Below are positions 1 through 64,000 of a stretch of 64,000 nt of DNA, one piece after another. The translations under genes were made by a program, and so were the position numbers. The notes below the pieces were generated by a model. The model made no database searches and had not been told where the DNA came from. It saw only the letters and a list, made by a program, of their open reading frames with translations. Within the stretch, counting starts at the first letter, position 1; the number at the start of each line of letters is the position of its first letter. The stretch is from Pseudomonas sp. FP2196 (lineage in GTDB: Bacteria > Pseudomonadota > Gammaproteobacteria > Pseudomonadales > Pseudomonadaceae), in NCBI RefSeq assembly GCF_030687715.1, contig NZ_CP117445.1, positions 1,980,501 through 2,044,500 on the forward strand, given 5' to 3'.

Positions 1-375
1 TAACCATGAGCGATAGAAGGCCTTTTGATCCTCTATGTTGTTTGTTAGATCTTTGTCCTCGTAATCGAAAATTCGGACTATATCTTCCTCTTCTGTGGGT
101 CGTCCTTCACTGAGTTCGTACGCAACAAGTCCGCAGGACATTTGTGAGCTCATACCCGATGGATGAACGTTTATTTTAGAACCCTTACATAAAAACGTAA
201 CTCCCGGAAATTCGGACCTCAGCGCACCAAAACAGTCAAACATGTCGTAAGACGTATAGGTTTTTTTTAGGCCATCTTTTCTTGTAAAAGTTAGTGCCCT
301 ATTCCTTCTGTCACATTCAATAAGAGCTGCTTCCAGACCTTGAGCTGTTTTAATCTGGATTTCTATCGGTTTCAT
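1..375 (-). CDS. Probable immunity protein of the Rhs toxin (partial, runs off window)
   Basis: The 125 visible codons start at the ATG complementary to 373-375 and remain open to the window edge, so the C-terminus is missing. The start overlaps the Rhs stop codon by four bases (ATGA), so the two are translationally coupled. An AGGAG-type ribosome site lies 7 bases upstream. The protein starts MKPIEIQIKTAQGLEAAL and is soluble and acidic toward its end, with no signal peptide or membrane segment. I do not recognise a family. The immunity role is inferred from position (directly after an Rhs toxin tip), small size and low GC shared with the tip. It does not look like an ADP-ribosylglycohydrolase, the other known way to neutralise ADP-ribosylating toxins, so direct binding of the toxin is more likely. 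Confidence 0.75.
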   Translation of the reverse strand, partial: MKPIEIQIKTAQGLEAALIECDRRNRALTFTRKDGLKKTYTSYDMFDCFGALRSEFPGVTFLCKGSKINVHPSGMSSQMSCGLVAYELSEGRPTEEEDIVRIFDYEDKDLTNNIEDQKAFYRSWL

Positions 376-3300
376 TGTTTGCTCCTGTTTGGGTTGAGCA
401 CTGAATAACCTTTATAGCTGCCATCTTCGTAGACTGGCGTGGCTCCTACTATATCTTGACTTTTAACGCCCCCGGGAACTGCAATTTCTACTTCGCGTCG
501 ATGGGGTGAAAGGGCACCAAGTTCTTTGTTTACGTCAATCCCTTTAACGTTTTTCAGGACATATATATAGCCGTCGGCAATGCCGTAGCCCGTTGCAAAT
601 TTTGTTGCCTGCTTTTCTGAAAAAGAAGTACTCACGTACCAGCTTGGAGGGATTTTATTATCCAAAGCATGCAGGAAAAGATCTTTACTATCGCCCCGGG
701 GCTCAAACCCAGCATCAAAAATTTCCCATGGTTCTCGATCATCACCGCGGTACAAATAATGGTTTTCTTGTTTTGGGGCTGGAGTTACAGGTGCTCCTTC
801 CTCTACACCAATGTTGCTAAAAGTGTCGACTTCACGTGAAGACTTTCCGCAATTTTCCCCACCCGGACAATCACTCAACCCCAACGGATCCACCCACCCC
901 GTCGGATTCGGCACGTACTGGTACTGATTCAACCCACCCGCCAACTTGATCGGGTCCGGCGTCAGATACCGCCCAAGCCTTGGGTCGTAGTACCGATGCC
1001 GGTTGTAATGCAGCCCACTTTCCCCATCGAAATACTGCCCCTGAAAGCGCAGTGGCTGATCCAGGTATTCCTCGGCGGCGAGGGTGATGGCGGCGACTTT
1101 GCCGTAGGCGTCGTATTGCGCCGACCAGACGATTTCGCCGCTGTAGTCGGTGAGTTCCTGCGGGGTGCCAAGGTGGTCGAGTTGGTAGTAGAACGGGCAG
1201 GCCTTTTTCGGGCCTTTGCCGTCGAGCAGCGCCAGCGGGCGGAAGGTGCCGGGCTCGTAGACGTAGCTGCGGTGATGGGTTGGGCTGCTTTCGGCGACGA
1301 GGTTATCGCCTTGCCAAAAGAACTCGGTGATGGCGCCGTCGACGGTTTTGCTGATGCGCCGGTTGAAGGCGTCGTAGCGGTAACTGGCGGTCTGGCCGTC
1401 GGGGCGGGTCAGGCCGATGAGGCGGTGTTGGCAGTCGTAGCGGTATTCGGTGACGAGTTTCTGCGCGGTGCCGCGGCGTTCGCGGATCAGGTTGCCGAAG
1501 GCGTCGTAGTCGTAGTGGCGGTCACCCTGCATCAGCAGGCGGTTGCCTTTGATCTGCGTCGGCCCGGAGCGGTCCTGCATGAGCAGGTTGCCGGCCGGGT
1601 CGTGGGCGAAGGATTCCGGCAGTTCGTCGCGCGAGTGACGCACGCGGATCAAGCGGTCGAGGGCGTCATAGCCGTAGGTGCGTTGGCCGTGGCGGGTGTC
1701 GGCGATGTGCTCCAGATTGCCGTTGGCGCTGTAGGCATAGTCGCGGCGGTACAGCGAATCGTGTTGATGACCTACGGCATGGGCGAGCAAGCGGCCCTGA
1801 TCGTCGTAGGTATATTCGCTGAGCAGCAGGCCTTGCTGGCGTTGTTGTTCGCGACCGGACTGGTAAACGTGGCGGGTCAGTGACGCGCCGTTGAGGTCGA
1901 TGGCTCTGAGCGCGCCGCCCTTGGCATGGTGATAATCGAGTTTGCTGTTGTCCGGCAGGCGCATGCGTTTGAGCTGGCCGCAGGTGTCATAGGCATAACG
2001 CAGGGTGCCCCAGCCCTGATGCTCGGTGATCAGCCGGTCCTGCAGGTCGTACTCAAAGGCCAGGGGATGTTTCTGGCCGTCATCGACGCCGGTTAAACGG
2101 CCGAGGCAGTCGTAGCGGTATTCGACCTTGATCCCGTCGGGCAGGGTTTTGACCAGCAGGCGGCCGGCGGTATCGCGTTCGTATCCGGTGACCAACGTCG
2201 AGCCGTCATCGCCGAATTCGGTCTTTTCCAGCAGATGACCGTTGAGGTCATAGGCGTAGGCCGTGCGCCGCCCATCGAAACCGGTTTCCTGTCGGATCAG
2301 TCCGGTGGGCGTGTAGTCCAGAAGGTACTTTTCGCCGGACTCGTTTTCGATTTCCGTCAGCAGCAGTCGCGCATGGTCGTAGCGGTATTGCACCCGCGTG
2401 CCGTCAGGATTGATCCGTCGGGAGACCAGATGCAGGTCGTCGTCATATTCGTAGCGAGTGATGCGGCCGAGTTCGTCGCGTTCGGCGGTGACCTGGTTGT
2501 AAGCGCCGTAGCTGTAGGTGCGGGTGGCCCCCGTAGGAGAAGTCGTCTGGATCAGTCGGCCAACGGCGTCCCAGTGCTGACGCGTGATCGCGCCGTGTTC
2601 GTCCTGCGTTGTGCTCCGCCGCCCCAGCGCATCGTAGGAAAAGCGCCGCACACCGCCATCGGGCAGGGTTTCTTCAACCAACTGGCCGAGCGTGTTCCAG
2701 ACCAAAACATGCCGACTGGTGTCCGGATAGCGGATCGACAGTAACTGCCCACGCGCATCGTAGTGGTAATGCGTGACCTGCCCGTCTGGATCAACCGCTT
2801 CGGTAACATCACCCTGGGCATTGCGCCGGTACGTCCACACCGCCTCGCCGCGAGAGCGGCTGTGCAGGAAACCATTGCGGTATTCGTAGGACGTCGGCTC
2901 GTCGTCCGGCGGAAGCAGCGCAATCAGGCGTCCGACGTCGTCGTAGCGGTATTCGGTGACGGCGCCGAGCGGATCCTGCTCGGCGATCAAACGCCCCGCG
3001 TCGTCGTAGGCCTTGAGGTGCTCGCCACCGTCGGCCTCGACCTTGCGCACCAGCCGCGCACGGTCGTCGTGCACGTAAGTTTCTTCGGTGCCATCGACGT
3101 AATGCACCGCGACACTGCCGTCGTCGGACCAGACGTACCGCGTGTTCATCTGCGAGAACGACGCCCAGTGGCGCACGCAGCGGGCAGCCTTGCTTGAGCG
3201 CTCCCATTTCCAGAAGAAACTCGCGCCACCGGTCAGCTGACGCTGAAGAATGACATGCTGATCGTCGTAGTCGTAACGCTCGCTGTCGCCAACGGCGTTA

Positions 3301-5225
3301 GAGGCTTCGATCAGGTGCTGATAGGCGTCGTAGCGGTAACTGGCAAGGGTTTGTTCGGTGTGCCAGCCACCCTCACAAAACGTTTGGTAATCAACGCCGA
3401 CCAGATGAGCCCGCTCATAACGCAACAGCAGCGCCCGACCCGCCCCGTTATCCAGTCGCTGAACCCTGTCGGATCGATCCCGCTGCACGGTCAGACGATT
3501 GCCATACCCATCACTGACCGCCGTCAGCCGCCCGACCCGAAAGTGATAAAACCGCGCCGTGTCCCCCGCCAGCGCGAGAATCAGTTCCTCAGGCTCATCT
3601 CCTAGAAAAATCGCCGCCCGCGACAAACTGTTGTGAATCGCCGGCCGTTCAGCACTCGGCACTGGAAACCGCGTGCGCCGATTTTCGTGATCCACCCAAA
3701 CAACAAAATCACCATCGAACTCCAGCCGATGCGCCAGCGAATGACTCCAGCCAAAGCCCAGCCCGACATCGATTTCGGCAGCACTGGTGCGATACAAGCG
3801 GGTGAACTCGAACGGCAGCAGTCCATCGAGCGTGCCATCCGTCAGGGTCAGCAGTTCCTCGCCAGTGACCATCGACACCGGGCAGCCGTTGGTGCAGGTC
3901 GAGGGCACGCAGTCGGCGCTGTCGCCGTTGGGGTTTTTAGCCTGATCGGGCTTATCGTCGTGAGGTTCATGGCGCTCCATCCGGCTCATGCCATGCGACT
4001 TGTCCCGTGCGAGAGGCGCCGGGTTCGGCACCGTCAACACCAAGGAATCCGCCTGACGAATGTTCAGCGGTATCGACGGCGTCGGTTTCAACTCAACGTC
4101 ACGCACATTGAGCATCAGCGGTTTCAGTGCGCTTGCATGCTTGTTCAGTTCGGGCGCAGAGCTCAGTTCCGCCAGGCGCAACGCCGAAGCCGCCAGCCAT
4201 TCCCGCGCGCGAGGGGATTTGATCTTCGCCAGCACTTTGCTGCTCAACCGCAGTGGCACGCCGACGCCGCCCGATACCCGCATCAACAGAAAGCTGATCA
4301 GCAGTTCGACACGAACCTCGGCTACCACCTCAGCGAGGTACTGCGGTGGCAGCATCTTCAGCCAACTGGTGAAGGCCGCCAGATGTATAAACAGCAGTGG
4401 CTCGTCGCTGAGGATCAACAAACCGTTGGCAATGGCTTCGCTGGAGGCTTGCAGCAGAGCGTCCAGTTCGACCTCGGTCAGGTACTCCAGCAGCTTTTCG
4501 CTGTTGACCTGCAAGTCGGCGAGCAGGGCGAACAGTTGCTTGATGTCATCCCAGACACCGTGCAGGGCCTTCTCGAATCCGCGCCAATCCGCCTGTTGCA
4601 ATTGACCGTAACGGTGGAGAAATCCTGCGCTGGAGAACTCTGTCCACAACGGCTGAAACCCGTCCCACTCCTGGCGCAACCAGACTTCCAGCCCGTCGAG
4701 CATGCCTTGATACGAGGCATACAGCGCTTGCACATGCTGGCTGGAAACATCGGGAAAGAAGGTGATGCGATAACGCTGGCCCCGGTCGCAGTCGGTCACC
4801 TCCAGAATGCCGCTCGGGCCGATTTCATAGTGCTGCGGGGCGCCGAAGGTCAGAACGCCGCCGACATCGGAAATCACCGGTTCGAGCGTCAGTGGGGTGT
4901 TGCCGATGGGGACGAAGCGAGCAGCCTCGAACATGTGTACCAATGTCAAAGTCCCGCTGGCGGGGCACATGAATACGGATGAACTGATGGGTTTACGGCT
5001 TTTGATCGGCGCACTGAGGTGAACGTCGTTGCCGACTCTGAACACCTGCTCGATGTCCAGCATCGACCCCGTCCAGAATTGCTCGGCCCAGGCGTCGTAG
5101 TTGTTCAGGCTCAGGCGAAACTCCCGGATCAACCTTTCGAAGTCCGGGTGTTCTGGATTCAGGGCGGCAACCACCAGCAGGCCGATGCTGTTGTTCAAGG
5201 CCAGAAGCCGATCGGTTTGGAACAT
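372..5225 (-). CDS. Rhs/YD-repeat polymorphic toxin with C-terminal ADP-ribosyltransferase-like tip
   Basis: A protein of about 1617 residues. The open frame could also start at a GTG at 5243; neither start has a strong ribosome site. Residues up to about 440 are an N-terminal region that I do not recognise, with no PAAR domain. Next come a DUF6531-type segment (CTNGCPVSMVTGEELL), many YD repeats (for example YRYDALGRL-like units), and the Rhs core ending in RYLTPDP...WVDPLGL (DPLGL at 876-890), the usual junction and autoproteolysis site. The last 167 residues form the variable tip. It contains YLYRGDD (Arg), WYVSTSF (STS) and EVEIAVPGGV (ExE), the R-S-E signature of cholera/pertussis-like ADP-ribosyltransferases. 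GC drops sharply in the tip, as expected for tip swapping. In this family the core forms a cage around the toxin, which is delivered into competitors, commonly by type VI secretion. The target of this tip is unknown. Confidence 0.9.
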   Translation of the reverse strand: MFQTDRLLALNNSIGLLVVAALNPEHPDFERLIREFRLSLNNYDAWAEQFWTGSMLDIEQVFRVGNDVHLSAPIKSRKPISSSVFMCPASGTLTLVHMFEAARFVPIGNTPLTLEPVISDVGGVLTFGAPQHYEIGPSGILEVTDCDRGQRYRITFFPDVSSQHVQALYASYQGMLDGLEVWLRQEWDGFQPLWTEFSSAGFLHRYGQLQQADWRGFEKALHGVWDDIKQLFALLADLQVNSEKLLEYLTEVELDALLQASSEAIANGLLILSDEPLLFIHLAAFTSWLKMLPPQYLAEVVAEVRVELLISFLLMRVSGGVGVPLRLSSKVLAKIKSPRAREWLAASALRLAELSSAPELNKHASALKPLMLNVRDVELKPTPSIPLNIRQADSLVLTVPNPAPLARDKSHGMSRMERHEPHDDKPDQAKNPNGDSADCVPSTCTNGCPVSMVTGEELLTLTDGTLDGLLPFEFTRLYRTSAAEIDVGLGFGWSHSLAHRLEFDGDFVVWVDHENRRTRFPVPSAERPAIHNSLSRAAIFLGDEPEELILALAGDTARFYHFRVGRLTAVSDGYGNRLTVQRDRSDRVQRLDNGAGRALLLRYERAHLVGVDYQTFCEGGWHTEQTLASYRYDAYQHLIEASNAVGDSERYDYDDQHVILQRQLTGGASFFWKWERSSKAARCVRHWASFSQMNTRYVWSDDGSVAVHYVDGTEETYVHDDRARLVRKVEADGGEHLKAYDDAGRLIAEQDPLGAVTEYRYDDVGRLIALLPPDDEPTSYEYRNGFLHSRSRGEAVWTYRRNAQGDVTEAVDPDGQVTHYHYDARGQLLSIRYPDTSRHVLVWNTLGQLVEETLPDGGVRRFSYDALGRRSTTQDEHGAITRQHWDAVGRLIQTTSPTGATRTYSYGAYNQVTAERDELGRITRYEYDDDLHLVSRRINPDGTRVQYRYDHARLLLTEIENESGEKYLLDYTPTGLIRQETGFDGRRTAYAYDLNGHLLEKTEFGDDGSTLVTGYERDTAGRLLVKTLPDGIKVEYRYDCLGRLTGVDDGQKHPLAFEYDLQDRLITEHQGWGTLRYAYDTCGQLKRMRLPDNSKLDYHHAKGGALRAIDLNGASLTRHVYQSGREQQRQQGLLLSEYTYDDQGRLLAHAVGHQHDSLYRRDYAYSANGNLEHIADTRHGQRTYGYDALDRLIRVRHSRDELPESFAHDPAGNLLMQDRSGPTQIKGNRLLMQGDRHYDYDAFGNLIRERRGTAQKLVTEYRYDCQHRLIGLTRPDGQTASYRYDAFNRRISKTVDGAITEFFWQGDNLVAESSPTHHRSYVYEPGTFRPLALLDGKGPKKACPFYYQLDHLGTPQELTDYSGEIVWSAQYDAYGKVAAITLAAEEYLDQPLRFQGQYFDGESGLHYNRHRYYDPRLGRYLTPDPIKLAGGLNQYQYVPNPTGWVDPLGLSDCPGGENCGKSSREVDTFSNIGVEEGAPVTPAPKQENHYLYRGDDREPWEIFDAGFEPRGDSKDLFLHALDNKIPPSWYVSTSFSEKQATKFATGYGIADGYIYVLKNVKGIDVNKELGALSPHRREVEIAVPGGVKSQDIVGATPVYEDGSYKGYSVLNPNRSKQ

Positions 5226-5471
5226 TTGCAGGCACTCGCGCACGTCAAAAGAGGTGCGCGGACTTTGCGGGGGATCAAAAAGTAAAGAAGTCGGGCAAGT
5301 AGGGTATGTATGTAGGATTTTTCGCTAAATACTCGCGAGTAGTTCAGCGCCCCAACGGACATTGCCCGTTGCTCAATGCCTGTTACGCTCGTTATGCTGC
5401 TGAACCCATTAATCAGATCCGAGCAGCGGCGCTATTCGCCGCCCGGGATGTCTTTGATAACGGATCCGATG

Positions 5472-6167
5472 ATGAATGCACCGCTGAAGGCGTTCGGCCC
5501 GATCAAGGCCGTGATTTTCGATATGGACGGTTTGCTGCTGGACACTGAGGGCATTTACACCGAGGTCACCTCGCTGATTGCCGGTCGATACGGGCGGACC
5601 TTCGACTGGAGCATCAAGCAAAACATCATTGGCCGCGGTGCCAACGATCTGGCCAATTACGTGGTGCAGGCGCTTGATCTGCCGATCACCGCCGAAGAGT
5701 TTCTAGTAATCCGCGAACCGCTGATGCGTGAGCGTTTCCCCTCGGCGCAAGCGATGCCGGGCGCGGAGGAACTGATTCGCCACCTCAAGGCGCACAACAT
5801 TCCAATCGCTGTGGGCACCAGTTCGTCGCGTCAGTCGTTCGGTCAGAAAACCACGTTGCACCGCGACTGGTTCGCGCTGTTCGATTTCATCGTCACGGCG
5901 GACGACCCGGAAGTGGGGGCAGCCAAACCCGCGCCGGATATTTTCCTCACGGCGGCCCGGCGTCTGGGTGTCGCGCCCGAGGATTGTCTGGTGTTCGAAG
6001 ATTCGCCGTTTGGCGTGACCGCGGCGAAAGCGGCAGGCATGACCGCCATCGCCATTCCGGATGCCGCCATGGCCGATGAAAAATACGCACACGCCGACGG
6101 GATTCTTCGCTCGTTGAAAGCGTTCACCCCGAGCACTTGTGGTTTGCCGGCACTGGAATGGGCCTGA
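5472..6167 (+). CDS. HAD-superfamily hydrolase (subfamily IA phosphatase)
   Basis: Starting at the ATG at 5472 gives 231 residues (MNAPLKAFGPIKAVIFDMDG), the normal size for this family. In-frame upstream ATGs at 5376, 5448 and 5469 would add a low-complexity leader and are less likely. HAD motif I is FDMDG (nucleophile and acid/base Asp), motif II is the TSSS segment, motif III is the Lys of AAKPAPD, and motif IV is VFEDSPFG. A helical cap follows motif I. The protein resembles beta-phosphoglucomutase and pseudouridine-5'-phosphate phosphatase (GS1-like) enzymes, so it probably removes phosphate from a small sugar phosphate or nucleotide in the cytosol. The substrate cannot be read from the sequence. 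It stands alone, ahead of a bidirectional terminator. Confidence 0.85.
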   Translation: MNAPLKAFGPIKAVIFDMDGLLLDTEGIYTEVTSLIAGRYGRTFDWSIKQNIIGRGANDLANYVVQALDLPITAEEFLVIREPLMRERFPSAQAMPGAEELIRHLKAHNIPIAVGTSSSRQSFGQKTTLHRDWFALFDFIVTADDPEVGAAKPAPDIFLTAARRLGVAPEDCLVFEDSPFGVTAAKAAGMTAIAIPDAAMADEKYAHADGILRSLKAFTPSTCGLPALEWA

Positions 6168-6187
6168 TCGGGCGATAAAGCTATAAA

Positions 6188-6228
6188 CAAAAACGCCGCC
6201 CCTCAATTAAATGAGGGACGGCGTTTTT
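6188..6228. terminator. Bidirectional intrinsic terminator
   Basis: A 14-bp near-perfect stem (AAACGCCGCCCCTCA pairing with TGAGGGACGGCGTTT, one mismatch) around a short AT loop. It is flanked by A runs on one side and T runs on the other. It lies between the convergent HAD and SDR genes and can end both transcripts. Confidence 0.85.
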
Positions 6229-6249
6229 CGTACAGGTAACTCAGTCAAA

Positions 6250-6996
6250 TCAGGCGCCGAAGCCACCGTCGATCGTCAGGCTGGCGCCGGTGATGTATCC
6301 GGCTTCCGGGCCTGCCAGATAAGCGACGAAACTGGCGATTTCTTCGGCCTTGCCGTAGCGACCCACGGCCATCAGAGGAATCAGGCTTTCGGCGAAGTCA
6401 CCGTGCGCCGGGTTCATGTCGGTGTCGACCGGCCCAGGCTGCACGTTGTTGATGGTGATGCCGCGTGGGCCGAGATCGCGTGCCAGGCCTTTGGTCAGGC
6501 CAACCAGCGCCGATTTGCTCATCGCATACACGCCGCCACCGGCGAAGGGCATGCGGTCGGCGTTGGTGCTGCCGATGTTGATGATTCGCGCGCCTTCGCC
6601 CATGTGTTTGGCGGCTTCCTGGGAGGCGATGAATACGCTGCGAATGTTGATTGCCACGGTCTGGTCGAAATCTTCCAGTTTGAAGTCTTCCAGTGGGGCG
6701 ACGGCCAGTACGCCGGCGTTGTTGACCAGAATGTCGAGGCGGCCAAAGGCTTCGACGGTGGCGCTGACCGCATGACGGATGGCAGCGGCGTCAGCGCTGT
6801 CAGCTTTGATCGCCAAGGCTTTGCCGCCAGTTGCGGTGATGCTGTTTTGCAACTCTTCAGCTTTTGCGGTGGAGCTTACGTAAGTGAAGGCGACAGCAGC
6901 GCCTTCAGCCGCGAGGCGTTTGACGATGGCAGCGCCGATGCCACGGGAACCGCCTTGAATCAGAGCGACTTTGCCGCTGAGATGTTGAGTGGTCAT
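6250..6996 (-). CDS. Short-chain dehydrogenase/reductase (BdcA/FabG-like)
   Basis: 248 residues of a classical SDR. The cofactor loop is GGSRGIG near residue 15, NNAG lies in strand beta-4, and the catalytic triad is the Ser of NIGSTN with YAMSK (Tyr and Lys). The C-terminus is TIDGGFGA. It is annotated elsewhere as 3-oxoacyl-ACP reductase-like, but the sequence around GSTNADRMP and VQPGPVDTDMNP resembles E. coli BdcA, an SDR reported to influence biofilm dispersal. The substrate is unknown. The gene is divergent from a LysR regulator at 7123. That arrangement usually means the regulator controls it, and a dyad lies in the shared gap. Confidence 0.88.
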   Translation of the reverse strand: MTTQHLSGKVALIQGGSRGIGAAIVKRLAAEGAAVAFTYVSSTAKAEELQNSITATGGKALAIKADSADAAAIRHAVSATVEAFGRLDILVNNAGVLAVAPLEDFKLEDFDQTVAINIRSVFIASQEAAKHMGEGARIINIGSTNADRMPFAGGGVYAMSKSALVGLTKGLARDLGPRGITINNVQPGPVDTDMNPAHGDFAESLIPLMAVGRYGKAEEIASFVAYLAGPEAGYITGASLTIDGGFGA

Positions 6997-7094
6997 GTTC
7001 GATCTCCAGAATATTCAAGGCGGGATGCCTTGTTGTTGGAGCCGAGTATCAACCTCTGATCCACAACCCACTAGCCCATGATTGCTATAGTCTG

Positions 7095-7113
7095 TGTAAA
7101 CCAAAAGTTTACA
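7095..7113. promoter_or_regulatory. Inverted repeat in the SDR/LysR intergenic region (candidate LysR operator)
   Basis: TGTAAAC-N5-GTTTACA, perfect 7-bp arms, ends 9 bases before the LysR start codon. LysR-type regulators usually bind dyads containing T-N11-A between divergent genes and repress themselves. The position fits autoregulation plus control of the SDR gene. Function is inferred. Confidence 0.5.
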
Positions 7114-7122
7114 GTGGCGACC

Positions 7123-8049
7123 ATGGAAAACTTCAACAGTATCGAATGCTTCGTGCGCAGCGCCGAAGTTGGCAGTTTTGCCGAAGCGGCGCGGCGTTTG
7201 AGTCTGACCCCGGCAGCGGTCGGTAAAAGCGTGGCGAAACTCGAAGCCAGGCTAGGCGTGCGGTTGTTTCAGCGCAGCACCCGCAGTCTGACGTTGACTG
7301 AGGCGGGGCAGCTGTTTTTGAGTCAGGTCAGTGCCAGTTTGACCACGATCCAGAACGCCGTGGCCAATCTGGCCAGTGTCGAAGGCCTGCCAGCAGGGAC
7401 TTTGAAAGTCAGTATGGGCACGGTGTTCGGGCGCTTGTATGTCGTGCCGTTGCTGGAAGAGTTTTTACGTCGATTTCCGGCGATCAACCCTGATTGGCAT
7501 TTTGATAACCGTCAGGTCGATTTAATCGGGCAGGGTTTCGATGCGGCGATTGGCGGGGGATTTGAATTGCCCCAAGGCGTCGTCGCACGCAAATTGGCAC
7601 CTGCACATCGAGTGTTGGTGGCGTCTGCTGACTATCTGGAAAAGCACGCAGCGATCATCGAGCCGGATGACCTGCAATATCACGATGGCATTCTGATTCG
7701 GTCGCCGCAAACCGGTCGAGTACGCTCTTGGCAATTGATCAGTAATGGCAGTCAGCTCTGTCGACCATTGACCCTGAAGACGCGAATGACCATGAGCGAC
7801 TCCGAGGCCGCCTGCGCTACGGCAGCGCAAGGTTTGGGGATTGCACTGGTCAGCATGCCGTTTGCCGTGGGTTATCTCCAGGCGGGTACGTTGCAGCGCG
7901 TGCTTCCGGAGTGGTACATCGATGACGGCAACATTTCGATCTACTACGCCGAACATAAATTGTTGCCGGGCAAGACGCGGGCGTTTGTCGATTTTGTGAT
8001 CGAGCAGTTTGCGCAGCAGGGGTTGGCTCGGCGGTTCAGTGCTGTTTGA
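7123..8049 (+). CDS. LysR-family transcriptional regulator
   Basis: 308 residues when started at the ATG at 7123 (MENFNSIECFVRSAEVGSF). The frame extends upstream to 7078, but that would run through the inverted repeat and is unlikely. Residues 1-60 form the LysR winged helix-turn-helix (SFAEAARRLSLTPAAVGKSV, then the KLEARLGVRLFQRSTRSLTLT wing). About residues 90-300 form the periplasmic-binding-like effector domain. The closest style is the CrgA/LysR_substrate 8-type group that often regulates adjacent SDR or oxidoreductase genes. It probably controls the divergent SDR gene. The inducer cannot be predicted. Confidence 0.88.
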   Translation: MENFNSIECFVRSAEVGSFAEAARRLSLTPAAVGKSVAKLEARLGVRLFQRSTRSLTLTEAGQLFLSQVSASLTTIQNAVANLASVEGLPAGTLKVSMGTVFGRLYVVPLLEEFLRRFPAINPDWHFDNRQVDLIGQGFDAAIGGGFELPQGVVARKLAPAHRVLVASADYLEKHAAIIEPDDLQYHDGILIRSPQTGRVRSWQLISNGSQLCRPLTLKTRMTMSDSEAACATAAQGLGIALVSMPFAVGYLQAGTLQRVLPEWYIDDGNISIYYAEHKLLPGKTRAFVDFVIEQFAQQGLARRFSAV

Positions 8050-8062
8050 TTCCGTGCAATAG

Positions 8063-8096
8063 AGCTCCTGCCTCGATATTGATGAAGGCAGGAGCT
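8063..8096. other. Strong intergenic hairpin without T tract
   Basis: A perfect 11-bp inverted repeat (AGCTCCTGCCT / AGGCAGGAGCT) with a 12-base loop, between the 3' ends of the LysR gene and the convergent mini-peptide gene. There is no poly-T run on either strand, so it may stabilise RNA 3' ends rather than act as a classical terminator. It could also be a relic of the intergenic repeats. Confidence 0.5.
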
Positions 8097-8127
8097 GGCT
8101 CAAGAATGCATTAATGATTCTTAGGCG

Positions 8128-8244
8128 TTAAGGACACCAAGTTGGCCCGCATAGAGAAGCAGCGGTAGCTGCGGTGCTATTCAGGACTGCCAAGGTGCAG
8201 CCAAGGATCAGTAATGTATACAGACGAGCCGTTGCATTTTTCAT
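8128..8244 (-). CDS. Small secreted peptide precursor with a two-cysteine mature tail
   Basis: A 38-codon reading frame: ATG complementary to 8242-8244, TAA at 8128-8130. A very good ribosome site (AGGAAGG) is spaced 6-7 bases before the ATG. The precursor starts MKNATARLYTLLILGC and has a typical Sec signal: positively charged residues, a hydrophobic core LYTLLILGCTLAVL, then an Ala-rich STAATAA cleavage region. Cleavage after ATAA would leave SLCGPTWCP, nine residues with two Cys four residues apart that could form a disulphide ring. I recognise no family. It is convergent with the LysR gene and isolated, with no obvious promoter or export partner beside it. It could be a real secreted mini-peptide or the remnant of a longer secreted protein. 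The stretch 8245-8463 holds nothing else I can identify. Confidence 0.5.
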   Translation of the reverse strand: MKNATARLYTLLILGCTLAVLNSTAATAASLCGPTWCP

Positions 8245-8463
8245 GTTTACCTTCCTGGAGTTGCGTTGAAGCAACAGGAACTGCCATCAATCGAGTTGCC
8301 GAGTCAGAAGTGAGCGCGCATCCCGTGATCTGCACAACTGTAAGAAGTATCAGGCGGCAATCTGGTTCAGATTACCCTCCTGCCGGTTGACTGCTCTAGC
8401 AGGCGTATTGACAGAGCACTCTCCAAAAGGATTGCGTTTCAAATCTCTGACAAACGGTTCTTC

Positions 8464-9192
8464 TCAGCGCGCAAACCGCTCCGGCCAACCCACAATTTTT
8501 TTCGGTCGAGGCGTCGCATAAGTCCGCACCTTGGATGTCGACAACCCCAACCGTACCAGCGCCTCAGCAATGGTCACCGCCGCCGTCACCCCATCCACCA
8601 CCGGCACCCCGGTGCGTCGACGAATCTGCTCGTCCAGCCCGGCCATGCCGCCACAACCGAGGCAAATCACCTCGGCCTTGTCCTGCGTCACCGCCAATTC
8701 CGCCTGATGCACGATCGCTTCCAGCGCGCGGTGCGGTTCATGCTCCAACTCCAAAACCGCCAAACCACTGGCCCGCACAGAGGCGCAGCGATCCCACAGA
8801 CCGGACAACTTCAGTCGATCCTCGATCAGCGGTACGGTGCGATCCAGCGTGGTCACCACTGAATACGCGTGCCCCAGAAACATCGCCGTACTGGCCGCCG
8901 CGTCAGTAATGTCCACCACCGGCACATTGAGCAATTCCTGCAAGCCTTCGCGGCCATGTTCGCCATAGCCGGCCTGAATCACCGCATCGAACGGCTGGTC
9001 GTAGGACATCACCCGATCCATCACGGCGATGGCGGCCAGGTAGCTTTCAAAGTTGCCCTCAATCGAATCGGCGCCGAAATACGGCGTGAGACCGACAATC
9101 TCTGTACCGGGCGACGCGACAGTCTGCGCCGAGCGGGCGATGGCCTGGGTGATGGATTCGGTGGTGTTGACGTTGACCACAAGAATACGCAT
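8464..9192 (-). CDS. Asp/Glu/hydantoin racemase family protein
   Basis: 242 residues (MRILVVNVNTTESIT) with the two-fold pseudo-symmetric Asp/Glu racemase fold. The two catalytic cysteines of most members correspond to the segments QAGYGEHG and CLGCGGMAG. The first half-site has no obvious Cys here (Gly-Tyr-Gly), while the second, LGCGG, is intact. That could change chemistry from racemisation toward a decarboxylase or isomerase-like reaction. Its partner upstream is an NCS1 transporter (55-base gap, same strand), which suggests handling of hydantoins or allantoin. It is the last gene of a predicted sigma-54-driven two-gene operon. Confidence 0.82.
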   Translation of the reverse strand: MRILVVNVNTTESITQAIARSAQTVASPGTEIVGLTPYFGADSIEGNFESYLAAIAVMDRVMSYDQPFDAVIQAGYGEHGREGLQELLNVPVVDITDAAASTAMFLGHAYSVVTTLDRTVPLIEDRLKLSGLWDRCASVRASGLAVLELEHEPHRALEAIVHQAELAVTQDKAEVICLGCGGMAGLDEQIRRRTGVPVVDGVTAAVTIAEALVRLGLSTSKVRTYATPRPKKIVGWPERFAR

Positions 9193-9247
9193 GGGAAGTC
9201 CTTTTTGGCAGGGTGGTTCTGCGGCCCGAAAGGCGGGCCGCGAGGAT

Positions 9248-10786
9248 TTAGTGGCAGGCGTTATCGACCGCGAAGGATTCGCCGCTGACGTCGGCGTAGT
9301 ACGGTTCGCGTTTGGCGATGATCAGGTAGAGCATTCCGGCGATCCCGGCACCGATCAGCCAGGAGAACGGCGAAATACTGTGGAACCCCGGTACCAGCGC
9401 CAGGACGATGGCGATCAGTGCCGCCGGAATAAACGCCGCCACGGCGCGGAAATTGACGCCGCGGCTGTAGTAATAAGTGCCGTTCGGGTCTTCGCTGTAG
9501 AGTTGCGGGACGTTGATCCGGCCTTTGCGGATCAACCAGTAGTCGACCATGATCACCCCGTACAACGGGCCGAGCAGGGCGCCGAGGCCGGACAGGAAAT
9601 ACACGATTACCAACGGGCTGTTGTAGAGGTTCCACGGCAGGATAAGTACGGCGATGGTCGCGCTGATCAGCCCGGCCCGGCGGAAGGTCAGGTACTTGGG
9701 CGCCAGGTTGCTGAGGACGAACGCCGGGGCGACGAAGTTGGCCATGATGTTCACCGCCACGGTGACGATCAGGAACGCCAGGCAACCCAGCACCAGGAAG
9801 AACGTGTTGGGAATCGAGGCAATGATCTCGGTCGGGCTTTCGATGATTCGGCCGTTGATCTGGAATTGCGCGCCGCACAGCAGGACGGTAATCGCCGCGA
9901 ACAGCAGAATGTTCACCGGCAAACCCCAGAAATTTCCGACCTTGATGGTTTTTCGGCAGGGCGAGGAGCGGGCGAAGTCGCAGAAGTTGAGGATCAGCGT
10001 GCCGTAGATCGCCAGCCACAGCGCGCCGCCGGCAAAGATGTTGCGCCACATCTCGCCACCGCTCAGCGGTTCGCGGATCGACCAGGCGATGGTTGCGTTG
10101 GCTTGCGTGTACATCCAGGCGGCGAGGGCGGCGACGGTCAGCAAAATCACCGGCCCGGCAAACGCTTCGTAACGGCGGACCATTTCCATGCCGTAGGCGA
10201 GGATTGCCAGTTGCACGAACCAGATCGCCACGAAACACACCCAGCCCAACGTCGACAGGCCGAGGATCGAGTTGTGGTCGTATTCAGCGAAGCCGGGATG
10301 CACCGCCGTGAGTAAAACCCTGAAAACAACCGACGCCAGATACGTCTGAATCCCGAACCAGGCGATGGCGATAACTGCCCGGATCAGCGCAGGAATTTGC
10401 GCCCCGTGGATGCCAAAACTGATCCGGCTGATCACCGGGAACGGCACCCCGGTTTTCTGCCCCATGTAGCCGGACAGGTTCATGAAGAAATACACCAGCG
10501 CCGCGCCGATCCCCAGCGACAGCAGAATCTGCCAGCCCCCCAGGCCCAAGGCGTAGAGGCCGATGGCGAATGAGTAGTTGGCGATGTTGTGCACGTCGTT
10601 CGTCCACAGGGCGAAGATGCTGTATTTGCCCCAGCGCCGGCCTTCGGCCTTGGTCGGTGCCAGGTCGCTGTTGTGCAGGCGGGGGCTCAGTTGCAGCGGC
10701 TCGACCAGTCCGTCGAGCGGCAAGGGTTGATCGAGTGCAGAGGAGGGCAGATTCAGCGCGATGTTGTTGGAGAGACTTGTACGCAT
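9248..10786 (-). CDS. NCS1-family transporter (hydantoin/allantoin/cytosine type)
   Basis: 512 residues from the ATG complementary to 10784-10786 (MRTSLSNNIALNLP), chosen because an AGGAG lies just upstream; the frame itself continues to 10828. The protein has a cytosolic N-terminus, then about 12 membrane helices. NCS1 features include WTNDVHNIANY near residue 70 and GIQTYLASVVF further on. The family brings nucleobases, allantoin or hydantoins into the cell by cation symport. Pairing with a hydantoin-type racemase gene downstream points to a hydantoin or ureide. The gene is preceded by a sigma-54 promoter and a palindromic operator, so it is probably induced under nitrogen limitation and by its substrate. 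Confidence 0.9.
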   Translation of the reverse strand: MRTSLSNNIALNLPSSALDQPLPLDGLVEPLQLSPRLHNSDLAPTKAEGRRWGKYSIFALWTNDVHNIANYSFAIGLYALGLGGWQILLSLGIGAALVYFFMNLSGYMGQKTGVPFPVISRISFGIHGAQIPALIRAVIAIAWFGIQTYLASVVFRVLLTAVHPGFAEYDHNSILGLSTLGWVCFVAIWFVQLAILAYGMEMVRRYEAFAGPVILLTVAALAAWMYTQANATIAWSIREPLSGGEMWRNIFAGGALWLAIYGTLILNFCDFARSSPCRKTIKVGNFWGLPVNILLFAAITVLLCGAQFQINGRIIESPTEIIASIPNTFFLVLGCLAFLIVTVAVNIMANFVAPAFVLSNLAPKYLTFRRAGLISATIAVLILPWNLYNSPLVIVYFLSGLGALLGPLYGVIMVDYWLIRKGRINVPQLYSEDPNGTYYYSRGVNFRAVAAFIPAALIAIVLALVPGFHSISPFSWLIGAGIAGMLYLIIAKREPYYADVSGESFAVDNACH

Positions 10787-10935
10787 TCCGGCAGGCTCCT
10801 GATGTTCAGGGCCGCGATGACTGTGCATGAGCCGCCAGGCTCGACATATCTTCGTCGCGGCAGTGAAAGCATCGCTGGTTACGGGGCATCTGCAGCCTGT
10901 ACGGGATAGGGCGCTTCAGGCTTGCGGATCGAAGT

Positions 10936-10975
10936 GTGCATGTTTTGCAGTTTTGTATACAAAACATGTATGCAC
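10936..10975. promoter_or_regulatory. Palindromic operator upstream of the NCS1 transporter
   Basis: The centre at 10951-10964 is a perfect 14-bp palindrome, TTTTGTATACAAAA. Outer arms GTGCATG and ATGCAC at 10936 and 10970 extend the dyad, and TGTTTTG/CAAAACA form a second overlapping pair. Palindromes of the TTGTATACAA type are typical of FCD-class GntR repressors. It lies over the start point predicted from the sigma-54 element at 10978-10996, where a repressor would block transcription. No regulator gene sits beside it; the protein that binds is not identified. Confidence 0.6.
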
Positions 10976-10977
10976 TA

Positions 10978-10996
10978 AAGCCAGATTTGTGCCAGT
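10978..10996 (-). promoter_or_regulatory. Sigma-54 (RpoN) promoter for the transporter-racemase operon
   Basis: Read on the minus strand: CTGGCACAAATCTGGCTTT. GG (-24) and GC (-12) are separated by exactly 10 bases, and TGGCAC matches the consensus. The core is nearly identical to the element before the nitrate transporter (TTGGCACAAATCTCGCTAA). It predicts RpoN/NtrC-dependent expression under nitrogen limitation, with a 5' leader of about 180 bases. The rest of the gap up to 11246 shows no gene I can support. Confidence 0.65.
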
Positions 10997-11246
10997 TGGC
11001 GATCTATGGGCAGCATTGCTCATTTCGAAAAGTTATCGACTGGCGCTAAGTGCCTGAAATCAGGTGAGTAAAAATTGACCCCTTGAACAGGTATTTATTT
11101 TTTGCAGAAGAGTTTGGCGGGGATGGAGCGAGCGGGCTTTTTAGAAGGGATGTAACTTTTCAGGGCGTGAAAATAAAAAGTGCACACATAAATGGCACTG
11201 ATGGTGACAGTTATGTGTACACGTTTTTTGAGGTTTCACAGAACAC

Positions 11247-11336
11247 TGTAGGAGTGAGCCTGCTCGCGATAGCGGTGTATCAGTCCAGGAGTTTCTCGGC
11301 TGACACACCGCTATCGCGAGCAGGCTCACTCCTACA
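11247..11336. repeat. Family-A REP pair
   Basis: Two inverted copies of TGTAGGAGTGAGCCTGCTCG followed by CGATAGCGGTGT, about 30 bases apart. Small open frames across it are artefacts of the repeat. Confidence 0.85.
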
Positions 11337-11360
11337 AGGGGAAATCATCGGGGCAGAGAA

Positions 11361-12095
11361 TTACGCCTTGCTGATGATATTCCCCGCATGCAACCCGCAC
11401 TCTTTCTGGGTCGCTTCTTCCCACCACCAGCGGCCTTCGCGCTCGTGCTGGTTTGGCAGAACCGGGCGGGTGCACGGCTCGCAGCCGATGCTGATGAAGC
11501 CGCGCTCGTGCAGGCTGTTGTAAGGCAGTTCCAGCATGCGAATGTAGCCCCAGATCTCTTCGCTGGTCATCTGCGCCAGCGGGTTGAACTTGTACAGGGG
11601 GCGCTCCGGTGTGGAGAACGCGGTGTCGATTTCCATCACCGCCACGGCACTGCGAGTGCCCGGGCTCTGGTCGCGGCGTTGGCCGGTGGCCCAGGCTTTG
11701 ACGCCGGACAGTTTGCGGCGCAGCGGTTCGATCTTGCGGATCCCGCAGCACTCGCCGTGGCCGTCCTTGTAGAAGCTGAACAAGCCTTTCTCCTTCACGA
11801 ACGGTTCCAGTTTCGTGTAGTCCGGCGAGACCAGTTCGATGTCGATCTTGTAGTGCTCGCGCACCTGATCGATGAAGCGATAGGTCTCAGGATGCAGGCG
11901 GCCGGTGTCGAGACTGAACACCTTGACGTTCTTGTTCAGCTTCCAGGCCATGTCCACCAGCACCACATCCTCGGCGCCGCTGAAAGATATCCACAGGTCA
12001 TCGCCGAACTCGGCAAACGCGAGTTTCAGGATGTCTTGGGCGGATTTGTTGGCATAGGTCGTGGCGAGTTCCACGACATCGAACGTTGGGCTCAT
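11361..12095 (-). CDS. cysH: Adenylylsulfate (APS) reductase, assimilatory
   Basis: 244 residues. It reduces adenosine 5'-phosphosulfate to sulfite with thioredoxin in cysteine synthesis. The nucleotide-binding [10 protein letters not shown] segment is near residue 38. The four cysteines of the [4Fe-4S] cluster are present as ECCGIRK and IGCEPC, the mark of the APS-type (not PAPS-type) enzyme. The catalytic Cys is in KECGLHAGN at the C-terminus. It is a single gene divergent from thrH, the order I know from P. aeruginosa. Confidence 0.96.
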
Positions 12096-12258
12096 CAGGG
12101 CGGCTTCCTACAGGTCGGTGGCGCTGGGCGCTCTATATGGCGGCGATGTTAACAAAAAGCAGCGCCGGGCGGGACGTGCTGTGCGTTGCGCGGCTTTGGT
12201 GGAGCCGCTAGAGTTCGGGCTCGCTCGACTCAATAATCAATACAAACGGGAGTGTCTT

Positions 12259-12876
12259 GTGGAAATTGCTTGCCTGGATCTTGAAGGGGTGTTGGTGCCG
12301 GAAATCTGGATTGCCTTCGCTGAAAAAACCGGAATCGAATCCCTCAAGGCCACCACCCGGGACATTCCCGACTACGACGTACTGATGAAGCAGCGCCTGC
12401 GCATCCTCGATGAGCATGGTCTGAAGCTCTCGGACATTCAGGAAGTGATCGCCACGCTCAAGCCGCTGGACGGCGCGGTAGACTTCGTCAACTGGCTGCG
12501 TGAGCGCTTTCAGGTGGTGATTCTGTCGGACACTTTCTATGAGTTCTCCCAGCCGCTGATGCGTCAACTGGGCTTCCCGACCTTGCTGTGCCATCGCCTG
12601 ATTACTGATGAAACCGGGCGGGTGACCAGCTATCAGTTGCGTCAGAAAGATCCCAAGCGTCAGTCGGTGCTGGCCTTCAAGAGTTTGTATTACCGGGTGA
12701 TTGCGGCGGGTGATTCGTATAACGATACGACCATGCTGGGCGAGGCGGATGCGGGGATTCTGTTCCATGCGCCGGACAATGTGATCCGTGAGTTCCCGCA
12801 GTTTCCGGCGGTGCATACGTTTGCTGAGTTGAAGCAGGAATTCCTCAAGGCTTCGAACAGAGCGTTGAGTTTGTAG
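12259..12876 (+). CDS. thrH: Phosphoserine phosphatase / homoserine phosphotransferase ThrH
   Basis: 205 residues from a GTG start at 12259 with GGGAG about 8 bases upstream; this matches the known length of ThrH. HAD motif I is LDLEG, carrying the unusual Glu found in ThrH, with LSDTFYEF as motif II and GDSYNDTTML as motif IV. The enzyme hydrolyses phosphoserine and can transfer its phosphate to homoserine, bypassing thrB in threonine synthesis. It is monocistronic and followed by a REP pair. Confidence 0.95.
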   Translation: MEIACLDLEGVLVPEIWIAFAEKTGIESLKATTRDIPDYDVLMKQRLRILDEHGLKLSDIQEVIATLKPLDGAVDFVNWLRERFQVVILSDTFYEFSQPLMRQLGFPTLLCHRLITDETGRVTSYQLRQKDPKRQSVLAFKSLYYRVIAAGDSYNDTTMLGEADAGILFHAPDNVIREFPQFPAVHTFAELKQEFLKASNRALSL

Positions 12877-12890
12877 TCGTCTGAAAAGAC

Positions 12891-12961
12891 GCCATCGCGA
12901 GCAGGTTCACTCCTACACGGGAACGCATTCCAAATGTAGGAGTGAGCCTGCTCGCGATGGC
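12891..12961. repeat. Family-A REP pair
   Basis: Inverted copies of GCCATCGCGAGCAGG...CTCCTACA and its complement, separated by about 18 bases, between the convergent thrH and pabB genes. The right copy ends a few bases from the pabB stop. Confidence 0.85.
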
Positions 12962-12963
12962 TT

Positions 12964-14307
12964 TTAAAGGTTTTGCAGGGTTTCGAGGAGGATTTTCACT
13001 TTGGTAATCGACTCCTGATATTCAGCCTGCCAGTCCGAATCCGCGACAATCCCGCCTCCGCCCCAGCAGCACACCTGCCCATCCTTGACCAATAGACTGC
13101 GAATGGCGATGGAGCTGTCCATCTCGCCGCGTACGTCCAGATACAGCAGCGAGCCGCAATACAACCCGCGCCGGGTCGGCTCCAGCTCATCGATGATCTG
13201 CATTGCCCGAATCTTCGGCGCACCGGTGATCGAGCCGCCGGGGAAGCTGCCGGCGATCAGGTCCAGCGCATCGCGATCCTGCGCCAGTTCGCCGGTCACG
13301 CTGCTGACCAGGTGATGCACGTTCGGGTAGCTTTCCAGGCTGAACAACTCTGGCACCCTCACCGAGCCGATGCGGCAGGTGCGGCCGAGGTCATTGCGCA
13401 GCAGGTCGACGATCATCAGGTTTTCCGCGCGATCCTTTGGGCTGGCCAGCAGTTCGGCTGCGTTGGCGGCGTCTTCGGCTGGCGTCAGGCCACGGGGGCG
13501 GGTGCCCTTGATCGGGCGGGTTTCGACTTGGCGCTGGCTGACTCTGACGAAACGCTCCGGTGACAGACTCAGCACTGCGCCGCCGTCGGGCAGGCTCTGG
13601 AAGCCGGAAAACGGGGTCGGGCAAGCTTCGCGCAGGGCGCAATAGGCCTGCCATGGATCGCCCTGGCATGGCGCGCGGAAACGCTGGGCGAAGTTGACCT
13701 GATAGCAGTCGCCGGCCTGGATGTAATGCTGAATGCGCTCGAACGCTTGACGGTAATCGTCGGCCGAGAGATCGGCGGTCATCGGATTGTTTAACTTGAA
13801 CGGTGTCAGCTCGGTTTCGGCAGGCTGAGTAAACAGCGCAATCAATCGCAGCTTTTCACTGTCGATCACCGATGGGTGAAACACCAATTGGCTGCTGCCT
13901 GCCTGGTGATCGCTGACCAGTGCCCAGTCATACAGACCGAACCGCGCATCCGGCAATTGCAGATCATCCCGCGCCTGACTCGGTAGATTCTCCAGATGCC
14001 GGCCGAAGTCATAACTCAGATAACCGATCAGTCCACCGACGAACGGCAGTTCATAAGCGTCAGGGAGATGCGCTTCGCCCAAACGGCTCAGATTGTCGCG
14101 CAGACGTTGCAGGAAATGGCTGCCGCTCTCGTCCGGCAGCACCGCCAGTTGTTCCAGCGGCCAGGCGCTGAGCAGGTCATAACGGCCACGGTCGGCACTC
14201 GGCCGGCCGCTGTCGAGCAGCACGGCGCCGGGGGCGTTGCGGATGGCCGCGAAGTAGTCGGCGGGGTTGGCGCGGTAGGGCAGCGGATGTACGGAACAGG
14301 TCAACAT
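12964..14307 (-). CDS. pabB: Aminodeoxychorismate synthase component I
   Basis: 447 residues. It aminates chorismate to 4-amino-4-deoxychorismate for folate, using ammonia from a PabA glutaminase that is not encoded here. The N-terminal region is TrpE/PabB type (about residues 1-150). The chorismate-binding domain shows SLSPERF, KGTRPRG, NLMIVDLLRNDLGR and GGSITGAPK, and the C-terminal CWGGGGIVADSD segment is also conserved. Only a PabB and not a TrpE reading fits, because no tryptophan-binding LLES motif is seen. It is flanked by REP pairs on both sides. Confidence 0.95.
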   Translation of the reverse strand: MLTCSVHPLPYRANPADYFAAIRNAPGAVLLDSGRPSADRGRYDLLSAWPLEQLAVLPDESGSHFLQRLRDNLSRLGEAHLPDAYELPFVGGLIGYLSYDFGRHLENLPSQARDDLQLPDARFGLYDWALVSDHQAGSSQLVFHPSVIDSEKLRLIALFTQPAETELTPFKLNNPMTADLSADDYRQAFERIQHYIQAGDCYQVNFAQRFRAPCQGDPWQAYCALREACPTPFSGFQSLPDGGAVLSLSPERFVRVSQRQVETRPIKGTRPRGLTPAEDAANAAELLASPKDRAENLMIVDLLRNDLGRTCRIGSVRVPELFSLESYPNVHHLVSSVTGELAQDRDALDLIAGSFPGGSITGAPKIRAMQIIDELEPTRRGLYCGSLLYLDVRGEMDSSIAIRSLLVKDGQVCCWGGGGIVADSDWQAEYQESITKVKILLETLQNL

Positions 14308-14433
14308 GGGCGGGGCAGATCGGCCGTTGAGGCGGGGTGGGGATTGTAGTCCTCTGCGGGAAATGCTCCTAGAGGGGATGTCGGGGATTGGCAGATTGGC
14401 GGCAGGTTGAATCCTGTGGTGGCTGTGAGTGAG

Positions 14434-14502
14434 GCATCGCGAGCAGGCTCACTCCTACAGGGGAATGCGTGCCAATGTAGGCATGAGCCTGCTCGCGATG
14501 GC
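14434..14502. repeat. Family-A REP pair
   Basis: Inverted copies of ATCGCGAGCAGGCTCACTCC and its complement. The right copy has a GGCATGAG variation. It lies upstream of pabB and downstream of the ATP-grasp gene. Confidence 0.85.
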
Positions 14503-14519
14503 GTCAACTCGGTCTGGAG

Positions 14520-15506
14520 TCAGCCCTCTACCGCAGGAATATGCCCAAACATTTCCTGAGTAAACGCCACCCGCTCTTCAACCGACTCCGTCACTCCACG
14601 TGCCTTCAGCTCTTCCAGCCGCGCTTCCACCGCATGGGTGCGCAACGTCAGCCCGCAGTCGTTGGCAATCTGAATGTTCAGCCCCGGCCGCGCATTGAGC
14701 TCAAGAATCAGTGGACCCTTTTCCTGATCCAGCACCATGTCCACGCCGATGTAACCCAAGCCGCACAGCTCATAACAGCCGGCGGCGAGTTTCATGAAAC
14801 CGTCCCAGTAGGGCAGTTGCACGCCGTCCACCGCGTTGGTGGTGTCCGGGTGTTTGGTGATGATGTTGTTCAGCCAGGTGCCGCGCAGGGTAAGACCGGT
14901 GGCCAGGTCGACACCCACACCGATGGCGCCCTGGTGCAGGTTGGCTTTGCCGCCGGACTGGCGGGTCGGCAAGCGCAACATCGCCATCACCGGATAACCC
15001 ATCAGCACGATGATGCGGATGTCCGGCACGCCTTCGTAGCTGATGCTTTTGAAGATCTGATCCGGGGTCACGCGGTATTCGATCAGTGCGCGATCGCGGT
15101 GGCCGCCCAGCGAGTACAGGCCGGTGAGGATGCTGGAGATGTGATGCTCAAGCTCTTCGTGGGCAAGGATCTTGCCCGACACCGTGCGATAGCGTCCCTC
15201 GAAACGGTCGGCAATCACGATGATGCCGTCACCGCCGGCACCCTGGGCCGGTTTGATCACGAAGTCGCTGCGCCCGCCGATGATCTCGCCGAGCTTGTCG
15301 ATTTCCTTCTCGGTGGAGATCACGCCATACAGTTCCGGCACGTGAATGCCGGCCTCAATGGCGCGCTCTTTGGTGATGATCTTGTCATCGACGATCGGGT
15401 ACAGGCTGCGCTTGTTGTACTTGAGCACATAGTCGGCGTTACGCCGATTGATGCCCATGATGCCCCGGGCTTCCAGGGCCTTCCAGGTCTTCCAGAAACC
15501 GAACAT
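14520..15506 (-). CDS. RimK-like alpha-L-glutamate ligase family protein (ATP-grasp)
   Basis: 328 residues of an ATP-grasp ligase. The Lys of DFVIKPAQGAGGDGI (about residue 95) binds nucleotide, and the metal site lies in GPLILELNARPGLNIQIAN. Relatives join an amino acid, commonly glutamate, to a protein or small molecule. It is last of a three-gene operon, with a one-base overlap (TGATG) with the membrane-protein gene. The set corresponds to the locus I recall next to ppsR/ppsA in P. aeruginosa, which has been linked to osmotic stress tolerance. The substrate and product are not established from sequence. Confidence 0.88.
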   Translation of the reverse strand: MFGFWKTWKALEARGIMGINRRNADYVLKYNKRSLYPIVDDKIITKERAIEAGIHVPELYGVISTEKEIDKLGEIIGGRSDFVIKPAQGAGGDGIIVIADRFEGRYRTVSGKILAHEELEHHISSILTGLYSLGGHRDRALIEYRVTPDQIFKSISYEGVPDIRIIVLMGYPVMAMLRLPTRQSGGKANLHQGAIGVGVDLATGLTLRGTWLNNIITKHPDTTNAVDGVQLPYWDGFMKLAAGCYELCGLGYIGVDMVLDQEKGPLILELNARPGLNIQIANDCGLTLRTHAVEARLEELKARGVTESVEERVAFTQEMFGHIPAVEG

Positions 15507-17041
15507 CAGTGATCAGCCTTGTTCAGGAACGCCTTGAAACGCACCAGCTCGGTCAGGCGGTAACCGCGATAGCGACCCATTGCCAGCATGAAACCCACCA
15601 GAATCAGCAGGATCGCCGGGAAGGTGAACACGAAGTAGACCAGTTCCGGCACGGTCATGATCAGGTGCGCCAGCGAGGCGGCGAACAGCGTGCCGATCGC
15701 GACTTTCATCGCATGGCTGGCACCGCGTTCTTCCCAGGTGATCGACAGGCGTTCGATGGTCATGGTCAAAATCACCATCGGGAACAGTGCCACCGACAAC
15801 CCGCGCTCCAGCCCGAGCTTATGGCTGAACAGGCTGATCGCCGCAATCAGCACCACGACAAAGGTCAGTACCACCGAGAGTCGCGGCAGCATTTGCAGCT
15901 TCAGGTGTTCCAGGTACGAGCGTAATGACAGGCCCAGCGCCGTGATCACGGTAAACAGCAGGATGCCGAAGCCCAACTGCGTTTCACGGAAGGCGAGGGC
16001 GATCAACACCGGGGTAAACGTGCCGAGGGTCTGCAGGCCGATCAGGTTGCGCAGGATCAGGATCACCAGCACGCCGATCGGGATCATTACCATGATCATG
16101 AACGTCTGCTGGGTCTGCAGCGGCAGGCCATACAGCGAGTACTCAAGGAAGTTGGCGTCGGTATTTTCGTCGGTCAGCTTGGCCAGACGAATCGCGTTCA
16201 TCTCGCTGTTGTTCAGGCTGAAGGTCACGTTGGCCTTCTTGCCGCCGTCGACGGTGATCAGGTTTTCATCGCCGGTCCACCAGAGCAGGCGGTCGGTCGG
16301 CAGGCCCTGTTCGCCGGTTTCCGGGTTGAAGTACAGCCAGTCGTTACCGTTGAAGCTGCGCAGCCACAGCTCAGGAGTTTGAGGCTGGTCGGCGACGAGG
16401 CGGATGGTGTGGACTTTTTCCACCGGGACATGGGCGATCGATAGCAGCAATTCGACGATTTTGGCTTTGTGCGGTGTCGATGGATCGCCGGCCAGCAGCA
16501 GTTTCACGTTGTCGTCGTTGACGTTGTTGACCCGTTTTATCGCCTCCCCGATGAAGGTTTCGACGTCGGCCGAGTGTTGGCGGATCGGTGCAAGCAGGGC
16601 TTCGGCAGCGATTTTTTCCGGGCCTTCGATAACCATGCTGTCGCGGAAAGTCGGGCCTTTGATCTTGGTTTTTTCTGCGGTGTAACGCTTGGTCAGCACC
16701 AGACGGTAATAAAGGGTCTGGTTGCCCTTGGCCCGGCGCGCCGACCAAGTCACCTTGCGGTTGCCGTCGACACGGTTCACGGCCACGCCGTAGTTATTGG
16801 AGATGAAGCTCTCGTTGAGGCTGACGTAATCGCGGCTCAGCGGCGGCACGAACATCTGGATCTTTACCGGGTCCTTGGTGCTGGCGACGAACTCGACTTT
16901 GGCGTCGATGTTCCACAAGTCGTCGGTGGCGTCTTCGGTGACCGGGATGCCGAGCACGAAAATCTGATAGGCCGTAACCGAAACGCCCAGCAGCACCAGA
17001 ATGGTGATCAGGATTTTCAGGTGGAAGGTTAGAGAACGCAT
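15506..17041 (-). CDS. Inactive transglutaminase / seven-helix membrane protein
   Basis: 511 residues. An N-terminal helix (ILITILVLLGVSVTAYQIFVL) anchors a periplasmic domain of about 270 residues related to inactive transglutaminases. A C-terminal bundle of seven membrane helices begins at MIMVMIPIGVLVILIL. The transglutaminase-like part shows no clear Cys-His-Asp triad, so it probably binds rather than cleaves a ligand. It sits between the protease-like gene upstream (5-base gap) and the ligase downstream (overlap). A membrane scaffold linking a periplasmic signal or substrate to the cytosolic ligase is plausible, but that is inference. Confidence 0.87.
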   Translation of the reverse strand: MRSLTFHLKILITILVLLGVSVTAYQIFVLGIPVTEDATDDLWNIDAKVEFVASTKDPVKIQMFVPPLSRDYVSLNESFISNNYGVAVNRVDGNRKVTWSARRAKGNQTLYYRLVLTKRYTAEKTKIKGPTFRDSMVIEGPEKIAAEALLAPIRQHSADVETFIGEAIKRVNNVNDDNVKLLLAGDPSTPHKAKIVELLLSIAHVPVEKVHTIRLVADQPQTPELWLRSFNGNDWLYFNPETGEQGLPTDRLLWWTGDENLITVDGGKKANVTFSLNNSEMNAIRLAKLTDENTDANFLEYSLYGLPLQTQQTFMIMVMIPIGVLVILILRNLIGLQTLGTFTPVLIALAFRETQLGFGILLFTVITALGLSLRSYLEHLKLQMLPRLSVVLTFVVVLIAAISLFSHKLGLERGLSVALFPMVILTMTIERLSITWEERGASHAMKVAIGTLFAASLAHLIMTVPELVYFVFTFPAILLILVGFMLAMGRYRGYRLTELVRFKAFLNKADH

Positions 17042-17046
17042 GAAAA

Positions 17047-17583
17047 TTACTCGGCGGTATGAGCGGCGATGGTGCAGGCGGGTTTGCCTGCAGCGTATTT
17101 AAGACTTGGGTCGACCAGCGCGTCGAAGCGTTTCAGTGCTTCGGAGCCGATCAAAAGCGGATATTGGAACGCACTTCGGTCGGTCAGGTTCACTTCGATG
17201 CTGCGCATCGCCGTGCCCATGCAGATATCCAGCTCGATGACCGGGCGGGCGGTGTACTTCCTGCCTTCCTCCGGATCGTAGTCGCCGGCGCGACGCTTGA
17301 TCTTGCTGACCCGGGCCAGCGGGCGTTCGATCGGGTGCGAATGCGCAGCGTCGATAGCCAGATAGAAGCGCACCCAGGACTCACCGTTGCGTTTGAAGCG
17401 TTTGATGTCGCGGGCGCTCAGCGAGGCGGTCTTCGCGCCGGTGTCGAGTTTGGCCGCAACTTCCAGATTGATGCCATCGAGGGCGGCGTATTCGTTGAGG
17501 CCGTACACGGTCTTTTCCCCCGCGGCGGCGAGGCCGGGCAGGCAGAACAGAGCGAAAAATGTGGGGAAAGGCTTGAGTCTCAT
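17047..17583 (-). CDS. Retropepsin-like aspartic protease family protein (annotated elsewhere as 'ATP-dependent zinc protease')
   Basis: 178 residues with a signal peptide (MRLKPFPTFFALFCLPGLAA, cleaved near AAAGEK). The core motif AAKLDTGAKTASL carries the DTGA of retropepsin-like aspartic proteases and argues against a zinc or ATP-dependent mechanism. It is first in the three-gene operon. Secretion places it in the periplasm, beside the periplasmic domain of the next protein. It could trim a peptide or peptidoglycan-linked substrate that the partners recognise or modify; that is not shown by the sequence. Confidence 0.87.
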   Translation of the reverse strand: MRLKPFPTFFALFCLPGLAAAGEKTVYGLNEYAALDGINLEVAAKLDTGAKTASLSARDIKRFKRNGESWVRFYLAIDAAHSHPIERPLARVSKIKRRAGDYDPEEGRKYTARPVIELDICMGTAMRSIEVNLTDRSAFQYPLLIGSEALKRFDALVDPSLKYAAGKPACTIAAHTAE

Positions 17584-17768
17584 AAATCCTGGTGCGCAGC
17601 GTTCCGTTTTCGGTTCAGGTCCCTGGCAAAAACTTGCGCAAGGCCCTTCGTGTGCCTATCAGCTTTTTATGACAAGCCGTACAAATGGCCAGCAAATGCG
17701 GGCGGCATTCTAGCACGGTGGTTTTATGGCGCCAGCGCCCGAGCCGGTCTATAACCCTTGGGGTTCCC

Positions 17769-17858
17769 TGTGGGAGCGAGCCTGCTCGCGAAGGCGGTGC
17801 GTCATCCCAAGCAGATGCTGACTGACACTACGCTTTCGCGAGCAGGCTCGCTCCCACA
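17769..17858. repeat. Family-A REP pair (GTGGGAGCGAG variant)
   Basis: Inverted copies of TGTGGGAGCGAGCCTGCTCG, with GCGAAGGCG on the left and a CTTTCGCG variant on the right, upstream of the prp operon. The gap 17584-17987 otherwise holds only the prp promoter and operators. Confidence 0.85.
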
Positions 17859-17902
17859 GGGATTAATCGACCAATGGAAGATTGCCTACGGTTATTAGAC
17901 GA

Positions 17903-17914
17903 TTGTCGACAATG
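17903..17914. promoter_or_regulatory. Palindromic operator O1 of the prp operon
   Basis: Perfect 12-bp palindrome ATTGTCGACAAT. The TTGTCGACAA core is a classic form for FCD-type GntR repressors, and such a regulator is encoded 74 bases downstream. A -35-like TTGACT at 17928 and a -10-like TAGTTT at 17950 (16-base spacer) lie between O1 and the second copy. Confidence 0.65.
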
Positions 17915-17976
17915 TCTATTTATCCTTTGACTGATGCGGGCGAATTGGCTAGTTTTTGCCGCATTGGATTTCAAGG

Positions 17977-17984
17977 TGTCGACA
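17977..17984. promoter_or_regulatory. Second operator copy O2 of the prp operon
   Basis: TGTCGACA, followed by AT, repeats the core of O1. It ends 4 bases before the GntR start codon and overlaps its ribosome-binding region. With O1 upstream of the presumed promoter, the two sites bracket it, which fits autorepression, possibly with looping. Confidence 0.5.
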
Positions 17985-17987
17985 ATC

Positions 17988-18713
17988 ATGCTGGATCAAC
18001 TGGATCCCCCGGTCATCAGCGGCGACGATTCCGAGACGCTTTCGGAAAACGTCTTCCGGCGCATTCAGGCGGCCATCGTCAAAGGCGAGATCGCCCCGGG
18101 CAGCAAGATCTCCGAACCAGAACTGGCGCGCACTTACGGCATCAGTCGCGGGCCGCTGCGTGAGGCGATTCATCGTCTGGAAGGTCAGCGCCTGTTGGTG
18201 CGCGTACCGCACGTCGGTGCGCGAGTGGTCTCGCTGAGCCACGCCGAATTGATCGAACTCTACGAAATCCGCGAATCCCTCGAAGGCATGGCTTGCCGTC
18301 TGGCAGCCGAGCGCATGAGCGTTGAAGAAATCGACGAACTGCGCCGGGTGCTGGAAACCCATGAGCGCGACGCGGCGTTTCAGGCGGGCGTCGGCTACTA
18401 CCAGCAGGAAGGCGATTTCGATTTCCACTACCGGATCATCCAGGGCAGCGGCAACCGCACGCTGACCCAGATGCTTTGCGGCGAGCTGTATCAATTGGTG
18501 CGCATGTACCGCATCCAGTTTTCCACCACGCCCAACCGTCCACGCCAGGCGTTCGCCGAACACCACCGGATTCTCGATGCCATCGCCGACCGTGACGGCG
18601 AACTCGCGGAATTGTTGATGCGCCGTCACATCGGCGCCTCGAAACGCAACATCGCCCGTCATTACCAGGACGGCGCCCACAATAAGACAGCCACTGAACG
18701 AGGTGAGTCATGA
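17988..18713 (+). CDS. GntR-family (FCD) regulator of the 2-methylcitrate operon
   Basis: 241 residues from the ATG at 17988 ([18 protein letters not shown]); an in-frame ATG at 17934 would place the start upstream of O2 and is less likely. The N-terminal winged helix-turn-helix includes [20 protein letters not shown]. The FCD effector domain (about residues 95-225) has metal-binding residues in the [13 protein letters not shown] and EHHRILDA segments. The stop overlaps the prpB start by four bases (ATGA). It probably represses the operon until 2-methylcitrate or a related intermediate binds. Some annotations call this position prpR, but PrpR of enterobacteria is a sigma-54 activator, so no symbol is assigned. 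Confidence 0.9.
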
Positions 18714-19600
18714 GTTCCAACCTGAACACTCCAGGCCAGCGTTTTCGCGATGCGGTCGCCAGCGAGCATCCATTGCAGGTAGTCGGTGCGATCAACGCCA
18801 ACCATGCGCTGCTGGCCAAACGTGCCGGTTTCAAGGCGATCTACCTGTCCGGTGGCGGGGTGGCCGCAGGCTCGCTCGGCGTGCCGGACCTGGGCATCAC
18901 CGGCCTGGATGACGTACTCACCGACGTGCGTCGCATCACCGACGTCTGCGACCTGCCGCTGCTGGTGGACGTGGACACCGGTTTCGGTTCTTCGGCGTTC
19001 AACGTGGCGCGTACCGTCAAATCGATGATCAAGTTTGGCGCGGCGGCGATTCACATCGAGGATCAGGTCGGCGCCAAGCGCTGCGGTCATCGTCCGAATA
19101 AAGAGATCGTCAGCCAGCAGGAAATGGTCGATCGCATCAAAGCTGCCGTTGATGCGCGTACCGACGACAGCTTCGTGATCATGGCCCGCACCGATGCGCT
19201 GGCGGTGGAAGGTCTGGAGTCGGCACTGGATCGCGCCGCTGCGTGCATCGAGGCCGGTGCCGACATGATCTTCCCGGAAGCCATCACTGAGCTGGAGATG
19301 TACAAGCTGTTCGCCAACCGCGTGAAGGCACCGATTCTGGCCAACATCACCGAGTTTGGCGCGACACCGCTCTACACCACCGAGCAACTGGCTGGCGCCG
19401 ACGTGTCGCTGGTGCTTTATCCACTGTCGGCCTTCCGCGCGATGAACAAGGCCGCCGAAAACGTCTACACCGCGATCCGCCGCGACGGCACGCAACAGAA
19501 TGTCATCGACACCATGCAGACTCGCATGGAGCTTTACGATCGCATCGACTACCACACCTTCGAGCAGAAGCTCGACGCGTTGTTTGCCGCCAAGAAATAA
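18710..19600 (+). CDS. prpB: 2-Methylisocitrate lyase
   Basis: 296 residues of the isocitrate lyase superfamily. It splits 2-methylisocitrate into pyruvate and succinate, the last step of propionate breakdown. The catalytic loop KRCGHR (about residue 122) is the methylisocitrate-lyase signature, and [10 protein letters not shown] carries metal ligands. Translation is coupled to the regulator through an ATGA overlap. A family-B repeat separates it from prpC. Confidence 0.96.
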
Positions 19601-19603
19601 ACA

Positions 19604-19688
19604 TCAAAAGATCGCAGCCTGCGGCAGTTCCTGCATGAACCGCATTCCCCTGTAGGAGCTGACGAGTGCAACGAGGCTGCGATCTTTT
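19604..19688. repeat. Family-B repeat pair (degenerate)
   Basis: Imperfect inverted pair: TCAAAAGATCGCAGCCTGCG on the left, CGAGGCTGCGATCTTTT on the right, inside the prp operon between prpB and prpC. The interior is degenerate and contains TGTAGGAGCTG. Confidence 0.8.
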
Positions 19689-19726
19689 CGCCACACTCCC
19701 TAACAAATTCAAGATTGGAGAACACC

Positions 19727-20854
19727 ATGGCCGAAGCAAAAGTACTCAGTGGTGCCGGGCTCCGGGGCCAGGTTGCCGGGCAAACCGCACTGTCCACCGT
19801 GGGCCAGGCCGGTGCCGGGCTGACCTATCGCGGCTACGACGTGCGTGAACTGGCAGCCGATGCACAATTTGAAGAAGTGGCGTACCTGTTGCTCTACGGC
19901 GAACTGCCGACCCAGGCTCAACTCGACGCCTATCAGAGCAAACTGAGCAAGCTGCGCGACCTGCCGCAAGCGCTCAAGGAAGTGCTGGAACGCATCCCTG
20001 CCGACGCCCACCCGATGGACGTGATGCGCACCGGTTGTTCGTTCCTGGGCAACATCGAGCCGGAGAAGGATTTCTCCGAGCAATTGGACAAGACAGACCG
20101 TCTGCTGGCCGCGTTCCCGGCGATCATGTGCTACTGGTATCGCTTCAGCCACGACGGCAAGCGCATCAACTGCGTGAGCGATGAACCGACCATCGGCGGG
20201 CATTTCCTGCACCTTCTGCACGACAAGAAGCCAAGCGAACTGCACGTCAAAGTCATGAACGTGTCGCTGATTCTCTACGCCGAACACGAATTCAATGCCT
20301 CGACATTCACCGCGCGGGTTTGTGCTTCGACCCTGTCCGACCTTTATTCCTGCGTCACGGCGGCCATCGGTTCGCTGCGCGGCCCGCTGCACGGCGGCGC
20401 CAACGAAGCGGCGATGGAAATGATCGAGCGCTTTTCATCGCCGCAAGAGGCGGTCAAAGGCACCCTCGGCATGCTCGAGCGCAAGGACAAGATCATGGGC
20501 TTCGGCCACGCGATCTATAAGGACAACGATCCGCGCAACGAGGTGATCAAGGGCTGGTCGAAAAAACTCGCGGACGAAGTGGGCGACAAGGTGTTGTTCG
20601 CCGTTTCGGAAGCCATCGACAAGACCATGTGGGAGCAGAAAAAACTGTTCCCCAACGCCGACTTCTACCATGCCTCGGCGTATCACTTCATGGGCATCCC
20701 GACCAAGTTGTTCACGCCGATCTTCGTCTGCTCGCGCCTGACCGGCTGGGCTGCGCATGTATTCGAACAGCGTGCCAACAACCGCATCATCCGTCCAAGC
20801 GCCGAGTACACCGGCGTCGAACAGCGCAAGTTCGTGCCAATCGAACGTCGCTGA
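19727..20854 (+). CDS. prpC: 2-Methylcitrate synthase
   Basis: 375 residues from the ATG at 19727, with GGAG about 8 bases upstream; the frame opens 12 bases earlier. It condenses propionyl-CoA with oxaloacetate to 2-methylcitrate. Citrate-synthase motifs include GLTYRGYDV, the catalytic His in GPLHGGANEAAM, and GFGHAIYKDNDPR. Position in a complete prp operon distinguishes it from citrate synthase. Confidence 0.96.
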   Translation: MAEAKVLSGAGLRGQVAGQTALSTVGQAGAGLTYRGYDVRELAADAQFEEVAYLLLYGELPTQAQLDAYQSKLSKLRDLPQALKEVLERIPADAHPMDVMRTGCSFLGNIEPEKDFSEQLDKTDRLLAAFPAIMCYWYRFSHDGKRINCVSDEPTIGGHFLHLLHDKKPSELHVKVMNVSLILYAEHEFNASTFTARVCASTLSDLYSCVTAAIGSLRGPLHGGANEAAMEMIERFSSPQEAVKGTLGMLERKDKIMGFGHAIYKDNDPRNEVIKGWSKKLADEVGDKVLFAVSEAIDKTMWEQKKLFPNADFYHASAYHFMGIPTKLFTPIFVCSRLTGWAAHVFEQRANNRIIRPSAEYTGVEQRKFVPIERR

Positions 20855-20893
20855 AATGGTGAGGGCCAAGCGCTGATCGGAGACTCACCGAAG

Positions 20894-20992
20894 ACCCTGT
20901 GGGAGCTAGCTTGCCAGCGATGACTGAGTCACATCCAACATTGATGTCGACTGACCCACCGCTATCGCTGGCAAGCCAGCTCCCACAGGGTT
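20894..20992. repeat. Family-A REP pair (GCTTGCCAGCGAT variant)
   Basis: Inverted copies of ACCCTGTGGGAGCTAGCTTG plus CCAGCGAT and the complement, between prpC and acnD, inside the operon. Confidence 0.85.
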
Positions 20993-21060
20993 CGGGGGTG
21001 AATTTCAAGGTCGGTGTCGCGCCCACCCTTTGCAACCACCGTGACCCGAGTCCTGACCCG

Positions 21061-23655
21061 ATGAACACAGAATTCCGCAAGAACCTGCCCGGCAGCCCTC
21101 TGGATTACTTCGACGTCCGCGCGGCGGTCGATGCGATTCAGCCCGGCAGCTACGACACCCTGCCGTACACCTCACGCGTGCTGGCGGAAAACCTCGTGCG
21201 TCGCTGCGATCCGGCCACGCTGACCGATTCCCTGAAACAGCTGATCGAGCGCAAACGCGACCTCGACTTCCCGTGGTTCCCGGCCCGTGTGGTGTGCCAC
21301 GACATTCTCGGCCAGACCGCGCTGGTCGACCTAGCCGGCCTGCGTGACGCGATTGCGTTGCAGGGCGGTGACCCGGCGCAGGTCAACCCGGTGGTGCCGA
21401 CACAATTGATCGTCGACCACTCGCTGGCGGTCGAGGCGGGCGGTTTTGATGCGCAGGCGTTCGAAAAAAACCGCGCCATCGAAGACCGTCGCAACGAAGA
21501 CCGTTTCCACTTCATCAACTGGACAAAAAAGGCCTTCAAGAACGTCGACGTGATCCCTCCGGGCAACGGCATCATGCACCAGATCAACCTGGAGAAAATG
21601 TCTCCGGTGATCCAGGTGCGCGACGGCGTGGCGTTCCCCGACACCTGCGTCGGCACTGACAGCCACACCCCGCATGTCGATGCGCTGGGCGTGATCGCCA
21701 TCGGTGTTGGCGGCCTTGAAGCCGAAAGCGTGATGCTCGGCCGCGCCTCGTGGATGCGCCTGCCGGAAAGCGTCGGCGTCGAGTTGACCGGCAAGCTGCA
21801 ACCGGGCATCACCGCCACCGACATGGTGCTGGCGCTGACTGAATACCTGCGCAAACAGAAAGTCGTCGGCGCCTGGCTGGAGTTCTTCGGCGAAGGCGCC
21901 TCAGCGCTGACCCTGGGCGACCGCGCGACCATCTCCAACATGGCCCCGGAATACGGCGCCACTGCCGCGATGTTCTACATCGATCAGCAGACCATCGATT
22001 ATCTGAAACTCACCGGTCGTGAAGACCAGCAGGTTCAATTGGTCGAGCACTATGCCAAGACCACCGGTCTGTGGGCTGACAGCCTGAAAGGTGCGCAGTA
22101 CGAGCGCGGTTTGACCTTCGACTTGTCGTCGGTCGTACGCAACATGGCCGGTCCAAGCAACCCGCACGCTCGCGTCGCCACCAGCGATCTGGCCGCCAAA
22201 GGCATCTCTGGTCAGTGGGAAGATGTGCCGGGCCAGATGCCCGACGGCGCAGTCATCATCGCCGCCATCACCAGTTGCACCAACACCAGCAACCCGCGCA
22301 ACGTGATCGCCGCCGGCCTGATTGCACGCAATGCCAACAAGCTTGGCCTGACCCGCAAGCCGTGGGTGAAATCGTCGCTGGCGCCGGGTTCGAAGACCGT
22401 GGCGCTGTACCTCGACGAAGCCGGGTTGACCACGGAACTGGAGCAGCTCGGTTTCGGCGTCGTCGCGTTCGCCTGTACCACCTGCAACGGCATGTCCGGC
22501 GCGCTGGACCCGGTGATCCAGCAGGAAATCATCGACCGCGATCTGTATGCGACCGCCGTGCTGTCCGGCAACCGCAACTTTGACGGCCGGATTCACCCGT
22601 ACGCCAAGCAAGCGTTCCTCGCTTCGCCGCCATTGGTGGTCGCGTATGCCATCGCCGGCACCATCCGTTTCGACATCGAGAAGGATGTACTGGGCGTGGT
22701 CGACGGCAAGGAAATCCGCCTGAAAGACATCTGGCCTAGCGACGAAGAAATCGACGCGGTGGTGAAGTCTTCGGTCAAGCCTGAGCAGTTCCGCCAGGTC
22801 TATATCCCGATGTTTGCCGTCCACGAGGACACCGGCCCGAAAGTCACGCCGCTGTACGACTGGCGTGAGATGAGTACCTACATCCGCCGTCCGCCGTACT
22901 GGGAAGGCGCGCTGGCCGGCGCTCGGCCGCTCAAGGGCATGCGCCCGCTGGCGGTGCTGCCGGACAACATCACCACCGATCACCTGTCCCCCTCCAACGC
23001 GATCATGCTCGACAGCGCCGCCGGCGAATACCTGGCGAAAATGGGCCTGCCGGAAGAGGACTTCAACTCTTACGCAACGCACCGTGGCGACCACTTGACC
23101 GCCCAGCGCGCGACGTTTGCCAACCCGAAGCTGTTCAACGAAATGGTCGTTGAGAACGGCAAGGTCAAGCAGGGTTCGCTGGCCCGTGTCGAGCCGGAAG
23201 GCAAAGTGATGCGCATGTGGGAAGCCATCGAAACCTACATGGAACGCAAGCAGCCGCTGATCATCATCGCCGGCGCCGACTACGGTCAGGGTTCGTCCCG
23301 CGACTGGGCGGCCAAAGGCGTGCGGCTGGCCGGTGTCGAAGCGATTGCCGCTGAAGGTTTCGAGCGTATTCACCGCACCAACCTGGTGGGCATGGGCGTG
23401 TTGCCGCTGGAGTTCAAGCCAGGGACCGACCGTCACACCCTGGCCATCGACGGTAGCGAAACCTACGACGTGATCGGCGACCGCAAGCCGCGCGCCGATC
23501 TGACACTGGTGATCCACCGCAAGAATGGCGAGCGCGTTGAAGTGCCGGTGACTTGCCGTCTCGACACCGCTGAAGAAGTGTCGATCTACGAGGCCGGCGG
23601 CGTGTTGCAGCGCTTCGCTCAGGATTTCCTCGAAGAGTCGGCGGTTGCCGTTTAA
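21061..23655 (+). CDS. acnD: Fe/S-dependent 2-methylisocitrate dehydratase AcnD
   Basis: 864 residues starting at ATG 21061 (MNTEFRKNLPGSPLDYFDV). The frame is open upstream to 20899 only because it crosses a repeat. It is an aconitase-family dehydratase that acts on 2-methylcitrate to give 2-methyl-cis-aconitate. The [4Fe-4S] ligands are in ITSCTNTSNP and ACTTCNGMSG, and the C-terminal swivel domain has GADYGQGSSRDWAAKG. Pairing with PrpF shows that this strain uses the AcnD-PrpF route, which also has PrpD here. Confidence 0.96.
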   Translation: MNTEFRKNLPGSPLDYFDVRAAVDAIQPGSYDTLPYTSRVLAENLVRRCDPATLTDSLKQLIERKRDLDFPWFPARVVCHDILGQTALVDLAGLRDAIALQGGDPAQVNPVVPTQLIVDHSLAVEAGGFDAQAFEKNRAIEDRRNEDRFHFINWTKKAFKNVDVIPPGNGIMHQINLEKMSPVIQVRDGVAFPDTCVGTDSHTPHVDALGVIAIGVGGLEAESVMLGRASWMRLPESVGVELTGKLQPGITATDMVLALTEYLRKQKVVGAWLEFFGEGASALTLGDRATISNMAPEYGATAAMFYIDQQTIDYLKLTGREDQQVQLVEHYAKTTGLWADSLKGAQYERGLTFDLSSVVRNMAGPSNPHARVATSDLAAKGISGQWEDVPGQMPDGAVIIAAITSCTNTSNPRNVIAAGLIARNANKLGLTRKPWVKSSLAPGSKTVALYLDEAGLTTELEQLGFGVVAFACTTCNGMSGALDPVIQQEIIDRDLYATAVLSGNRNFDGRIHPYAKQAFLASPPLVVAYAIAGTIRFDIEKDVLGVVDGKEIRLKDIWPSDEEIDAVVKSSVKPEQFRQVYIPMFAVHEDTGPKVTPLYDWREMSTYIRRPPYWEGALAGARPLKGMRPLAVLPDNITTDHLSPSNAIMLDSAAGEYLAKMGLPEEDFNSYATHRGDHLTAQRATFANPKLFNEMVVENGKVKQGSLARVEPEGKVMRMWEAIETYMERKQPLIIIAGADYGQGSSRDWAAKGVRLAGVEAIAAEGFERIHRTNLVGMGVLPLEFKPGTDRHTLAIDGSETYDVIGDRKPRADLTLVIHRKNGERVEVPVTCRLDTAEEVSIYEAGGVLQRFAQDFLEESAVAV

Positions 23656-23709
23656 ATCACGTTTTGTGCTCGCGGGCTTCAACGCCCGCGTTGACGATGA
23701 AGGAGCACC

Positions 23710-24900
23710 ATGGCTCACGCACCGCAAATAAAGATACCCGCCACCTACATGCGTGGCGGTACCAGCAAAGGCGTATTTTTCAGCCTGCAAGACTTGCCCG
23801 AGGCTGCCCAAGTCCCCGGCCCGGTACGCGACGCCTTGCTGCTGCGGGTGATCGGCAGCCCCGATCCGTACGACAAGCAAATCGACGGCATGGGCGGCGC
23901 CACCTCGAGCACCAGCAAAACCGTGATCCTGTCGAAAAGCATCAAGGCCGATCACGACGTCGATTACCTGTTCGGTCAGGTCTCTATCGACAAGCCGTTC
24001 GTGGACTGGAGCGGCAACTGCGGCAACCTGTCGGCCGCGGTCGGTTCCTTTGCCATCAGCAACGGTCTGGTCGACCCCAGCCGCATTCCGCACAACGGTG
24101 TCGCTGTGGTGCGTGTATGGCAGGCCAACATCGGCAAAACGATTATTGCCCACGTGCCAATCACCAACGGTGAAGTGCAGGAAACCGGTGATTTCGAACT
24201 CGACGGCGTGACCTTTCCGGCGGCCGAAGTGCAGGTCGAGTTCATGGACCCGGCGGCGGAAGAAGAGGGCGGCGGTGGTTCGATGTTTCCCACTGGCAAC
24301 CTGATCGATGAGCTGGAAGTGCCGGGTGTCGGCACGTTCAAGGCAACCATGATCAATGCCGGGATTCCGACGATCTTCGTCAACGCCGAAGACATCGGCT
24401 ACACCGGCACCGAGCTGCAAGGCGCAATCAACAGCGACCCGAAAGCCTTGCAAATGTTTGAAACCATCCGTGCCTACGGCGCGCTGCGCATGGGCCTGAT
24501 CGCCGATCTGGATGAAGCCGCCAAGCGCCAGCACACGCCGAAAGTCGCGTTTGTCGCCAAGCCTTCGGATTACGTGGCGTCCAGCGGTAAGGCGATTGCG
24601 GCGGGTGATGTTGATTTGCTGGTGCGCGCGTTGTCGATGGGCAAGTTGCATCACGCGATGATGGGCACGGCGGCGGTGGCGATTGGTACGGCGGCGGCGA
24701 TTTCCGGCACGCTGGTGAATCTGGCGGCCGGTGGCGTTGAGCGCAGTGCGGTGCGCTTCGGGCATCCTTCCGGCACGTTGCGGGTCGGTGCCGAGGCGAG
24801 CCTGGAAAACGGTGAGTGGGTGGTGAAAAAAGCCATCATGAGCCGCAGTGCCCGCGTCCTGATGGAAGGCCTCGTGCGCGTCCCTGGTGATTCTTTCTAA
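23710..24900 (+). CDS. prpF: 2-Methylaconitate cis-trans isomerase
   Basis: 396 residues of the PrpF/diaminopimelate-epimerase-like fold (MAHAPQIKIPATYMRGGTSKG). It isomerises the product of AcnD so that aconitase can hydrate it. GGTSKGVFF near residue 17 and GNCGNLSAAVG near residue 98 are family marks. Its ribosome site GAAGGAGC sits 6 bases before the ATG. It is 54 bases after acnD, so the two are co-translated from one message. Confidence 0.95.
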   Translation: MAHAPQIKIPATYMRGGTSKGVFFSLQDLPEAAQVPGPVRDALLLRVIGSPDPYDKQIDGMGGATSSTSKTVILSKSIKADHDVDYLFGQVSIDKPFVDWSGNCGNLSAAVGSFAISNGLVDPSRIPHNGVAVVRVWQANIGKTIIAHVPITNGEVQETGDFELDGVTFPAAEVQVEFMDPAAEEEGGGGSMFPTGNLIDELEVPGVGTFKATMINAGIPTIFVNAEDIGYTGTELQGAINSDPKALQMFETIRAYGALRMGLIADLDEAAKRQHTPKVAFVAKPSDYVASSGKAIAAGDVDLLVRALSMGKLHHAMMGTAAVAIGTAAAISGTLVNLAAGGVERSAVRFGHPSGTLRVGAEASLENGEWVVKKAIMSRSARVLMEGLVRVPGDSF

Positions 24901-24914
24901 ACGACAACTTCCCC

Positions 24915-24998
24915 TGTAGGAGCTGCCGAAGGCTGCGATCTTTTGATCTTTCCTTTAAGAACCAGATCAAAAGATCGCAGCCTTCGGCAGCTCCTACA
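24915..24998. repeat. Family-B repeat pair
   Basis: Near-perfect inverted pair of TGTAGGAGCTGCCGAAGGCT with GCGATCTTTTGATCTT and its complement, between prpF and prpD. This copy is the best-preserved in the window. Confidence 0.88.
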
Positions 24999-25077
24999 TG
25001 GGGTCGCATTTCAATTCTAAAAGTCCATTGCCTGAACCGAGGTCCCATCAACGAACCACTTCAAGAGTGAATCGAAC

Positions 25078-26562
25078 ATGAGCGCCAACGTCGACCTGAA
25101 CAACCGTCCCGACTACGACCGTGTCCTGCAGGATATCGCCGACTACGTCCTCACCTTCAAAGTCGAATCTGCCGAAGCCCTGAACACCGCCCGCAACTGT
25201 CTGATGGACACGCTGGGCTGTGGCTTGCTGGCCCTGCGCTTCCCCGAATGCACCAAACACCTCGGCCCCATCGTTGAAGGCACCGTCGTGCCGTTTGGCG
25301 CGCGGGTTCCGGGTACCAGCTATCGCCTCGACCCGGTGAAAGCCGCCTGGGACATCGGCTGCATCGTGCGTTGGCTCGACTACAACGACACTTGGCTCGC
25401 CGCCGAATGGGGGCATCCGTCGGACAACCTCGGCGGGATTCTCGCGGTGGCTGATCACCTTTCGCAAAAACGTCTGGCCAACGGTGAAGCGCCGCTGACC
25501 ATTCGCCATGTGCTTGAAGCGATGATCATGGCCCACGAGATTCAGGGCGTTATCGCCCTGGAAAACTCCTTCAATCGTGTAGGACTCGATCACGTCATTC
25601 TGGTGAAAGTCGCCTCGACCGCCGTTACCGCCAAACTCATGGGCGCAAATCGCGAGCAACTATTGTCGGCGCTCTCTCATGCCTTTGCTGATGGTCAGGC
25701 GTTGCGCACTTATCGTCATGCGCCGAATGCCGGTTCGCGAAAGTCTTGGGCGGCGGGGGATGCCTCAAGCCGAGGCGTGAGACTGGCCGACATCGCCATA
25801 CGCGGCGAGATGGGTATTCCAAGTGTTTTGAGTGCGAAACAGTGGGGCTTTTACGACGTGCTGTTCAGCCACACCAACAACGATCTGGCGCTGAAAACCG
25901 AAGACAAACGCAGCTTCAGCTTTTCACGGCCGTTTGGCAGTTACGTAATGGAAAACGTCCTGTTCAAGATCAGCTTCCCCGCCGAATTCCACGCACAAAC
26001 CGCTTGCGAAGCCGCTGTCACTTTGCATCCACACGTGCGCAATCGCCTGCACGAAATCGACAAAATCGTCATCACCACCCACCAATCGGCGATCCGCATC
26101 ATTTCCAAGGTCGGGCCGCTGGCCAACGCCGCCGACCGCGATCACTGCATCCAGTACATGACGGCCGTGCCGCTGGCCTTTGGCAATCTGGTGGCCGAGC
26201 ATTACGAAGACGATTTCCACAAGGCCCATCCGATCATCGATGTGCTGCGCGAAAAAATGGTCATCGTCGAAGAGCCGCGCTTCACCCGCGAATACCTGGA
26301 AGCCGACAAGCGCTCGATCGCCAACGCCGTGCAGGTGTTTTTCAAGGACGGCTCCAGCACCGACAACGTGGTGGTGGAATACCCGATCGGCCATCGCCGC
26401 CGTCGTGCCGAGGGCATTCCGTTGCTCGAAGACAAGTTCAAGGCGAACCTGGCAACGCGATTCACTGGCCAGCGCAGCGGCGAGATCTTCGCGCTGTGCA
26501 AGGATCAGGCGCAGCTTGAGGCGACTCCGGTGAACCGCTTTGTCGATCTGTTCGTGATCTAA
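25078..26562 (+). CDS. prpD: 2-Methylcitrate dehydratase PrpD
   Basis: 494 residues of the MmgE/PrpD family ([20 protein letters not shown]). The conserved segment [20 protein letters not shown] is visible in the N-terminal helical domain. PrpD dehydrates 2-methylcitrate without an Fe-S cluster. Having both PrpD and AcnD-PrpF is common in pseudomonads. It is the last gene, and the stop is only 3 bases from the convergent AlaX-like gene's stop, with no terminator between them. Confidence 0.95.
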
Positions 26563-26565
26563 GGC

Positions 26566-27294
26566 TTATTCAAACCGCAGAATCACCCGGCGGTTGGTCC
26601 TGCTTTTCTTCTCGATTTTTTCGCAGAACACCCGGCCGATTTCCCGGGTGTTCTGCACGTGGGTGCCGCCACAGGGCTGGATGTCGATGCCGATGACTTC
26701 AACCATCCGCAGTTCACTCTCAATCGCCGGTGGTTTAGCCGTTTGGCTGCCGTTTTTTTCCATCAGTGCGGGGCACTCCGAGGCGGGCATCGACAGGGTG
26801 GTGACTGGAATGGCCTGCTCGATCAGCGCGTTGAGGTCGCGGGTGAGGCTGTCCTTGTCGAGGGTCATTTGCGGCAGATCGAAATCCAGACGTCCCTTGT
26901 CTGCGCTGATACTGCACCCGGTGACCGGCGCATTAATGATCGAACCCAACAGGTGCAGGCAGGTGTGCATCTTCATGTGTTGATAACGACGCGCCCAGTC
27001 CAGGCTGGCATTCAGGAGTGTGCCGACGCACAACTGAGGCGGGCATTGCGCCACGTTGTGCCAGATGATCGATGGCAGCAAGGGATCGCGCAGCGTTCCT
27101 GTCACGTCGATCCGCGTGCCATCCGGCAGGCTGAAGTGTCCGGTATCCCCCGGCTGCCCGCCACCGGTGGGATAGAACAGCGTGTGTTCGAGGACGACAG
27201 CCTGATCAACCACCGCGATTACCCGGGCACTGAAGTCGCGCTGGTAAGGGGCGTTGTTAAACAGGCTAAGGGTTTCTATGGTGTGTATCGACAT
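26566..27294 (-). CDS. Alanyl-tRNA editing protein (AlaX-M type)
   Basis: 242 residues, a free-standing relative of the AlaRS editing domain. Zinc-binding residues are the HTCLH motif (KMHTCLHLLG) and CGGTH (IQPCGGTHVQNT), and the FYPTGGGQPGDTG segment marks the catalytic fold. It hydrolyses Ser-tRNA(Ala), and possibly Gly-tRNA(Ala). It is probably co-transcribed with the EamA exporter gene just upstream (29-base gap), with no obvious functional link. Confidence 0.9.
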   Translation of the reverse strand: MSIHTIETLSLFNNAPYQRDFSARVIAVVDQAVVLEHTLFYPTGGGQPGDTGHFSLPDGTRIDVTGTLRDPLLPSIIWHNVAQCPPQLCVGTLLNASLDWARRYQHMKMHTCLHLLGSIINAPVTGCSISADKGRLDFDLPQMTLDKDSLTRDLNALIEQAIPVTTLSMPASECPALMEKNGSQTAKPPAIESELRMVEVIGIDIQPCGGTHVQNTREIGRVFCEKIEKKSRTNRRVILRFE

Positions 27295-27323
27295 TTGAAC
27301 CTCCGATGTTCAATGCATGTTTT

Positions 27324-28247
27324 TTAGCGCTTGGCGGGCAGCTTGGTGATTGCAAAACCGGCGAGCAGGATTGCCGAATACAGCATCAGGTCCCGAGAAA
27401 TTTCCGTGCCTTCGTACCAGGCGCCGATGATCACGGCGAACACCGGAAAGATGATGAACACGAATGACAAAAGGACCGGACTCAGGCGCTTGAGCAGGAC
27501 GAAATAGACAATAAAGCCCCCGACCGACGCCACCAGTCCGAGGTAGAGCAGGGCGCCCCAGGAACGTGAAGTGATGGTGGCGAACGTCGGGCTTTCCAGT
27601 GAAAGGCCAGCGACCAGCAGCATCACACCGGCGATGCCGATGGGCAGGGTGTTGTAGGTGATCACGCTGATCGCGCTGCCGTGCTTTTTGGTCACCACGT
27701 AGCACAGCGCATGGAGGAGCGCCGCGCTGAGAATCGCCAGCACACCAAGCCATTCCGCCTGGTCCAGATGCAATCCCTGGCTGCGGATAATCATGAACAG
27801 GCTGCCGAAACCAATAGCGATGCCGAGCATCTGCGCCGGGTGGATTTTCTCCCGCAGAAACAGCGCAGAAAAAATCAGGATGAACACCGGCATGCAACTG
27901 AACAGCAGCGCGGTCAGGCCGGACGACACATGCATTTCGCCGTAGTTGAGCAGGTAGTAGGGCAGGCTGAAATACGACAGCGTGACGAACACAAAGAACC
28001 ACCGGCTCTGCCGGGGGAACAGCAACGGTTCCTTGCGTAATGCGGCAAAGCCCAAAAACAGTGGAAAGCCAATCAGAAAGCGCAGACCTGCCGCCGTCAG
28101 GGGTGGCACGCTTTCCACCGCAATCTTGATCCCCAGCCACGTGGTGCCCCAGCTCACGCAGACGATCAGAAACAGGAGGCTGGTGATCAGTCCGGCCAGC
28201 CACGGGCGGGCAATGTTCGACGGCGTGCTGATCGTGGCGATGGACAT
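27324..28247 (-). CDS. EamA/DMT-family transporter
   Basis: 307 residues with ten predicted membrane helices in two EamA repeats (for example LLFLIVCVSWGTTWLGIKIA and GVLAILSAALLHALCYVVT). Such proteins usually export amino acids or other small metabolites. It is divergent from a MocR-type regulator 89 bases away, an arrangement typical of a regulator controlling its neighbouring exporter. No substrate can be assigned. Confidence 0.88.
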   Translation of the reverse strand: MSIATISTPSNIARPWLAGLITSLLFLIVCVSWGTTWLGIKIAVESVPPLTAAGLRFLIGFPLFLGFAALRKEPLLFPRQSRWFFVFVTLSYFSLPYYLLNYGEMHVSSGLTALLFSCMPVFILIFSALFLREKIHPAQMLGIAIGFGSLFMIIRSQGLHLDQAEWLGVLAILSAALLHALCYVVTKKHGSAISVITYNTLPIGIAGVMLLVAGLSLESPTFATITSRSWGALLYLGLVASVGGFIVYFVLLKRLSPVLLSFVFIIFPVFAVIIGAWYEGTEISRDLMLYSAILLAGFAITKLPAKR

Positions 28248-28276
28248 GGTTTGAGCTCCTGCAGGGGCATTGACCT

Positions 28277-28293
28277 GGTCTGGGAAAAGGTCT
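28277..28293. promoter_or_regulatory. Direct repeat in the DMT/MocR intergenic region
   Basis: Two GGTCT copies (28277-28281 and 28289-28293), 12 bases apart start to start, in the 89-bp divergent gap. MocR regulators commonly bind direct repeats in such gaps. Suggestive only. Confidence 0.3.
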
Positions 28294-28336
28294 ATCCCTG
28301 ATTGAACGTGTTTTCAGTACGCTATTCGGGGCAAGA

Positions 28337-29746
28337 ATGACTGTCAAAGTAAGTATTGCCATGGTGTCAATCCTCCGTGACGAACTCGCCCATGGCGTTG
28401 GCGTGAAATACAAACGACTCGCGGAGGCGGTTGAAAAGGCCATTGGTGAAGGTGTTATCGAGGCCGGTTGCAAGCTGCCGCCCCACAGGCTGTTGGCCGA
28501 CAGTCTCGGCGTCACCATCGGCACTATCAGCCGTGCTTATGGCGAACTGGAACGTGTGGGATTGGTAGTGGCCCGTGTAGGAGACGGCACCTACGTGCGT
28601 CAGCGCGGGATGGAGCGACCGCAGGACAAGGGCTTTCGCAATGTCGGCGATGAGCCGCCAGCCTGCTTCGACATGAGTAGGAATCAGCCGATTCCCGGGC
28701 AGGAAACGGCGTTCATGAGCGAAACCCTGCAAGCCTTGGCTAGTGATTCGCACCGCTTGCAGCAGTTGACCGGCTACACCCCTGAAAGCGGGCTGGCGTG
28801 GCATCGGGCGGCAGGTGCCGAGTGGCTGCGTAACGGAGACTTTGTCCCGCACGCCGATCAGATGCTGTGCGTCAACGGTGGCCAGCATGGTCTGTTGTGC
28901 GCGTTGATGGGATTGCTCAAGGCGGGTGACACGGTGGTCACCGAGCATTTGTCCTACCCCGGATTGATCAGCGTCGCACGCCAGCTAGGGATAAAACTGA
29001 CGGGTGCCGCGATGGATGACGAAGGGTTGTTGCCTTCGGCGCTGGAGGATATTTGTCGTCAGCACCGGGTATCCGCGCTGTATTGCACGCCGACGATCCA
29101 GAATCCTACGGCTGCGGTCATGTCTGTCTCGCGACGCCAGGCGATTGCAGAGGTGTGTCGCCAGCACAATCTGCTGATCCTCGAAGACGAAGCCCACGCA
29201 GTGCTGGATCGCCAGCGGCCGTTGCCACTGAGTTATTTCGCCCCGGAGCGCTCTGTGTTGATCGGCAGTCTGAGCAAGGCTGTCTCGGCGGGATTGCGGG
29301 TCGGCTATCTAAATGCGCCTCAAGCGTTGATCGGGCGTATCGGTTCAGCCATTCGCGGCACCTGCTGGATGGCTAATCCACTGGCGATGGAAGTGGCGAG
29401 CCTGTGGGTTGAAAATGGCATGGCCCAGCGTTTGCTGGATGAGCAGATCAGTGAGATCGGTCGGCGCAAAGCATTGGTGGCAGGGGCGCTGGAGGGGCTG
29501 AGCTACAAGACACATATCCACAGCCCGCATTTCTGGCTGCAAGTGCCTGAGCTGTGGCGCGCTTCGCAGATTGCCGCTGAGTTGAAGGAAGACAACTATC
29601 TGGTGGCGACTGCCGAGGCGTTCGCGGTCGGGCATGCGGCGGTGCCGCAGTTCATTCGGGCGAGTGTGTGTAATTCGGTGGGGGATGACGGGTTGTTGCT
29701 GGGTGGTTTTGAGGCTTTGGCCAGGGCATTAACAGACACCTTGTAA
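28337..29746 (+). CDS. MocR-type GntR regulator with aminotransferase-like domain
   Basis: 469 residues; an internal ATG at 28361 is an alternative start. The N-terminal winged helix (about residues 20-85) contains GCKLPPHRLLADSLGVTIGT. The rest is a fold-type I aminotransferase-like PLP domain. The PLP lysine is in GSLSKAVSAGLRVGYL, with upstream LEDEAHAVLDR. These proteins bind PLP plus an amino acid or amine to control transcription. Divergent to the EamA exporter, which it probably regulates. Confidence 0.9.
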   Translation: MTVKVSIAMVSILRDELAHGVGVKYKRLAEAVEKAIGEGVIEAGCKLPPHRLLADSLGVTIGTISRAYGELERVGLVVARVGDGTYVRQRGMERPQDKGFRNVGDEPPACFDMSRNQPIPGQETAFMSETLQALASDSHRLQQLTGYTPESGLAWHRAAGAEWLRNGDFVPHADQMLCVNGGQHGLLCALMGLLKAGDTVVTEHLSYPGLISVARQLGIKLTGAAMDDEGLLPSALEDICRQHRVSALYCTPTIQNPTAAVMSVSRRQAIAEVCRQHNLLILEDEAHAVLDRQRPLPLSYFAPERSVLIGSLSKAVSAGLRVGYLNAPQALIGRIGSAIRGTCWMANPLAMEVASLWVENGMAQRLLDEQISEIGRRKALVAGALEGLSYKTHIHSPHFWLQVPELWRASQIAAELKEDNYLVATAEAFAVGHAAVPQFIRASVCNSVGDDGLLLGGFEALARALTDTL

Positions 29747-29751
29747 TCGTT

Positions 29752-29820
29752 CATCACGAGCAGGCTCACTCCTACAGGAATATGCATTTCAAATTGTAGG
29801 AGCGAGCCTGCTCGCGATGG
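29752..29820. repeat. Family-A REP pair
   Basis: Inverted copies of CACGAGCAGGCTCACTCCTA and GTAGGAGCGAGCCTGCTCG with a short AT-rich centre, between convergent MocR and ppsR genes. Confidence 0.85.
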
Positions 29821-29842
29821 CGGTGTTGCAGGCACCGCAAAA

Positions 29843-30661
29843 CTACTTGAACCGCCGCTCCACGCCTTTCTCCACCAGAATTTTCGCCGAGATCTCTTCC
29901 ACCGAAAAATGCGTGGAGTTGATGTTCGGGATGTTCTCGCGACGGAACAGGTTTTCCACTTCGCGCACTTCGAACTCGCACTGGGCGTAGCTTGAGTAGC
30001 GGCTGTTGGGCTTGCGCTCGTTGCGGATAGCGGTGAGGCGATCCGGGTCGATGGTCAGGCCGAACAGCTTGTGCTGGTGCGCGCGCAGGGCGGCCGGCAG
30101 GGTCAGGCGCTCCATGTCGTCTTCGGTCAGCGGGTAGTTGGCCGCGCGGATGCCGAATTGCATGGCCATGTACAGGCACGTCGGCGTCTTACCACATCGC
30201 GACACGCCCACTAGTATCAGATCGGCCTTGTCGTAATAGTGGGTACGGGCGCCGTCATCGTTGTCGAGGGCGAAGTTCACCGCCTCGATCCGCTCCATGT
30301 AATTGGAGTTGTGGCCGATCGAATGCGACTTGCCGACGGTGTAGGAAGAATGCTCGGTCAGTTCCTGTTCGAGAGGCGCCAGGAAGGTCGAGAAAATGTC
30401 GATCATGAAACCATTGGACGTTGCGAGAATCTCACGGATGTCCTGATTGACGATGGTGTCGAAGATAATCGGGCGAAAGCCGTCTGTTTCGGCGGCTTTG
30501 TTGATTTGTTGTACCATGGCCCGGGCTTTATCCACGCTGTCGATGTACGGGCGCGTGAATTTGCTGAAGGTAATGTTTTCGAACTGCGCCAAGAGGCTTT
30601 GACCCAGGGTTTCGGCGGTGATGCCGGTGCCATCGGAGATAAAGAAAGCAGATCGTTTCAT
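29843..30661 (-). CDS. ppsR: PEP synthetase regulatory protein (kinase/pyrophosphorylase)
   Basis: 272 residues from the ATG complementary to 30659-30661 ([19 protein letters not shown]); the longer frame to 30727 is not needed. DUF299 protein with the P-loop [10 protein letters not shown]. It switches phosphoenolpyruvate synthase off by ADP-dependent phosphorylation and on by phosphate-dependent removal. It is divergent to its target, ppsA, 174 bases away, exactly the expected pair. Confidence 0.95.
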
Positions 30662-30835
30662 TTGCACCTTGGGCCTTAAGCTAGTCATCAATCTTGGATA
30701 TGATAGGCGCGATTTGCCGGCCGCCATTGGCCCGCATTCTCACTTATTTTCCAGGTCCAGGCCATACAACCGGCCAACGCTCCCCCGAGCTGCCGGTTTC
30801 TGAGCTTTTCCAACACAGTTAGTGGAGAGATCACC

Positions 30836-33211
30836 TTGGTAGAGTACGTAGTTTCCCTCGATAAGCTCGGCAAACACGATGTTGAGCATGTGGGGGGCAA
30901 GAACGCATCCCTGGGCGAGATGATCAGCAACCTGGCAGGTGCCGGTGTGTCGGTCCCTGGCGGCTTTGCCACCACCGCGCAGGCCTATCGCGACTTCCTC
31001 GAACTGAGCGGCTTGAACGATCAGATCCACCAGGCCCTCGACGCTCTCGACGTCGACGACGTCAATGCCCTGGCCAAGACCGGCGCCCAGATCCGCCAAT
31101 GGATCATGGAAGCCGAATTCCCCGAAAAACTGAATGCCGAGATCCGCACCGCGTTCGCCGCGCTGTCGGCCGGTAACCCTGATGTGGCCGTGGCCGTGCG
31201 CTCTTCCGCCACCGCCGAAGACTTGCCGGATGCGTCTTTCGCCGGCCAGCAGGAAACTTTCCTGAACATCCGTGGTGTGGAAAACGTTATCCGTGCCGCC
31301 AAAGAGGTGTTCGCCTCGCTGTTCAACGACCGTGCGATTTCCTATCGCGTGCACCAGGGCTTCGACCACAAACTGGTCGCCCTGTCGGCTGGCGTGCAGC
31401 GCATGGTGCGTTCGGAAACCGGTACCGCTGGCGTGATGTTCACCCTCGATACCGAATCCGGTTTCCGTGACGTGGTGTTCATCACCGGCGCTTACGGCCT
31501 GGGAGAAACCGTCGTACAAGGCGCGGTGAATCCGGATGAGTTCTATGTCCATAAAGGCACGCTGGAGGCCGGTCGCCCGGCGATCCTGCGTCGTAACCTG
31601 GGCAGCAAAGCCATCAAGATGATCTACGGCGACGAGGCCAAGGCCGGTCGTTCGGTCAAGACCGTCGATGTCGACAAGGCTGACCGCGCACGTTTCTGCC
31701 TGAGCGACGCTGAAGTCAGCGAGCTGGCCAAGCAAGCGATGATCATCGAGAAACACTACCAGTGCCCGATGGACATCGAGTGGGCCAAGGACGGTGACGA
31801 CGGCAAGCTGTACATCGTACAGGCGCGTCCGGAAACCGTGAAAAGCCGCACCCAGGCCAACGTCATGGAACGTTACCTGTTGAAAGAAACCGGCACCGTG
31901 CTGGTTGAAGGTCGCGCCATCGGCCAGCGCATCGGCGCCGGCAAGGTTCGTATCATCAAGGACGTGTCCGAGATGGACAAAGTCCAGCCGGGCGACGTGC
32001 TGGTCTCCGACATGACCGACCCGGATTGGGAACCGGTCATGAAACGCGCCAGCGCTATCGTCACCAACCGTGGCGGCCGTACCTGCCACGCGGCGATCAT
32101 CGCCCGTGAACTGGGTATTCCGGCGGTTGTAGGTTGCGGCAACGCTACCCAATTGCTTAAGGATGGCCAGGGTGTGACCGTTTCGTGCGCCGAAGGCGAC
32201 ACCGGTTACATCTTCGAAGGCGAACTGGGCTTCGACATCAAGAAGAACTCCGTGGATGCCATGCCGGACCTGCCGTTCAAGATCATGATGAACGTCGGCA
32301 ACCCGGATCGCGCTTTCGACTTCGCGCAACTGCCGAACGCCGGTGTGGGTCTGGCCCGTCTGGAATTCATCATCAACCGCATGATCGGCGTCCACCCCAA
32401 AGCGCTGTTGAACTACGACGGCCTGCCGCCGGAAATCAAGGAAAGCGTCGACAAGCGAATCGCCGGTTACGACGATCCGGTCGGTTTCTACGTCGAGAAA
32501 CTGGTTGAAGGCATCAGCACCCTCGCTGCCGCGTTCGCTCCGAAGAAGGTCATCGTGCGTCTGTCGGACTTCAAGTCCAACGAATACGCCAACCTCATTG
32601 GTGGCAAACTGTACGAGCCGGAAGAAGAAAACCCGATGCTGGGCTTCCGCGGTGCTTCGCGTTACATCAGCGAATCGTTCCGTGACTGCTTCGAACTCGA
32701 GTGCCGCGCGCTGAAACGCGTGCGCAACGAGATGGGCCTGACCAACGTCGAAATCATGGTGCCGTTCGTCCGTACCTTGGGCGAAGCGAGCCAGGTGGTC
32801 GACCTGCTGGCCGAGAATGGACTGAAGCGCGGCGAGAACGGTCTGCGCGTGATCATGATGTGCGAACTGCCATCCAACGCGATTCTCGCTGAAGAATTCC
32901 TCGAATTCTTTGACGGCTTCTCGATCGGTTCCAACGACCTGACTCAACTGACGCTGGGTCTGGATCGCGATTCGGGCATCATCGCGCACCTGTTTGACGA
33001 GCGTAATCCGGCGGTCAAGAAGCTGTTGGCCAACGCGATTGCCGCGTGCAACAAGGCTGGCAAGTACATCGGTATCTGCGGTCAGGGTCCTTCGGACCAC
33101 CCGGATCTGGCCAAGTGGCTGATGGAGCAGGGCATCGAAAGCGTGTCGCTGAACCCGGACACCGTGCTGGAAACCTGGTTCTTCCTCGCCGAAGGCCAGC
33201 CGCAGGCTTGA
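30836..33211 (+). CDS. ppsA: Phosphoenolpyruvate synthase (pyruvate, water dikinase)
   Basis: 791 residues from a TTG start at 30836, with GGAG about 9 bases upstream. It converts pyruvate and ATP to PEP, AMP and phosphate, the entry to gluconeogenesis. An N-terminal ATP-grasp domain includes [21 protein letters not shown]. The phosphohistidine domain has [15 protein letters not shown] (catalytic His), the target region of PpsR. The C-terminal PEP-binding barrel has [10 protein letters not shown] and [16 protein letters not shown]. The usual length for the family is about 790. Confidence 0.97.
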
Positions 33212-33222
33212 TAAGTATGTGA

Positions 33223-33256
33223 ACGGGCCGCTCCTGCACGGAGCGGTTCTTTTAGT
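33223..33256 (+). terminator. Intrinsic terminator of ppsA
   Basis: A GAACGGGCCGCTCC / GGAGCGGTTC stem-loop followed by TTTT, 12 bases after the ppsA stop. The perfect core is CCGCTCC/GGAGCGG. Confidence 0.8.
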
Positions 33257-33310
33257 GTTTCAAACAGGGCGAGCGCCTTCGGATGCCGCCCTTTTTTGTG
33301 CAAGAGCATT

Positions 33311-34300
33311 ATGCAAAGCAGCAGCAACCTATTTCCTGTCGCCTTGATCAGCGCCGAGCGGCGCGGCGATCTGAGCGAAGACGTTTATCGATTGAAACCC
33401 GGCAACAGCCCGGACTGGTCCGTGGAAATCGCCGTCACCCGTCTGGGCATGGCCGATGAACCGGCGGTGCGCGGGGTGCCGGTCATTTTGCTGCACGGCA
33501 GTTTTTCCAATCGGCGCTTCTGGTTTTCACCCAAAGGTTTGGGACTGGGGGCGTATCTGGCGCGTCTGGGTTTTGATGTGTGGATTCCGGAGATGCGCGG
33601 CCACGGTCTGTCGCAGCGCAACGAGGAGTACCGGCGCAATCGCGTTGCCGACTACGCCCGTTACGATCTGCCGGCGATTGCCGCATTCGTGCGTGAGCAG
33701 AGCGGGCAGGTGCCGCACTGGATCGGCCATTCTCTGGGTGGCATCACGCTGGCGGCCGCGCTCGGCGGCGAATACCTGGGCGAGCCGGCGGTGGCTTCGG
33801 CGGCGTTTTTTGGAACGCAGGTGAGCCGCACCTATTGGCCGTTGAAAATTCCGCCGGTGGAATGGAGCGGGCGCTTCATTCTCAAGCGTTTTGCGCAGCT
33901 GTCTGGTTCACGCCTCAAGCGCGGTCCGGAAGACGAGCCGATCGGGCTGGCGCTGGAAAGCATGCGTTGGTACGGCCTGTTCGGTCGCTTTGGCGACAAG
34001 GACAAGGATTGGTGGGCCGGTCTTGCCGATGTTCAGGTGCCGGTGCTGGCGGTCAGTGCGGCGGGGGATCATCAGGATCCTGCCTGGGCTTGTCGCAAAC
34101 TGTTCGAGCAGATCGGTTCCGAGCACAAGCAATTCATCAATCTGGGGCGTGAGCAGGGCTTCAAGGATAATTTTGGTCACGTTGAGATGCTGGTGAGCAA
34201 GGGTGCACAAGCCGAAGTATGGCCACTGGTAGCGCGTTGGCTTCAGGATCAGCACACACCGTTGCTGGGTGATAAGCCGGATCTGGCTGCTGCGGTCTGA
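33311..34300 (+). CDS. Alpha/beta-hydrolase fold protein
   Basis: 329 residues from the ATG at 33311 (MQSSSNLFPVALISAERRGD). The nucleophile elbow is GHSLGG (about residue 143), preceded by the strand and oxyanion region VILLHGSFSNRRFWF. A lid domain follows. The acid/His pair is probably in the AGDHQDPAW and DNFGHVEM segments. It resembles serine hydrolases or lipases of unknown substrate. It conserves the position between ppsA and rraA that I know from P. aeruginosa. Confidence 0.85.
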   Translation: MQSSSNLFPVALISAERRGDLSEDVYRLKPGNSPDWSVEIAVTRLGMADEPAVRGVPVILLHGSFSNRRFWFSPKGLGLGAYLARLGFDVWIPEMRGHGLSQRNEEYRRNRVADYARYDLPAIAAFVREQSGQVPHWIGHSLGGITLAAALGGEYLGEPAVASAAFFGTQVSRTYWPLKIPPVEWSGRFILKRFAQLSGSRLKRGPEDEPIGLALESMRWYGLFGRFGDKDKDWWAGLADVQVPVLAVSAAGDHQDPAWACRKLFEQIGSEHKQFINLGREQGFKDNFGHVEMLVSKGAQAEVWPLVARWLQDQHTPLLGDKPDLAAAV

Positions 34301-34526
34301 GGCGAGGGCTCTGAAAAGGGCATTCCGCTCGGATCAGCTTGCGGCTAAGATATGACGCATTGTGCGGTTCTGGTCATATTTGGTGGCTGTTTCGCTATTA
34401 CGTTTCAGCGTTTGTTCAGGTTCGTTCAGCGAACATTGAATGAACTAAGGTAAACAGCGACCGCCGGAACTCGTTTCAGAAGAGTGCGACATCCTTGATC
34501 GTCTTCCTTTTTACAGGAGTTTATCG

Positions 34527-35018
34527 ATGAACCATTACCTCACGCCTGACCTGTGCGACGCCTATCCGGAACTGGTACAGGTGCTGGAACCGATGTTCAG
34601 CAATTTCGGCGGCCGTGATTCGTTCGGCGGCGAAATCGTGACCATCAAATGCTTCGAAGACAACTCGCGGGTCAAGGAGCAGGTCGAGCTCAAAGGGAAT
34701 GGCAAGGTACTGGTGGTCGACGGTGGTGGTTCGCTGCGTCATGCCCTGCTGGGGGACATGCTGGCCGAGAAAGCCGCGAAAAACGGTTGGGAAGGGCTAG
34801 TGATCTACGGTTGCATCCGCGACGTCGATATCATCGCGCAGACCGATCTGGGCGTGCAGGCCCTTGCTAGCCACCCGAGGAAGTCCAACAGGCGCGGGCT
34901 CGGCGACCTTGACGTTCCAGTAACTTTTGCCGGTGTGACGTTCCGTCCGGGCGAATACATCTATGCGGACAACAACGGCGTGATCATCTCGCCGAGCCCG
35001 CTGAAGATGCCTGAATAA
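34527..35018 (+). CDS. rraA: Regulator of RNase E activity A
   Basis: 163 residues. RraA binds the C-terminal scaffold of RNase E and lowers mRNA turnover. The Gly-rich [12 protein letters not shown] and [13 protein letters not shown] segments mark the RraA/aldolase-like family. An AGGAG ribosome site lies 9 bases ahead of the ATG. The 226-base gap before it contains an inverted repeat near 34425-34446 (GTTCAGCGAAC with flanking GAAC) and no convincing gene. Confidence 0.94.
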
Positions 35019-35033
35019 GCTTTCGACAAAGGG

Positions 35034-36035
35034 ATGAGGATGTTCGAGGAAGAAAACGCGCAATGGGGACTGGTGCATGCCCTGGTGCTGGATGGTAATG
35101 GCGGTGCGCGTTCGATAGCCCGGACTGAGCTCGACGATTTGCAGCTGCAGGCCCATGAAAGCCTGTGGCTGCATTGGGATCGCAGTCATCCGCAAACCCA
35201 GACCTGGCTACGCAAATCCAGCGGTCTCAATGAGTTTACCTGCGACCTGCTGCTGGAAGAGAACACCCGCCCGCGCCTGTTGCCGTTGCCGGATTCCGAG
35301 CTGCTGCTGTTCTTGCGCGGGGTCAACCTCAATCCGGGCGCCGAACCGGAAGACATGGTCTCGGTGCGGATTTTCGCCTCCCCTCAGCGCGTGATTTCCC
35401 TGCGTTTGCGCCCGCTGCGGGCCACCGATGAGTTGCTGACGATGCTGGAGGAGGGCAAGGGCCCGAAAACCTCCTCTGAATTGATGCTTTACATGGCGCA
35501 GTTGCTCACTAACAAAGTGCAGGATCTGGTCACTTGCCTCTCGGAAATCGCCGATGAGGAAGAAGAAAAGATGGATGCCGACGAACGGTATACTCCTGAG
35601 CATGGCGCCATTTTGCACATCCGTCGCAGAGCGGCCGGGCTGAAGCGTTTTCTCGCGCCGCAGCGGGATATTTTCGGACAGTTGACGCGGATAAAACTGC
35701 CCTGGTTTGTCGATGACGACGCCGATTACTGGAACGAGTTGAACAACAGTCTGACGCGCTATCTTGAAGAGCTCGAATTGACCCGAGAGCGCGTGGGGCT
35801 TGTCCTGGAGGCTGAAGATCGGCGTTTGAGCCTGCGCATGAATCGCACGATGTATCGCTTCGGGATCATCACCTGCATCTTTTTGCCGATGAGTTTTATC
35901 ACCGGTCTATTGGGCATCAACGTTGGCGGAATTCCCTTCGCGAGCAGCCCTTATGGCTTCCTGATCGCCTGCCTGACGGTGCTCGCCATGGCGTTCGGAC
36001 AATGGTGGTTATTCCGCCGTTTGCGCTGGGTTTGA
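35034..36035 (+). CDS. zntB: Zinc transporter ZntB (CorA family)
   Basis: 333 residues with two C-terminal membrane helices and the CorA-family loop GINVGGIPF between them (GxN signature, as in ZntB). The large cytosolic N-terminal domain is acidic and rich in Leu. The start is ambiguous: ATG at 35034 or at 35040. It lies 15 bases after rraA, so is probably co-transcribed. It moves Zn2+, and perhaps other divalent ions, across the inner membrane. Confidence 0.9.
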   Translation: MRMFEEENAQWGLVHALVLDGNGGARSIARTELDDLQLQAHESLWLHWDRSHPQTQTWLRKSSGLNEFTCDLLLEENTRPRLLPLPDSELLLFLRGVNLNPGAEPEDMVSVRIFASPQRVISLRLRPLRATDELLTMLEEGKGPKTSSELMLYMAQLLTNKVQDLVTCLSEIADEEEEKMDADERYTPEHGAILHIRRRAAGLKRFLAPQRDIFGQLTRIKLPWFVDDDADYWNELNNSLTRYLEELELTRERVGLVLEAEDRRLSLRMNRTMYRFGIITCIFLPMSFITGLLGINVGGIPFASSPYGFLIACLTVLAMAFGQWWLFRRLRWV

Positions 36036-36098
36036 AAATGGCGCATGTGACCCGACCAAATTTGCCCGCGTCTTTCACAGACATCACGAGAGGTGCGT

Positions 36099-36347
36099 AT
36101 GCACGATCCGTTTGAACAGTCTTTGCGCGACATGCTCAACGCCTCGCCGTCCAGCCGCGACGACGATGCATGCCTGGGCCGCGTACTCAAAACCGCCAAC
36201 CGCCAGGTTGGCGCCGGTGATCTGTTCAGTCTGCTGGGCCGCTGGCTGCCCGCGCTGATGATCGCCCTGAATAACGGATCGGCCCACGTGTCGCCGGTTT
36301 CCCGTCTTCGTAAACCTACCGCTCGCACTGCTGATAAGGCTGATTGA
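36099..36347 (+). CDS. crfX: CrfX protein
   Basis: 82 residues (MHDPFEQSLRDMLNASPSSRDD), soluble and mostly helical. A GAGAGG ribosome site lies 5 bases before the ATG. The gene is recognised by position: immediately before cmpX-sigX-oprF, where P. aeruginosa has crfX, associated with the SigX regulon. Its biochemical role is unknown. The stop is 2 bases before the cmpX ATG. Confidence 0.88.
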   Translation: MHDPFEQSLRDMLNASPSSRDDDACLGRVLKTANRQVGAGDLFSLLGRWLPALMIALNNGSAHVSPVSRLRKPTARTADKAD

Positions 36348-36349
36348 AT

Positions 36350-37174
36350 ATGGAACTTGATCTCTGGACTCAGAGCCTCGTCACTGCAATGACTGCGTTG
36401 TGGACCAAAGTCGCCAACTTCATTCCGAACCTGTTCGGCGCACTGGTCGTGCTGCTGTTGGGTTTCGTCGTAGCCAAACTGCTCGATACCTTGCTGTCCA
36501 AACTGCTCGCCAAACTGGGTCTTGATCGCCTGATGGGCGGCACCGGGCTGACCAAATTGATGTCGCGGGCGGGGCTGCAAGTACCGATCTCGACCCTGAT
36601 CGGCAAGATTGTCTACTGGTTCGTTCTGCTGATATTCCTGGTTTCTGCAGCAGAATCCCTTGGACTTGAGCGAGTTTCAGCTACGCTGGATATGTTGGCG
36701 TTGTATTTGCCGAAGGTTTTCGGCGCCGCGCTGGTGTTGCTGGTGGGCGTATTGCTTGCTCAACTGGCGAACGGACTGGTGCGCGGGGCGGCAGAGGGCG
36801 TAGGCCTGGACTACGCTTCGGGGCTGGGGCGAATTGCTCAGGGGCTGGTGATCATCATCAGCATCTCGGTAGCGATCAGTCAGCTTGAGGTCAAGACCGA
36901 CCTGCTGAACCATGTGATTGTCATCGTTTTGATTACCGTTGGTCTGGCGGTTGCGCTGGCCATGGGCCTGGGAAGCCGGGAAATTGCCGGTCAGATTCTT
37001 GCGGGAATCTATGTGCGTGAGTTGTATCAGGTTGGGCAACAAGTGCGTGTTGGCGAGGTCGAAGGCCAGATCGAAGAGATCGGCACGGTTAAAACCACAT
37101 TGCTGACCGACGAGGGTGAGCTAGTCTCTCTCTCCAATCGGATCCTGCTGGAACAGCATGTGAGTAGCCGCTAA
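36350..37174 (+). CDS. cmpX: CmpX, small-conductance mechanosensitive channel-like membrane protein
   Basis: 274 residues from ATG 36350 (MELDLWTQSLVTAMTAL). Five or so membrane segments are visible, the first being LFGALVVLLLGFVVAKLLDTLL. The C-terminal GLGSREIAGQILAGIYVREL and QVRVGEVEGQIEEIGTVKT resemble the MscS beta domain. In pseudomonads CmpX is linked to membrane tension and to control of SigX activity. It forms a tight unit with crfX. Confidence 0.93.
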   Translation: MELDLWTQSLVTAMTALWTKVANFIPNLFGALVVLLLGFVVAKLLDTLLSKLLAKLGLDRLMGGTGLTKLMSRAGLQVPISTLIGKIVYWFVLLIFLVSAAESLGLERVSATLDMLALYLPKVFGAALVLLVGVLLAQLANGLVRGAAEGVGLDYASGLGRIAQGLVIIISISVAISQLEVKTDLLNHVIVIVLITVGLAVALAMGLGSREIAGQILAGIYVRELYQVGQQVRVGEVEGQIEEIGTVKTTLLTDEGELVSLSNRILLEQHVSSR

Positions 37175-37198
37175 CCCGGCAAACCCTGCTAATGTATG

Positions 37199-37234
37199 CC
37201 GCCGCAAAATGCCAGCTGATGCTGGTTGCGGCGG
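37199..37234. other. Two-step hairpin between cmpX and sigX
   Basis: A 9-bp outer stem CCGCCGCAA/TTGCGGCGG encloses an inner stem CCAGC/GCTGG with a TGAT loop. It follows the cmpX stop by 24 bases and precedes the sigX TTG by 30. There is no T tract, so it could protect RNA or pause polymerase rather than terminate; function unknown. Confidence 0.6.
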
Positions 37235-37264
37235 ACATTGACCTGACTGTCGGCACGACTTGTT

Positions 37265-37855
37265 TTGAATAAAGCCCAATCGCTATCCACGCGCTACGAC
37301 CCCCGCGAGCTCTCTGATGAGGAGTTGGTCGCGCGCTCGCATACCGAGCTGTTTCACGTAACGCGCGCTTATGAAGAACTGATGCGGCGTTACCAGCGAA
37401 CATTATTTAACGTCTGCGCGAGATATCTTGGGAACGATCGCGATGCAGACGATGTCTGTCAGGAAGTCATGTTAAAGGTGCTGTACGGCCTGAAGAACTT
37501 CGAGGGGAAATCGAAGTTCAAAACGTGGCTCTACAGCATCACGTACAACGAATGTATTACGCAGTATCGGAAGGAACGGCGAAAGCGTCGCTTGATGGAC
37601 GCATTGAGTCTTGACCCCCTCGAAGAGGCGTCCGAAGAAAAGGCGCCGAAACCCGAGGAGAAGGGCGGGCTTGATCGCTGGCTGGTGTATGTGAACCCGA
37701 TTGACCGCGAAATTCTGGTGCTTCGATTTGTCGCAGAGCTTGAATTTCAGGAGATCGCAGACATCATGCACATGGGTTTGAGTGCGACAAAAATGCGTTA
37801 CAAACGTGCTCTAGATAAATTGCGTGAGAAATTTGCAGGCATTGCTGAAACTTAG
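37265..37855 (+). CDS. sigX: ECF sigma factor SigX
   Basis: 196 residues from a TTG start (NKAQSLSTRYDPRELSDEEL), as in other pseudomonads. Region 2 includes YLGNDRDADDVCQEVMLKV, with region 4 as LEFQEIADIMHMGLSATKMR. No anti-sigma gene follows, as known for SigX. It controls oprF and membrane lipid composition and responds to envelope stress. It lies 90 bases after cmpX with a hairpin between. Confidence 0.96.
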   Translation: MNKAQSLSTRYDPRELSDEELVARSHTELFHVTRAYEELMRRYQRTLFNVCARYLGNDRDADDVCQEVMLKVLYGLKNFEGKSKFKTWLYSITYNECITQYRKERRKRRLMDALSLDPLEEASEEKAPKPEEKGGLDRWLVYVNPIDREILVLRFVAELEFQEIADIMHMGLSATKMRYKRALDKLREKFAGIAET

Positions 37856-37881
37856 TTCAGCGCAAATATCTCTTACGTGTA

Positions 37882-37903
37882 GGCAAGTTCTGATAGACTT
37901 GCC
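37882..37903 (+). other. Hairpin in the sigX-oprF gap
   Basis: GGCAAGT-N8-ACTTGCC, perfect 7-bp arms, 27 bases after the sigX stop and 60 before the oprF start. It lacks a T run, so some readthrough from sigX into oprF is likely. This fits the known mix of readthrough and own-promoter transcription of oprF. Confidence 0.45.
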
Positions 37904-37962
37904 GCCGAGTTGTCCCCCGGTTTGCGGGACTGCTTCACAATCACCAGATGGGGATTTAACGG

Positions 37963-38997
37963 ATGAAACTGAAAAACACCTTGGGCTTGGCCATTGGTTC
38001 TCTGATTGCCGCCACTTCGTTCGGCGCTCTGGCACAAGGCCAAGGCGCAGTTGAAATCGAAGGCTTCGCAAAGAAAGAACAATTCGACAGCGCTCGTAAC
38101 TTCAAGAACAACGGCAACCTGTTCGGCGGCTCGATCGGTTACTTCCTGACCGACGACGTTGAACTGCGTCTGGGCTACGACGAAGTTCACAACGTACGTG
38201 CCGATGATGGCAAGAACGTCAAAGGCGCTAACACCGCTCTGGACGCTCTGTACCACTTCAACAACCCAGGCGACATGGTTCGTCCGTACGTTTCGGCCGG
38301 TTTCTCTGACCAGAGCATCGACCAGAACGGTTCGAACGGTCGCAACCGTTCCACCTTCGCCAACGTTGGCGCTGGTGCAAAACTGTACTTCACCGACAAC
38401 TTCTACGCCCGTGCCGGCGTTGAAGCTCAGTACAACATCGACCAGGGCGACACCGAGTGGGCTCCTAGCGTCGGTATCGGTGTGAACTTCGGTGGCGGCT
38501 CCAAGCCTGCTGCTGCTCCAGTTCCAGCACCAGCTGAAGTCTGCTCCGACAGCGACAACGATGGCGTTTGCGACAACGTTGACAAGTGCCCAGACACCCC
38601 AGCCAACGTAACTGTTGACGCTGACGGCTGCCCTGCAGTTGCTGAAGTTGTTCGTGTTGAGCTGGACGTCAAGTTCGACTTCGACAAGTCGGTTGTTAAG
38701 ACCAACAGCTACGGCGACATCAAGAACCTGGCTGACTTCATGAAGCAGTACCCATCCACCACCACTACTGTTGAAGGTCACACTGACTCCGTCGGTCCTG
38801 ACGCTTACAACCAGAAACTGTCCGAGCGTCGTGCAAACGCCGTTAAGCAAGTTCTGACCAACCAGTACGGTGTTGAATCGTCCCGCGTTCAGTCTGTTGG
38901 CTACGGCGAATCCCGCCCAGTTGCTGACAACAAAACTGAAGCTGGCCGTGCTGTTAACCGTCGCGTAGAAGCGCAGGTTGAAGCTCAAGCTAAGTAA
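37963..38997 (+). CDS. oprF: Major outer-membrane porin OprF
   Basis: 344 residues with a signal peptide (MKLKNTLGLAIGSLIAATSF...GALA, cleaved before QGQGAVEIEG). Residues 25-180 form the N-terminal eight-stranded barrel. A Pro-Ala linker (AAAPVPAPAEV) is followed by a thrombospondin-like loop with four Cys. The C-terminal OmpA-like domain binds peptidoglycan (VEGHTDSVGPDAYNQKLSER). It has strongly biased codon use (CTG, GGC, AAC), as expected for an abundant protein. Confidence 0.98.
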   Translation: MKLKNTLGLAIGSLIAATSFGALAQGQGAVEIEGFAKKEQFDSARNFKNNGNLFGGSIGYFLTDDVELRLGYDEVHNVRADDGKNVKGANTALDALYHFNNPGDMVRPYVSAGFSDQSIDQNGSNGRNRSTFANVGAGAKLYFTDNFYARAGVEAQYNIDQGDTEWAPSVGIGVNFGGGSKPAAAPVPAPAEVCSDSDNDGVCDNVDKCPDTPANVTVDADGCPAVAEVVRVELDVKFDFDKSVVKTNSYGDIKNLADFMKQYPSTTTTVEGHTDSVGPDAYNQKLSERRANAVKQVLTNQYGVESSRVQSVGYGESRPVADNKTEAGRAVNRRVEAQVEAQAK

Positions 38998-39014
38998 TTA
39001 GCTGCCGCTCTGAG

Positions 39015-39044
39015 AAAAGCCCGGCTTAGGCCGGGCTTTTCTTT
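39015..39044 (+). terminator. Strong intrinsic terminator of oprF
   Basis: Perfect 11-bp stem AAAAGCCCGGC/GCCGGGCTTTT with a 4-base loop, followed by CTTT, 17 bases after the oprF stop. The A-rich left arm means it could also act on cobA-side transcripts. Confidence 0.88.
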
Positions 39045-39067
39045 GTCTGCGATTTGGCCATTGGCAC

Positions 39068-39835
39068 CTACAAGGCACATGAGGTCTCAATGCAGGAGCT
39101 GCCGTAGGCTGCGATCTTTTGATCTTCTGCAACAGCAGCAACGGCTCCAATGACCAAAATCGCCGGGCTTCGCAATCCAAACACTCTCGAATCCTCTTCC
39201 ATAGCCAGCAGATCACTGCGGCACTCGCGCTGCTCTGGCAGGGACGCATTCTCGATCATCGCCACTGGCGTATCCGCCGCCATACCGCCCGACAATAGCT
39301 GGTTGCGAATTTCGCCAAGCTTGGCCACCCCCATGTAGATCACCAGTGTCGTGCCGCCCTGAGCCAGTGCCTGCCAGTTCAGTTGGCTGTCGTCCTGAGT
39401 GTGCGCGGTCACCAGCGTTACCCCGCGAGCGACGCCACGCAGCGTCAGGGGAATATCACATTGGGTTGCCCCGGCCAGTCCGGCGGTAATGCCGTTGACC
39501 AGCTCGACTTCGACGCCACGCTCACGCAACCACTGCGCCTCTTCGCCGCCACGGCCGAAGATGCACGGATCGCCGCCCTTGAGTCGCACCACACACTTAC
39601 CGTGGCGGGCGTAGCGCAGCATCAGCCGATGAATAAACGCCTGCGGTGTCGAACGACAACCGCCGCGTTTACCCACGGCAATGATGCGTGCGCCCGAGCA
39701 ATGCTCCAGTACCGCGTCATTGACCAGGTCATCAATCAGCACCACATCGGCTTCGCGCAAGGCACGCACCGCTTTGAGGGTCAGCAGTTCCGGATCACCC
39801 GGCCCTGCACCCACCAGCCAGACTTTTGCGTTCAT
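39068..39835 (-). CDS. cobA: Uroporphyrinogen-III C-methyltransferase (SUMT)
   Basis: 255 residues. It methylates uroporphyrinogen III twice to precorrin-2, the branch to siroheme and cobalamin. Motifs are VWLVGAGPGDPELLTLKA at the start, VRLKGGDPCIFGRGGEE, and VIYMGVAKL. It is last in the nitrate/nitrite cluster; NirB needs siroheme, which explains the linkage. The final 19 residues (EDQKIAAYGSSCIETSCAL) are read from a family-B intergenic repeat (39091-39126), so the tail is repeat-derived and probably dispensable. Confidence 0.94.
   Translation of the reverse strand: MNAKVWLVGAGPGDPELLTLKAVRALREADVVLIDDLVNDAVLEHCSGARIIAVGKRGGCRSTPQAFIHRLMLRYARHGKCVVRLKGGDPCIFGRGGEEAQWLRERGVEVELVNGITAGLAGATQCDIPLTLRGVARGVTLVTAHTQDDSQLNWQALAQGGTTLVIYMGVAKLGEIRNQLLSGGMAADTPVAMIENASLPEQRECRSDLLAMEEDSRVFGLRSPAILVIGAVAAVAEDQKIAAYGSSCIETSCAL
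39091..39126. repeat. Single family-B repeat overlapping the cobA 3' end
   Basis: TGCAGGAGCTGCCGTAGGCT followed by GCGATCTTTTGATCTT. It is unpaired, unlike most family-B copies in the window, and is read in-frame as the cobA tail. Confidence 0.8.
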
Positions 39836-39848
39836 GGTGTTTTCCTCA

Positions 39849-42563
39849 TCAGATGACGGCGGCTGGCTGCACGTCGGCGGCCAGCAAGCGCTTAATTTCC
39901 GGGACGCATGAGCCGCATTGCGTGCCGCAGCCCAGTTGGTTTTTCAAGCCCTGCAGATCCAGGCCCTGGCGAATGCCGGCGCAGACCGCGTTGAGGCTGA
40001 CGTTCTTGCAGTTACACAGGGTTTTATCCAAAGCCATCTGCGCCCCGGCACTGCCGGGCGGTGTACTCATTGGCGCCAGCAGCCAACGCCGCAGTTGTTC
40101 ATCCGCACGGCCTTCCAGCCACAACCCTTGCAGCCAATGCTGGGCGAGGGTTTCACCGGCCAATCGGATCGCAGTGATCCGGCCGTTTTCAATGCGCACG
40201 CGCTTGCCAATGGCCCGGCGTGGATCGTCGTAAGCCAATACCGGGCCGTCGATCAATGCCAGGCTTCGATCGATTTCACTGAGCAATTGCGCATTGGGTG
40301 CCTCGCTGCTGGCTGCGCGTATCAGCAATGCCGATCGTTCACGTCCGACAAGGCTGAGACTCACGTAGGAGAATGCCTCGCAGAGCGGTCGTAGCGTCTC
40401 GAAATGCCGTTGAACATCACCCTCGATCAGGGCGAAGAGCTGCCACGGCAGATTGACCGGCTCCAGGCGCACACCGCTGTGTTTGAGTTCCGGTTGTTTT
40501 GACAGTGGATCAAAGGCCGCCAGGGTGAGGCTGTTCACGCCGCCCTTGAGAAAGCGATCGCCCCAGTGCATCGGCAAAAACGCCTGACCTGGGCGCACGC
40601 TGTCATCGCTGGCAACTGCGACAATCACCGCGCCGCGACGGCTTTTCAGGTTGACCAGATCGCCCGGCTGCAAGCGATGCCGACGCAATTCGTCTGGATG
40701 CAGACTCAGCACCGCTTCGCTGACATGCCCGAACAGCTGCGCCGCCGTGCCGGTGCGGCTCATACCGTGCCATTGATCGCGCAGGCGGCCGGTGATCAAC
40801 GTCAATGGAAAGCGGGCGTCACGTTGTTCCTTGGCAGCGCGATACGGGTCGGCAATGAATTGCGCGCGGCCGTTGGCGGTCGGGAAAATGCCGTCTTCGT
40901 ACAGTCGTGGTGTGCCTTCGCGGGCGCCGACAGGGAAGGGCCATTGTTGCGGCCCGATCTCGTCGATCAGCCCATGGCTGATCCCGGACAAATCCAGATC
41001 ACGCCCGCGCGTCAGCCCTTTGAATTCATCGAACAGCTGCGCAGGTTGAGTAAACGTAAACAGGCTCGATTCAGCGGGGCGCAGACGTTTCTCCAGACGT
41101 TGTGCGAAATCCACCGTGATCGCCCAGTCTGGCCGCGCCTCACCCGGTGGAAGAATGGCTTTGCGCACGTGGGAAATGCGCCGCTCGGAATTGGTTACCG
41201 AGCCTTCTTTCTCGCCCCAACTGGCGGCGGGTAGCAGCAGATCGGCGAATGCTGCGGTTTCAGTGGTGCGAAAGGCTTCTTGCAGGACCACAAACGGGCA
41301 GGCCTCAAGCGCTGCGCGCACAGAATGTTGATCCGGCATCGATTGCGCAGGGTTGGTGCAGGCAATCCACAACGCCTTGATCTTGCCGTTGCGCACTTGC
41401 TCGAACAGTTCGATGGCGCTCAGCCCGGTACTTTCCGGCAACCGGTCAACGCCCCAATAAGCCGCCACTTCAGCGCGATGCTCAGGGTTGGCCGCATCAC
41501 GATGGCCGGGCAGCAAGTTGGACAAGCTGCCGGTTTCGCGCCCGCCCATGGCATTCGGCTGACCGGTGAGGGAGAAAGGTCCTGAGCCCGGGCGGCCGAT
41601 TTGTCCGGTCGCCAGATGCAGATTGATCAGTGCGCTGTTCTTCGCGCTGCCAGCGGTGGATTGATTCAGGCCCATGCACCACAGCGACAGGAAGCTCGGT
41701 GAAGTGCCCACCCATTCAGCGCATTGCTGCAATTGCTCGACACTGATCCCGCACAGTTGCGAAACCATCTGCGGGGTGTAATCGCGTACCAGGGTTTTCA
41801 GTTCTGCCAGGCCATCGGTGTGGGCCTTGATGAAGTCGCGGTCGATCCAGTCTTCCCACAACAACAGATGCAAAATCCCATGGAACAAAGCGACATCGGT
41901 GCCGGGCAATATCGCCAGATGCAGGTCCGCCAAGTCGCAGGTGTCGGTGCGCCGAGGATCGATGACGATGACTTTCATCTGCGGACGTTGGGATTTGGAC
42001 TCTTCCAGTCGACGAAAGAGTACCGGATGGGCGTAGGCCATGTTGCTGCCGACGATCATCACGCAATCGCTGAGTTCCAGATCCTCATAGCTGCACGGCG
42101 GCGCATCGGCGCCGAGGCTGCGTTTGTAGCCGACCACCGCCGACGACATGCACAGCCGTGAGTTGCTGTCGATGTTGTTGGTGCCGACCAGCGCCCGGGC
42201 GAGTTTGTTGAAGGCGTAGTAATCCTCGGTGAGCAATTGCCCGGAGATGTAGAACGCGACGCTGTCCGGGCCATGTTCGGCGATGGTTTCGGCGAACACA
42301 TTGGCGGCATGTTCCAGCGCGGTGTCCCAGTCAGTGCGGGTGCGCGCCAGTGCCTTGCCCAAACGCAGTTCCGGGTACAACGCGCGTGCGGCGAGGTCGC
42401 CGGTCAGGTGCAGAGTCGAGCCTTTGCTGCACAGTTTGCCGAAGTTGGCCGGATGCGCCGGATCGCCGCTGACGCCGAGGATGCGCTCGCCGTCATGCTC
42501 GATCAGTACGCCGCATCCGACTCCGCAGTAACAGCAGGTCGAGGCGGTCGTCTGGCGGTTCAT
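39849..42563 (-). CDS. nasC: Assimilatory nitrate reductase catalytic subunit
   Basis: 904 residues from the ATG complementary to 42561-42563 (MNRQTTASTCCYCGVGCG). It reduces nitrate to nitrite in the cytosol. N-terminal [4Fe-4S] cysteines are CCYCGVGCGVL and LCSKG, followed by the molybdopterin (bis-MGD) domains. A C-terminal BFD-like [2Fe-2S] domain is CNCKNVSLNAV...GCGTQCGSCVPEI. The start overlaps the nirD stop by one base (TGATG). Names for this gene vary between nasA and nasC in the literature. Confidence 0.95.
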   Translation of the reverse strand: MNRQTTASTCCYCGVGCGVLIEHDGERILGVSGDPAHPANFGKLCSKGSTLHLTGDLAARALYPELRLGKALARTRTDWDTALEHAANVFAETIAEHGPDSVAFYISGQLLTEDYYAFNKLARALVGTNNIDSNSRLCMSSAVVGYKRSLGADAPPCSYEDLELSDCVMIVGSNMAYAHPVLFRRLEESKSQRPQMKVIVIDPRRTDTCDLADLHLAILPGTDVALFHGILHLLLWEDWIDRDFIKAHTDGLAELKTLVRDYTPQMVSQLCGISVEQLQQCAEWVGTSPSFLSLWCMGLNQSTAGSAKNSALINLHLATGQIGRPGSGPFSLTGQPNAMGGRETGSLSNLLPGHRDAANPEHRAEVAAYWGVDRLPESTGLSAIELFEQVRNGKIKALWIACTNPAQSMPDQHSVRAALEACPFVVLQEAFRTTETAAFADLLLPAASWGEKEGSVTNSERRISHVRKAILPPGEARPDWAITVDFAQRLEKRLRPAESSLFTFTQPAQLFDEFKGLTRGRDLDLSGISHGLIDEIGPQQWPFPVGAREGTPRLYEDGIFPTANGRAQFIADPYRAAKEQRDARFPLTLITGRLRDQWHGMSRTGTAAQLFGHVSEAVLSLHPDELRRHRLQPGDLVNLKSRRGAVIVAVASDDSVRPGQAFLPMHWGDRFLKGGVNSLTLAAFDPLSKQPELKHSGVRLEPVNLPWQLFALIEGDVQRHFETLRPLCEAFSYVSLSLVGRERSALLIRAASSEAPNAQLLSEIDRSLALIDGPVLAYDDPRRAIGKRVRIENGRITAIRLAGETLAQHWLQGLWLEGRADEQLRRWLLAPMSTPPGSAGAQMALDKTLCNCKNVSLNAVCAGIRQGLDLQGLKNQLGCGTQCGSCVPEIKRLLAADVQPAAVI

Positions 42564-42880
42564 CAGATAGCTTCCCGCAGGGCCAGTTGCACGCGGCCAT
42601 TTTCGACCCGGGCAGGGTGGTGGTGCGCGCAACCGACGTCCGGTGCCTGAGCCTCGCCCGACTCCAGATCGATCTGCCAGTTATGCAGCGGGCAGGCCAC
42701 GCGTTTGCCGTAGATCAAGCCCTGTGACAATGGCCCGCCCTTATGTGGGCAGCGGTCGTCGAGGGCGAATACTTCATCGTCACTTGTACGAAAAATCGCG
42801 ATATCACCTTTCGGCCCGGCAATGATCCGCGAACCGAGGGCGTTGATGTCTTCCAGGGCACAGATATCGAGCCAGTTCAT
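42563..42880 (-). CDS. nirD: Nitrite reductase (NAD(P)H) small subunit
   Basis: 105 residues (MNWLDICALEDINALGSRII). Rieske-like fold with the segments DRCPHKGGPLS and CPLHNW; the CxH...CxxH pair present here would bind a [2Fe-2S] cluster, a feature lost in many NirD proteins. It overlaps the nirB stop by four bases (ATGA). It partners NirB in reducing nitrite to ammonium. Confidence 0.93.
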   Translation of the reverse strand: MNWLDICALEDINALGSRIIAGPKGDIAIFRTSDDEVFALDDRCPHKGGPLSQGLIYGKRVACPLHNWQIDLESGEAQAPDVGCAHHHPARVENGRVQLALREAI

Positions 42881-45330
42881 GCCGGCACCTCCAGGTTTTT
42901 CACGGGGATCACGTCGAATTCTTTCTTCAATTGCGGCTGCGCCAAGCGCTCTTTCCATGGGTCCTGCTCGAACGACAGGGAGAATTGCAGGCGCTCATTC
43001 AGCGTTTTGCGACGTTCCGGGTCTTCCAGCACGGCTTTCTTGATGTGCTCCATGCCGACCCGTTGCAGGTAGTGCACGGTGCGTTCGAGGTAGAACGCTT
43101 CTTCGCGGTAGAGCTGCAGGAACGCGCCGTTGTATTCGCGGACTTCCTCGGCGGTTTTCAGCTTGACGAAGAACTCGGCAACTTCGGTTTTGATCCCGCC
43201 GTTGCCGCCGATGTACATCTCCCAGCCGGAGTCGACGCCGATGATCCCTACGTCCTTGATCCCCGCTTCCGAGCAGTTGCGTGGGCAACCGGAGACGGCC
43301 AGTTTCACTTTGTGCGGCGACCACATGTTGAACAGGTCATGCTCAAGCTCAATGCCCAACTGCGTCGAATTCTGTGTGCCAAAGCGGCAGAACTCACTGC
43401 CGACGCAGGTCTTCACGGTGCGGATGGATTTGCCGTAGGCGTGGCCGGACGGCATGTCGAGATCTTTCCAGACGCCAGGCAGATCCTGCTTTTTGATGCC
43501 GAGCAAGTCGATCCGCTGGCCGCCGGTGACCTTGACCATCGGCACGTTGTACTTGTCGGCCACATCGGCAATTCGCCGCAGTTCTGAAGGATTGGTCACA
43601 CCGCCCCACATGCGCGGCACCACCGAATAAGTGCCATCCTTCTGGATGTTGGCGTGGGCACGTTCGTTGATCAGGCGTGATTGCGGATCGTCCTTGGCTT
43701 CGCCGGGCCAGGTGGAAATCAGGTAATAGTTGAGGGCCGGGCGGCACGTTGCGCAGCCGTTAGGCGTGCGCCAGTTGAGGTAACTCATGGTCCCGGCGAT
43801 GGTCAGCAGGTGCTGCTCGCGAATGGCCTGGCGAATCTGCCCGTGGTTGAGGTCGCTGCAACCGCAGATGGCTTTTTCGCTCTTCGGTTTGACGTCGGCC
43901 GCGCCGCCGACGGTGTTGATCAGGATCTGTTCGACCAGCCCGGCGCACGAGCCGCAGGAGCTGGCAGCCTTGGTGTGTTTCTTCACCTCATCGACGCTGA
44001 ACAGGCCGTGCTCTTGAATGGCTTTGACAATGGTGCCTTTGCACACGCCGTTGCAACCGCAGACTTCGGCGGTGTCAGCCATGACCATGGCTTTGTCCTG
44101 GCCTTGATGTCCTACATCGCCTAGAGCGTTTTCTCCAAACATCAAGTGATCGCGGATCTCGCCGATGGCGTGATTCTCACGGATTTGTCGGAAATACCAA
44201 CCGCCATCTGCCGTATCGCCGTACAGACAGGCGCCGACCAGCACGTCATCCTTGATCACCAGTTTTTTGTACACCCCGCCGATGGGATCGGAGAGGGTGA
44301 TGGTCTCGGTGCCTTCGCCGCCCATGAAGTCGCCGGCGGAAAACAGGTCGATGCCGGTGACTTTCAATTTGGTCGAGGTCACCGAGCCTTGGTAACGAGC
44401 AAAGCCTAATTGCGCGAGGTGGTTGGCGCAGACCTTGGCCTGTTCGAACAGCGGCGCGACCAGGCCGTAAGCAATGCCGCGATGGCTGGCGCATTCGCCG
44501 ATGGCATAGATCCGCGGGTCATAGGTTTGCAGGGTGTCGTTGACCAGAATCCCGCGATTGCACGGGATGCCGGCCTTTTCCGCCAGTTCGGTATTGGGGC
44601 GAATGCCGGCAGCCATTACCACCAGATCGGCGGGGATGATGTCGCCGTTCTTGAATTGCACCGAGCCGACCCGACCGTTGCCCGCGTCATGTAGGGCCTG
44701 GGTCTGCTCGCACAGGCGGAAGTGCAGGCCACGGGATTCGAGGGCGCTTTGCAGCAGTTGGCCGCTGGTTTTGTCGAGTTGGCGCTCCAGCAACCACTCG
44801 CCGAGATGCACCACGGTGACGTGCATGCCGCGCAGCATCAGGCCGTTGGCGGCTTCGAGGCCGAGCAGGCCGCCGCCGATGACGACGGCGTGCTTGTGGG
44901 TTTTCGCGGTGTCGATCATCGCCTGGGTGTCGGCGATGTCGCGGTAGCCGATCACGCCCTGCAGGGTGTTGCCGGGGATTGGCAGGATGAACGGCGTTGA
45001 ACCGGTAGCGATCAGCAGGCGATCGTATTCAGCCTCAGTGCCGTCTTCAGCGATCACCCGGCGTTTGACCCGGTCGATTTCCACCACTTTGCGGTTGAGC
45101 AGCAGCTTGATGTTGTTTTCCAGGTACCAGTCGAGGTCGTTGAGGACTATCTCCTCGAAGGTCTGTTCACCGGCCAGCACCGGCGACAGCAGGATGCGGT
45201 TGTAGTTGGTGTGCGGTTCGGCGCCGAAGACCGTGATGTCGTACAGCTCGTTACTCAGCTTGAGCAGTTCTTCCAGGGTTCGGACCCCGGCCATGCCATT
45301 GCCGATCATCACCAGTTTGAGTTTTTTCAT
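42877..45330 (-). CDS. nirB: Nitrite reductase (NAD(P)H) large subunit
   Basis: 817 residues from the ATG complementary to 45328-45330 (MKKLKLVMIGNGMAGVRTL), with a CCGGAGAA ribosome site. An FAD/NADH domain is followed by two BFD-like [2Fe-2S] segments (CGCNGVCKGT...CGSCAGL and CGCSDLNHGQI...CATCRPA). The siroheme/[4Fe-4S] domain has CVGSEFCRFG and VSGCPRNCSEAGI. The last residues are VIPVKNLEVPA. It is preceded by a leader with ANTAR-type hairpins and a sigma-54 promoter (see those entries). Confidence 0.96.
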   Translation of the reverse strand: MKKLKLVMIGNGMAGVRTLEELLKLSNELYDITVFGAEPHTNYNRILLSPVLAGEQTFEEIVLNDLDWYLENNIKLLLNRKVVEIDRVKRRVIAEDGTEAEYDRLLIATGSTPFILPIPGNTLQGVIGYRDIADTQAMIDTAKTHKHAVVIGGGLLGLEAANGLMLRGMHVTVVHLGEWLLERQLDKTSGQLLQSALESRGLHFRLCEQTQALHDAGNGRVGSVQFKNGDIIPADLVVMAAGIRPNTELAEKAGIPCNRGILVNDTLQTYDPRIYAIGECASHRGIAYGLVAPLFEQAKVCANHLAQLGFARYQGSVTSTKLKVTGIDLFSAGDFMGGEGTETITLSDPIGGVYKKLVIKDDVLVGACLYGDTADGGWYFRQIRENHAIGEIRDHLMFGENALGDVGHQGQDKAMVMADTAEVCGCNGVCKGTIVKAIQEHGLFSVDEVKKHTKAASSCGSCAGLVEQILINTVGGAADVKPKSEKAICGCSDLNHGQIRQAIREQHLLTIAGTMSYLNWRTPNGCATCRPALNYYLISTWPGEAKDDPQSRLINERAHANIQKDGTYSVVPRMWGGVTNPSELRRIADVADKYNVPMVKVTGGQRIDLLGIKKQDLPGVWKDLDMPSGHAYGKSIRTVKTCVGSEFCRFGTQNSTQLGIELEHDLFNMWSPHKVKLAVSGCPRNCSEAGIKDVGIIGVDSGWEMYIGGNGGIKTEVAEFFVKLKTAEEVREYNGAFLQLYREEAFYLERTVHYLQRVGMEHIKKAVLEDPERRKTLNERLQFSLSFEQDPWKERLAQPQLKKEFDVIPVKNLEVPA

Positions 45331-45401
45331 CAGGTTCTCCGGGGAGCTGCGGCTGGCCTCTTGTGGGCAGTCAGGCCTCGCTCGACAAATTTTGCGCAAA
45401 C

Positions 45402-45488
45402 AAAAAAAGGCGTCCCGCTAGTTGCCTAGCGAGGACGCCTTTGTCCTGGTCCCGTTCTCTCGGGAAGCGCAGCCTTCGTCGTTGAAGG
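45402..45488 (-). promoter_or_regulatory. ANTAR-type antitermination leader of nirB
   Basis: Read on the minus strand in transcription order. P1 (45473-45488): CCTTC-AACGAC-GAAGG. P2 (45450-45465): TCCCG-AGAGAA-CGGGA. Intrinsic terminator (45402-45442): stem AAAGGCGTCC...GGACGCCTTT with an inner CGCTAG/CTAGCG, then a T run. Both hairpin loops are six bases with A at position 1 and G at position 4, the known ANTAR-protein recognition rule. NasT, an ANTAR protein, is encoded nearby. Binding of both hairpins should allow readthrough into nirB when nitrate or nitrite is present. The P2/terminator spacing is tight, as expected for coupled folding. Confidence 0.85.
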
Positions 45489-45516
45489 TTGGGCTTTATG
45501 TGTGGTGAAAGGAGTA

Positions 45517-45535
45517 ATGCAGTGGTTGTGCCAAG
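45517..45535 (-). promoter_or_regulatory. Sigma-54 promoter of the nirB operon
   Basis: Minus strand: CTTGGCACAACCACTGCAT. GG and GC are separated by exactly 10 bases. The expected start point is about 20 bases before P1 of the leader. A weak NtrC-like dyad, GCACC-N5-GATGC (one mismatch), lies at 45588-45602. Confidence 0.7.
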
Positions 45536-45659
45536 TGGGTGAATAGCGAATTTATTGGGGTTTGGCGGATGTCTGTGGTGGTTTTTTGCACCGAATCGAT
45601 GCGGGTTGCTCGTTCGTGGAGCGTTCAGGCAGATGAATTTGTAGTGATTGGGAGGGCGT

Positions 45660-45728
45660 CATCGCGAGCAGGCTCACTCCTACAGGGGAATGCATTTCAA
45701 ATTGTAGGAGTGAGCCTGCTCGCGATGG
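45660..45728. repeat. Family-A REP pair
   Basis: Inverted copies of ATCGCGAGCAGGCTCACTCC with TACAGG, and the complement. It sits between the PP2C/kinase gene stop and the nirB promoter. The stretch 45536-45659 shows nothing else but the NtrC-like dyad. Confidence 0.85.
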
Positions 45729-45741
45729 TCGCGACGCGGTG

Positions 45742-47412
45742 TCAGCCGTGAAATAACAAAATCAGCAGCACCACATTCCCCAGCATCGCCAACAGCGCCA
45801 TCGTCCGCCAGACCTTCAATGGCTCACGCTCCAGTAACGGCCGAGGCCGGACGCTTAGGCTGCGCCGCTCACCCTGTTCCAGCAGCAGCAACCATTCTTC
45901 CGCCGTTTCAAATCGTTGTTGCGGAGCCGCAGCAACACCACGCTCCAGGCCCTGCGCCAACCATTCCGGCAAATCCGGCCGGTAACGACTGGCACTGACC
46001 GGCATCCCAAATCGTGGCCGCTGAAAGGCTTCGATCTCGCCATAAGGAAAATGCCCTGTGAGCAGGAAATACAGGGTCACGCCCACCGAATACAGATCCT
46101 GCTGCACGCCGGGTGGGTCACCGCGAAAAGCTTCTGGCGCGATGTAACTCGGCGTTCCTGGCAGCGTCGATGGCGCATCTTCAGACAGGCCGGAACAGTA
46201 AGCCAGACCAAAATCCAGCAGACGCAGTTCGCCATCGTCACCCAGCAGGAGGTTTTCCGGTTTGATGTCCCGATGCAGAATCTGTCGCCGATGTAACAGC
46301 CCCACCGCGCGCAGCAGCCGCTCAGCCAGTTCCTGCCACTGCGCCAATGGCAACGGGCCGTCTCGCTCGAAAAGCTGCGCCAGGGTCGTCCCCGAATATT
46401 CCCGCATCACGTAGTACAAATGCTGACGCTGAGGGCAGCCATGGACTTCAGGAAAATGTCGCCCGGCCACGCGCTTGAGGAACCACTCTTCCGCCAGCAG
46501 CGCTTGCCCGACCTTGGTGCCTTCGGCCAATCGCGTGGGCAGGGTCTTCAGCAGCCACGCTTGCCCTTGTCCGTCGAGGACTCGATACAGCAGCGATTGC
46601 TGACTCTGTCCAACAACGCTTTGCACCTCCCAGCCTTCGAACGATTGACCGGGTTTTAGCGGCGGCGGCAGTGGCCATTGCTGCAGATGAATCAATGCAT
46701 CGCCGATGCTTGATTCGCCAACGGCATCGACGCGCACCAGTAATGCACTCGCGTTGTCCTGGCTACCGGCCAGATGCGCGGCGTTCACCAGTGTATGTGC
46801 CGCGCTGTTCAGGTCCGGTTGATCGCGCAGAATTGCCGCAATCGCGGTATCGCTCAAAGTCGACCAGACGCCGTCGCTGAGCAGCACGAAACACTCGCCG
46901 TCGCGCAATTCACCGTCGAGAAAGTCCAGCACCAAATGCTGATCGAGGCCCAGCGCACGCTTGAGCACATGCTGCATGCCCGGCTGATCCCAAACGTGAT
47001 CGTCGGTGATTCGCTGCAAGCTGTCGGCAGACCAGCGATAGACCCGGCAATCACCTACGTGGGCCAAGGTAAAACGCCGACCTCGCATGACCAAAGCACT
47101 GACAGTGGTGAGTAGCGGTTGCCCGCCACCATTGGCCTGCAGCCAGCGATTCTGCGCGATCAACAAGCGATCCAAAGCCTGAGCCACGCCCCAGGTCTGC
47201 GGTGTGGCGTAGTAGTCGAGCGCCAGTGCCTGCAACGTCGAGCGCGCGGCGAGCCCGCCATCGGCGCACTGGCTGACGCCGTCGGCGATGGCGAACAGAT
47301 AGCCCTTGCTCGCCGCCAGTGCCGGGGCGGGCGTGACCAGGCGCAGGGCGTCCTGGTTTTCCGCGCGCGGACCGGTGGCGCTGGCTTCGGCAAAACTCAG
47401 TTGCAGGGCCAT
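45742..47412 (-). CDS. Fused PP2C-type phosphatase and Ser/Thr protein kinase, membrane anchored
   Basis: 556 residues. Residues 1-235 are a PP2C phosphatase: metal Asp in AENQDALRL, IADGVS (D44), VGDCRVYR, LLSDGVW (D180) and SQDNASALL (D219). Residues 255-515 are a Hanks kinase: Lys289 in WLLKTLPTRL, HRDIKPENLLL (D382), DFGLAY (D400), and GTPSYIAPEAF. The Gly-rich loop is unusual (VVGQSQQS, not GxGxxG). The last helix (MALLAMLGNVVLLILL) anchors it in the inner membrane. It starts 7 bases after the nitrate-transporter stop, so it is co-transcribed with it. That suggests a role in tuning nitrate assimilation or transport, but no substrate is known. Confidence 0.93.
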   Translation of the reverse strand: MALQLSFAEASATGPRAENQDALRLVTPAPALAASKGYLFAIADGVSQCADGGLAARSTLQALALDYYATPQTWGVAQALDRLLIAQNRWLQANGGGQPLLTTVSALVMRGRRFTLAHVGDCRVYRWSADSLQRITDDHVWDQPGMQHVLKRALGLDQHLVLDFLDGELRDGECFVLLSDGVWSTLSDTAIAAILRDQPDLNSAAHTLVNAAHLAGSQDNASALLVRVDAVGESSIGDALIHLQQWPLPPPLKPGQSFEGWEVQSVVGQSQQSLLYRVLDGQGQAWLLKTLPTRLAEGTKVGQALLAEEWFLKRVAGRHFPEVHGCPQRQHLYYVMREYSGTTLAQLFERDGPLPLAQWQELAERLLRAVGLLHRRQILHRDIKPENLLLGDDGELRLLDFGLAYCSGLSEDAPSTLPGTPSYIAPEAFRGDPPGVQQDLYSVGVTLYFLLTGHFPYGEIEAFQRPRFGMPVSASRYRPDLPEWLAQGLERGVAAAPQQRFETAEEWLLLLEQGERRSLSVRPRPLLEREPLKVWRTMALLAMLGNVVLLILLFHG

Positions 47413-47419
47413 TGAAGCC

Positions 47420-48631
47420 TCAGACCCGCGCCGCTGTCACCGCGGCCGAACCCCATGTGGTTCTCCAGCGACGCTTGACCCCGTGCAGACCAAACCACGC
47501 CAGCACGCCAAGGCTGGCGAACAACCACAGCGCCAATTGATAACTGCCGGTGCTTTGTTTGATCGCGCCCATGCCGGCCGCCAAGGCAAAACCACCGATT
47601 CCGCCGGCCATGCCGATCAGCCCGGTCATCACGCCGATCTCCAGACGAAAGCGCTGTGGTACCAGTTGGAAAACCGCACCGTTGCCGGCTCCCAAACCGA
47701 GCATGGTGCAGACGAAAAGGGCCAGTGCCGCGTAGGAACTTGGCAAGTTGAAACCGACCGCCGCGATGCAGATGGCGGCGACGGTGTACATCGCCAGCAA
47801 GGTGCGGATGCCGCCGAAACGATCCGCCAGTGCGCCCCCCAATGGCCGCATCAGGCTGCCGCCGAACACACAGGCGGCGGTGTAGTAACCCGCCGTTACC
47901 GGGCTCAAACCGTACTGATCGTTGAAGTAGCCGGGCAGGGCGCTGGCCAAGCCGATGAAGCCGCCGAAGGTGACGCTGTAGAAAAACATGAACCACCAAC
48001 TGTCACGATCACCGAGGGCCTTGAAATAGTCGGCCATGGACTTGGCTTTCGGACGCTGCGGAGCGTTTTTTGCCATCCAGGCGAACAGCACCAGCGTGAG
48101 AATCAGCGGAATCACTGCGAAGCCGAACACGTTGCTCCAGCCGAAGGACGCGGCCAGTACCGGTGCGAGCAGTGCAGCGAACACGGTGCCGGAGTTACCC
48201 GCGCCAGCAATGCCCATGGCTTTGCCCTGATGCTCCGGCGGATACCACTGCGACGCCAGCGGCAGGGCTACCGCGAACGAAGCGCCCGCCATGCCGAGGA
48301 ACAGGCCCAGTATCAACGCCTGCTCGTAACTGTGAATGCCGAGTTTCCAGGCGCCGAACAGCGCGCAGATAACGATGACCTGGCCGATCAGTCCGGCAGT
48401 TTTCGGCGACAGTCGATCAGCGAGCATGCCCATCGCAAAACGTAATACGGCGCCGGCCAGGATCGGTGTGGCAACCACCAGCCCGCGTTGTTGCGTGGTC
48501 AGGTGCAGGTCGGCGGCAATTTGCACCGCCAGGGGGCCGAGCAGGTACCAGACCATGAAACTCAGGTCGAAATAGAGGAAGGCCGCGAACAGAGTCGGGG
48601 TGTGGCCGGATTTCCAGAAGCTTGAATTCAT
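47420..48631 (-). CDS. nasA: Nitrate/nitrite transporter (NarK/NasA, MFS)
   Basis: 403 residues from the ATG complementary to 48629-48631 (MNSSFWKSGHTPTLFAAFLY), with GAGG upstream. A major-facilitator protein with 12 helices; the nitrate-nitrite porter signature is in GMAGASFAVALPLASQWYPP and FGAGNGAVF-like GLGAGNGAVFQLVPQ (helix 8). It brings nitrate into the cytosol for NasC. Position corresponds to PA1783 of P. aeruginosa. It is preceded by its own ANTAR leader and sigma-54 promoter. Confidence 0.93.
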   Translation of the reverse strand: MNSSFWKSGHTPTLFAAFLYFDLSFMVWYLLGPLAVQIAADLHLTTQQRGLVVATPILAGAVLRFAMGMLADRLSPKTAGLIGQVIVICALFGAWKLGIHSYEQALILGLFLGMAGASFAVALPLASQWYPPEHQGKAMGIAGAGNSGTVFAALLAPVLAASFGWSNVFGFAVIPLILTLVLFAWMAKNAPQRPKAKSMADYFKALGDRDSWWFMFFYSVTFGGFIGLASALPGYFNDQYGLSPVTAGYYTAACVFGGSLMRPLGGALADRFGGIRTLLAMYTVAAICIAAVGFNLPSSYAALALFVCTMLGLGAGNGAVFQLVPQRFRLEIGVMTGLIGMAGGIGGFALAAGMGAIKQSTGSYQLALWLFASLGVLAWFGLHGVKRRWRTTWGSAAVTAARV

Positions 48632-48730
48632 CGCGCACCTCAGCTGAAAAGAGTCTCGAAAGGAGTCATGCACAGCAGGTGGGGCGCCGCCACGGCCGCA
48701 CCACCGGCCCCGGTCTGTGGGGCCAAAACG

Positions 48731-48816
48731 AAAAAACGCCGCTACCTGATTCGCCGGGAGGGGCGAACGGGGTGAGCGACGTCTTTGTCGTGGGTGGGGC
48801 AACCGCCGTTGGTTAC
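48731..48816 (-). promoter_or_regulatory. ANTAR-type antitermination leader of the nitrate transporter
   Basis: Minus strand, in transcription order. P1 (48799-48816): GTAACC-AACGGC-GGTTGC. P2 (48777-48790): CGAC-AAAGAC-GTCG. Terminator (48731-48778): CGCT...TTCGCC / GGCGAA...AGCG, then GCGTTTTTT. Both loops are six bases with A1 and G4. The 3' arm of P2 overlaps the 5' arm of the terminator, so the two cannot fold together; NasT binding to P1-P2 should prevent termination. This repeats the nirB leader design. Confidence 0.83.
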
Positions 48817-48830
48817 CTGTGCGTAATGCT

Positions 48831-48848
48831 TAGCGAGATTTGTGCCAA
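48831..48848 (-). promoter_or_regulatory. Sigma-54 promoter of the nitrate transporter gene
   Basis: Minus strand: TTGGCACAAATCTCGCTA. The GG and GC elements are separated by 10 bases and lie about 15 bases before P1 of the leader. The -24 element directly abuts a family-B repeat (48850-48932), which occupies the usual NtrC enhancer region. Confidence 0.72.
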
Positions 48849-48849
48849 G

Positions 48850-48932
48850 GATCAAAAGATCGCAACACGGCAGCCCCTACATGGGATTGCGCACTACCTC
48901 TAGGAGCTGCCGAAGGCTGCGATCTTTTGATC
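48850..48932. repeat. Family-B repeat pair (degenerate left arm)
   Basis: GATCAAAAGATCGCAACACG on the left and TAGGAGCTGCCGAAGGCTGC with GATCTTTTGATC on the right, between nasT and the transporter promoter. Confidence 0.8.
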
Positions 48933-48942
48933 TGGTTTTTAA

Positions 48943-49518
48943 TCAGCCCAACAACTCACTCATCGCAATAATCTGCTCCGCCACCTGAATCAGCTTCTGC
49001 TGCCTGCTCATGGCCTGACGCCGCATCAGGGTGTAGGCCTCTTCCTCGTTGCAATCCTTCATCTTCATCAACAAACCCTTGGCCAGTTCGATGCGCTTAC
49101 GCTCGGCCAGTTGCTGATCGCGGGCCTGAAGCTGCGCGCGCAAGGCCTGATCGCTCTCGAAACGGGCCATGGCCACATCAAGAATCGGCTGCAAGCGTTG
49201 TGCGTGAATGCCTTCGACGATGTAGGCACTGACCCCGGACTTGATCGCCTGACGCATCACGCCGGGGTCATGTTCGTCGGTAAACATCACGATCGGGCGA
49301 GGCTGGTCGCGGCTGACCAGCACCACTTGTTCCATCACATCGCGGCTCGGTGACTCGGTATCGATCAGGATTACATCCGGGCGCACCGTTTCGACGCGCG
49401 CCGGCAGGTCGATGGTCAGGCCTGACTCGTCGATCACCTCGAAACCGGCTTCGGTCAGCGCGGCCTTCAGGCGCCCGACTTTTTTCGCCGTGTCATTGAT
49501 CAGCAGAATACGCAGCAT
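48943..49518 (-). CDS. nasT: ANTAR-domain antiterminator NasT
   Basis: 191 residues. Residues 1-120 have a receiver-like fold (LLINDTAKKVGRLKAAL...ILIDTES); the ANTAR domain is at about 130-185 (ERKRIELAKGLLMKMKDCNE...). The receiver looks degenerate: the acidic pair is Asn-Asp, and the conserved Lys is replaced by Glu in AYIVEGI. This fits NasT being held by NasS rather than activated by phosphorylation. It binds the two leader hairpins upstream of nirB and the transporter. It follows nasS by 15 bases. Confidence 0.93.
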   Translation of the reverse strand: MLRILLINDTAKKVGRLKAALTEAGFEVIDESGLTIDLPARVETVRPDVILIDTESPSRDVMEQVVLVSRDQPRPIVMFTDEHDPGVMRQAIKSGVSAYIVEGIHAQRLQPILDVAMARFESDQALRAQLQARDQQLAERKRIELAKGLLMKMKDCNEEEAYTLMRRQAMSRQQKLIQVAEQIIAMSELLG

Positions 49519-49533
49519 GTTCGCGGTCTCCTG

Positions 49534-50745
49534 TCAGCGGCGGGCGAGAAGGGGAGCGTCGTCGCTCAGGGCGTGCAGCTTGAAACTGCGGGCGTACCCG
49601 GCTGGATCGCTGCCGTCCCAGACTTTGCCGTCGAGCAACTGACTGCTGCGCATGTCTGTGCCCCACGCGGCGACGCCGACAGCGGTCGCCGCTTCGCGAT
49701 AAACGTCCAGTTGTTGAACCTGACGGGCCACGGCGAGGTAATCCGGGTCTTCGCGCAGCAGGCCCCAGCGGCGGAACTGGGTCATGAACCACATGCCGTC
49801 GGAGAGATACGGCAGATTGACTTCGCCATTGCCGTGAAAGCGCAAGGCGTGAGGGTCTTGCCAGCGATTACCGAGGCCGTCGGCGTACTCACCGAGAAAG
49901 CGCGGTTCGATGCACGAAACCGGCGCGTCTAGATAATCCGGGGCGCTGAGCAATTGCGCGGTGCTGCGGCGATTCTCCTGGCTTTGTTCGATGAAGCGGC
50001 TGGCTTCGAGGATCGCCATCACCAGCGCCCGCGCGGTGTTCGGGTACTGCTCGACGAAGGCGCGGGTGCAGCCGAGGACTTTTTCCGGGTGGTCGGGCCA
50101 AATCGTCTGGCTGGTGGCCATGGTGAAACCGAGATCCTGCTGCACCGCGCTGGCGGCCCAGGGTTCGCCGACGCAAAAGCCGTCGATTCGTCCCGCTTGC
50201 AGGTGCGCAACCATTTGCGGCGGCGGCACGACCACGCTGTCGACATCCTGTAACGGATGAATGCCCTGGCTCGCCAGCCAGTAATAAAGCCACATGGCGT
50301 GTGTGCCGGTCGGGAAGGTCTGAGCGAAGGTCAGTTTTGCGCGAGATTGGTGCACGTGGCGATCCAGCGCTTCAGGACTGCTCACGCCGAGGCTTTGCAG
50401 GCCGTGGGACAGGTTGAGGCTCTGACCGTTCTGATTCAGGCCCATCAACACGGCCATGTCGGTGGATGCGATGCCTCCGATGCCCAAATGCACGGCGTAG
50501 ATCAAACCGTACAGACTGTGGGCGGCATCGAGTTCGCCGCTGACCAGTTTGTCGCGCAGGTTGGCCCATGACGTCTGGCGCTTGAGGTTCAGGGTCAGGC
50601 CATAAGGCTGGGCGAAACCCTGAGTGGCGGCCACCACCACCGAGGCGCAATCGCTCAGGGCCATGAAACCAAGGTTGATCGCAGTCTTTTCCGGAGCATC
50701 GCTGCCGTTGACCCAGGCCAGCGGCCCGACGGAGGGTTCATTCAT
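49534..50745 (-). CDS. nasS: Nitrate/nitrite-sensing protein NasS
   Basis: 403 residues from the ATG complementary to 50743-50745 (MNEPSVGPLAWVNGSDAPEK). It resembles the NrtA-type nitrate-binding protein but lacks any signal peptide, so it is cytosolic. In Azotobacter and other bacteria NasS binds NasT and releases it when nitrate or nitrite binds. The frame upstream to 50973 is not used because it crosses into the pyrD promoter region. The nasS leader shows no clear ANTAR hairpins. Confidence 0.92.
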   Translation of the reverse strand: MNEPSVGPLAWVNGSDAPEKTAINLGFMALSDCASVVVAATQGFAQPYGLTLNLKRQTSWANLRDKLVSGELDAAHSLYGLIYAVHLGIGGIASTDMAVLMGLNQNGQSLNLSHGLQSLGVSSPEALDRHVHQSRAKLTFAQTFPTGTHAMWLYYWLASQGIHPLQDVDSVVVPPPQMVAHLQAGRIDGFCVGEPWAASAVQQDLGFTMATSQTIWPDHPEKVLGCTRAFVEQYPNTARALVMAILEASRFIEQSQENRRSTAQLLSAPDYLDAPVSCIEPRFLGEYADGLGNRWQDPHALRFHGNGEVNLPYLSDGMWFMTQFRRWGLLREDPDYLAVARQVQQLDVYREAATAVGVAAWGTDMRSSQLLDGKVWDGSDPAGYARSFKLHALSDDAPLLARR

Positions 50746-50939
50746 AGCATGCACCTGCAAAAAGCCGCCTTCAAAAAAAACGCCGCCACCGATTTTGCGC
50801 AGGCAAAACCCCATGACGACGCCATTGTCCTGGCCCGTACGCCGCCATTGGCGTGCGGGCTGATGGCTAGAAAGGTGCAAGGCATATGCCAGTCGCGCCG
50901 ATTCGCGCGTGCGCCTCGCGCCGCAGGTCGATGCCCGGC

Positions 50940-50945
50940 TATAAT
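50940..50945 (+). promoter_or_regulatory. Probable -10 element of pyrD
   Basis: Perfect TATAAT 37 bases before the pyrD start. A recognisable -35 at 17 bases upstream is lacking. Read with low confidence. Confidence 0.45.
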
Positions 50946-50981
50946 CGCCGCCTCTTTTCGCCGCCCGAGTCATCGCCGCCC

Positions 50982-52004
50982 ATGTATTCCCTGGCCCGTC
51001 AGCTGTTGTTCAAACTTTCCCCGGAAACCTCCCACGATCTGTCGCTGGATCTGATCGGCGCGGGTGGGCGTTTGGGCCTCAACGGCTTGCTGTGCAAGGC
51101 GCCGGCGAAGATGCCGGTGACAGTCATGGGCCTGGAGTTCCCGAACCCTGTCGGTCTGGCGGCCGGTCTGGACAAGAACGGCGCGGCCATCGACGGCTTC
51201 GCGCAACTGGGTTTCGGGTTTGTCGAAATCGGCACCGTGACCCCGCGTCCGCAGCCGGGCAACCCGAAACCACGCATCTTCCGTCTGCCGGAAGCCGAGG
51301 CGATCATCAACCGCATGGGGTTCAACAACCTCGGTGTCGATAACCTGCTGGCGCGGGTGGCAGCGGCGAAATACACAGGCGTGCTGGGCATCAACATCGG
51401 CAAGAACTTCGATACCCCGGTCGAGCGCGCGGTGGATGATTACCTGATCTGCCTGGACAAGGTCTACGCCCACGCCAGTTACATCACGGTCAACGTCAGC
51501 TCGCCGAATACCCCGGGCCTGCGCAGTCTGCAGTTCGGTGATTCGCTCAAGCAGTTGCTCGCGGACCTGGCCACGCGCCGCGCCGAACTGGCGCTGCGCC
51601 ATGGCAAGCATGTGCCGCTGGCGATCAAGATCGCGCCGGACATGACCGACGAAGAAACCGCGCAGGTGGCGCTAGCGCTGATCGAAACCGGGATGGACGC
51701 GGTAATCGCGACGAACACCACCCTGAGCCGTGTTGGCGTTGAAGGCATGGAGCATGGCGACGAGGCGGGCGGTCTGTCCGGCGCGCCGGTGCGTGACAAG
51801 AGCACCCACACCGTGAAGGTGCTGGCGGCTGAACTGGGCGGGCGTTTGCCGATCATCGCCGCCGGTGGCATCACCGAGGGCAAGCATGCGGCCGAGAAGA
51901 TCACGGCGGGTGCGAGTCTGGTGCAGATTTACTCGGGCTTCATCTATAAGGGTCCGGCGCTGATTCGCGAATCCGTCGACGCGATCGCCGCCCTGCGCAA
52001 ATAA
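50982..52004 (+). CDS. pyrD: Dihydroorotate dehydrogenase (quinone), class 2
   Basis: 340 residues from the ATG at 50982 ([20 protein letters not shown]), which has the N-terminal membrane-associating helix of class 2 enzymes. It oxidises dihydroorotate to orotate and passes electrons to ubiquinone. Motifs: [28 protein letters not shown] (catalytic Ser), and the C-terminal FMN site IIAAGGI...QIYSGF. Divergent from nasS. Confidence 0.96.
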
Positions 52005-52023
52005 CCCAGGCTGTCCCGGTCAA

Positions 52024-52115
52024 TGTAGGAGCTGCCGAAGGCTGCGATCTTTTGATCTTGATTTTAATTTTAAAAAAACAGGATCAAAAGATCGCAGCCT
52101 TCGGCAGCTCCTACA
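52024..52115. repeat. Family-B repeat pair
   Basis: Near-perfect inverted TGTAGGAGCTGCCGAAGGCT with GCGATCTTTTGATC and its complement, with an AT-rich centre, just after pyrD. The long stem may also serve as the pyrD transcript end. Confidence 0.88.
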
Positions 52116-52168
52116 GGGGTAGTCGGCAGATATTCAAAAGGTGGGCGTCAGTCGAATCAAGCAGGCAT

Positions 52169-52193
52169 AAAAAAGGGCTCCTCGAAGGAGCCC
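52169..52193 (-). terminator. Intrinsic terminator of rmf
   Basis: Stem GGGCTCC(T)/(A)GGAGCCC with a 3-base loop; on the minus strand it is followed by TTTTTT. It sits 86 bases after the rmf stop. Confidence 0.8.
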
Positions 52194-52279
52194 CTGGGCC
52201 GAAGCCCGCCGTCCGGGAAGGACGTGCGTGGTTAATGCGTTGCAAATTCAGATTGTCGTGTCGGAATAAATGCCCTGTG

Positions 52280-52495
52280 TCAGCCGACGGCGTGAAGTTC
52301 GTTGAGTCTGTGGATTCCCGCAGTGCCGGTCATACCGTCCCAGTTGTCGCCGCGTCCTTCTCGCCAGCCGTTGATCCAGGCTTGACGTACCGACGGTAGA
52401 GTAAATGGGCAAAGCTCACGGGATTTGCCACCAACGCCATATTGATATCCGCGCAAAAATGCTCTTTCCAACGGATCACGCTTAAGTCTTCTCAT
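52280..52495 (-). CDS. rmf: Ribosome modulation factor
   Basis: 71 residues (MRRLKRDPLERAFLRGYQYG). RMF dimerises 70S ribosomes into inactive 100S particles in stationary phase. The signature RGYQYGVGGKSRELCPF and QAWINGWREGRGDNW is intact. The ribosome site is GAGGGAA. It is divergent from the unassigned 52.5-53.0 kb leader region. Confidence 0.96.
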   Translation of the reverse strand: MRRLKRDPLERAFLRGYQYGVGGKSRELCPFTLPSVRQAWINGWREGRGDNWDGMTGTAGIHRLNELHAVG

Positions 52496-52753
52496 AGGGT
52501 GTTTCCCTCACTTGTTGACTGTTTGTGTCGCGTTGACCTCAACCGAGGTCTGGCAGAAAAACTCTGCCGGGGGCGGCTCGCTGCCGGCGTGGCGAGCCAA
52601 GGTGTTGACGCCGTTGCGACGTCAACCTGCTGTCAGTTCTAACCAATGAGTCACACCGATGGAATGACCGTTTTGTCATAAGGACGTAACGAAAAGAGTG
52701 TTGCAGCGATAAGTAACTGCGTATTTATTGAATGTTTATTGGGCAAACCCCGG

Positions 52754-52860
52754 TATGATCGGCTCCGCGCCGGATGATGGGGTTAATCCTTTAGTGAGAA
52801 TGACCCACGTTTGCGCTGGGGTATAAAGCGACGAAGGGTCGCTTTAAGACTTTTTGTTGC
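52754..52860 (+). ncRNA. Candidate small RNA or long leader upstream of rlmKL
   Basis: A TATGAT -10-like hexamer at 52754-52759 is followed about 70 bases later by a strong hairpin AAAGCGAC-GAAG-GTCGCTTT (about 52826-52846, one extra G) and then CTTTTT at 52852-52857. This has the layout of a short sRNA of about 90 bases ending at an intrinsic terminator. The -35 is not clear. It could equally be the 5' leader of rlmKL with an attenuator. No homolog recognised. The rest of the 530-base rmf-rlmKL gap holds no gene that I can support. Confidence 0.35.
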
Positions 52861-53025
52861 ACCAACTTTTTTATCTGTCCTTGCATCTAAGCTCTTTTAA
52901 CCCGAGCAGCGGGGATGGAACGGCACACCTTCGTGCCACGCGGGCGTTCTTTTAGAAAAGCGCCTGATTGAAAACCGGGTCGGCAATGCGTTGCCGATCC
53001 ACTAGCCAAAGGCTCTGGAAATACC

Positions 53026-55296
53026 ATGTCCGACAGTTTTGAACTCTTCCTCACTTGCCCCAAAGGCCTTGAAGGCCTGCTTATCGAGGAAGCCGTCGGG
53101 CTTGGCCTTGAAGAAGCCCGCGAGCACACGTCCGCGGTGCGTGGCATGGCCACCATGGAAACCGCCTATCGCCTGTGCCTTTGGTCGCGTTTGGCCAACC
53201 GCGTGCTGCTGGTGCTCAAGCGCTTTCCGATGAAGGACGCCGAAGACCTGTACCACGGCGTGCTTGATGTCGAGTGGCAGGATCACATGCTCAGCGATGG
53301 CACCCTGGCCGTCGAATTCAGCGGCCATGGCTCGGGCATCGACAACACTCACTTCGGTGCCTTGAAGGTCAAGGACGCCATCGTCGACAAGCTGCGCACA
53401 CCGCAGGGTGACCGTCCGTCGATCGACAAACTCAATCCGGATCTGCGCATTCACCTGCGCCTGGATCGCGGCGAAGCGATTCTCTCCCTCGACCTCTCCG
53501 GCCACAGTCTGCACCAGCGCGGCTACCGCTTGCAGCAGGGCGCGGCGCCGCTGAAGGAAAACCTCGCGGCAGCCATCCTGATCCGTTCCGGCTGGCCGCG
53601 TATTGCGGCCGAAGGCGGCGCGCTGGCTGACCCGATGTGCGGTGTCGGTACGTTCCTCGTCGAAGCCGGCATGATCGCCGCCGACATGGCGCCGAACTTG
53701 CGTCGCGAACAGTGGGGCTTCACCGCGTGGCTCGGTCACGTGCCGGCGCTGTGGAAAAAGCTCCATGAAGAAGCCGCCCAGCGCGCCGCTGCCGGTCTGG
53801 CCAAGCCACCGCTGTGGATTCGCGGTTATGAAGCTGACCCACGACTGATTCAACCGGGCCGCAACAACGTTGAGCGCGCCGGTCTGAGTGAGTGGATCAA
53901 GATCTACCAGGGTGAGGTCGCGACATTTGAGCCGCGTCCGGACCAGAACCAGAAAGGTCTGGTGATCTGCAACCCGCCGTACGGTGAGCGTCTGGGTGAC
54001 GAAGCCAGCCTGCTTTATCTCTACCAGAACCTTGGCGAACGCCTGCGCCAGGCCTGCCTGAACTGGGAAGCGGCGGTGTTCACCGGCGCGCCGGATCTGG
54101 GCAAGCGCATGGGCATCCGCAGCCACAAACAGTATTCGTTCTGGAACGGCGCGCTGCCGTGCAAGCTGCTGTTGATCAAAGTGCTGCCGGATCAGTTCGT
54201 CACCGGCGAGCGTCGTACTCCGGAGCAGCGTCAGGCTGAGCGCGAGCAAGCCGCATACGATCAAACCCCGGACGAGCCGCAAGAGCGCAAGTTCAACAAG
54301 AACGGCAATCCGATCAAACCGACGCCAGCCCCGGCGCCAGTGATCGAGCAGCCGCGCTTGAGTGAAGGCGGGCAGATGTTTGCCAACCGACTGCAAAAGA
54401 ACCTTAAGGCGATGGGTAAGTGGGTCAAGCGCGAAGGCATTGATTGCTACCGCGTCTACGATGCCGACATGCCGGAATACGCCATGGCCATCGACCTGTA
54501 CCACGACTGGGTGCACGTCCAGGAATACGCCGCGCCGAAGTCCATTGATCCGGAAAAAGCCTCGGCACGCATGTTCGATGCACTGGCGGCGATTCCGCAG
54601 GCGCTGAACGTCGACAAGAGCCGTGTGGTGGTCAAACGCCGCGAGCGCCAGAGCGGCACCAAGCAGTACGAGCGTCAGGCTGCGCAGGGCAAGTTCAATG
54701 AAGTCAGCGAGGGCGGCGTCAAGCTGTTGGTCAACCTCACCGACTACCTCGACACGGGCCTGTTCCTCGATCACCGGCCGATGCGCCTGCGCATTCAGAA
54801 AGAGGCGGCCGGCAAGCGCTTCCTCAATCTGTATTGCTACACCGCGACCGCCAGTGTGCACGCGGCCAAGGGCGGCGCGCGCAGCACCACCAGCGTCGAC
54901 CTGTCGAAAACCTACCTCGACTGGGCGCGTCGCAACCTGTCGCTGAACGGTTTCTCCGACAAGAACCGTCTCGAGCAGGGCGACGTGATGGCGTGGCTGG
55001 AGAGTTGCCGCGAAGAGTACGACCTGATCTTCATCGATCCGCCGACCTTCTCCAACTCCAAGCGCATGGAAGGCATCTTCGACGTGCAGCGTGACCAGGT
55101 TCAGTTGATCGACTTGGCTATGGCCCGCCTGGCGCCAGGTGGCGTGTTGTACTTCTCCAACAACTTCCGCAAGTTCCAGTTGGAAGAAAACCTCGCCGAG
55201 CGTTACGCGGTCGAGGAAATCAGCGCGCAGACCATTGATCCGGATTTTGCCCGTAATACCAAGATCCACCGCGCCTGGAAAATCACGGCTCGTTGA
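53026..55296 (+). CDS. rlmL: Bifunctional 23S rRNA m2G2445/m7G2069 methyltransferase
   Basis: 756 residues, the full RlmKL fusion. An N-terminal THUMP domain (about 50-150) is followed by the RlmL N2-guanine methyltransferase with DPMCGVGTF and NPPYGER. A C-terminal RlmK domain has IDPPTFSNSK and YCYTATASVHAA. It methylates 23S rRNA during 50S assembly. It is monocistronic after a long leader region. Confidence 0.96.
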   Translation: MSDSFELFLTCPKGLEGLLIEEAVGLGLEEAREHTSAVRGMATMETAYRLCLWSRLANRVLLVLKRFPMKDAEDLYHGVLDVEWQDHMLSDGTLAVEFSGHGSGIDNTHFGALKVKDAIVDKLRTPQGDRPSIDKLNPDLRIHLRLDRGEAILSLDLSGHSLHQRGYRLQQGAAPLKENLAAAILIRSGWPRIAAEGGALADPMCGVGTFLVEAGMIAADMAPNLRREQWGFTAWLGHVPALWKKLHEEAAQRAAAGLAKPPLWIRGYEADPRLIQPGRNNVERAGLSEWIKIYQGEVATFEPRPDQNQKGLVICNPPYGERLGDEASLLYLYQNLGERLRQACLNWEAAVFTGAPDLGKRMGIRSHKQYSFWNGALPCKLLLIKVLPDQFVTGERRTPEQRQAEREQAAYDQTPDEPQERKFNKNGNPIKPTPAPAPVIEQPRLSEGGQMFANRLQKNLKAMGKWVKREGIDCYRVYDADMPEYAMAIDLYHDWVHVQEYAAPKSIDPEKASARMFDALAAIPQALNVDKSRVVVKRRERQSGTKQYERQAAQGKFNEVSEGGVKLLVNLTDYLDTGLFLDHRPMRLRIQKEAAGKRFLNLYCYTATASVHAAKGGARSTTSVDLSKTYLDWARRNLSLNGFSDKNRLEQGDVMAWLESCREEYDLIFIDPPTFSNSKRMEGIFDVQRDQVQLIDLAMARLAPGGVLYFSNNFRKFQLEENLAERYAVEEISAQTIDPDFARNTKIHRAWKITAR

Positions 55297-55441
55297 CACT
55301 CGGAAATATTGGATCCACAGAGCCTTGATTTTTAAAGGCTCTTGGACTCTCTCCGAGCTAGCCAAATTAGTGGCTAATAGCTATAACTCAACTCACGGCC
55401 AAAGGGGTTTTCCCGGAACACTGGCGTAGTGAGTTGCCCTT

Positions 55442-57823
55442 ATGTCGTTGCACCCCGTGCGCCCGAAGATACTGGGTTTTATCAGCGAAGAAGTTTCGGC
55501 CTGGCTGCTCGCGATGCTGGTATTGCTCGTCGGCGGGATTCTCACGGGGTTGCTCGCCTGGGGCACCCTCAATCAGTTTCAGCAACAATTGCGTCAGCGC
55601 TTTCAATTGCTGGCCAACGAACGCTACAGTCGCATCGAAGAGCGCTTTCAGGACCAGGAACAGCGTCTGGACGGCTTGCGCCGCTTCTTCGCCAACTCCG
55701 AATCGGTGTCTCGCGCCGAATTCGACGGCTACACCCAACCTCTATTGCTGCGCACCCAGGCCTATTCGTTCGCACTCAGGGTCAGCGCTGCCGAACGCGC
55801 GGCATTCGAGCAGCGAGTGCGTGAGGAAGGGCTAAGCACCTTTACCATTCGTGAACTCAATGCGCAGGGCGAACTGCAACTGGCCGCCGACCGTGATGAA
55901 TACGTGCCGGTGCTGTACAGCCAGACGCAAAGTCGTCTGGGCTCGCCGCTGGGTTATGACTTGCTGGCGCAACCGCTTCGCCGCGACACACTGCAACGCG
56001 CCGACAAGCTGGGCAGTCTGGCGGTGTCGCAACCCATGCATCTAGTCAGTATCGAAGCGTCTTATGCGCGTGGCGTGCTGCTGGTCGCGCCGGTGACGCA
56101 TGGTGGCAAAAAAAAGCCCTTCGGTTACGTGATGGCGGTGATCAGCATGCGCCAGTTGCTGGCAGATGGTTTACCGGAAGCGTTTCATGACTACCTTTCG
56201 GTGCGCATCCTAGACTTGTCAACCAATGACCAACATGAAGTGCTGTTCGAGTCGATCAATGAGCCGGCCCCCAGTGATTTGTCGGCGACGCGACTGGTGC
56301 GCATGGCCGATCACGACTATCAGGTCGATATCCTGCCGAGCGATGCCTTTATGCAGGCGAACCACTCGTCAGTCAGCAGCGTAGTCATTCTGGGTGGTTT
56401 GCTCAGTTTGCTGCTCAGCGCGCTGCTCTATGTCCTGGTCAGCCAGCGCCAACGTGCCTTGCGTCTGGTCGAGCTCCGCACACAGGAGCTGCACGAGCGC
56501 GAACAGGAGCTGCGCGGCACTCACGGTCAATTACGCGGGGTACTGAATGCCGCCACGCAAGTCGCAATCATTGCTACCGATTTGCGCGGCGTGATCAACA
56601 CCTTCAATCCCGGCGCGGAACAGTTGCTCGGTTACAAAAGCGCCGATGTTGTTGGTCATATGACCCTTGAAAACCTGCACTTGCCACGCGAGCTGACGGC
56701 GCGTTCTGCGGAGTTGAGCGCGCGTTACGGCAAGAGCATTCCGACCTGCCAGGCGATGCTGGTCGAGGGCGGTGAAGTCGGCGGTCATGAGGCGCGCGAA
56801 TGGACGCTGGTGCGCAGCGATGGCAGTCATCTGCCGGTGAACATGCTCGCCACCCCGGTCATTGACGAGCAGGGGCTGTGGGTCGGGCATCTGGCAATCT
56901 GTATAGACATCACCGAACGCAAGCGTGTGCATGAGGCGCTGGCAGCGCGGGACGTGTTGTTAAAGAAGCTCAGCGCCCACGTGCCGGGCGGCATCTATCA
57001 ATGCAAAATGGAGTTCGGCGGGCGTTTCAGCGTGATCTATGCCAGCGATGGTATTCGCGATATTTACGAGCTGGAGCCGGACGTGCTGTTGCTCGACGCC
57101 GAGGCGATCTTTTCTCGCATCCACCCGCAGGACATTACCCGTGTGCGCACGTCAATCCGTACTTCGGCGGATAACCTCAGCCCGTGGCGCGAGGAATATC
57201 GCGTGCAGTTGCCCGAGCGAGGTCTGCGCTGGGTGCGCGGCGAGGCGACGCCGGAAGAGCTGCCCGGTGGCGGTGTGCTGTGGCACGGCTACATCTCGGA
57301 CATTTCCGACTTGAAGCGGGTCGAGGAGGAGCTTCGCGCGCTATCGATAACCGACTCGCTGACCGGCATTCACAACCGTCGCTATTTCCAGGAGCGCTTG
57401 ACCACCGAAATGGCTCGGGTCGAGCGCGGCGGTGGCGAACTGTCGGTGATCATGCTCGACATCGACCATTTCAAAAGGATCAACGATCATTACGGCCATG
57501 CTGTCGGCGACCGAGTGTTGCAGGCGGTGTGCGAGCGTATTGGCCATCGGCTGCGGCGCACCGACGTGTTCTGCCGATTGGGTGGCGAAGAGTTCATGGT
57601 GTTGTGCCCGGACATCGACGGCGAACACGCACACATGCTGGCGCAGGAATTGTGGCAAGGGCTACGCAGCGCGCCGGTGGATGTGGTCGGCGTGGTCACC
57701 GCGAGTTTTGGCATCGCCAGTTGGCGACCGGGGGAGGGCGCGGATTCACTGCTGTTGCGGGCGGATTCGGGCGTGTACGCGGCGAAGCAGCGCGGGCGCG
57801 ATCGGGTCGAACAGATGATCTGA
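55442..57823 (+). CDS. Membrane diguanylate cyclase (CHASE-PAS-PAS-GGDEF)
   Basis: 793 residues. TM1 at about 20-43 (WLLAMLVLLVGGILTGLLAW) and TM2 at about 312-335 flank a periplasmic CHASE-type sensor. Two PAS domains follow (about 365-500 and 520-635), then a GGDEF domain with GGEEF at 714-718. An I-site RRTD at 705-708, five residues before GGEEF, predicts product inhibition by c-di-GMP. With the intact GGEEF it should synthesise c-di-GMP. No EAL domain is present. The input ligand is unknown. Confidence 0.93.
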   Translation: MSLHPVRPKILGFISEEVSAWLLAMLVLLVGGILTGLLAWGTLNQFQQQLRQRFQLLANERYSRIEERFQDQEQRLDGLRRFFANSESVSRAEFDGYTQPLLLRTQAYSFALRVSAAERAAFEQRVREEGLSTFTIRELNAQGELQLAADRDEYVPVLYSQTQSRLGSPLGYDLLAQPLRRDTLQRADKLGSLAVSQPMHLVSIEASYARGVLLVAPVTHGGKKKPFGYVMAVISMRQLLADGLPEAFHDYLSVRILDLSTNDQHEVLFESINEPAPSDLSATRLVRMADHDYQVDILPSDAFMQANHSSVSSVVILGGLLSLLLSALLYVLVSQRQRALRLVELRTQELHEREQELRGTHGQLRGVLNAATQVAIIATDLRGVINTFNPGAEQLLGYKSADVVGHMTLENLHLPRELTARSAELSARYGKSIPTCQAMLVEGGEVGGHEAREWTLVRSDGSHLPVNMLATPVIDEQGLWVGHLAICIDITERKRVHEALAARDVLLKKLSAHVPGGIYQCKMEFGGRFSVIYASDGIRDIYELEPDVLLLDAEAIFSRIHPQDITRVRTSIRTSADNLSPWREEYRVQLPERGLRWVRGEATPEELPGGGVLWHGYISDISDLKRVEEELRALSITDSLTGIHNRRYFQERLTTEMARVERGGGELSVIMLDIDHFKRINDHYGHAVGDRVLQAVCERIGHRLRRTDVFCRLGGEEFMVLCPDIDGEHAHMLAQELWQGLRSAPVDVVGVVTASFGIASWRPGEGADSLLLRADSGVYAAKQRGRDRVEQMI

Positions 57824-57840
57824 CATTCAATACACCGCAA

Positions 57841-57934
57841 ACCCTGTGGGAGCTGGCTTGCCAGCGATCGCGTCATTACAGTCAGCATATTCAGTGACTG
57901 ACATTCCGCAATCGCTGGCAAGCCAGCTCCCACA
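57841..57934. repeat. Family-A REP pair (GCTTGCCAGCGAT variant)
   Basis: Inverted ACCCTGTGGGAGCTGGCTTG plus CCAGCGAT and the complement, between convergent DGC and dacB genes. Confidence 0.86.
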
Positions 57935-57960
57935 AGTTTTTGTGGTGTTTTCTGACTGCG

Positions 57961-59421
57961 TTACAGGACCGAAGCGGTCTGCGGCAGTTTCGGCTGCTTG
58001 TACAGATCCAGCAGCACCTGATCCAGCACCGACGACGCACCAAACGGTGCCTTGTCGTTGAGGATCGCCACCACCGCCCAGGTATTGCCATTCACGTCAC
58101 GGCTGAAGCCGGCAATCGCTCGCACGGTGTTCAGGGTGCCGGTCTTGACGTGGGCTTCACCGCGCATCGCAGTGGTCTTCAGGCGTTTGCGCATGGTGCC
58201 GTCGGTGCCGGCGATCGGTAGCGAGCTGATGTATTCGGCGGCGTACGGGCTGTGCCACGCGGCTTGCAGCATGCCCGCCATCTCACGGGCGCTGACGCGT
58301 TCTGCGCGGGACAGGCCGGAGCCGTTCTCCATCACCAGATGCGGCGCGGTAATGCCTTTCTTCGCCAGCCACTGACGCACCACGCGTTGCGCAGCCTTGG
58401 CGTCGTCACCGTCGGCGTCGTTGCGGAAGCGCTGGCCGAGGCTCAGGAACAGTTGCTGGGCCATGGTGTTGTTACTGTATTTGTTGATGTCGCGGATGAT
58501 TTCCGCAAGATCCGGCGAGAAGGCGCGGGCCAGCAGTTTGGCGTTGCTCGGAGTCGAGGCCAGACGATCCTTGCCCTGAATGCTGCCACCCAGTTCTTTC
58601 CAGATCGCGCGAACGGCGCCAGCGGTGTAGGTCGCGTGGTCGAGCAATGATAGGTAAGTCTGCGAGCTGCAGCCTTCGCCCAACTGGCCGGCGACGGTCA
58701 CGGTCACGCTGCCGTCAGCCTGTGGTACCGGGTTGTAGCGCACGCCGCCGGTGCATTGCTTGGAATTGAGAGCCTTGACGGTATTTTCGATGCGGATGCT
58801 GGCAATCGGCGGTTCCACTGAGATCAGTACCCGTCCACCGTCATTGCGCGCCACAAAGCGCAGGGCCTTGAGGTTGACCAGCAGCGAGTCCGGTTTGACC
58901 AGGAACGGCTTGTTCTCGTCATTGCCGTCATCGTTGAATTCCGGCAGTTGCGGCTGCACGAAGAAGTTGCGGTCCAGCACCAGATCACCGGTGATCTGTG
59001 TCACGCCGTTGGCGCGCAGGTCGCGCATCAGCAGCCAGAGTTTTTCCATGTTGAGCTTCGGATCGCCGCCACCCTTGAGGTAGAGGTTGCCGTTGAGGAT
59101 GCCGCCGCTCAGATCGCCGTCGGTGTAGAACTCGGTTTTCCACTGGTGGTTGGGGCCGAGCATTTCCAGCGCAGCGTAGGTGGTGACCAGTTTCATGGTC
59201 GAGGCCGGGTTGACCGACACGTCAGCGTTGTACACGGTCGCCGTGCCTGGGCCGTCGAGCGGTACCATCACCAGCGACAGGGCAGAAGGCTGCAGCTTGC
59301 TGGCCTTGAGAGCTTTTTCGACGTTGGGGGTGAGGGCAGTATTGATGGTGGCAGCAGAAACCGGCAGGGCCAGAGGAAGAAGGAGGCTGGCCAGCAACAG
59401 AGGACGCAACGATTTGATCAT
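57961..59421 (-). CDS. dacB: D-alanyl-D-alanine carboxypeptidase/endopeptidase (PBP4, class C)
   Basis: 486 residues from the ATG complementary to 59419-59421 (MIKSLRPLLLASLLLPLALP), with a signal peptide cleaved near VSA-ATI. Penicillin-binding motifs are STMK (Ser74, Lys77), SNN (KYSNNTMAQ) and KTG (HVKTGTLNT). It trims peptidoglycan cross-links in the periplasm. Its loss in pseudomonads induces AmpC, so it also signals to beta-lactam resistance. Confidence 0.95.
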   Translation of the reverse strand: MIKSLRPLLLASLLLPLALPVSAATINTALTPNVEKALKASKLQPSALSLVMVPLDGPGTATVYNADVSVNPASTMKLVTTYAALEMLGPNHQWKTEFYTDGDLSGGILNGNLYLKGGGDPKLNMEKLWLLMRDLRANGVTQITGDLVLDRNFFVQPQLPEFNDDGNDENKPFLVKPDSLLVNLKALRFVARNDGGRVLISVEPPIASIRIENTVKALNSKQCTGGVRYNPVPQADGSVTVTVAGQLGEGCSSQTYLSLLDHATYTAGAVRAIWKELGGSIQGKDRLASTPSNAKLLARAFSPDLAEIIRDINKYSNNTMAQQLFLSLGQRFRNDADGDDAKAAQRVVRQWLAKKGITAPHLVMENGSGLSRAERVSAREMAGMLQAAWHSPYAAEYISSLPIAGTDGTMRKRLKTTAMRGEAHVKTGTLNTVRAIAGFSRDVNGNTWAVVAILNDKAPFGASSVLDQVLLDLYKQPKLPQTASVL

Positions 59422-59655
59422 ATGAAATAAAACCCTGCAGAAGAGGGGAAAAAAGGCGAGGACATGGATGAAAAAGCCCTCAGTGGTCATGAAAGTGTCG
59501 GCATTATGCCCCAAGGTATAACCACTTGTGCCGTCGGCGGGTGGGCTAATCGGTGATTTTTTTACAGACGGTCGGCCGCAGCGTCCACAGAGGCGGGCAA
59601 TTGACGTCTTAAACTGGTAAAGTGCCGGCCGTTATTACTTAAGAGGATTGTTCCA

Positions 59656-60000
59656 ATGGCGACTAACCGTTCCCAGCGTCTGCGCAAAAAACTGTGCGTT
59701 GATGAATTTCAAGAGCTGGGTTTCGAACTGAACCTGGACTTCAAAGAAGACTTGTCCGAAGAAGCCATTGACGCTTTCCTCGAAGCATTCATCAAAGAAG
59801 CCATGGAAGCCAACGGTCTGGGCTACGTCGGCGGCGACGACTTCGGTCTGGTTTGCCTGCAGAAGCGTGGCTCGGTCAACGAAGAGCAGCGCGCTGCTGT
59901 TGAAGCCTGGCTGAAAAACCGCACTGAGCTGACCGGTATGACCGTCAGCCCGCTGCTGGACGTTTGGTATCCGGAAAAGCCGATCAACGCGGCTAAGTGA
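59656..60000 (+). CDS. YggL family 50S ribosome-associated protein
   Basis: 114 residues (MATNRSQRLRKKLCVDEFQE), DUF469. E. coli YggL binds the 50S subunit and is linked to ribosome biogenesis. The ribosome site AAGAGGA lies about 8 bases before the ATG. Followed directly by a strong terminator. Confidence 0.92.
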   Translation: MATNRSQRLRKKLCVDEFQELGFELNLDFKEDLSEEAIDAFLEAFIKEAMEANGLGYVGGDDFGLVCLQKRGSVNEEQRAAVEAWLKNRTELTGMTVSPLLDVWYPEKPINAAK

Positions 60001-60004
60001 TACT

Positions 60005-60041
60005 AAAAAAAACGGCGACCTGAGGGTCGCCGTTTTTTTTC
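60005..60041 (+). terminator. Intrinsic terminator of yggL gene
   Basis: AAAAAACGGCGACC-TGAG-GGTCGCCGTTTTTT, perfect stem with a 4-base loop and T run, beginning 4 bases after the stop codon. The symmetry suggests action on both strands. Confidence 0.9.
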
Positions 60042-60043
60042 GT

Positions 60044-60138
60044 GGATCAAAAGATCACAGCTCCTACAGGATTTACACATAGCCCGTGTAGGAGCTGCCG
60101 AAGGCTGCGATCTTTTGATCTTTTGATCTTTTGATCTT
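60044..60138. repeat. Family-B repeat with a tandem 8-bp extension
   Basis: A degenerate inverted pair (GGATCAAAAGATCACAGCTC on the left; TGTAGGAGCTGCCGAAGGCT with GCGATC on the right). The right end is extended by tandem copies of GATCTTTT (starts at 60109, 60117, 60125, then GATCTTA at 60133), a local slippage expansion that ends next to the BenE-family gene's stop. Confidence 0.85.
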
Positions 60139-61327
60139 ACGCTTTACGCCAATTCAAAATCACCATCGTCAAAACCCCCGCAACAATCCCCCAAAACGCC
60201 GAACCAATGGAAAACAGCGTCAGCCCCGACGCCGTCACCATAAACGTGATCAGCGCCGCTTCACGCTCCTTCACCTCAGTCATGGCAATGCTCAAGCCGT
60301 TGATGATCGAGCCAAACAGCGCCAGCGCGGCGATCGACAGCACCAGTTCCTTCGGCAGCGCGGCGAACAGCGCCGCCAATGTGGCGCCGAACACCCCGGC
60401 AATACCGTAGAAAATCCCGCACCACACCGCTGCGGTGTAGCGTTTGTTGCGATCTTCATGGGCGTGCGGGCCGGTGCAGATCGCCGCACTGATGGCCGCG
60501 AGGTTGATACCATGTGAGCCGAACGGCGCCAGCAACAACGAGGCGATGCCCGTGGTGGTGATCAGCGGCGAGGCCGGAACGTTATAGCCGTCTGCGCGCA
60601 AGACGGCGATGCCTGGCATGTTCTGCGAAGTCATCGCCACGACGAACAGCGGGATGCCGATGCTGATGGTCGCCGCCAGCGAGAATTGCGGCGTGGTCCA
60701 TACCGGTGTCGCCACTTCCAGATGAAAACCGCTGAAATCCAGCAGGCCCATGAAGCCCGACAACGCGGTGCCGATCAGCAGTGCGGCGAGCACGGCATAG
60801 CGGGGCGACAGGCGTTTGACCAATAAATAGGTGAAGAACATGCCCAACACCAGGCCGGTGCGGTGTTGCGCGGCGACGAAGATTTCGCTGCCGATCTTGA
60901 ACAGAATCCCCGCCAGCAAGGCTGCCGCCAGTGAGGCCGGGATCTTCTTCATCAGCCGTTCGAAACTACCGGTCAGCCCGCAGATCGTCACCAGCACCGC
61001 GCAGGTAATGTAGGCGCCGATGGCTTCGCCATAGCTCACGCCGCCAAGACTGGTGATCAACAACGCCGCGCCGGGTGTCGACCAGGCAATGGTGATCGGC
61101 GTGCGATAGCGCAGCGACAGGCCGATCGAGCACACCGCCATGCCAATCGAGATCGCCCAGATCCACGAGGAAATCTGCCCGCTGGTCAGGCCCGCCGCTT
61201 GCCCGGCCTGAAACATCAGCACCAGCGAACTGGTGTAGCCGGTCATCATCGCAATAAAACCGGCGACGATGGCCGAGGGCGAGGTGTCGGAGAAGGGGCG
61301 CAGTTGCGTGTGCGTGGCGTCGTTCAT
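60137..61327 (-). CDS. BenE-family benzoate/H+ symporter-like transporter
   Basis: 396 residues with about 11-12 membrane helices (MNDATHTQLRPFSDTSPSAI). It matches the BenE fold family of aromatic/purine-like permeases (for example GFIAMMTGYTSSLVLMFQA). Benzoate is the known substrate of the family, but no benzoate degradation genes are here; with a GntR regulator next door the true substrate may differ. A family-B pair separates it from its divergent regulator. Confidence 0.85.
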   Translation of the reverse strand: MNDATHTQLRPFSDTSPSAIVAGFIAMMTGYTSSLVLMFQAGQAAGLTSGQISSWIWAISIGMAVCSIGLSLRYRTPITIAWSTPGAALLITSLGGVSYGEAIGAYITCAVLVTICGLTGSFERLMKKIPASLAAALLAGILFKIGSEIFVAAQHRTGLVLGMFFTYLLVKRLSPRYAVLAALLIGTALSGFMGLLDFSGFHLEVATPVWTTPQFSLAATISIGIPLFVVAMTSQNMPGIAVLRADGYNVPASPLITTTGIASLLLAPFGSHGINLAAISAAICTGPHAHEDRNKRYTAAVWCGIFYGIAGVFGATLAALFAALPKELVLSIAALALFGSIINGLSIAMTEVKEREAALITFMVTASGLTLFSIGSAFWGIVAGVLTMVILNWRKA

Positions 61328-61364
61328 GACGGCGGTGTTCCTTATATCAATGACATTATTTCCC

Positions 61365-61449
61365 TGTAGGAGCTGCCGCAGGCTGCGATCTTTTGATCTT
61401 GCTTCTACAAAACAACATCAAAAGATCGCAGCCTTCGGCAGCTCCTACA
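61365..61449. repeat. Family-B repeat pair
   Basis: TGTAGGAGCTGCCGCAGGCT with GCGATCTTTTGATCTT and its complement, between the BenE-family gene and the GntR regulator. Confidence 0.87.
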
Positions 61450-61564
61450 TGAGCAGATCGCGTTTGGGCGGCGGATTCTGCGATCAAGCCTAAACTCAAT
61501 CGTAACGGACCGTTGCAATACAGCCGTGGTCACAAACAGCCATACAGTCGTGTTGCCACCATCC

Positions 61565-61576
61565 ATTGTGTACAAT
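61565..61576. promoter_or_regulatory. Candidate GntR operator
   Basis: ATTGT-GT-ACAAT, perfect 5-bp arms, 93 bases before the GntR start. Fits FCD-type GntR sites (TTGT-N2-ACAA). Together with the prp and NCS1 operators it gives three related but distinct palindromes in the window. The rest of the 61328-61668 gap holds only the repeat pair. Confidence 0.5.
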
Positions 61577-61668
61577 CGCGCTGTTTTTTACGCGATACTT
61601 GCCAGCGACCTACTGTGCCGTATTACAGTCACGGTCTATTCGCCGCAGTTCTCCCGACTCGAGTGCCC

Positions 61669-62433
61669 ATGAACGAACAGTTGCAACCCCTCAAGAAACA
61701 ACCGCGAGCAGGCAAAGCCGGCCGCAGCGGAACCCAGGACGATATTGTCTACGCGCATATCTTCGAGGCCATCCTCGAACAGCGTCTGGCGCCCGGCACA
61801 AAATTGAGCGAAGAAGCGTTGGGGGAAATCTTTGGGGTCAGCCGCACCATCATTCGCCGCGCGCTGTCGCGTCTGGCCCATGAAGGCGTTGTGTTATTGC
61901 GGCCGAACCGTGGCGCTGTGGTTGCCAGCCCGAGCGTTGAAGAAGCCCGCCAGGTGTTCATGGCCCGCCGTCTGGTCGAGCGCGCGATCACTGAGCTGGC
62001 TGTGCAACATGCCACCGCCGAACAGATTGCCGAACTGCGCCAGATGGTCAACGATGAGCGCGACAGCTTCTCGCGCGGCGATCGTGGCGCCGGTATTCGT
62101 TTGTCGGGTGAGTTCCACCTGAAACTCGCCGAAGCGGCGAAGAACGCCCCGCTGATCAGCTTCCAGCGCAGCCTGGTCTCGCAGACGTCGCTGATCATCG
62201 CCCAGTATGAAAGCGGCAACCGTTCGCATTGCTCTTACGACGAACACACCCAGTTGATCGACGCCATCGAAGCGCGCAACGGTGAGCTGGCAGTGGACCT
62301 GATGATGCATCACATGGATCACATCGACAGCAAGCTCAACCTCGACGAGGAAAGCGCGTCGGATGACCTGCATGCGGTGTTCTCGCATTTGTTGCAGACC
62401 AAGAAGCCCGGGCGTCCAGCGGCCAAGCTCTGA
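61669..62433 (+). CDS. GntR-family (FCD) transcriptional regulator
   Basis: 254 residues from ATG 61669 (MNEQLQPLKKQPRAGKAGRS). The winged helix includes GTKLSEEALGEIFGVSRTII, and the FCD domain spans about residues 100-230, with metal-site His residues in SGEFHLKLAEAAKNAPL and SYDEHTQLIDA. Position near guaD and the BenE-family gene suggests it may control purine or aromatic compound uptake; not established. Confidence 0.9.
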   Translation: MNEQLQPLKKQPRAGKAGRSGTQDDIVYAHIFEAILEQRLAPGTKLSEEALGEIFGVSRTIIRRALSRLAHEGVVLLRPNRGAVVASPSVEEARQVFMARRLVERAITELAVQHATAEQIAELRQMVNDERDSFSRGDRGAGIRLSGEFHLKLAEAAKNAPLISFQRSLVSQTSLIIAQYESGNRSHCSYDEHTQLIDAIEARNGELAVDLMMHHMDHIDSKLNLDEESASDDLHAVFSHLLQTKKPGRPAAKL

Positions 62434-62454
62434 GCTGGCACCGAGTCGACCCCA

Positions 62455-62548
62455 ATCGCTGGCAAGCCAGCTCCCACAGGTTTCTCGGTGTATCGCAGAT
62501 TTGGTGAACCCCACAAAACCCTGTGGGAGCTGGCTTGCCAGCGATAGC
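62455..62548. repeat. Family-A REP pair (GCTTGCCAGCGAT variant, outward orientation)
   Basis: ATCGCTGGCAAGCCAGCTCC with CACAGG on the left and the complement on the right, between convergent GntR and guaD genes. The arms face the opposite way from the 57841 pair. Confidence 0.85.
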
Positions 62549-62562
62549 AATCTGACAGGCAA

Positions 62563-62602
62563 TAAAAATCCCCCGGACTGAAAAGTACCGGGGGATTTTT
62601 TT
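62563..62602. terminator. Bidirectional intrinsic terminator
   Basis: AAAATCCCCCGG / CCGGGGGATTTT stem of 12 bp around ACTGAAAAGTA, with T runs on both strands, ending guaD and possibly the GntR transcript. Confidence 0.88.
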
Positions 62603-62616
62603 GTGCCTGTGAAACC

Positions 62617-63921
62617 TCAGCGCTGATGCACCAACGCACCCGCCGCATACGTCTGCTGCACCGTGCGGTCATCGCCCAGCGTCATCAACACAAACAACGT
62701 CTCGGCAATGTTGTTGGCCTGCTTCAGGCGATAGCTCAGCAACGGCGTGGCGTTGTAATCCAGTACCAGGAAGTCAGCATCGCTGCCCGGGTGCAGGTTG
62801 CCGATCTTGTCTTCCAGACGCAGCGCCCGCGCGCCACCCAGCGTCGCCAGGTACAGCGACTTGAACGGACTCAAGCGCGCACCTTGCAACTGCATCACTT
62901 TGTAAGCTTCGTTCAGGGTTTGCAGCAGCGAGAAACTGGTGCCGCCACCGACGTCAGTGCCGAGGCCGACGTTCAATTTATGCTTTTCGGCCATCGGCAG
63001 ATTGAACAAACCGCTGCCAAGGAAGAAGTTCGACGTCGGGCAGAATGAAATCGCCGAGCCGGTTTCCGCCAGACGCGCGCACTCGTCATCGCACAGGTGT
63101 ACGCCGTGGGCGAATACCGAGCGCTCGCCGAGCAGCTTGTAGTGATCGTAAACGTCCAGGTAACCCTTGCGCTCCGGGAACAGTTCCTTGACCCATTCGA
63201 TTTCCTTGAGGTTCTCGCTGATGTGGGTCTGCATGTACAGATCCGGGTATTCGGTCAGTAGTTGGCCGGCGAGTGTCAGTTGTTCCGGGGTGCTGGTCGG
63301 TGCGAAACGTGGAGTGACCGCGTAGTGCAGACGACCCTTGCCGTGCCAGCGCTCGATCAGCGCCTTGCTCTCGACGTAGCTCGATTCGGCGGTGTCGGTC
63401 AGATAGTCCGGGGCGTTGCGGTCCATCATCACCTTGCCGGCGATCATCCGCAGATCGAGCTTCTCGGCCGCTTCGAAGAACGAGTTCACCGATTGCGGGT
63501 GCACGCTGCCGAACACCAGCGCGGTGGTGGTGCCGTTGCGCAGCAATTCCTTGATGAAAATGTCCGCTACGTCATCGGCGTGGGTCTTATCGCCAAACTG
63601 GCTTTCGCACGGGAAGGTGTAGGTGTTGAGCCAGTCGAGCAGTTGTTCGCCGTAGGCACCGACCATGCCGGTTTGCGGCAAGTGGATATGGGTGTCGATG
63701 AAGCCCGGGGTGATCAGCGCGTCCTGGTAGTGCTCGATTTCGATGTCCGCCGGCAGAGTCGGCAACAGTTCGCTGGCGTGGCCGAGGGCGCTGATCTTGC
63801 CGCCATCGACCACCAGCAGGCCGTCCTCGAAATATTCGTAGGAGGCTTCGATCCCGACTTCGGCGGGGTCGGCAATGCTGTGCAGGATGGCGGCGCGGTA
63901 GGCTTTGCGAGTCAGAGGCAT
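62617..63921 (-). CDS. guaD: Guanine deaminase
   Basis: 434 residues of the amidohydrolase superfamily. It deaminates guanine to xanthine. Metal ligands: HIHLPQTG (two His), HISENLKEIEW, and HGVHLCDDEC, with the Asp in GTDVGGGTS. Probably transcribed together with the gene upstream (13-base gap), thought to be xdhC, so xanthine is handed to xanthine dehydrogenase. Confidence 0.94.
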   Translation of the reverse strand: MPLTRKAYRAAILHSIADPAEVGIEASYEYFEDGLLVVDGGKISALGHASELLPTLPADIEIEHYQDALITPGFIDTHIHLPQTGMVGAYGEQLLDWLNTYTFPCESQFGDKTHADDVADIFIKELLRNGTTTALVFGSVHPQSVNSFFEAAEKLDLRMIAGKVMMDRNAPDYLTDTAESSYVESKALIERWHGKGRLHYAVTPRFAPTSTPEQLTLAGQLLTEYPDLYMQTHISENLKEIEWVKELFPERKGYLDVYDHYKLLGERSVFAHGVHLCDDECARLAETGSAISFCPTSNFFLGSGLFNLPMAEKHKLNVGLGTDVGGGTSFSLLQTLNEAYKVMQLQGARLSPFKSLYLATLGGARALRLEDKIGNLHPGSDADFLVLDYNATPLLSYRLKQANNIAETLFVLMTLGDDRTVQQTYAAGALVHQR

Positions 63922-63934
63922 GAGGGTTCTCTAA

Positions 63935-64000
63935 TCAATTTGAGGCTTTGAGTTTGGTGGCTTCACTGCGGCGCGAAACAGGCAGCAGTTTGGCAATCGG
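63935..64000 (-). CDS. 3' end of upstream gene, probably xdhC (partial)
   Basis: The last 21 codons of a minus-strand gene, ending LPVSRRSEATKLKASN. Too short for family assignment by sequence. In pseudomonads xdhC (xanthine dehydrogenase accessory protein) lies immediately upstream of guaD, so that is the best guess by synteny. Confidence 0.55.
   Translation of the reverse strand, partial: PIAKLLPVSRRSEATKLKASN

Follow-up and report, generated by a model that had tools for sequence, protein, structure and literature searches.

A predicted NasT-responsive attenuator before nirB in Pseudomonas sp. FP2196 and similarly built leaders before narK and nasS-nasT

We are highly confident that the nirB leader of Pseudomonas sp. 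FP2196 is a NasT-responsive attenuator of nirB, nirD, a nitrate reductase gene and cobA, that it is the counterpart of NalA in Pseudomonas aeruginosa and a member of the P11 RNA family, and that its switch is the hairpin at the base of the terminator (P2) and not the hairpin in the middle of the leader (MID). The window analyzed here is the whole stretch of 64,000 nucleotides (contig NZ_CP117445.1, positions 1,980,501 to 2,044,500), and all coordinates are positions within it. Published papers are cited from excerpts of their text.

The nirB leader and its genomic setting

The four genes behind the leader lie on the minus strand. The nirB gene (42880-45330) matched the NCBIfam model TIGR02374 with 933 bits, and both nirD (42563-42880; TIGR02378) and cobA, encoding uroporphyrinogen-III C-methyltransferase (39068-39835; TIGR01469), scored above their cut-offs. 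The gene at 39849-42569 was assigned by its place in the operon to a nasC-like catalytic subunit of assimilatory nitrate reductase; its NCBIfam matches to formate dehydrogenase alpha, NasA and NasC were all below cut-off. Also on the minus strand are a narK-family gene for a nitrate/nitrite MFS transporter (47420-48631; TIGR00886, 308.8 bits, cut-off 311.7), nasT, encoding an ANTAR antiterminator (48943-49518; PF00072, 30.4 bits, cut-off 30.2, together with PF03861), and, adjoining nasT, a gene for a nitrate/nitrite sensor (49534-50745; PF13379). We take the product of this last gene, for which no NCBIfam model scored above cut-off, to be NasS. NasT combines a receiver-like domain with a C-terminal ANTAR domain and has the NasS-like gene next to it, and a PF03861 search of the FP2196 genome gave a single match, which makes NasT the cognate ANTAR protein. 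The 3' end of nasT is about 3.5 kb from the nirB leader, close to the 3.6 kb given in a preliminary description of this DNA.

The leader itself, also on the minus strand, lies downstream of a -24/-12 element, TTGGCACAACCACTGCAT (45517-45534), whose TGGCA and TGC do not vary across an alignment of 90 leaders and which, by its consensus, we presume to be a sigma-54 type promoter that brings in nitrogen limitation. Three short hairpins with six-base loops follow, namely P1 (CCUUC-AACGAC-GAAGG, 45473-45488), MID (UCCCG-AGAGAA-CGGGA, 45450-45465) and P2 (AGGAC-AAAGGC-GUCCU, 45432-45447), and all three loops carry A at position 1 and G at position 4 (A1/G4). The intrinsic terminator with its U-run (AAAGGCGUCC...GGACGCCUUU, 45401-45442) was recognized from sequence and folding. 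The 3' arm of P2 is the 5' arm of the terminator, so that P2 overlaps the terminator base, as is required of ANTAR dual-hexaloop leaders, whereas MID does not and is compatible with the terminator. The leader scored 133.7 bits against RF00625 (P11), for which the gathering cut-off is 70, and is thus a member of this Rfam family. The RF00625 model also places base pairs across the letters of the sigma-54 promoter, and these we would not expect in the actual RNA.

Several other features of the region were recorded. Between narK and nirB, 45742-47412 (minus strand) encodes a protein that is phosphatase-2C-like in its first half and serine/threonine-kinase-like in its second, with NCBIfam matches below cut-off. 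A long near-perfect inverted repeat, presumably REP-like, is located between the nirB leader and this kinase gene (45657-45730, plus strand) and is the source of a match to mir-3938; this match and those to ctRNA, Guanidine-II and Six3os1 in the region were below the Rfam cut-offs and were disregarded. An rmf RNA (Rfam RF01755, 116.4 bits) is found at 52514-52646 on the minus strand.

Competition between P2 and the terminator

We folded the nirB leader with an assumed transcript start at 45508 and compared RNA with and without the 3' arm of the terminator. The 89-nt leader is far more stable than its shuffled controls (folding z -6.2), none of 200 shuffles being equally stable. Short of the terminator 3' arm, P1, MID and P2 formed with pair probabilities of about 1, except for the outermost pairs of MID (0.55) and P2 (0.87); in the full leader, P1, MID and the terminator formed and the probability of P2 was 0. 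All three leaders of this build in the window (nirB, narK and nasS) behaved alike, P2 going from 0.87-1.0 before the terminator 3' arm was made to 0 afterwards, with P1 and MID nearly unaffected. Only P2, among the hairpins of the nirB leader, is predicted to compete with the terminator. Since MID forms alongside the terminator, its formation alone does not block termination. Location of the second hexaloop at the terminator base is the rule of Ramesh 2012 (PMC3369931), which is repeated in PMC8934654.

The preliminary description had named P1 and the hairpin with loop AGAGAA (MID) as a two-hairpin ANTAR site before a strong terminator. All of these elements are present and fold with high probability. 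P1 would be part of the site. MID, which co-folds with the terminator and has no A1/G4 hexaloop in 19 of the 79 unique leaders (see below), would not, and AGGAC-AAAGGC-GUCCU, which had been read solely as terminator, is the third A1/G4 hexaloop hairpin and the predicted competitor of the terminator.

In the mechanism that we propose, sigma-54 and NtrC would initiate transcription of the nirB leader under nitrogen limitation. Without nitrate, NasT would be held by NasS and RNA polymerase would halt at the terminator, giving a short RNA of probably about 100 nt. Nitrate or nitrite would lead NasS to release NasT, and the freed protein would bind the hexaloops of P1 and P2 and keep P2 closed, thereby withholding the 5' arm of the terminator. 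MID would be an accessory hairpin, either a spacer or, where it has been kept, an extra docking loop for NasT.

Gene PA1785 of P. aeruginosa is, we assume, nasT. The NalA leader of that species has sigma-54 boxes and a terminator, and a PA1785 mutant is unable to grow on nitrate (PMC3973561). According to a review (PMC12830290, citing Nie 2024), NasT binds NalA and relieves termination in pseudomonads; a nasT deletion in P. putida leaves scarcely any growth despite nitrate (PMC7261876), and dissociation of NasS and NasT has been reported (PMC3795266). Antitermination by NasT, the operon order and NasS/NasT as the source of the signal, all put forward in the preliminary description, fit our analysis and are in print for this leader in other pseudomonads.

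Unlike the eut leaders, the nirB leader has a third hexaloop between P1 and P2, so that the P1-P2 linker is 25 nt instead of the 5-12 nt seen in eut, and a 14-nt linker impaired eutP induction (PMC3369931). In view of this difference, MID may help to close the distance between P1 and P2, or it may give NasT a third loop to bind. We treated linker length as non-defining because the search model of Ramesh 2012 (PMC3369931) permits a variable linker.

Conservation among relatives

Conservation was assessed in 90 nirB leaders, comprising that of the window, the 29 best-scoring P11 loci and one from each of 60 relatives' stretches, with some genomes represented twice and 79 of the leaders unique. 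All come from the 184 genomes, among 248 of the family, that P11 matched, and the lowest-scoring matches were left out. In a MAFFT alignment, all 90 leaders had A1, A2 and G4 in the P1 loop and A1 and G4 in the P2 loop, while the corresponding columns of the MID loop held A in 83 of them and G in 84. When loop size was considered, 60 of the 79 unique leaders had an A1/G4 hexaloop in MID (49 counted directly and 11 recognized by manual reading of the list, where the script had closed an extra pair inside the hexaloop). The 19 others include three hexaloops that lack A1/G4 and one deletion (L114), besides insertions and loops of 3, 4, 5 or 7. The preliminary description had made conservation of the two loops in relatives a test of its proposal, and P1 passes this test while MID partly fails it.

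The P2 stem GGAC/GUCC was found in 78 of the 79 unique leaders, and because it is almost invariant there is nearly no covariation in it; the P2 loop is also constrained by pairing within the terminator. In the sole exception, L113, AAAGGGGGGCCCCCCC follows the P2 loop and replaces the usual 5' arm of the terminator, whereas P1, MID and the 3' arm are intact, and this oddity is either a sequence error or an altered switch. The outer pairs of P1 vary among unique leaders with both sides of the stem changed, and in 11 of the 79, P1 either formed at most two contiguous pairs or fell outside the searched interval. Strong covariation was seen for P1 in 36 short-linker elements; as these came from a scan that requires pairing, we gave it no weight.

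As a check without selection on P1 or MID, we picked leaders of named genomes with a DNA pattern that covers nothing but P2 and the terminator. The pattern matched in at least 120 stretches; the matches listed comprised 80 loci in Pseudomonas, Stutzerimonas, Azotobacter, Halopseudomonas and MAGs, 78 of them with enough upstream sequence. Among the matches listed, the P1 core CAANG was present in 77 of these 78 leaders (at least three contiguous P1 pairs in 68, fewer in 9) and an A1/G4 hexaloop in MID in 68; the other ten, again among the matches listed, include the MID hexaloops GUCGAA, CUCGAU, GUUGCA, AGAAAA and GUAGAA. Where MID has its hexaloop, positions A1, G4 and A5 are nearly fixed and positions 2, 3 and 6 are variable. 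Judged from these sequences, MID is common and mostly rule-abiding, yet dispensable.

What MID contributes can be read in more than one way. A tentative reading, and a version of our preferred explanation, is a three-loop relay in which NasT would dock on the emerging P1 and MID and then catch P2 ahead of the terminator arm. The hairpins emerge in the order P1, MID, P2, the linkers are 7 nt (P1-MID) and 2 nt (MID-P2), and A1/G4 is retained in most leaders examined, all of which agree with such a relay; that several lineages dispense with the MID hexaloop speaks against it.

We consider it improbable that P1 and MID together are the NasT site and that the terminator is opened indirectly, for example sterically. 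MID co-folds with the terminator, its A1/G4 hexaloop is missing in the 19 unique leaders and, among the matches listed, the 10 named-genome leaders described above, and in the narK and nasS leaders the linkers of 7 and 9 nt leave no room for MID. Such a site would nevertheless account for the 7-nt linker, which matches eut spacing, and for the near-fixed A1, G4 and A5 next to variable positions 2, 3 and 6, and EutV dimers seem to bind two hexaloops independently, with an additional single hexaloop in the EutX RNA (PMC8934654). With P2 as the switch, half of the loop mutants proposed in the preliminary description would strike an accessory hairpin.

Co-occurrence with ANTAR proteins

P11 and narK RNA were counted in the 248 family genomes at E 0.01 and not at the Rfam cut-offs. 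P11 was found in 184 genomes (160 above cut-off), narK RNA in 193 (177 above cut-off) and NasT in 188. One or both RNAs occurred in 201 genomes, and an ANTAR protein was encoded in 200 of these 201 (187 NasT, 13 other), counts that ignore kinship. Thirteen of the 14 leader-positive genomes without NasT encode another ANTAR protein, and the five of these proteins scanned with Pfam are NIT+ANTAR fusions of the NasR type. The lone leader-positive genome without an ANTAR protein (G035) has a marginal narK RNA match (E 0.0055).

All 199 genomes that combine a nirB match with a leader have an ANTAR protein, as against 2 of the 18 in which nirB matched but no leader was found. Four of these 18 genomes have strong NirB matches (G074, G173, G177 and G184), and the matches of the other 14, at about 5e-133 to 1e-141, may represent another enzyme. 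Among the 188 NasT genomes, 14 have no P11 match; in 13 of these nirB matches only weakly, at about 1e-134 to 1e-141, and in one it does not match at all. Weak nirB matches exist in P11-positive genomes too, for example G147 and G005, and one genome (G088) has NasT and neither leader. Across the family, the leaders appear to accompany their reader protein, and to persist still when the reader switches from NasT to NasR.

These patterns bear on the proposal that P11/NalA is mainly a trans-acting sRNA, with the terminator as its 3' end. Rfam gives the type of P11 as 'Gene', sRNA, and the terminated product would accumulate. It is very improbable, in our judgment, that this is its main role, given that conservation tracks the parts of the switch, that presence tracks ANTAR proteins and that published accounts treat P11/NalA as a leader (PMC3973561, PMC12830290).

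Tandem hexaloops in the window and in related genomes

Once the leaders were known, we wrote a scan that requires a pair of A1/G4 hexaloop hairpins and an overlapping terminator. In the 64-kb window it picked out exactly three sites, one each before nirB, narK and nasS and thus on the minus strand; on the plus strand of the window there was no tandem-hexaloop site with a terminator. Over 1.24 Mb, that is the 60 relatives' stretches and the window, there were 115 matches on the leader strand (two of them extra matches at one place, L114) versus 2 on the opposite strand. Although 4-bp A1/G4 hexaloop hairpins abound singly in the window, with 60 and 89 on its two strands, a chance meeting of such hairpins with a constitutive terminator is hardly credible in the face of this strand difference, even from a scan written after the leaders were known, and of loop bases that are invariant and conserved across genera.

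The FP2196 genome was also searched with model R1, the training set of which includes the narK and nasS leaders of the window. There was no strong target in this genome beyond these two leaders (53.6 and 45.5 bits); the nirB leader scored 19.1 bits and the next best site elsewhere 20.8 bits (E 0.036), and we therefore claim no further NasT targets in the genome. Three more weak RF00625 matches in the same genome, obtained at a lax threshold (best E 0.08), were rejected as chance; six of 14 control genomes match likewise.

The narK and nasS leaders

The narK leader (minus strand) has a sigma-54 type promoter, assigned by sequence (48831-48848), a P1 hairpin (GGUAACC-AACGGC-GGUUGCC, 48798-48817) recognized through RF03032, an antiterminator P2 (CGAC-AAAGAC-GUCG, 48777-48790) and, mutually exclusive with P2, a terminator (48731-48782) supported by sequence and folding. 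The leader scored 79.2 bits against RF03032 (narK RNA), with a gathering cut-off of 43.2, and is a member of this family. The RF03032 model pairs just one hairpin, whereas the narK leader of the window adds another hexaloop hairpin overlapped by a terminator and with these resembles an ANTAR leader. The nasS leader, on the same strand, is of similar build and fold, with a sigma-54 type promoter of nasS-nasT, again assigned by sequence (50875-50892), a P1 found by the tandem scan (ACGCC-AAUGGC-GGCGU, 50839-50854), an antiterminator P2 (GAC-AAUGGC-GUC, 50818-50829) and a mutually exclusive terminator from sequence and folding (50773-50823). With 31.4 bits it is under the RF03032 cut-off and was not filed as a member. 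The P1-P2 linkers of 7 nt in the narK leader and 9 nt in the nasS leader are both within 5-12 nt.

A simple rule (P1, P2 and a T-run) was satisfied at 42 of the 56 RF03032 loci examined. Among the 42 loci over the cut-off, 39 have P1 and P2 with A1/G4 as well as a T-run; the exceptions are L039 and L064, with G at position 1 of the P2 loop, and L043, with a weak P1 stem. As L039 and L064 suggest, the A1 rule is not absolute among kin leaders. Of the 14 loci below the cut-off, L049 and L052 have both hairpins with the spacing or the T-run distance outside the rule, L048 has a short T-run, and L051, L054 and L056-L061 look like chance matches. An order-wide search with RF03032 matched 27 of 293 genomes, 13 of them above the cut-off. 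P11 and narK RNA seem to belong to a single functional class, the ANTAR attenuator.

We then considered 49 nasS-nasT operons, from the relatives' stretches and the window, under a simple rule for P1, P2 and a T-run. A sigma-54-like site was found by a loose pattern upstream of nasS in 48 of them. The attenuator was complete in 27 operons, reduced to P2 and the T-run in one and absent from 21; a stricter scan found it in 17 of 47. None of the 13 operons with genus label g15 has the attenuator, and eight of the 21 negative operons belong to four other genus labels. Inspection by eye of leaders among these eight showed that L114 and L117 still have P1 and P2, with a P2 loop that begins with G, and that L145 retains a terminator. 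Two species of the window's genus, L095 and L098, have similar nasS promoters and differ in that L095 has the attenuator and L098 has none.

A NasT-type attenuator before nasS means that NasT would read through into its own gene, and the shared build before nirB, narK and nasS-nasT means that one protein would control nitrate uptake, nitrate reduction and its own production. We infer that the narK and nasS leaders respond to NasT and that nasST is autoregulated thereby. On balance, and with some reserve, we favor the view that nasS-nasT has a NasT attenuator of its own downstream of a sigma-54 promoter and forms a nitrate-latched positive loop, which related lineages have gained or lost, and that the nirB leader has a third hexaloop as an extra docking site for NasT.

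ANTAR-type leaders were also seen in relatives before genes for longer NasS-like substrate-binding proteins, with a first frame of about 427-475 aa (L092, L101, L106, L107, L108, L119, L121, L130, L132, L139 and L140). These longer proteins are perhaps part of a nitrate ABC transporter, and with these additional leaders the regulon may be larger in relatives.

Relation to known systems

The nirB leader and its NasT mechanism are already known. NalA (RF00625, P11), the leader of nirBD-PA1779-cobA in P. aeruginosa, is credited to Romeo 2012 by PMC3973561 and PMC12830290; it resembles the leader described here in its position before nirB, its sigma-54 promoter, its terminator, its NasT dependence and its operon order, and the leader of the window is its counterpart in another Pseudomonas. 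The eutP/EutV, amiE/AmiR and nasF/NasR leaders (Ramesh 2012, PMC3369931) likewise have two A1/G4 hexaloop hairpins, the second at the terminator base. Three points go further than the accounts covered here: the switch is read as P2 instead of MID, the narK RNA of the window is read as an ANTAR leader, and nasS has a leader of its own, this nasST leader being the fresh part.

NasT-recognizable hairpins also occur in the Bradyrhizobium leaders of nosR, nirA, coxS, narK and bjgb, which are known or predicted targets before nitrogen genes, the hairpins before narK being predicted ones (PMC6759348). Bradyrhizobium belongs to another class, however; narK expression rose in its nasT mutant, and the passages covered of PMC6759348 name no nasST leader among the targets. 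In Paracoccus denitrificans, also of another class, the leader of a nitrate assimilation operon, here nasABGHC, is NasT-dependent and contains two hairpins, of which the upstream one, HI, is needed (PMC5424462). In contrast to the nasST leader described here, nasTS in that species is described as being under NtrC control, and no attenuator is mentioned for it in the passages covered of PMC5424462. A literature search at the level of titles, abstract beginnings and excerpts, which did not extend to the full texts of Romeo 2012, Nie 2024, Weinberg 2017 and Marogi 2024, found no report of nasST autoregulation by antitermination, and a literature search on narK RNA found none.

Conclusion

In conclusion, the published NasT mechanism of the nirB leader can be read from the FP2196 genome, including the hairpin that is worth mutating. 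If P11 and narK RNA are indeed one kind of ANTAR attenuator, this would help genome annotation to call NasT and NasR regulons directly. The feedback leader of nasS-nasT, which is present in some lineages and not in their close relatives, would provide a natural comparison for what autoregulation contributes to nitrate induction.
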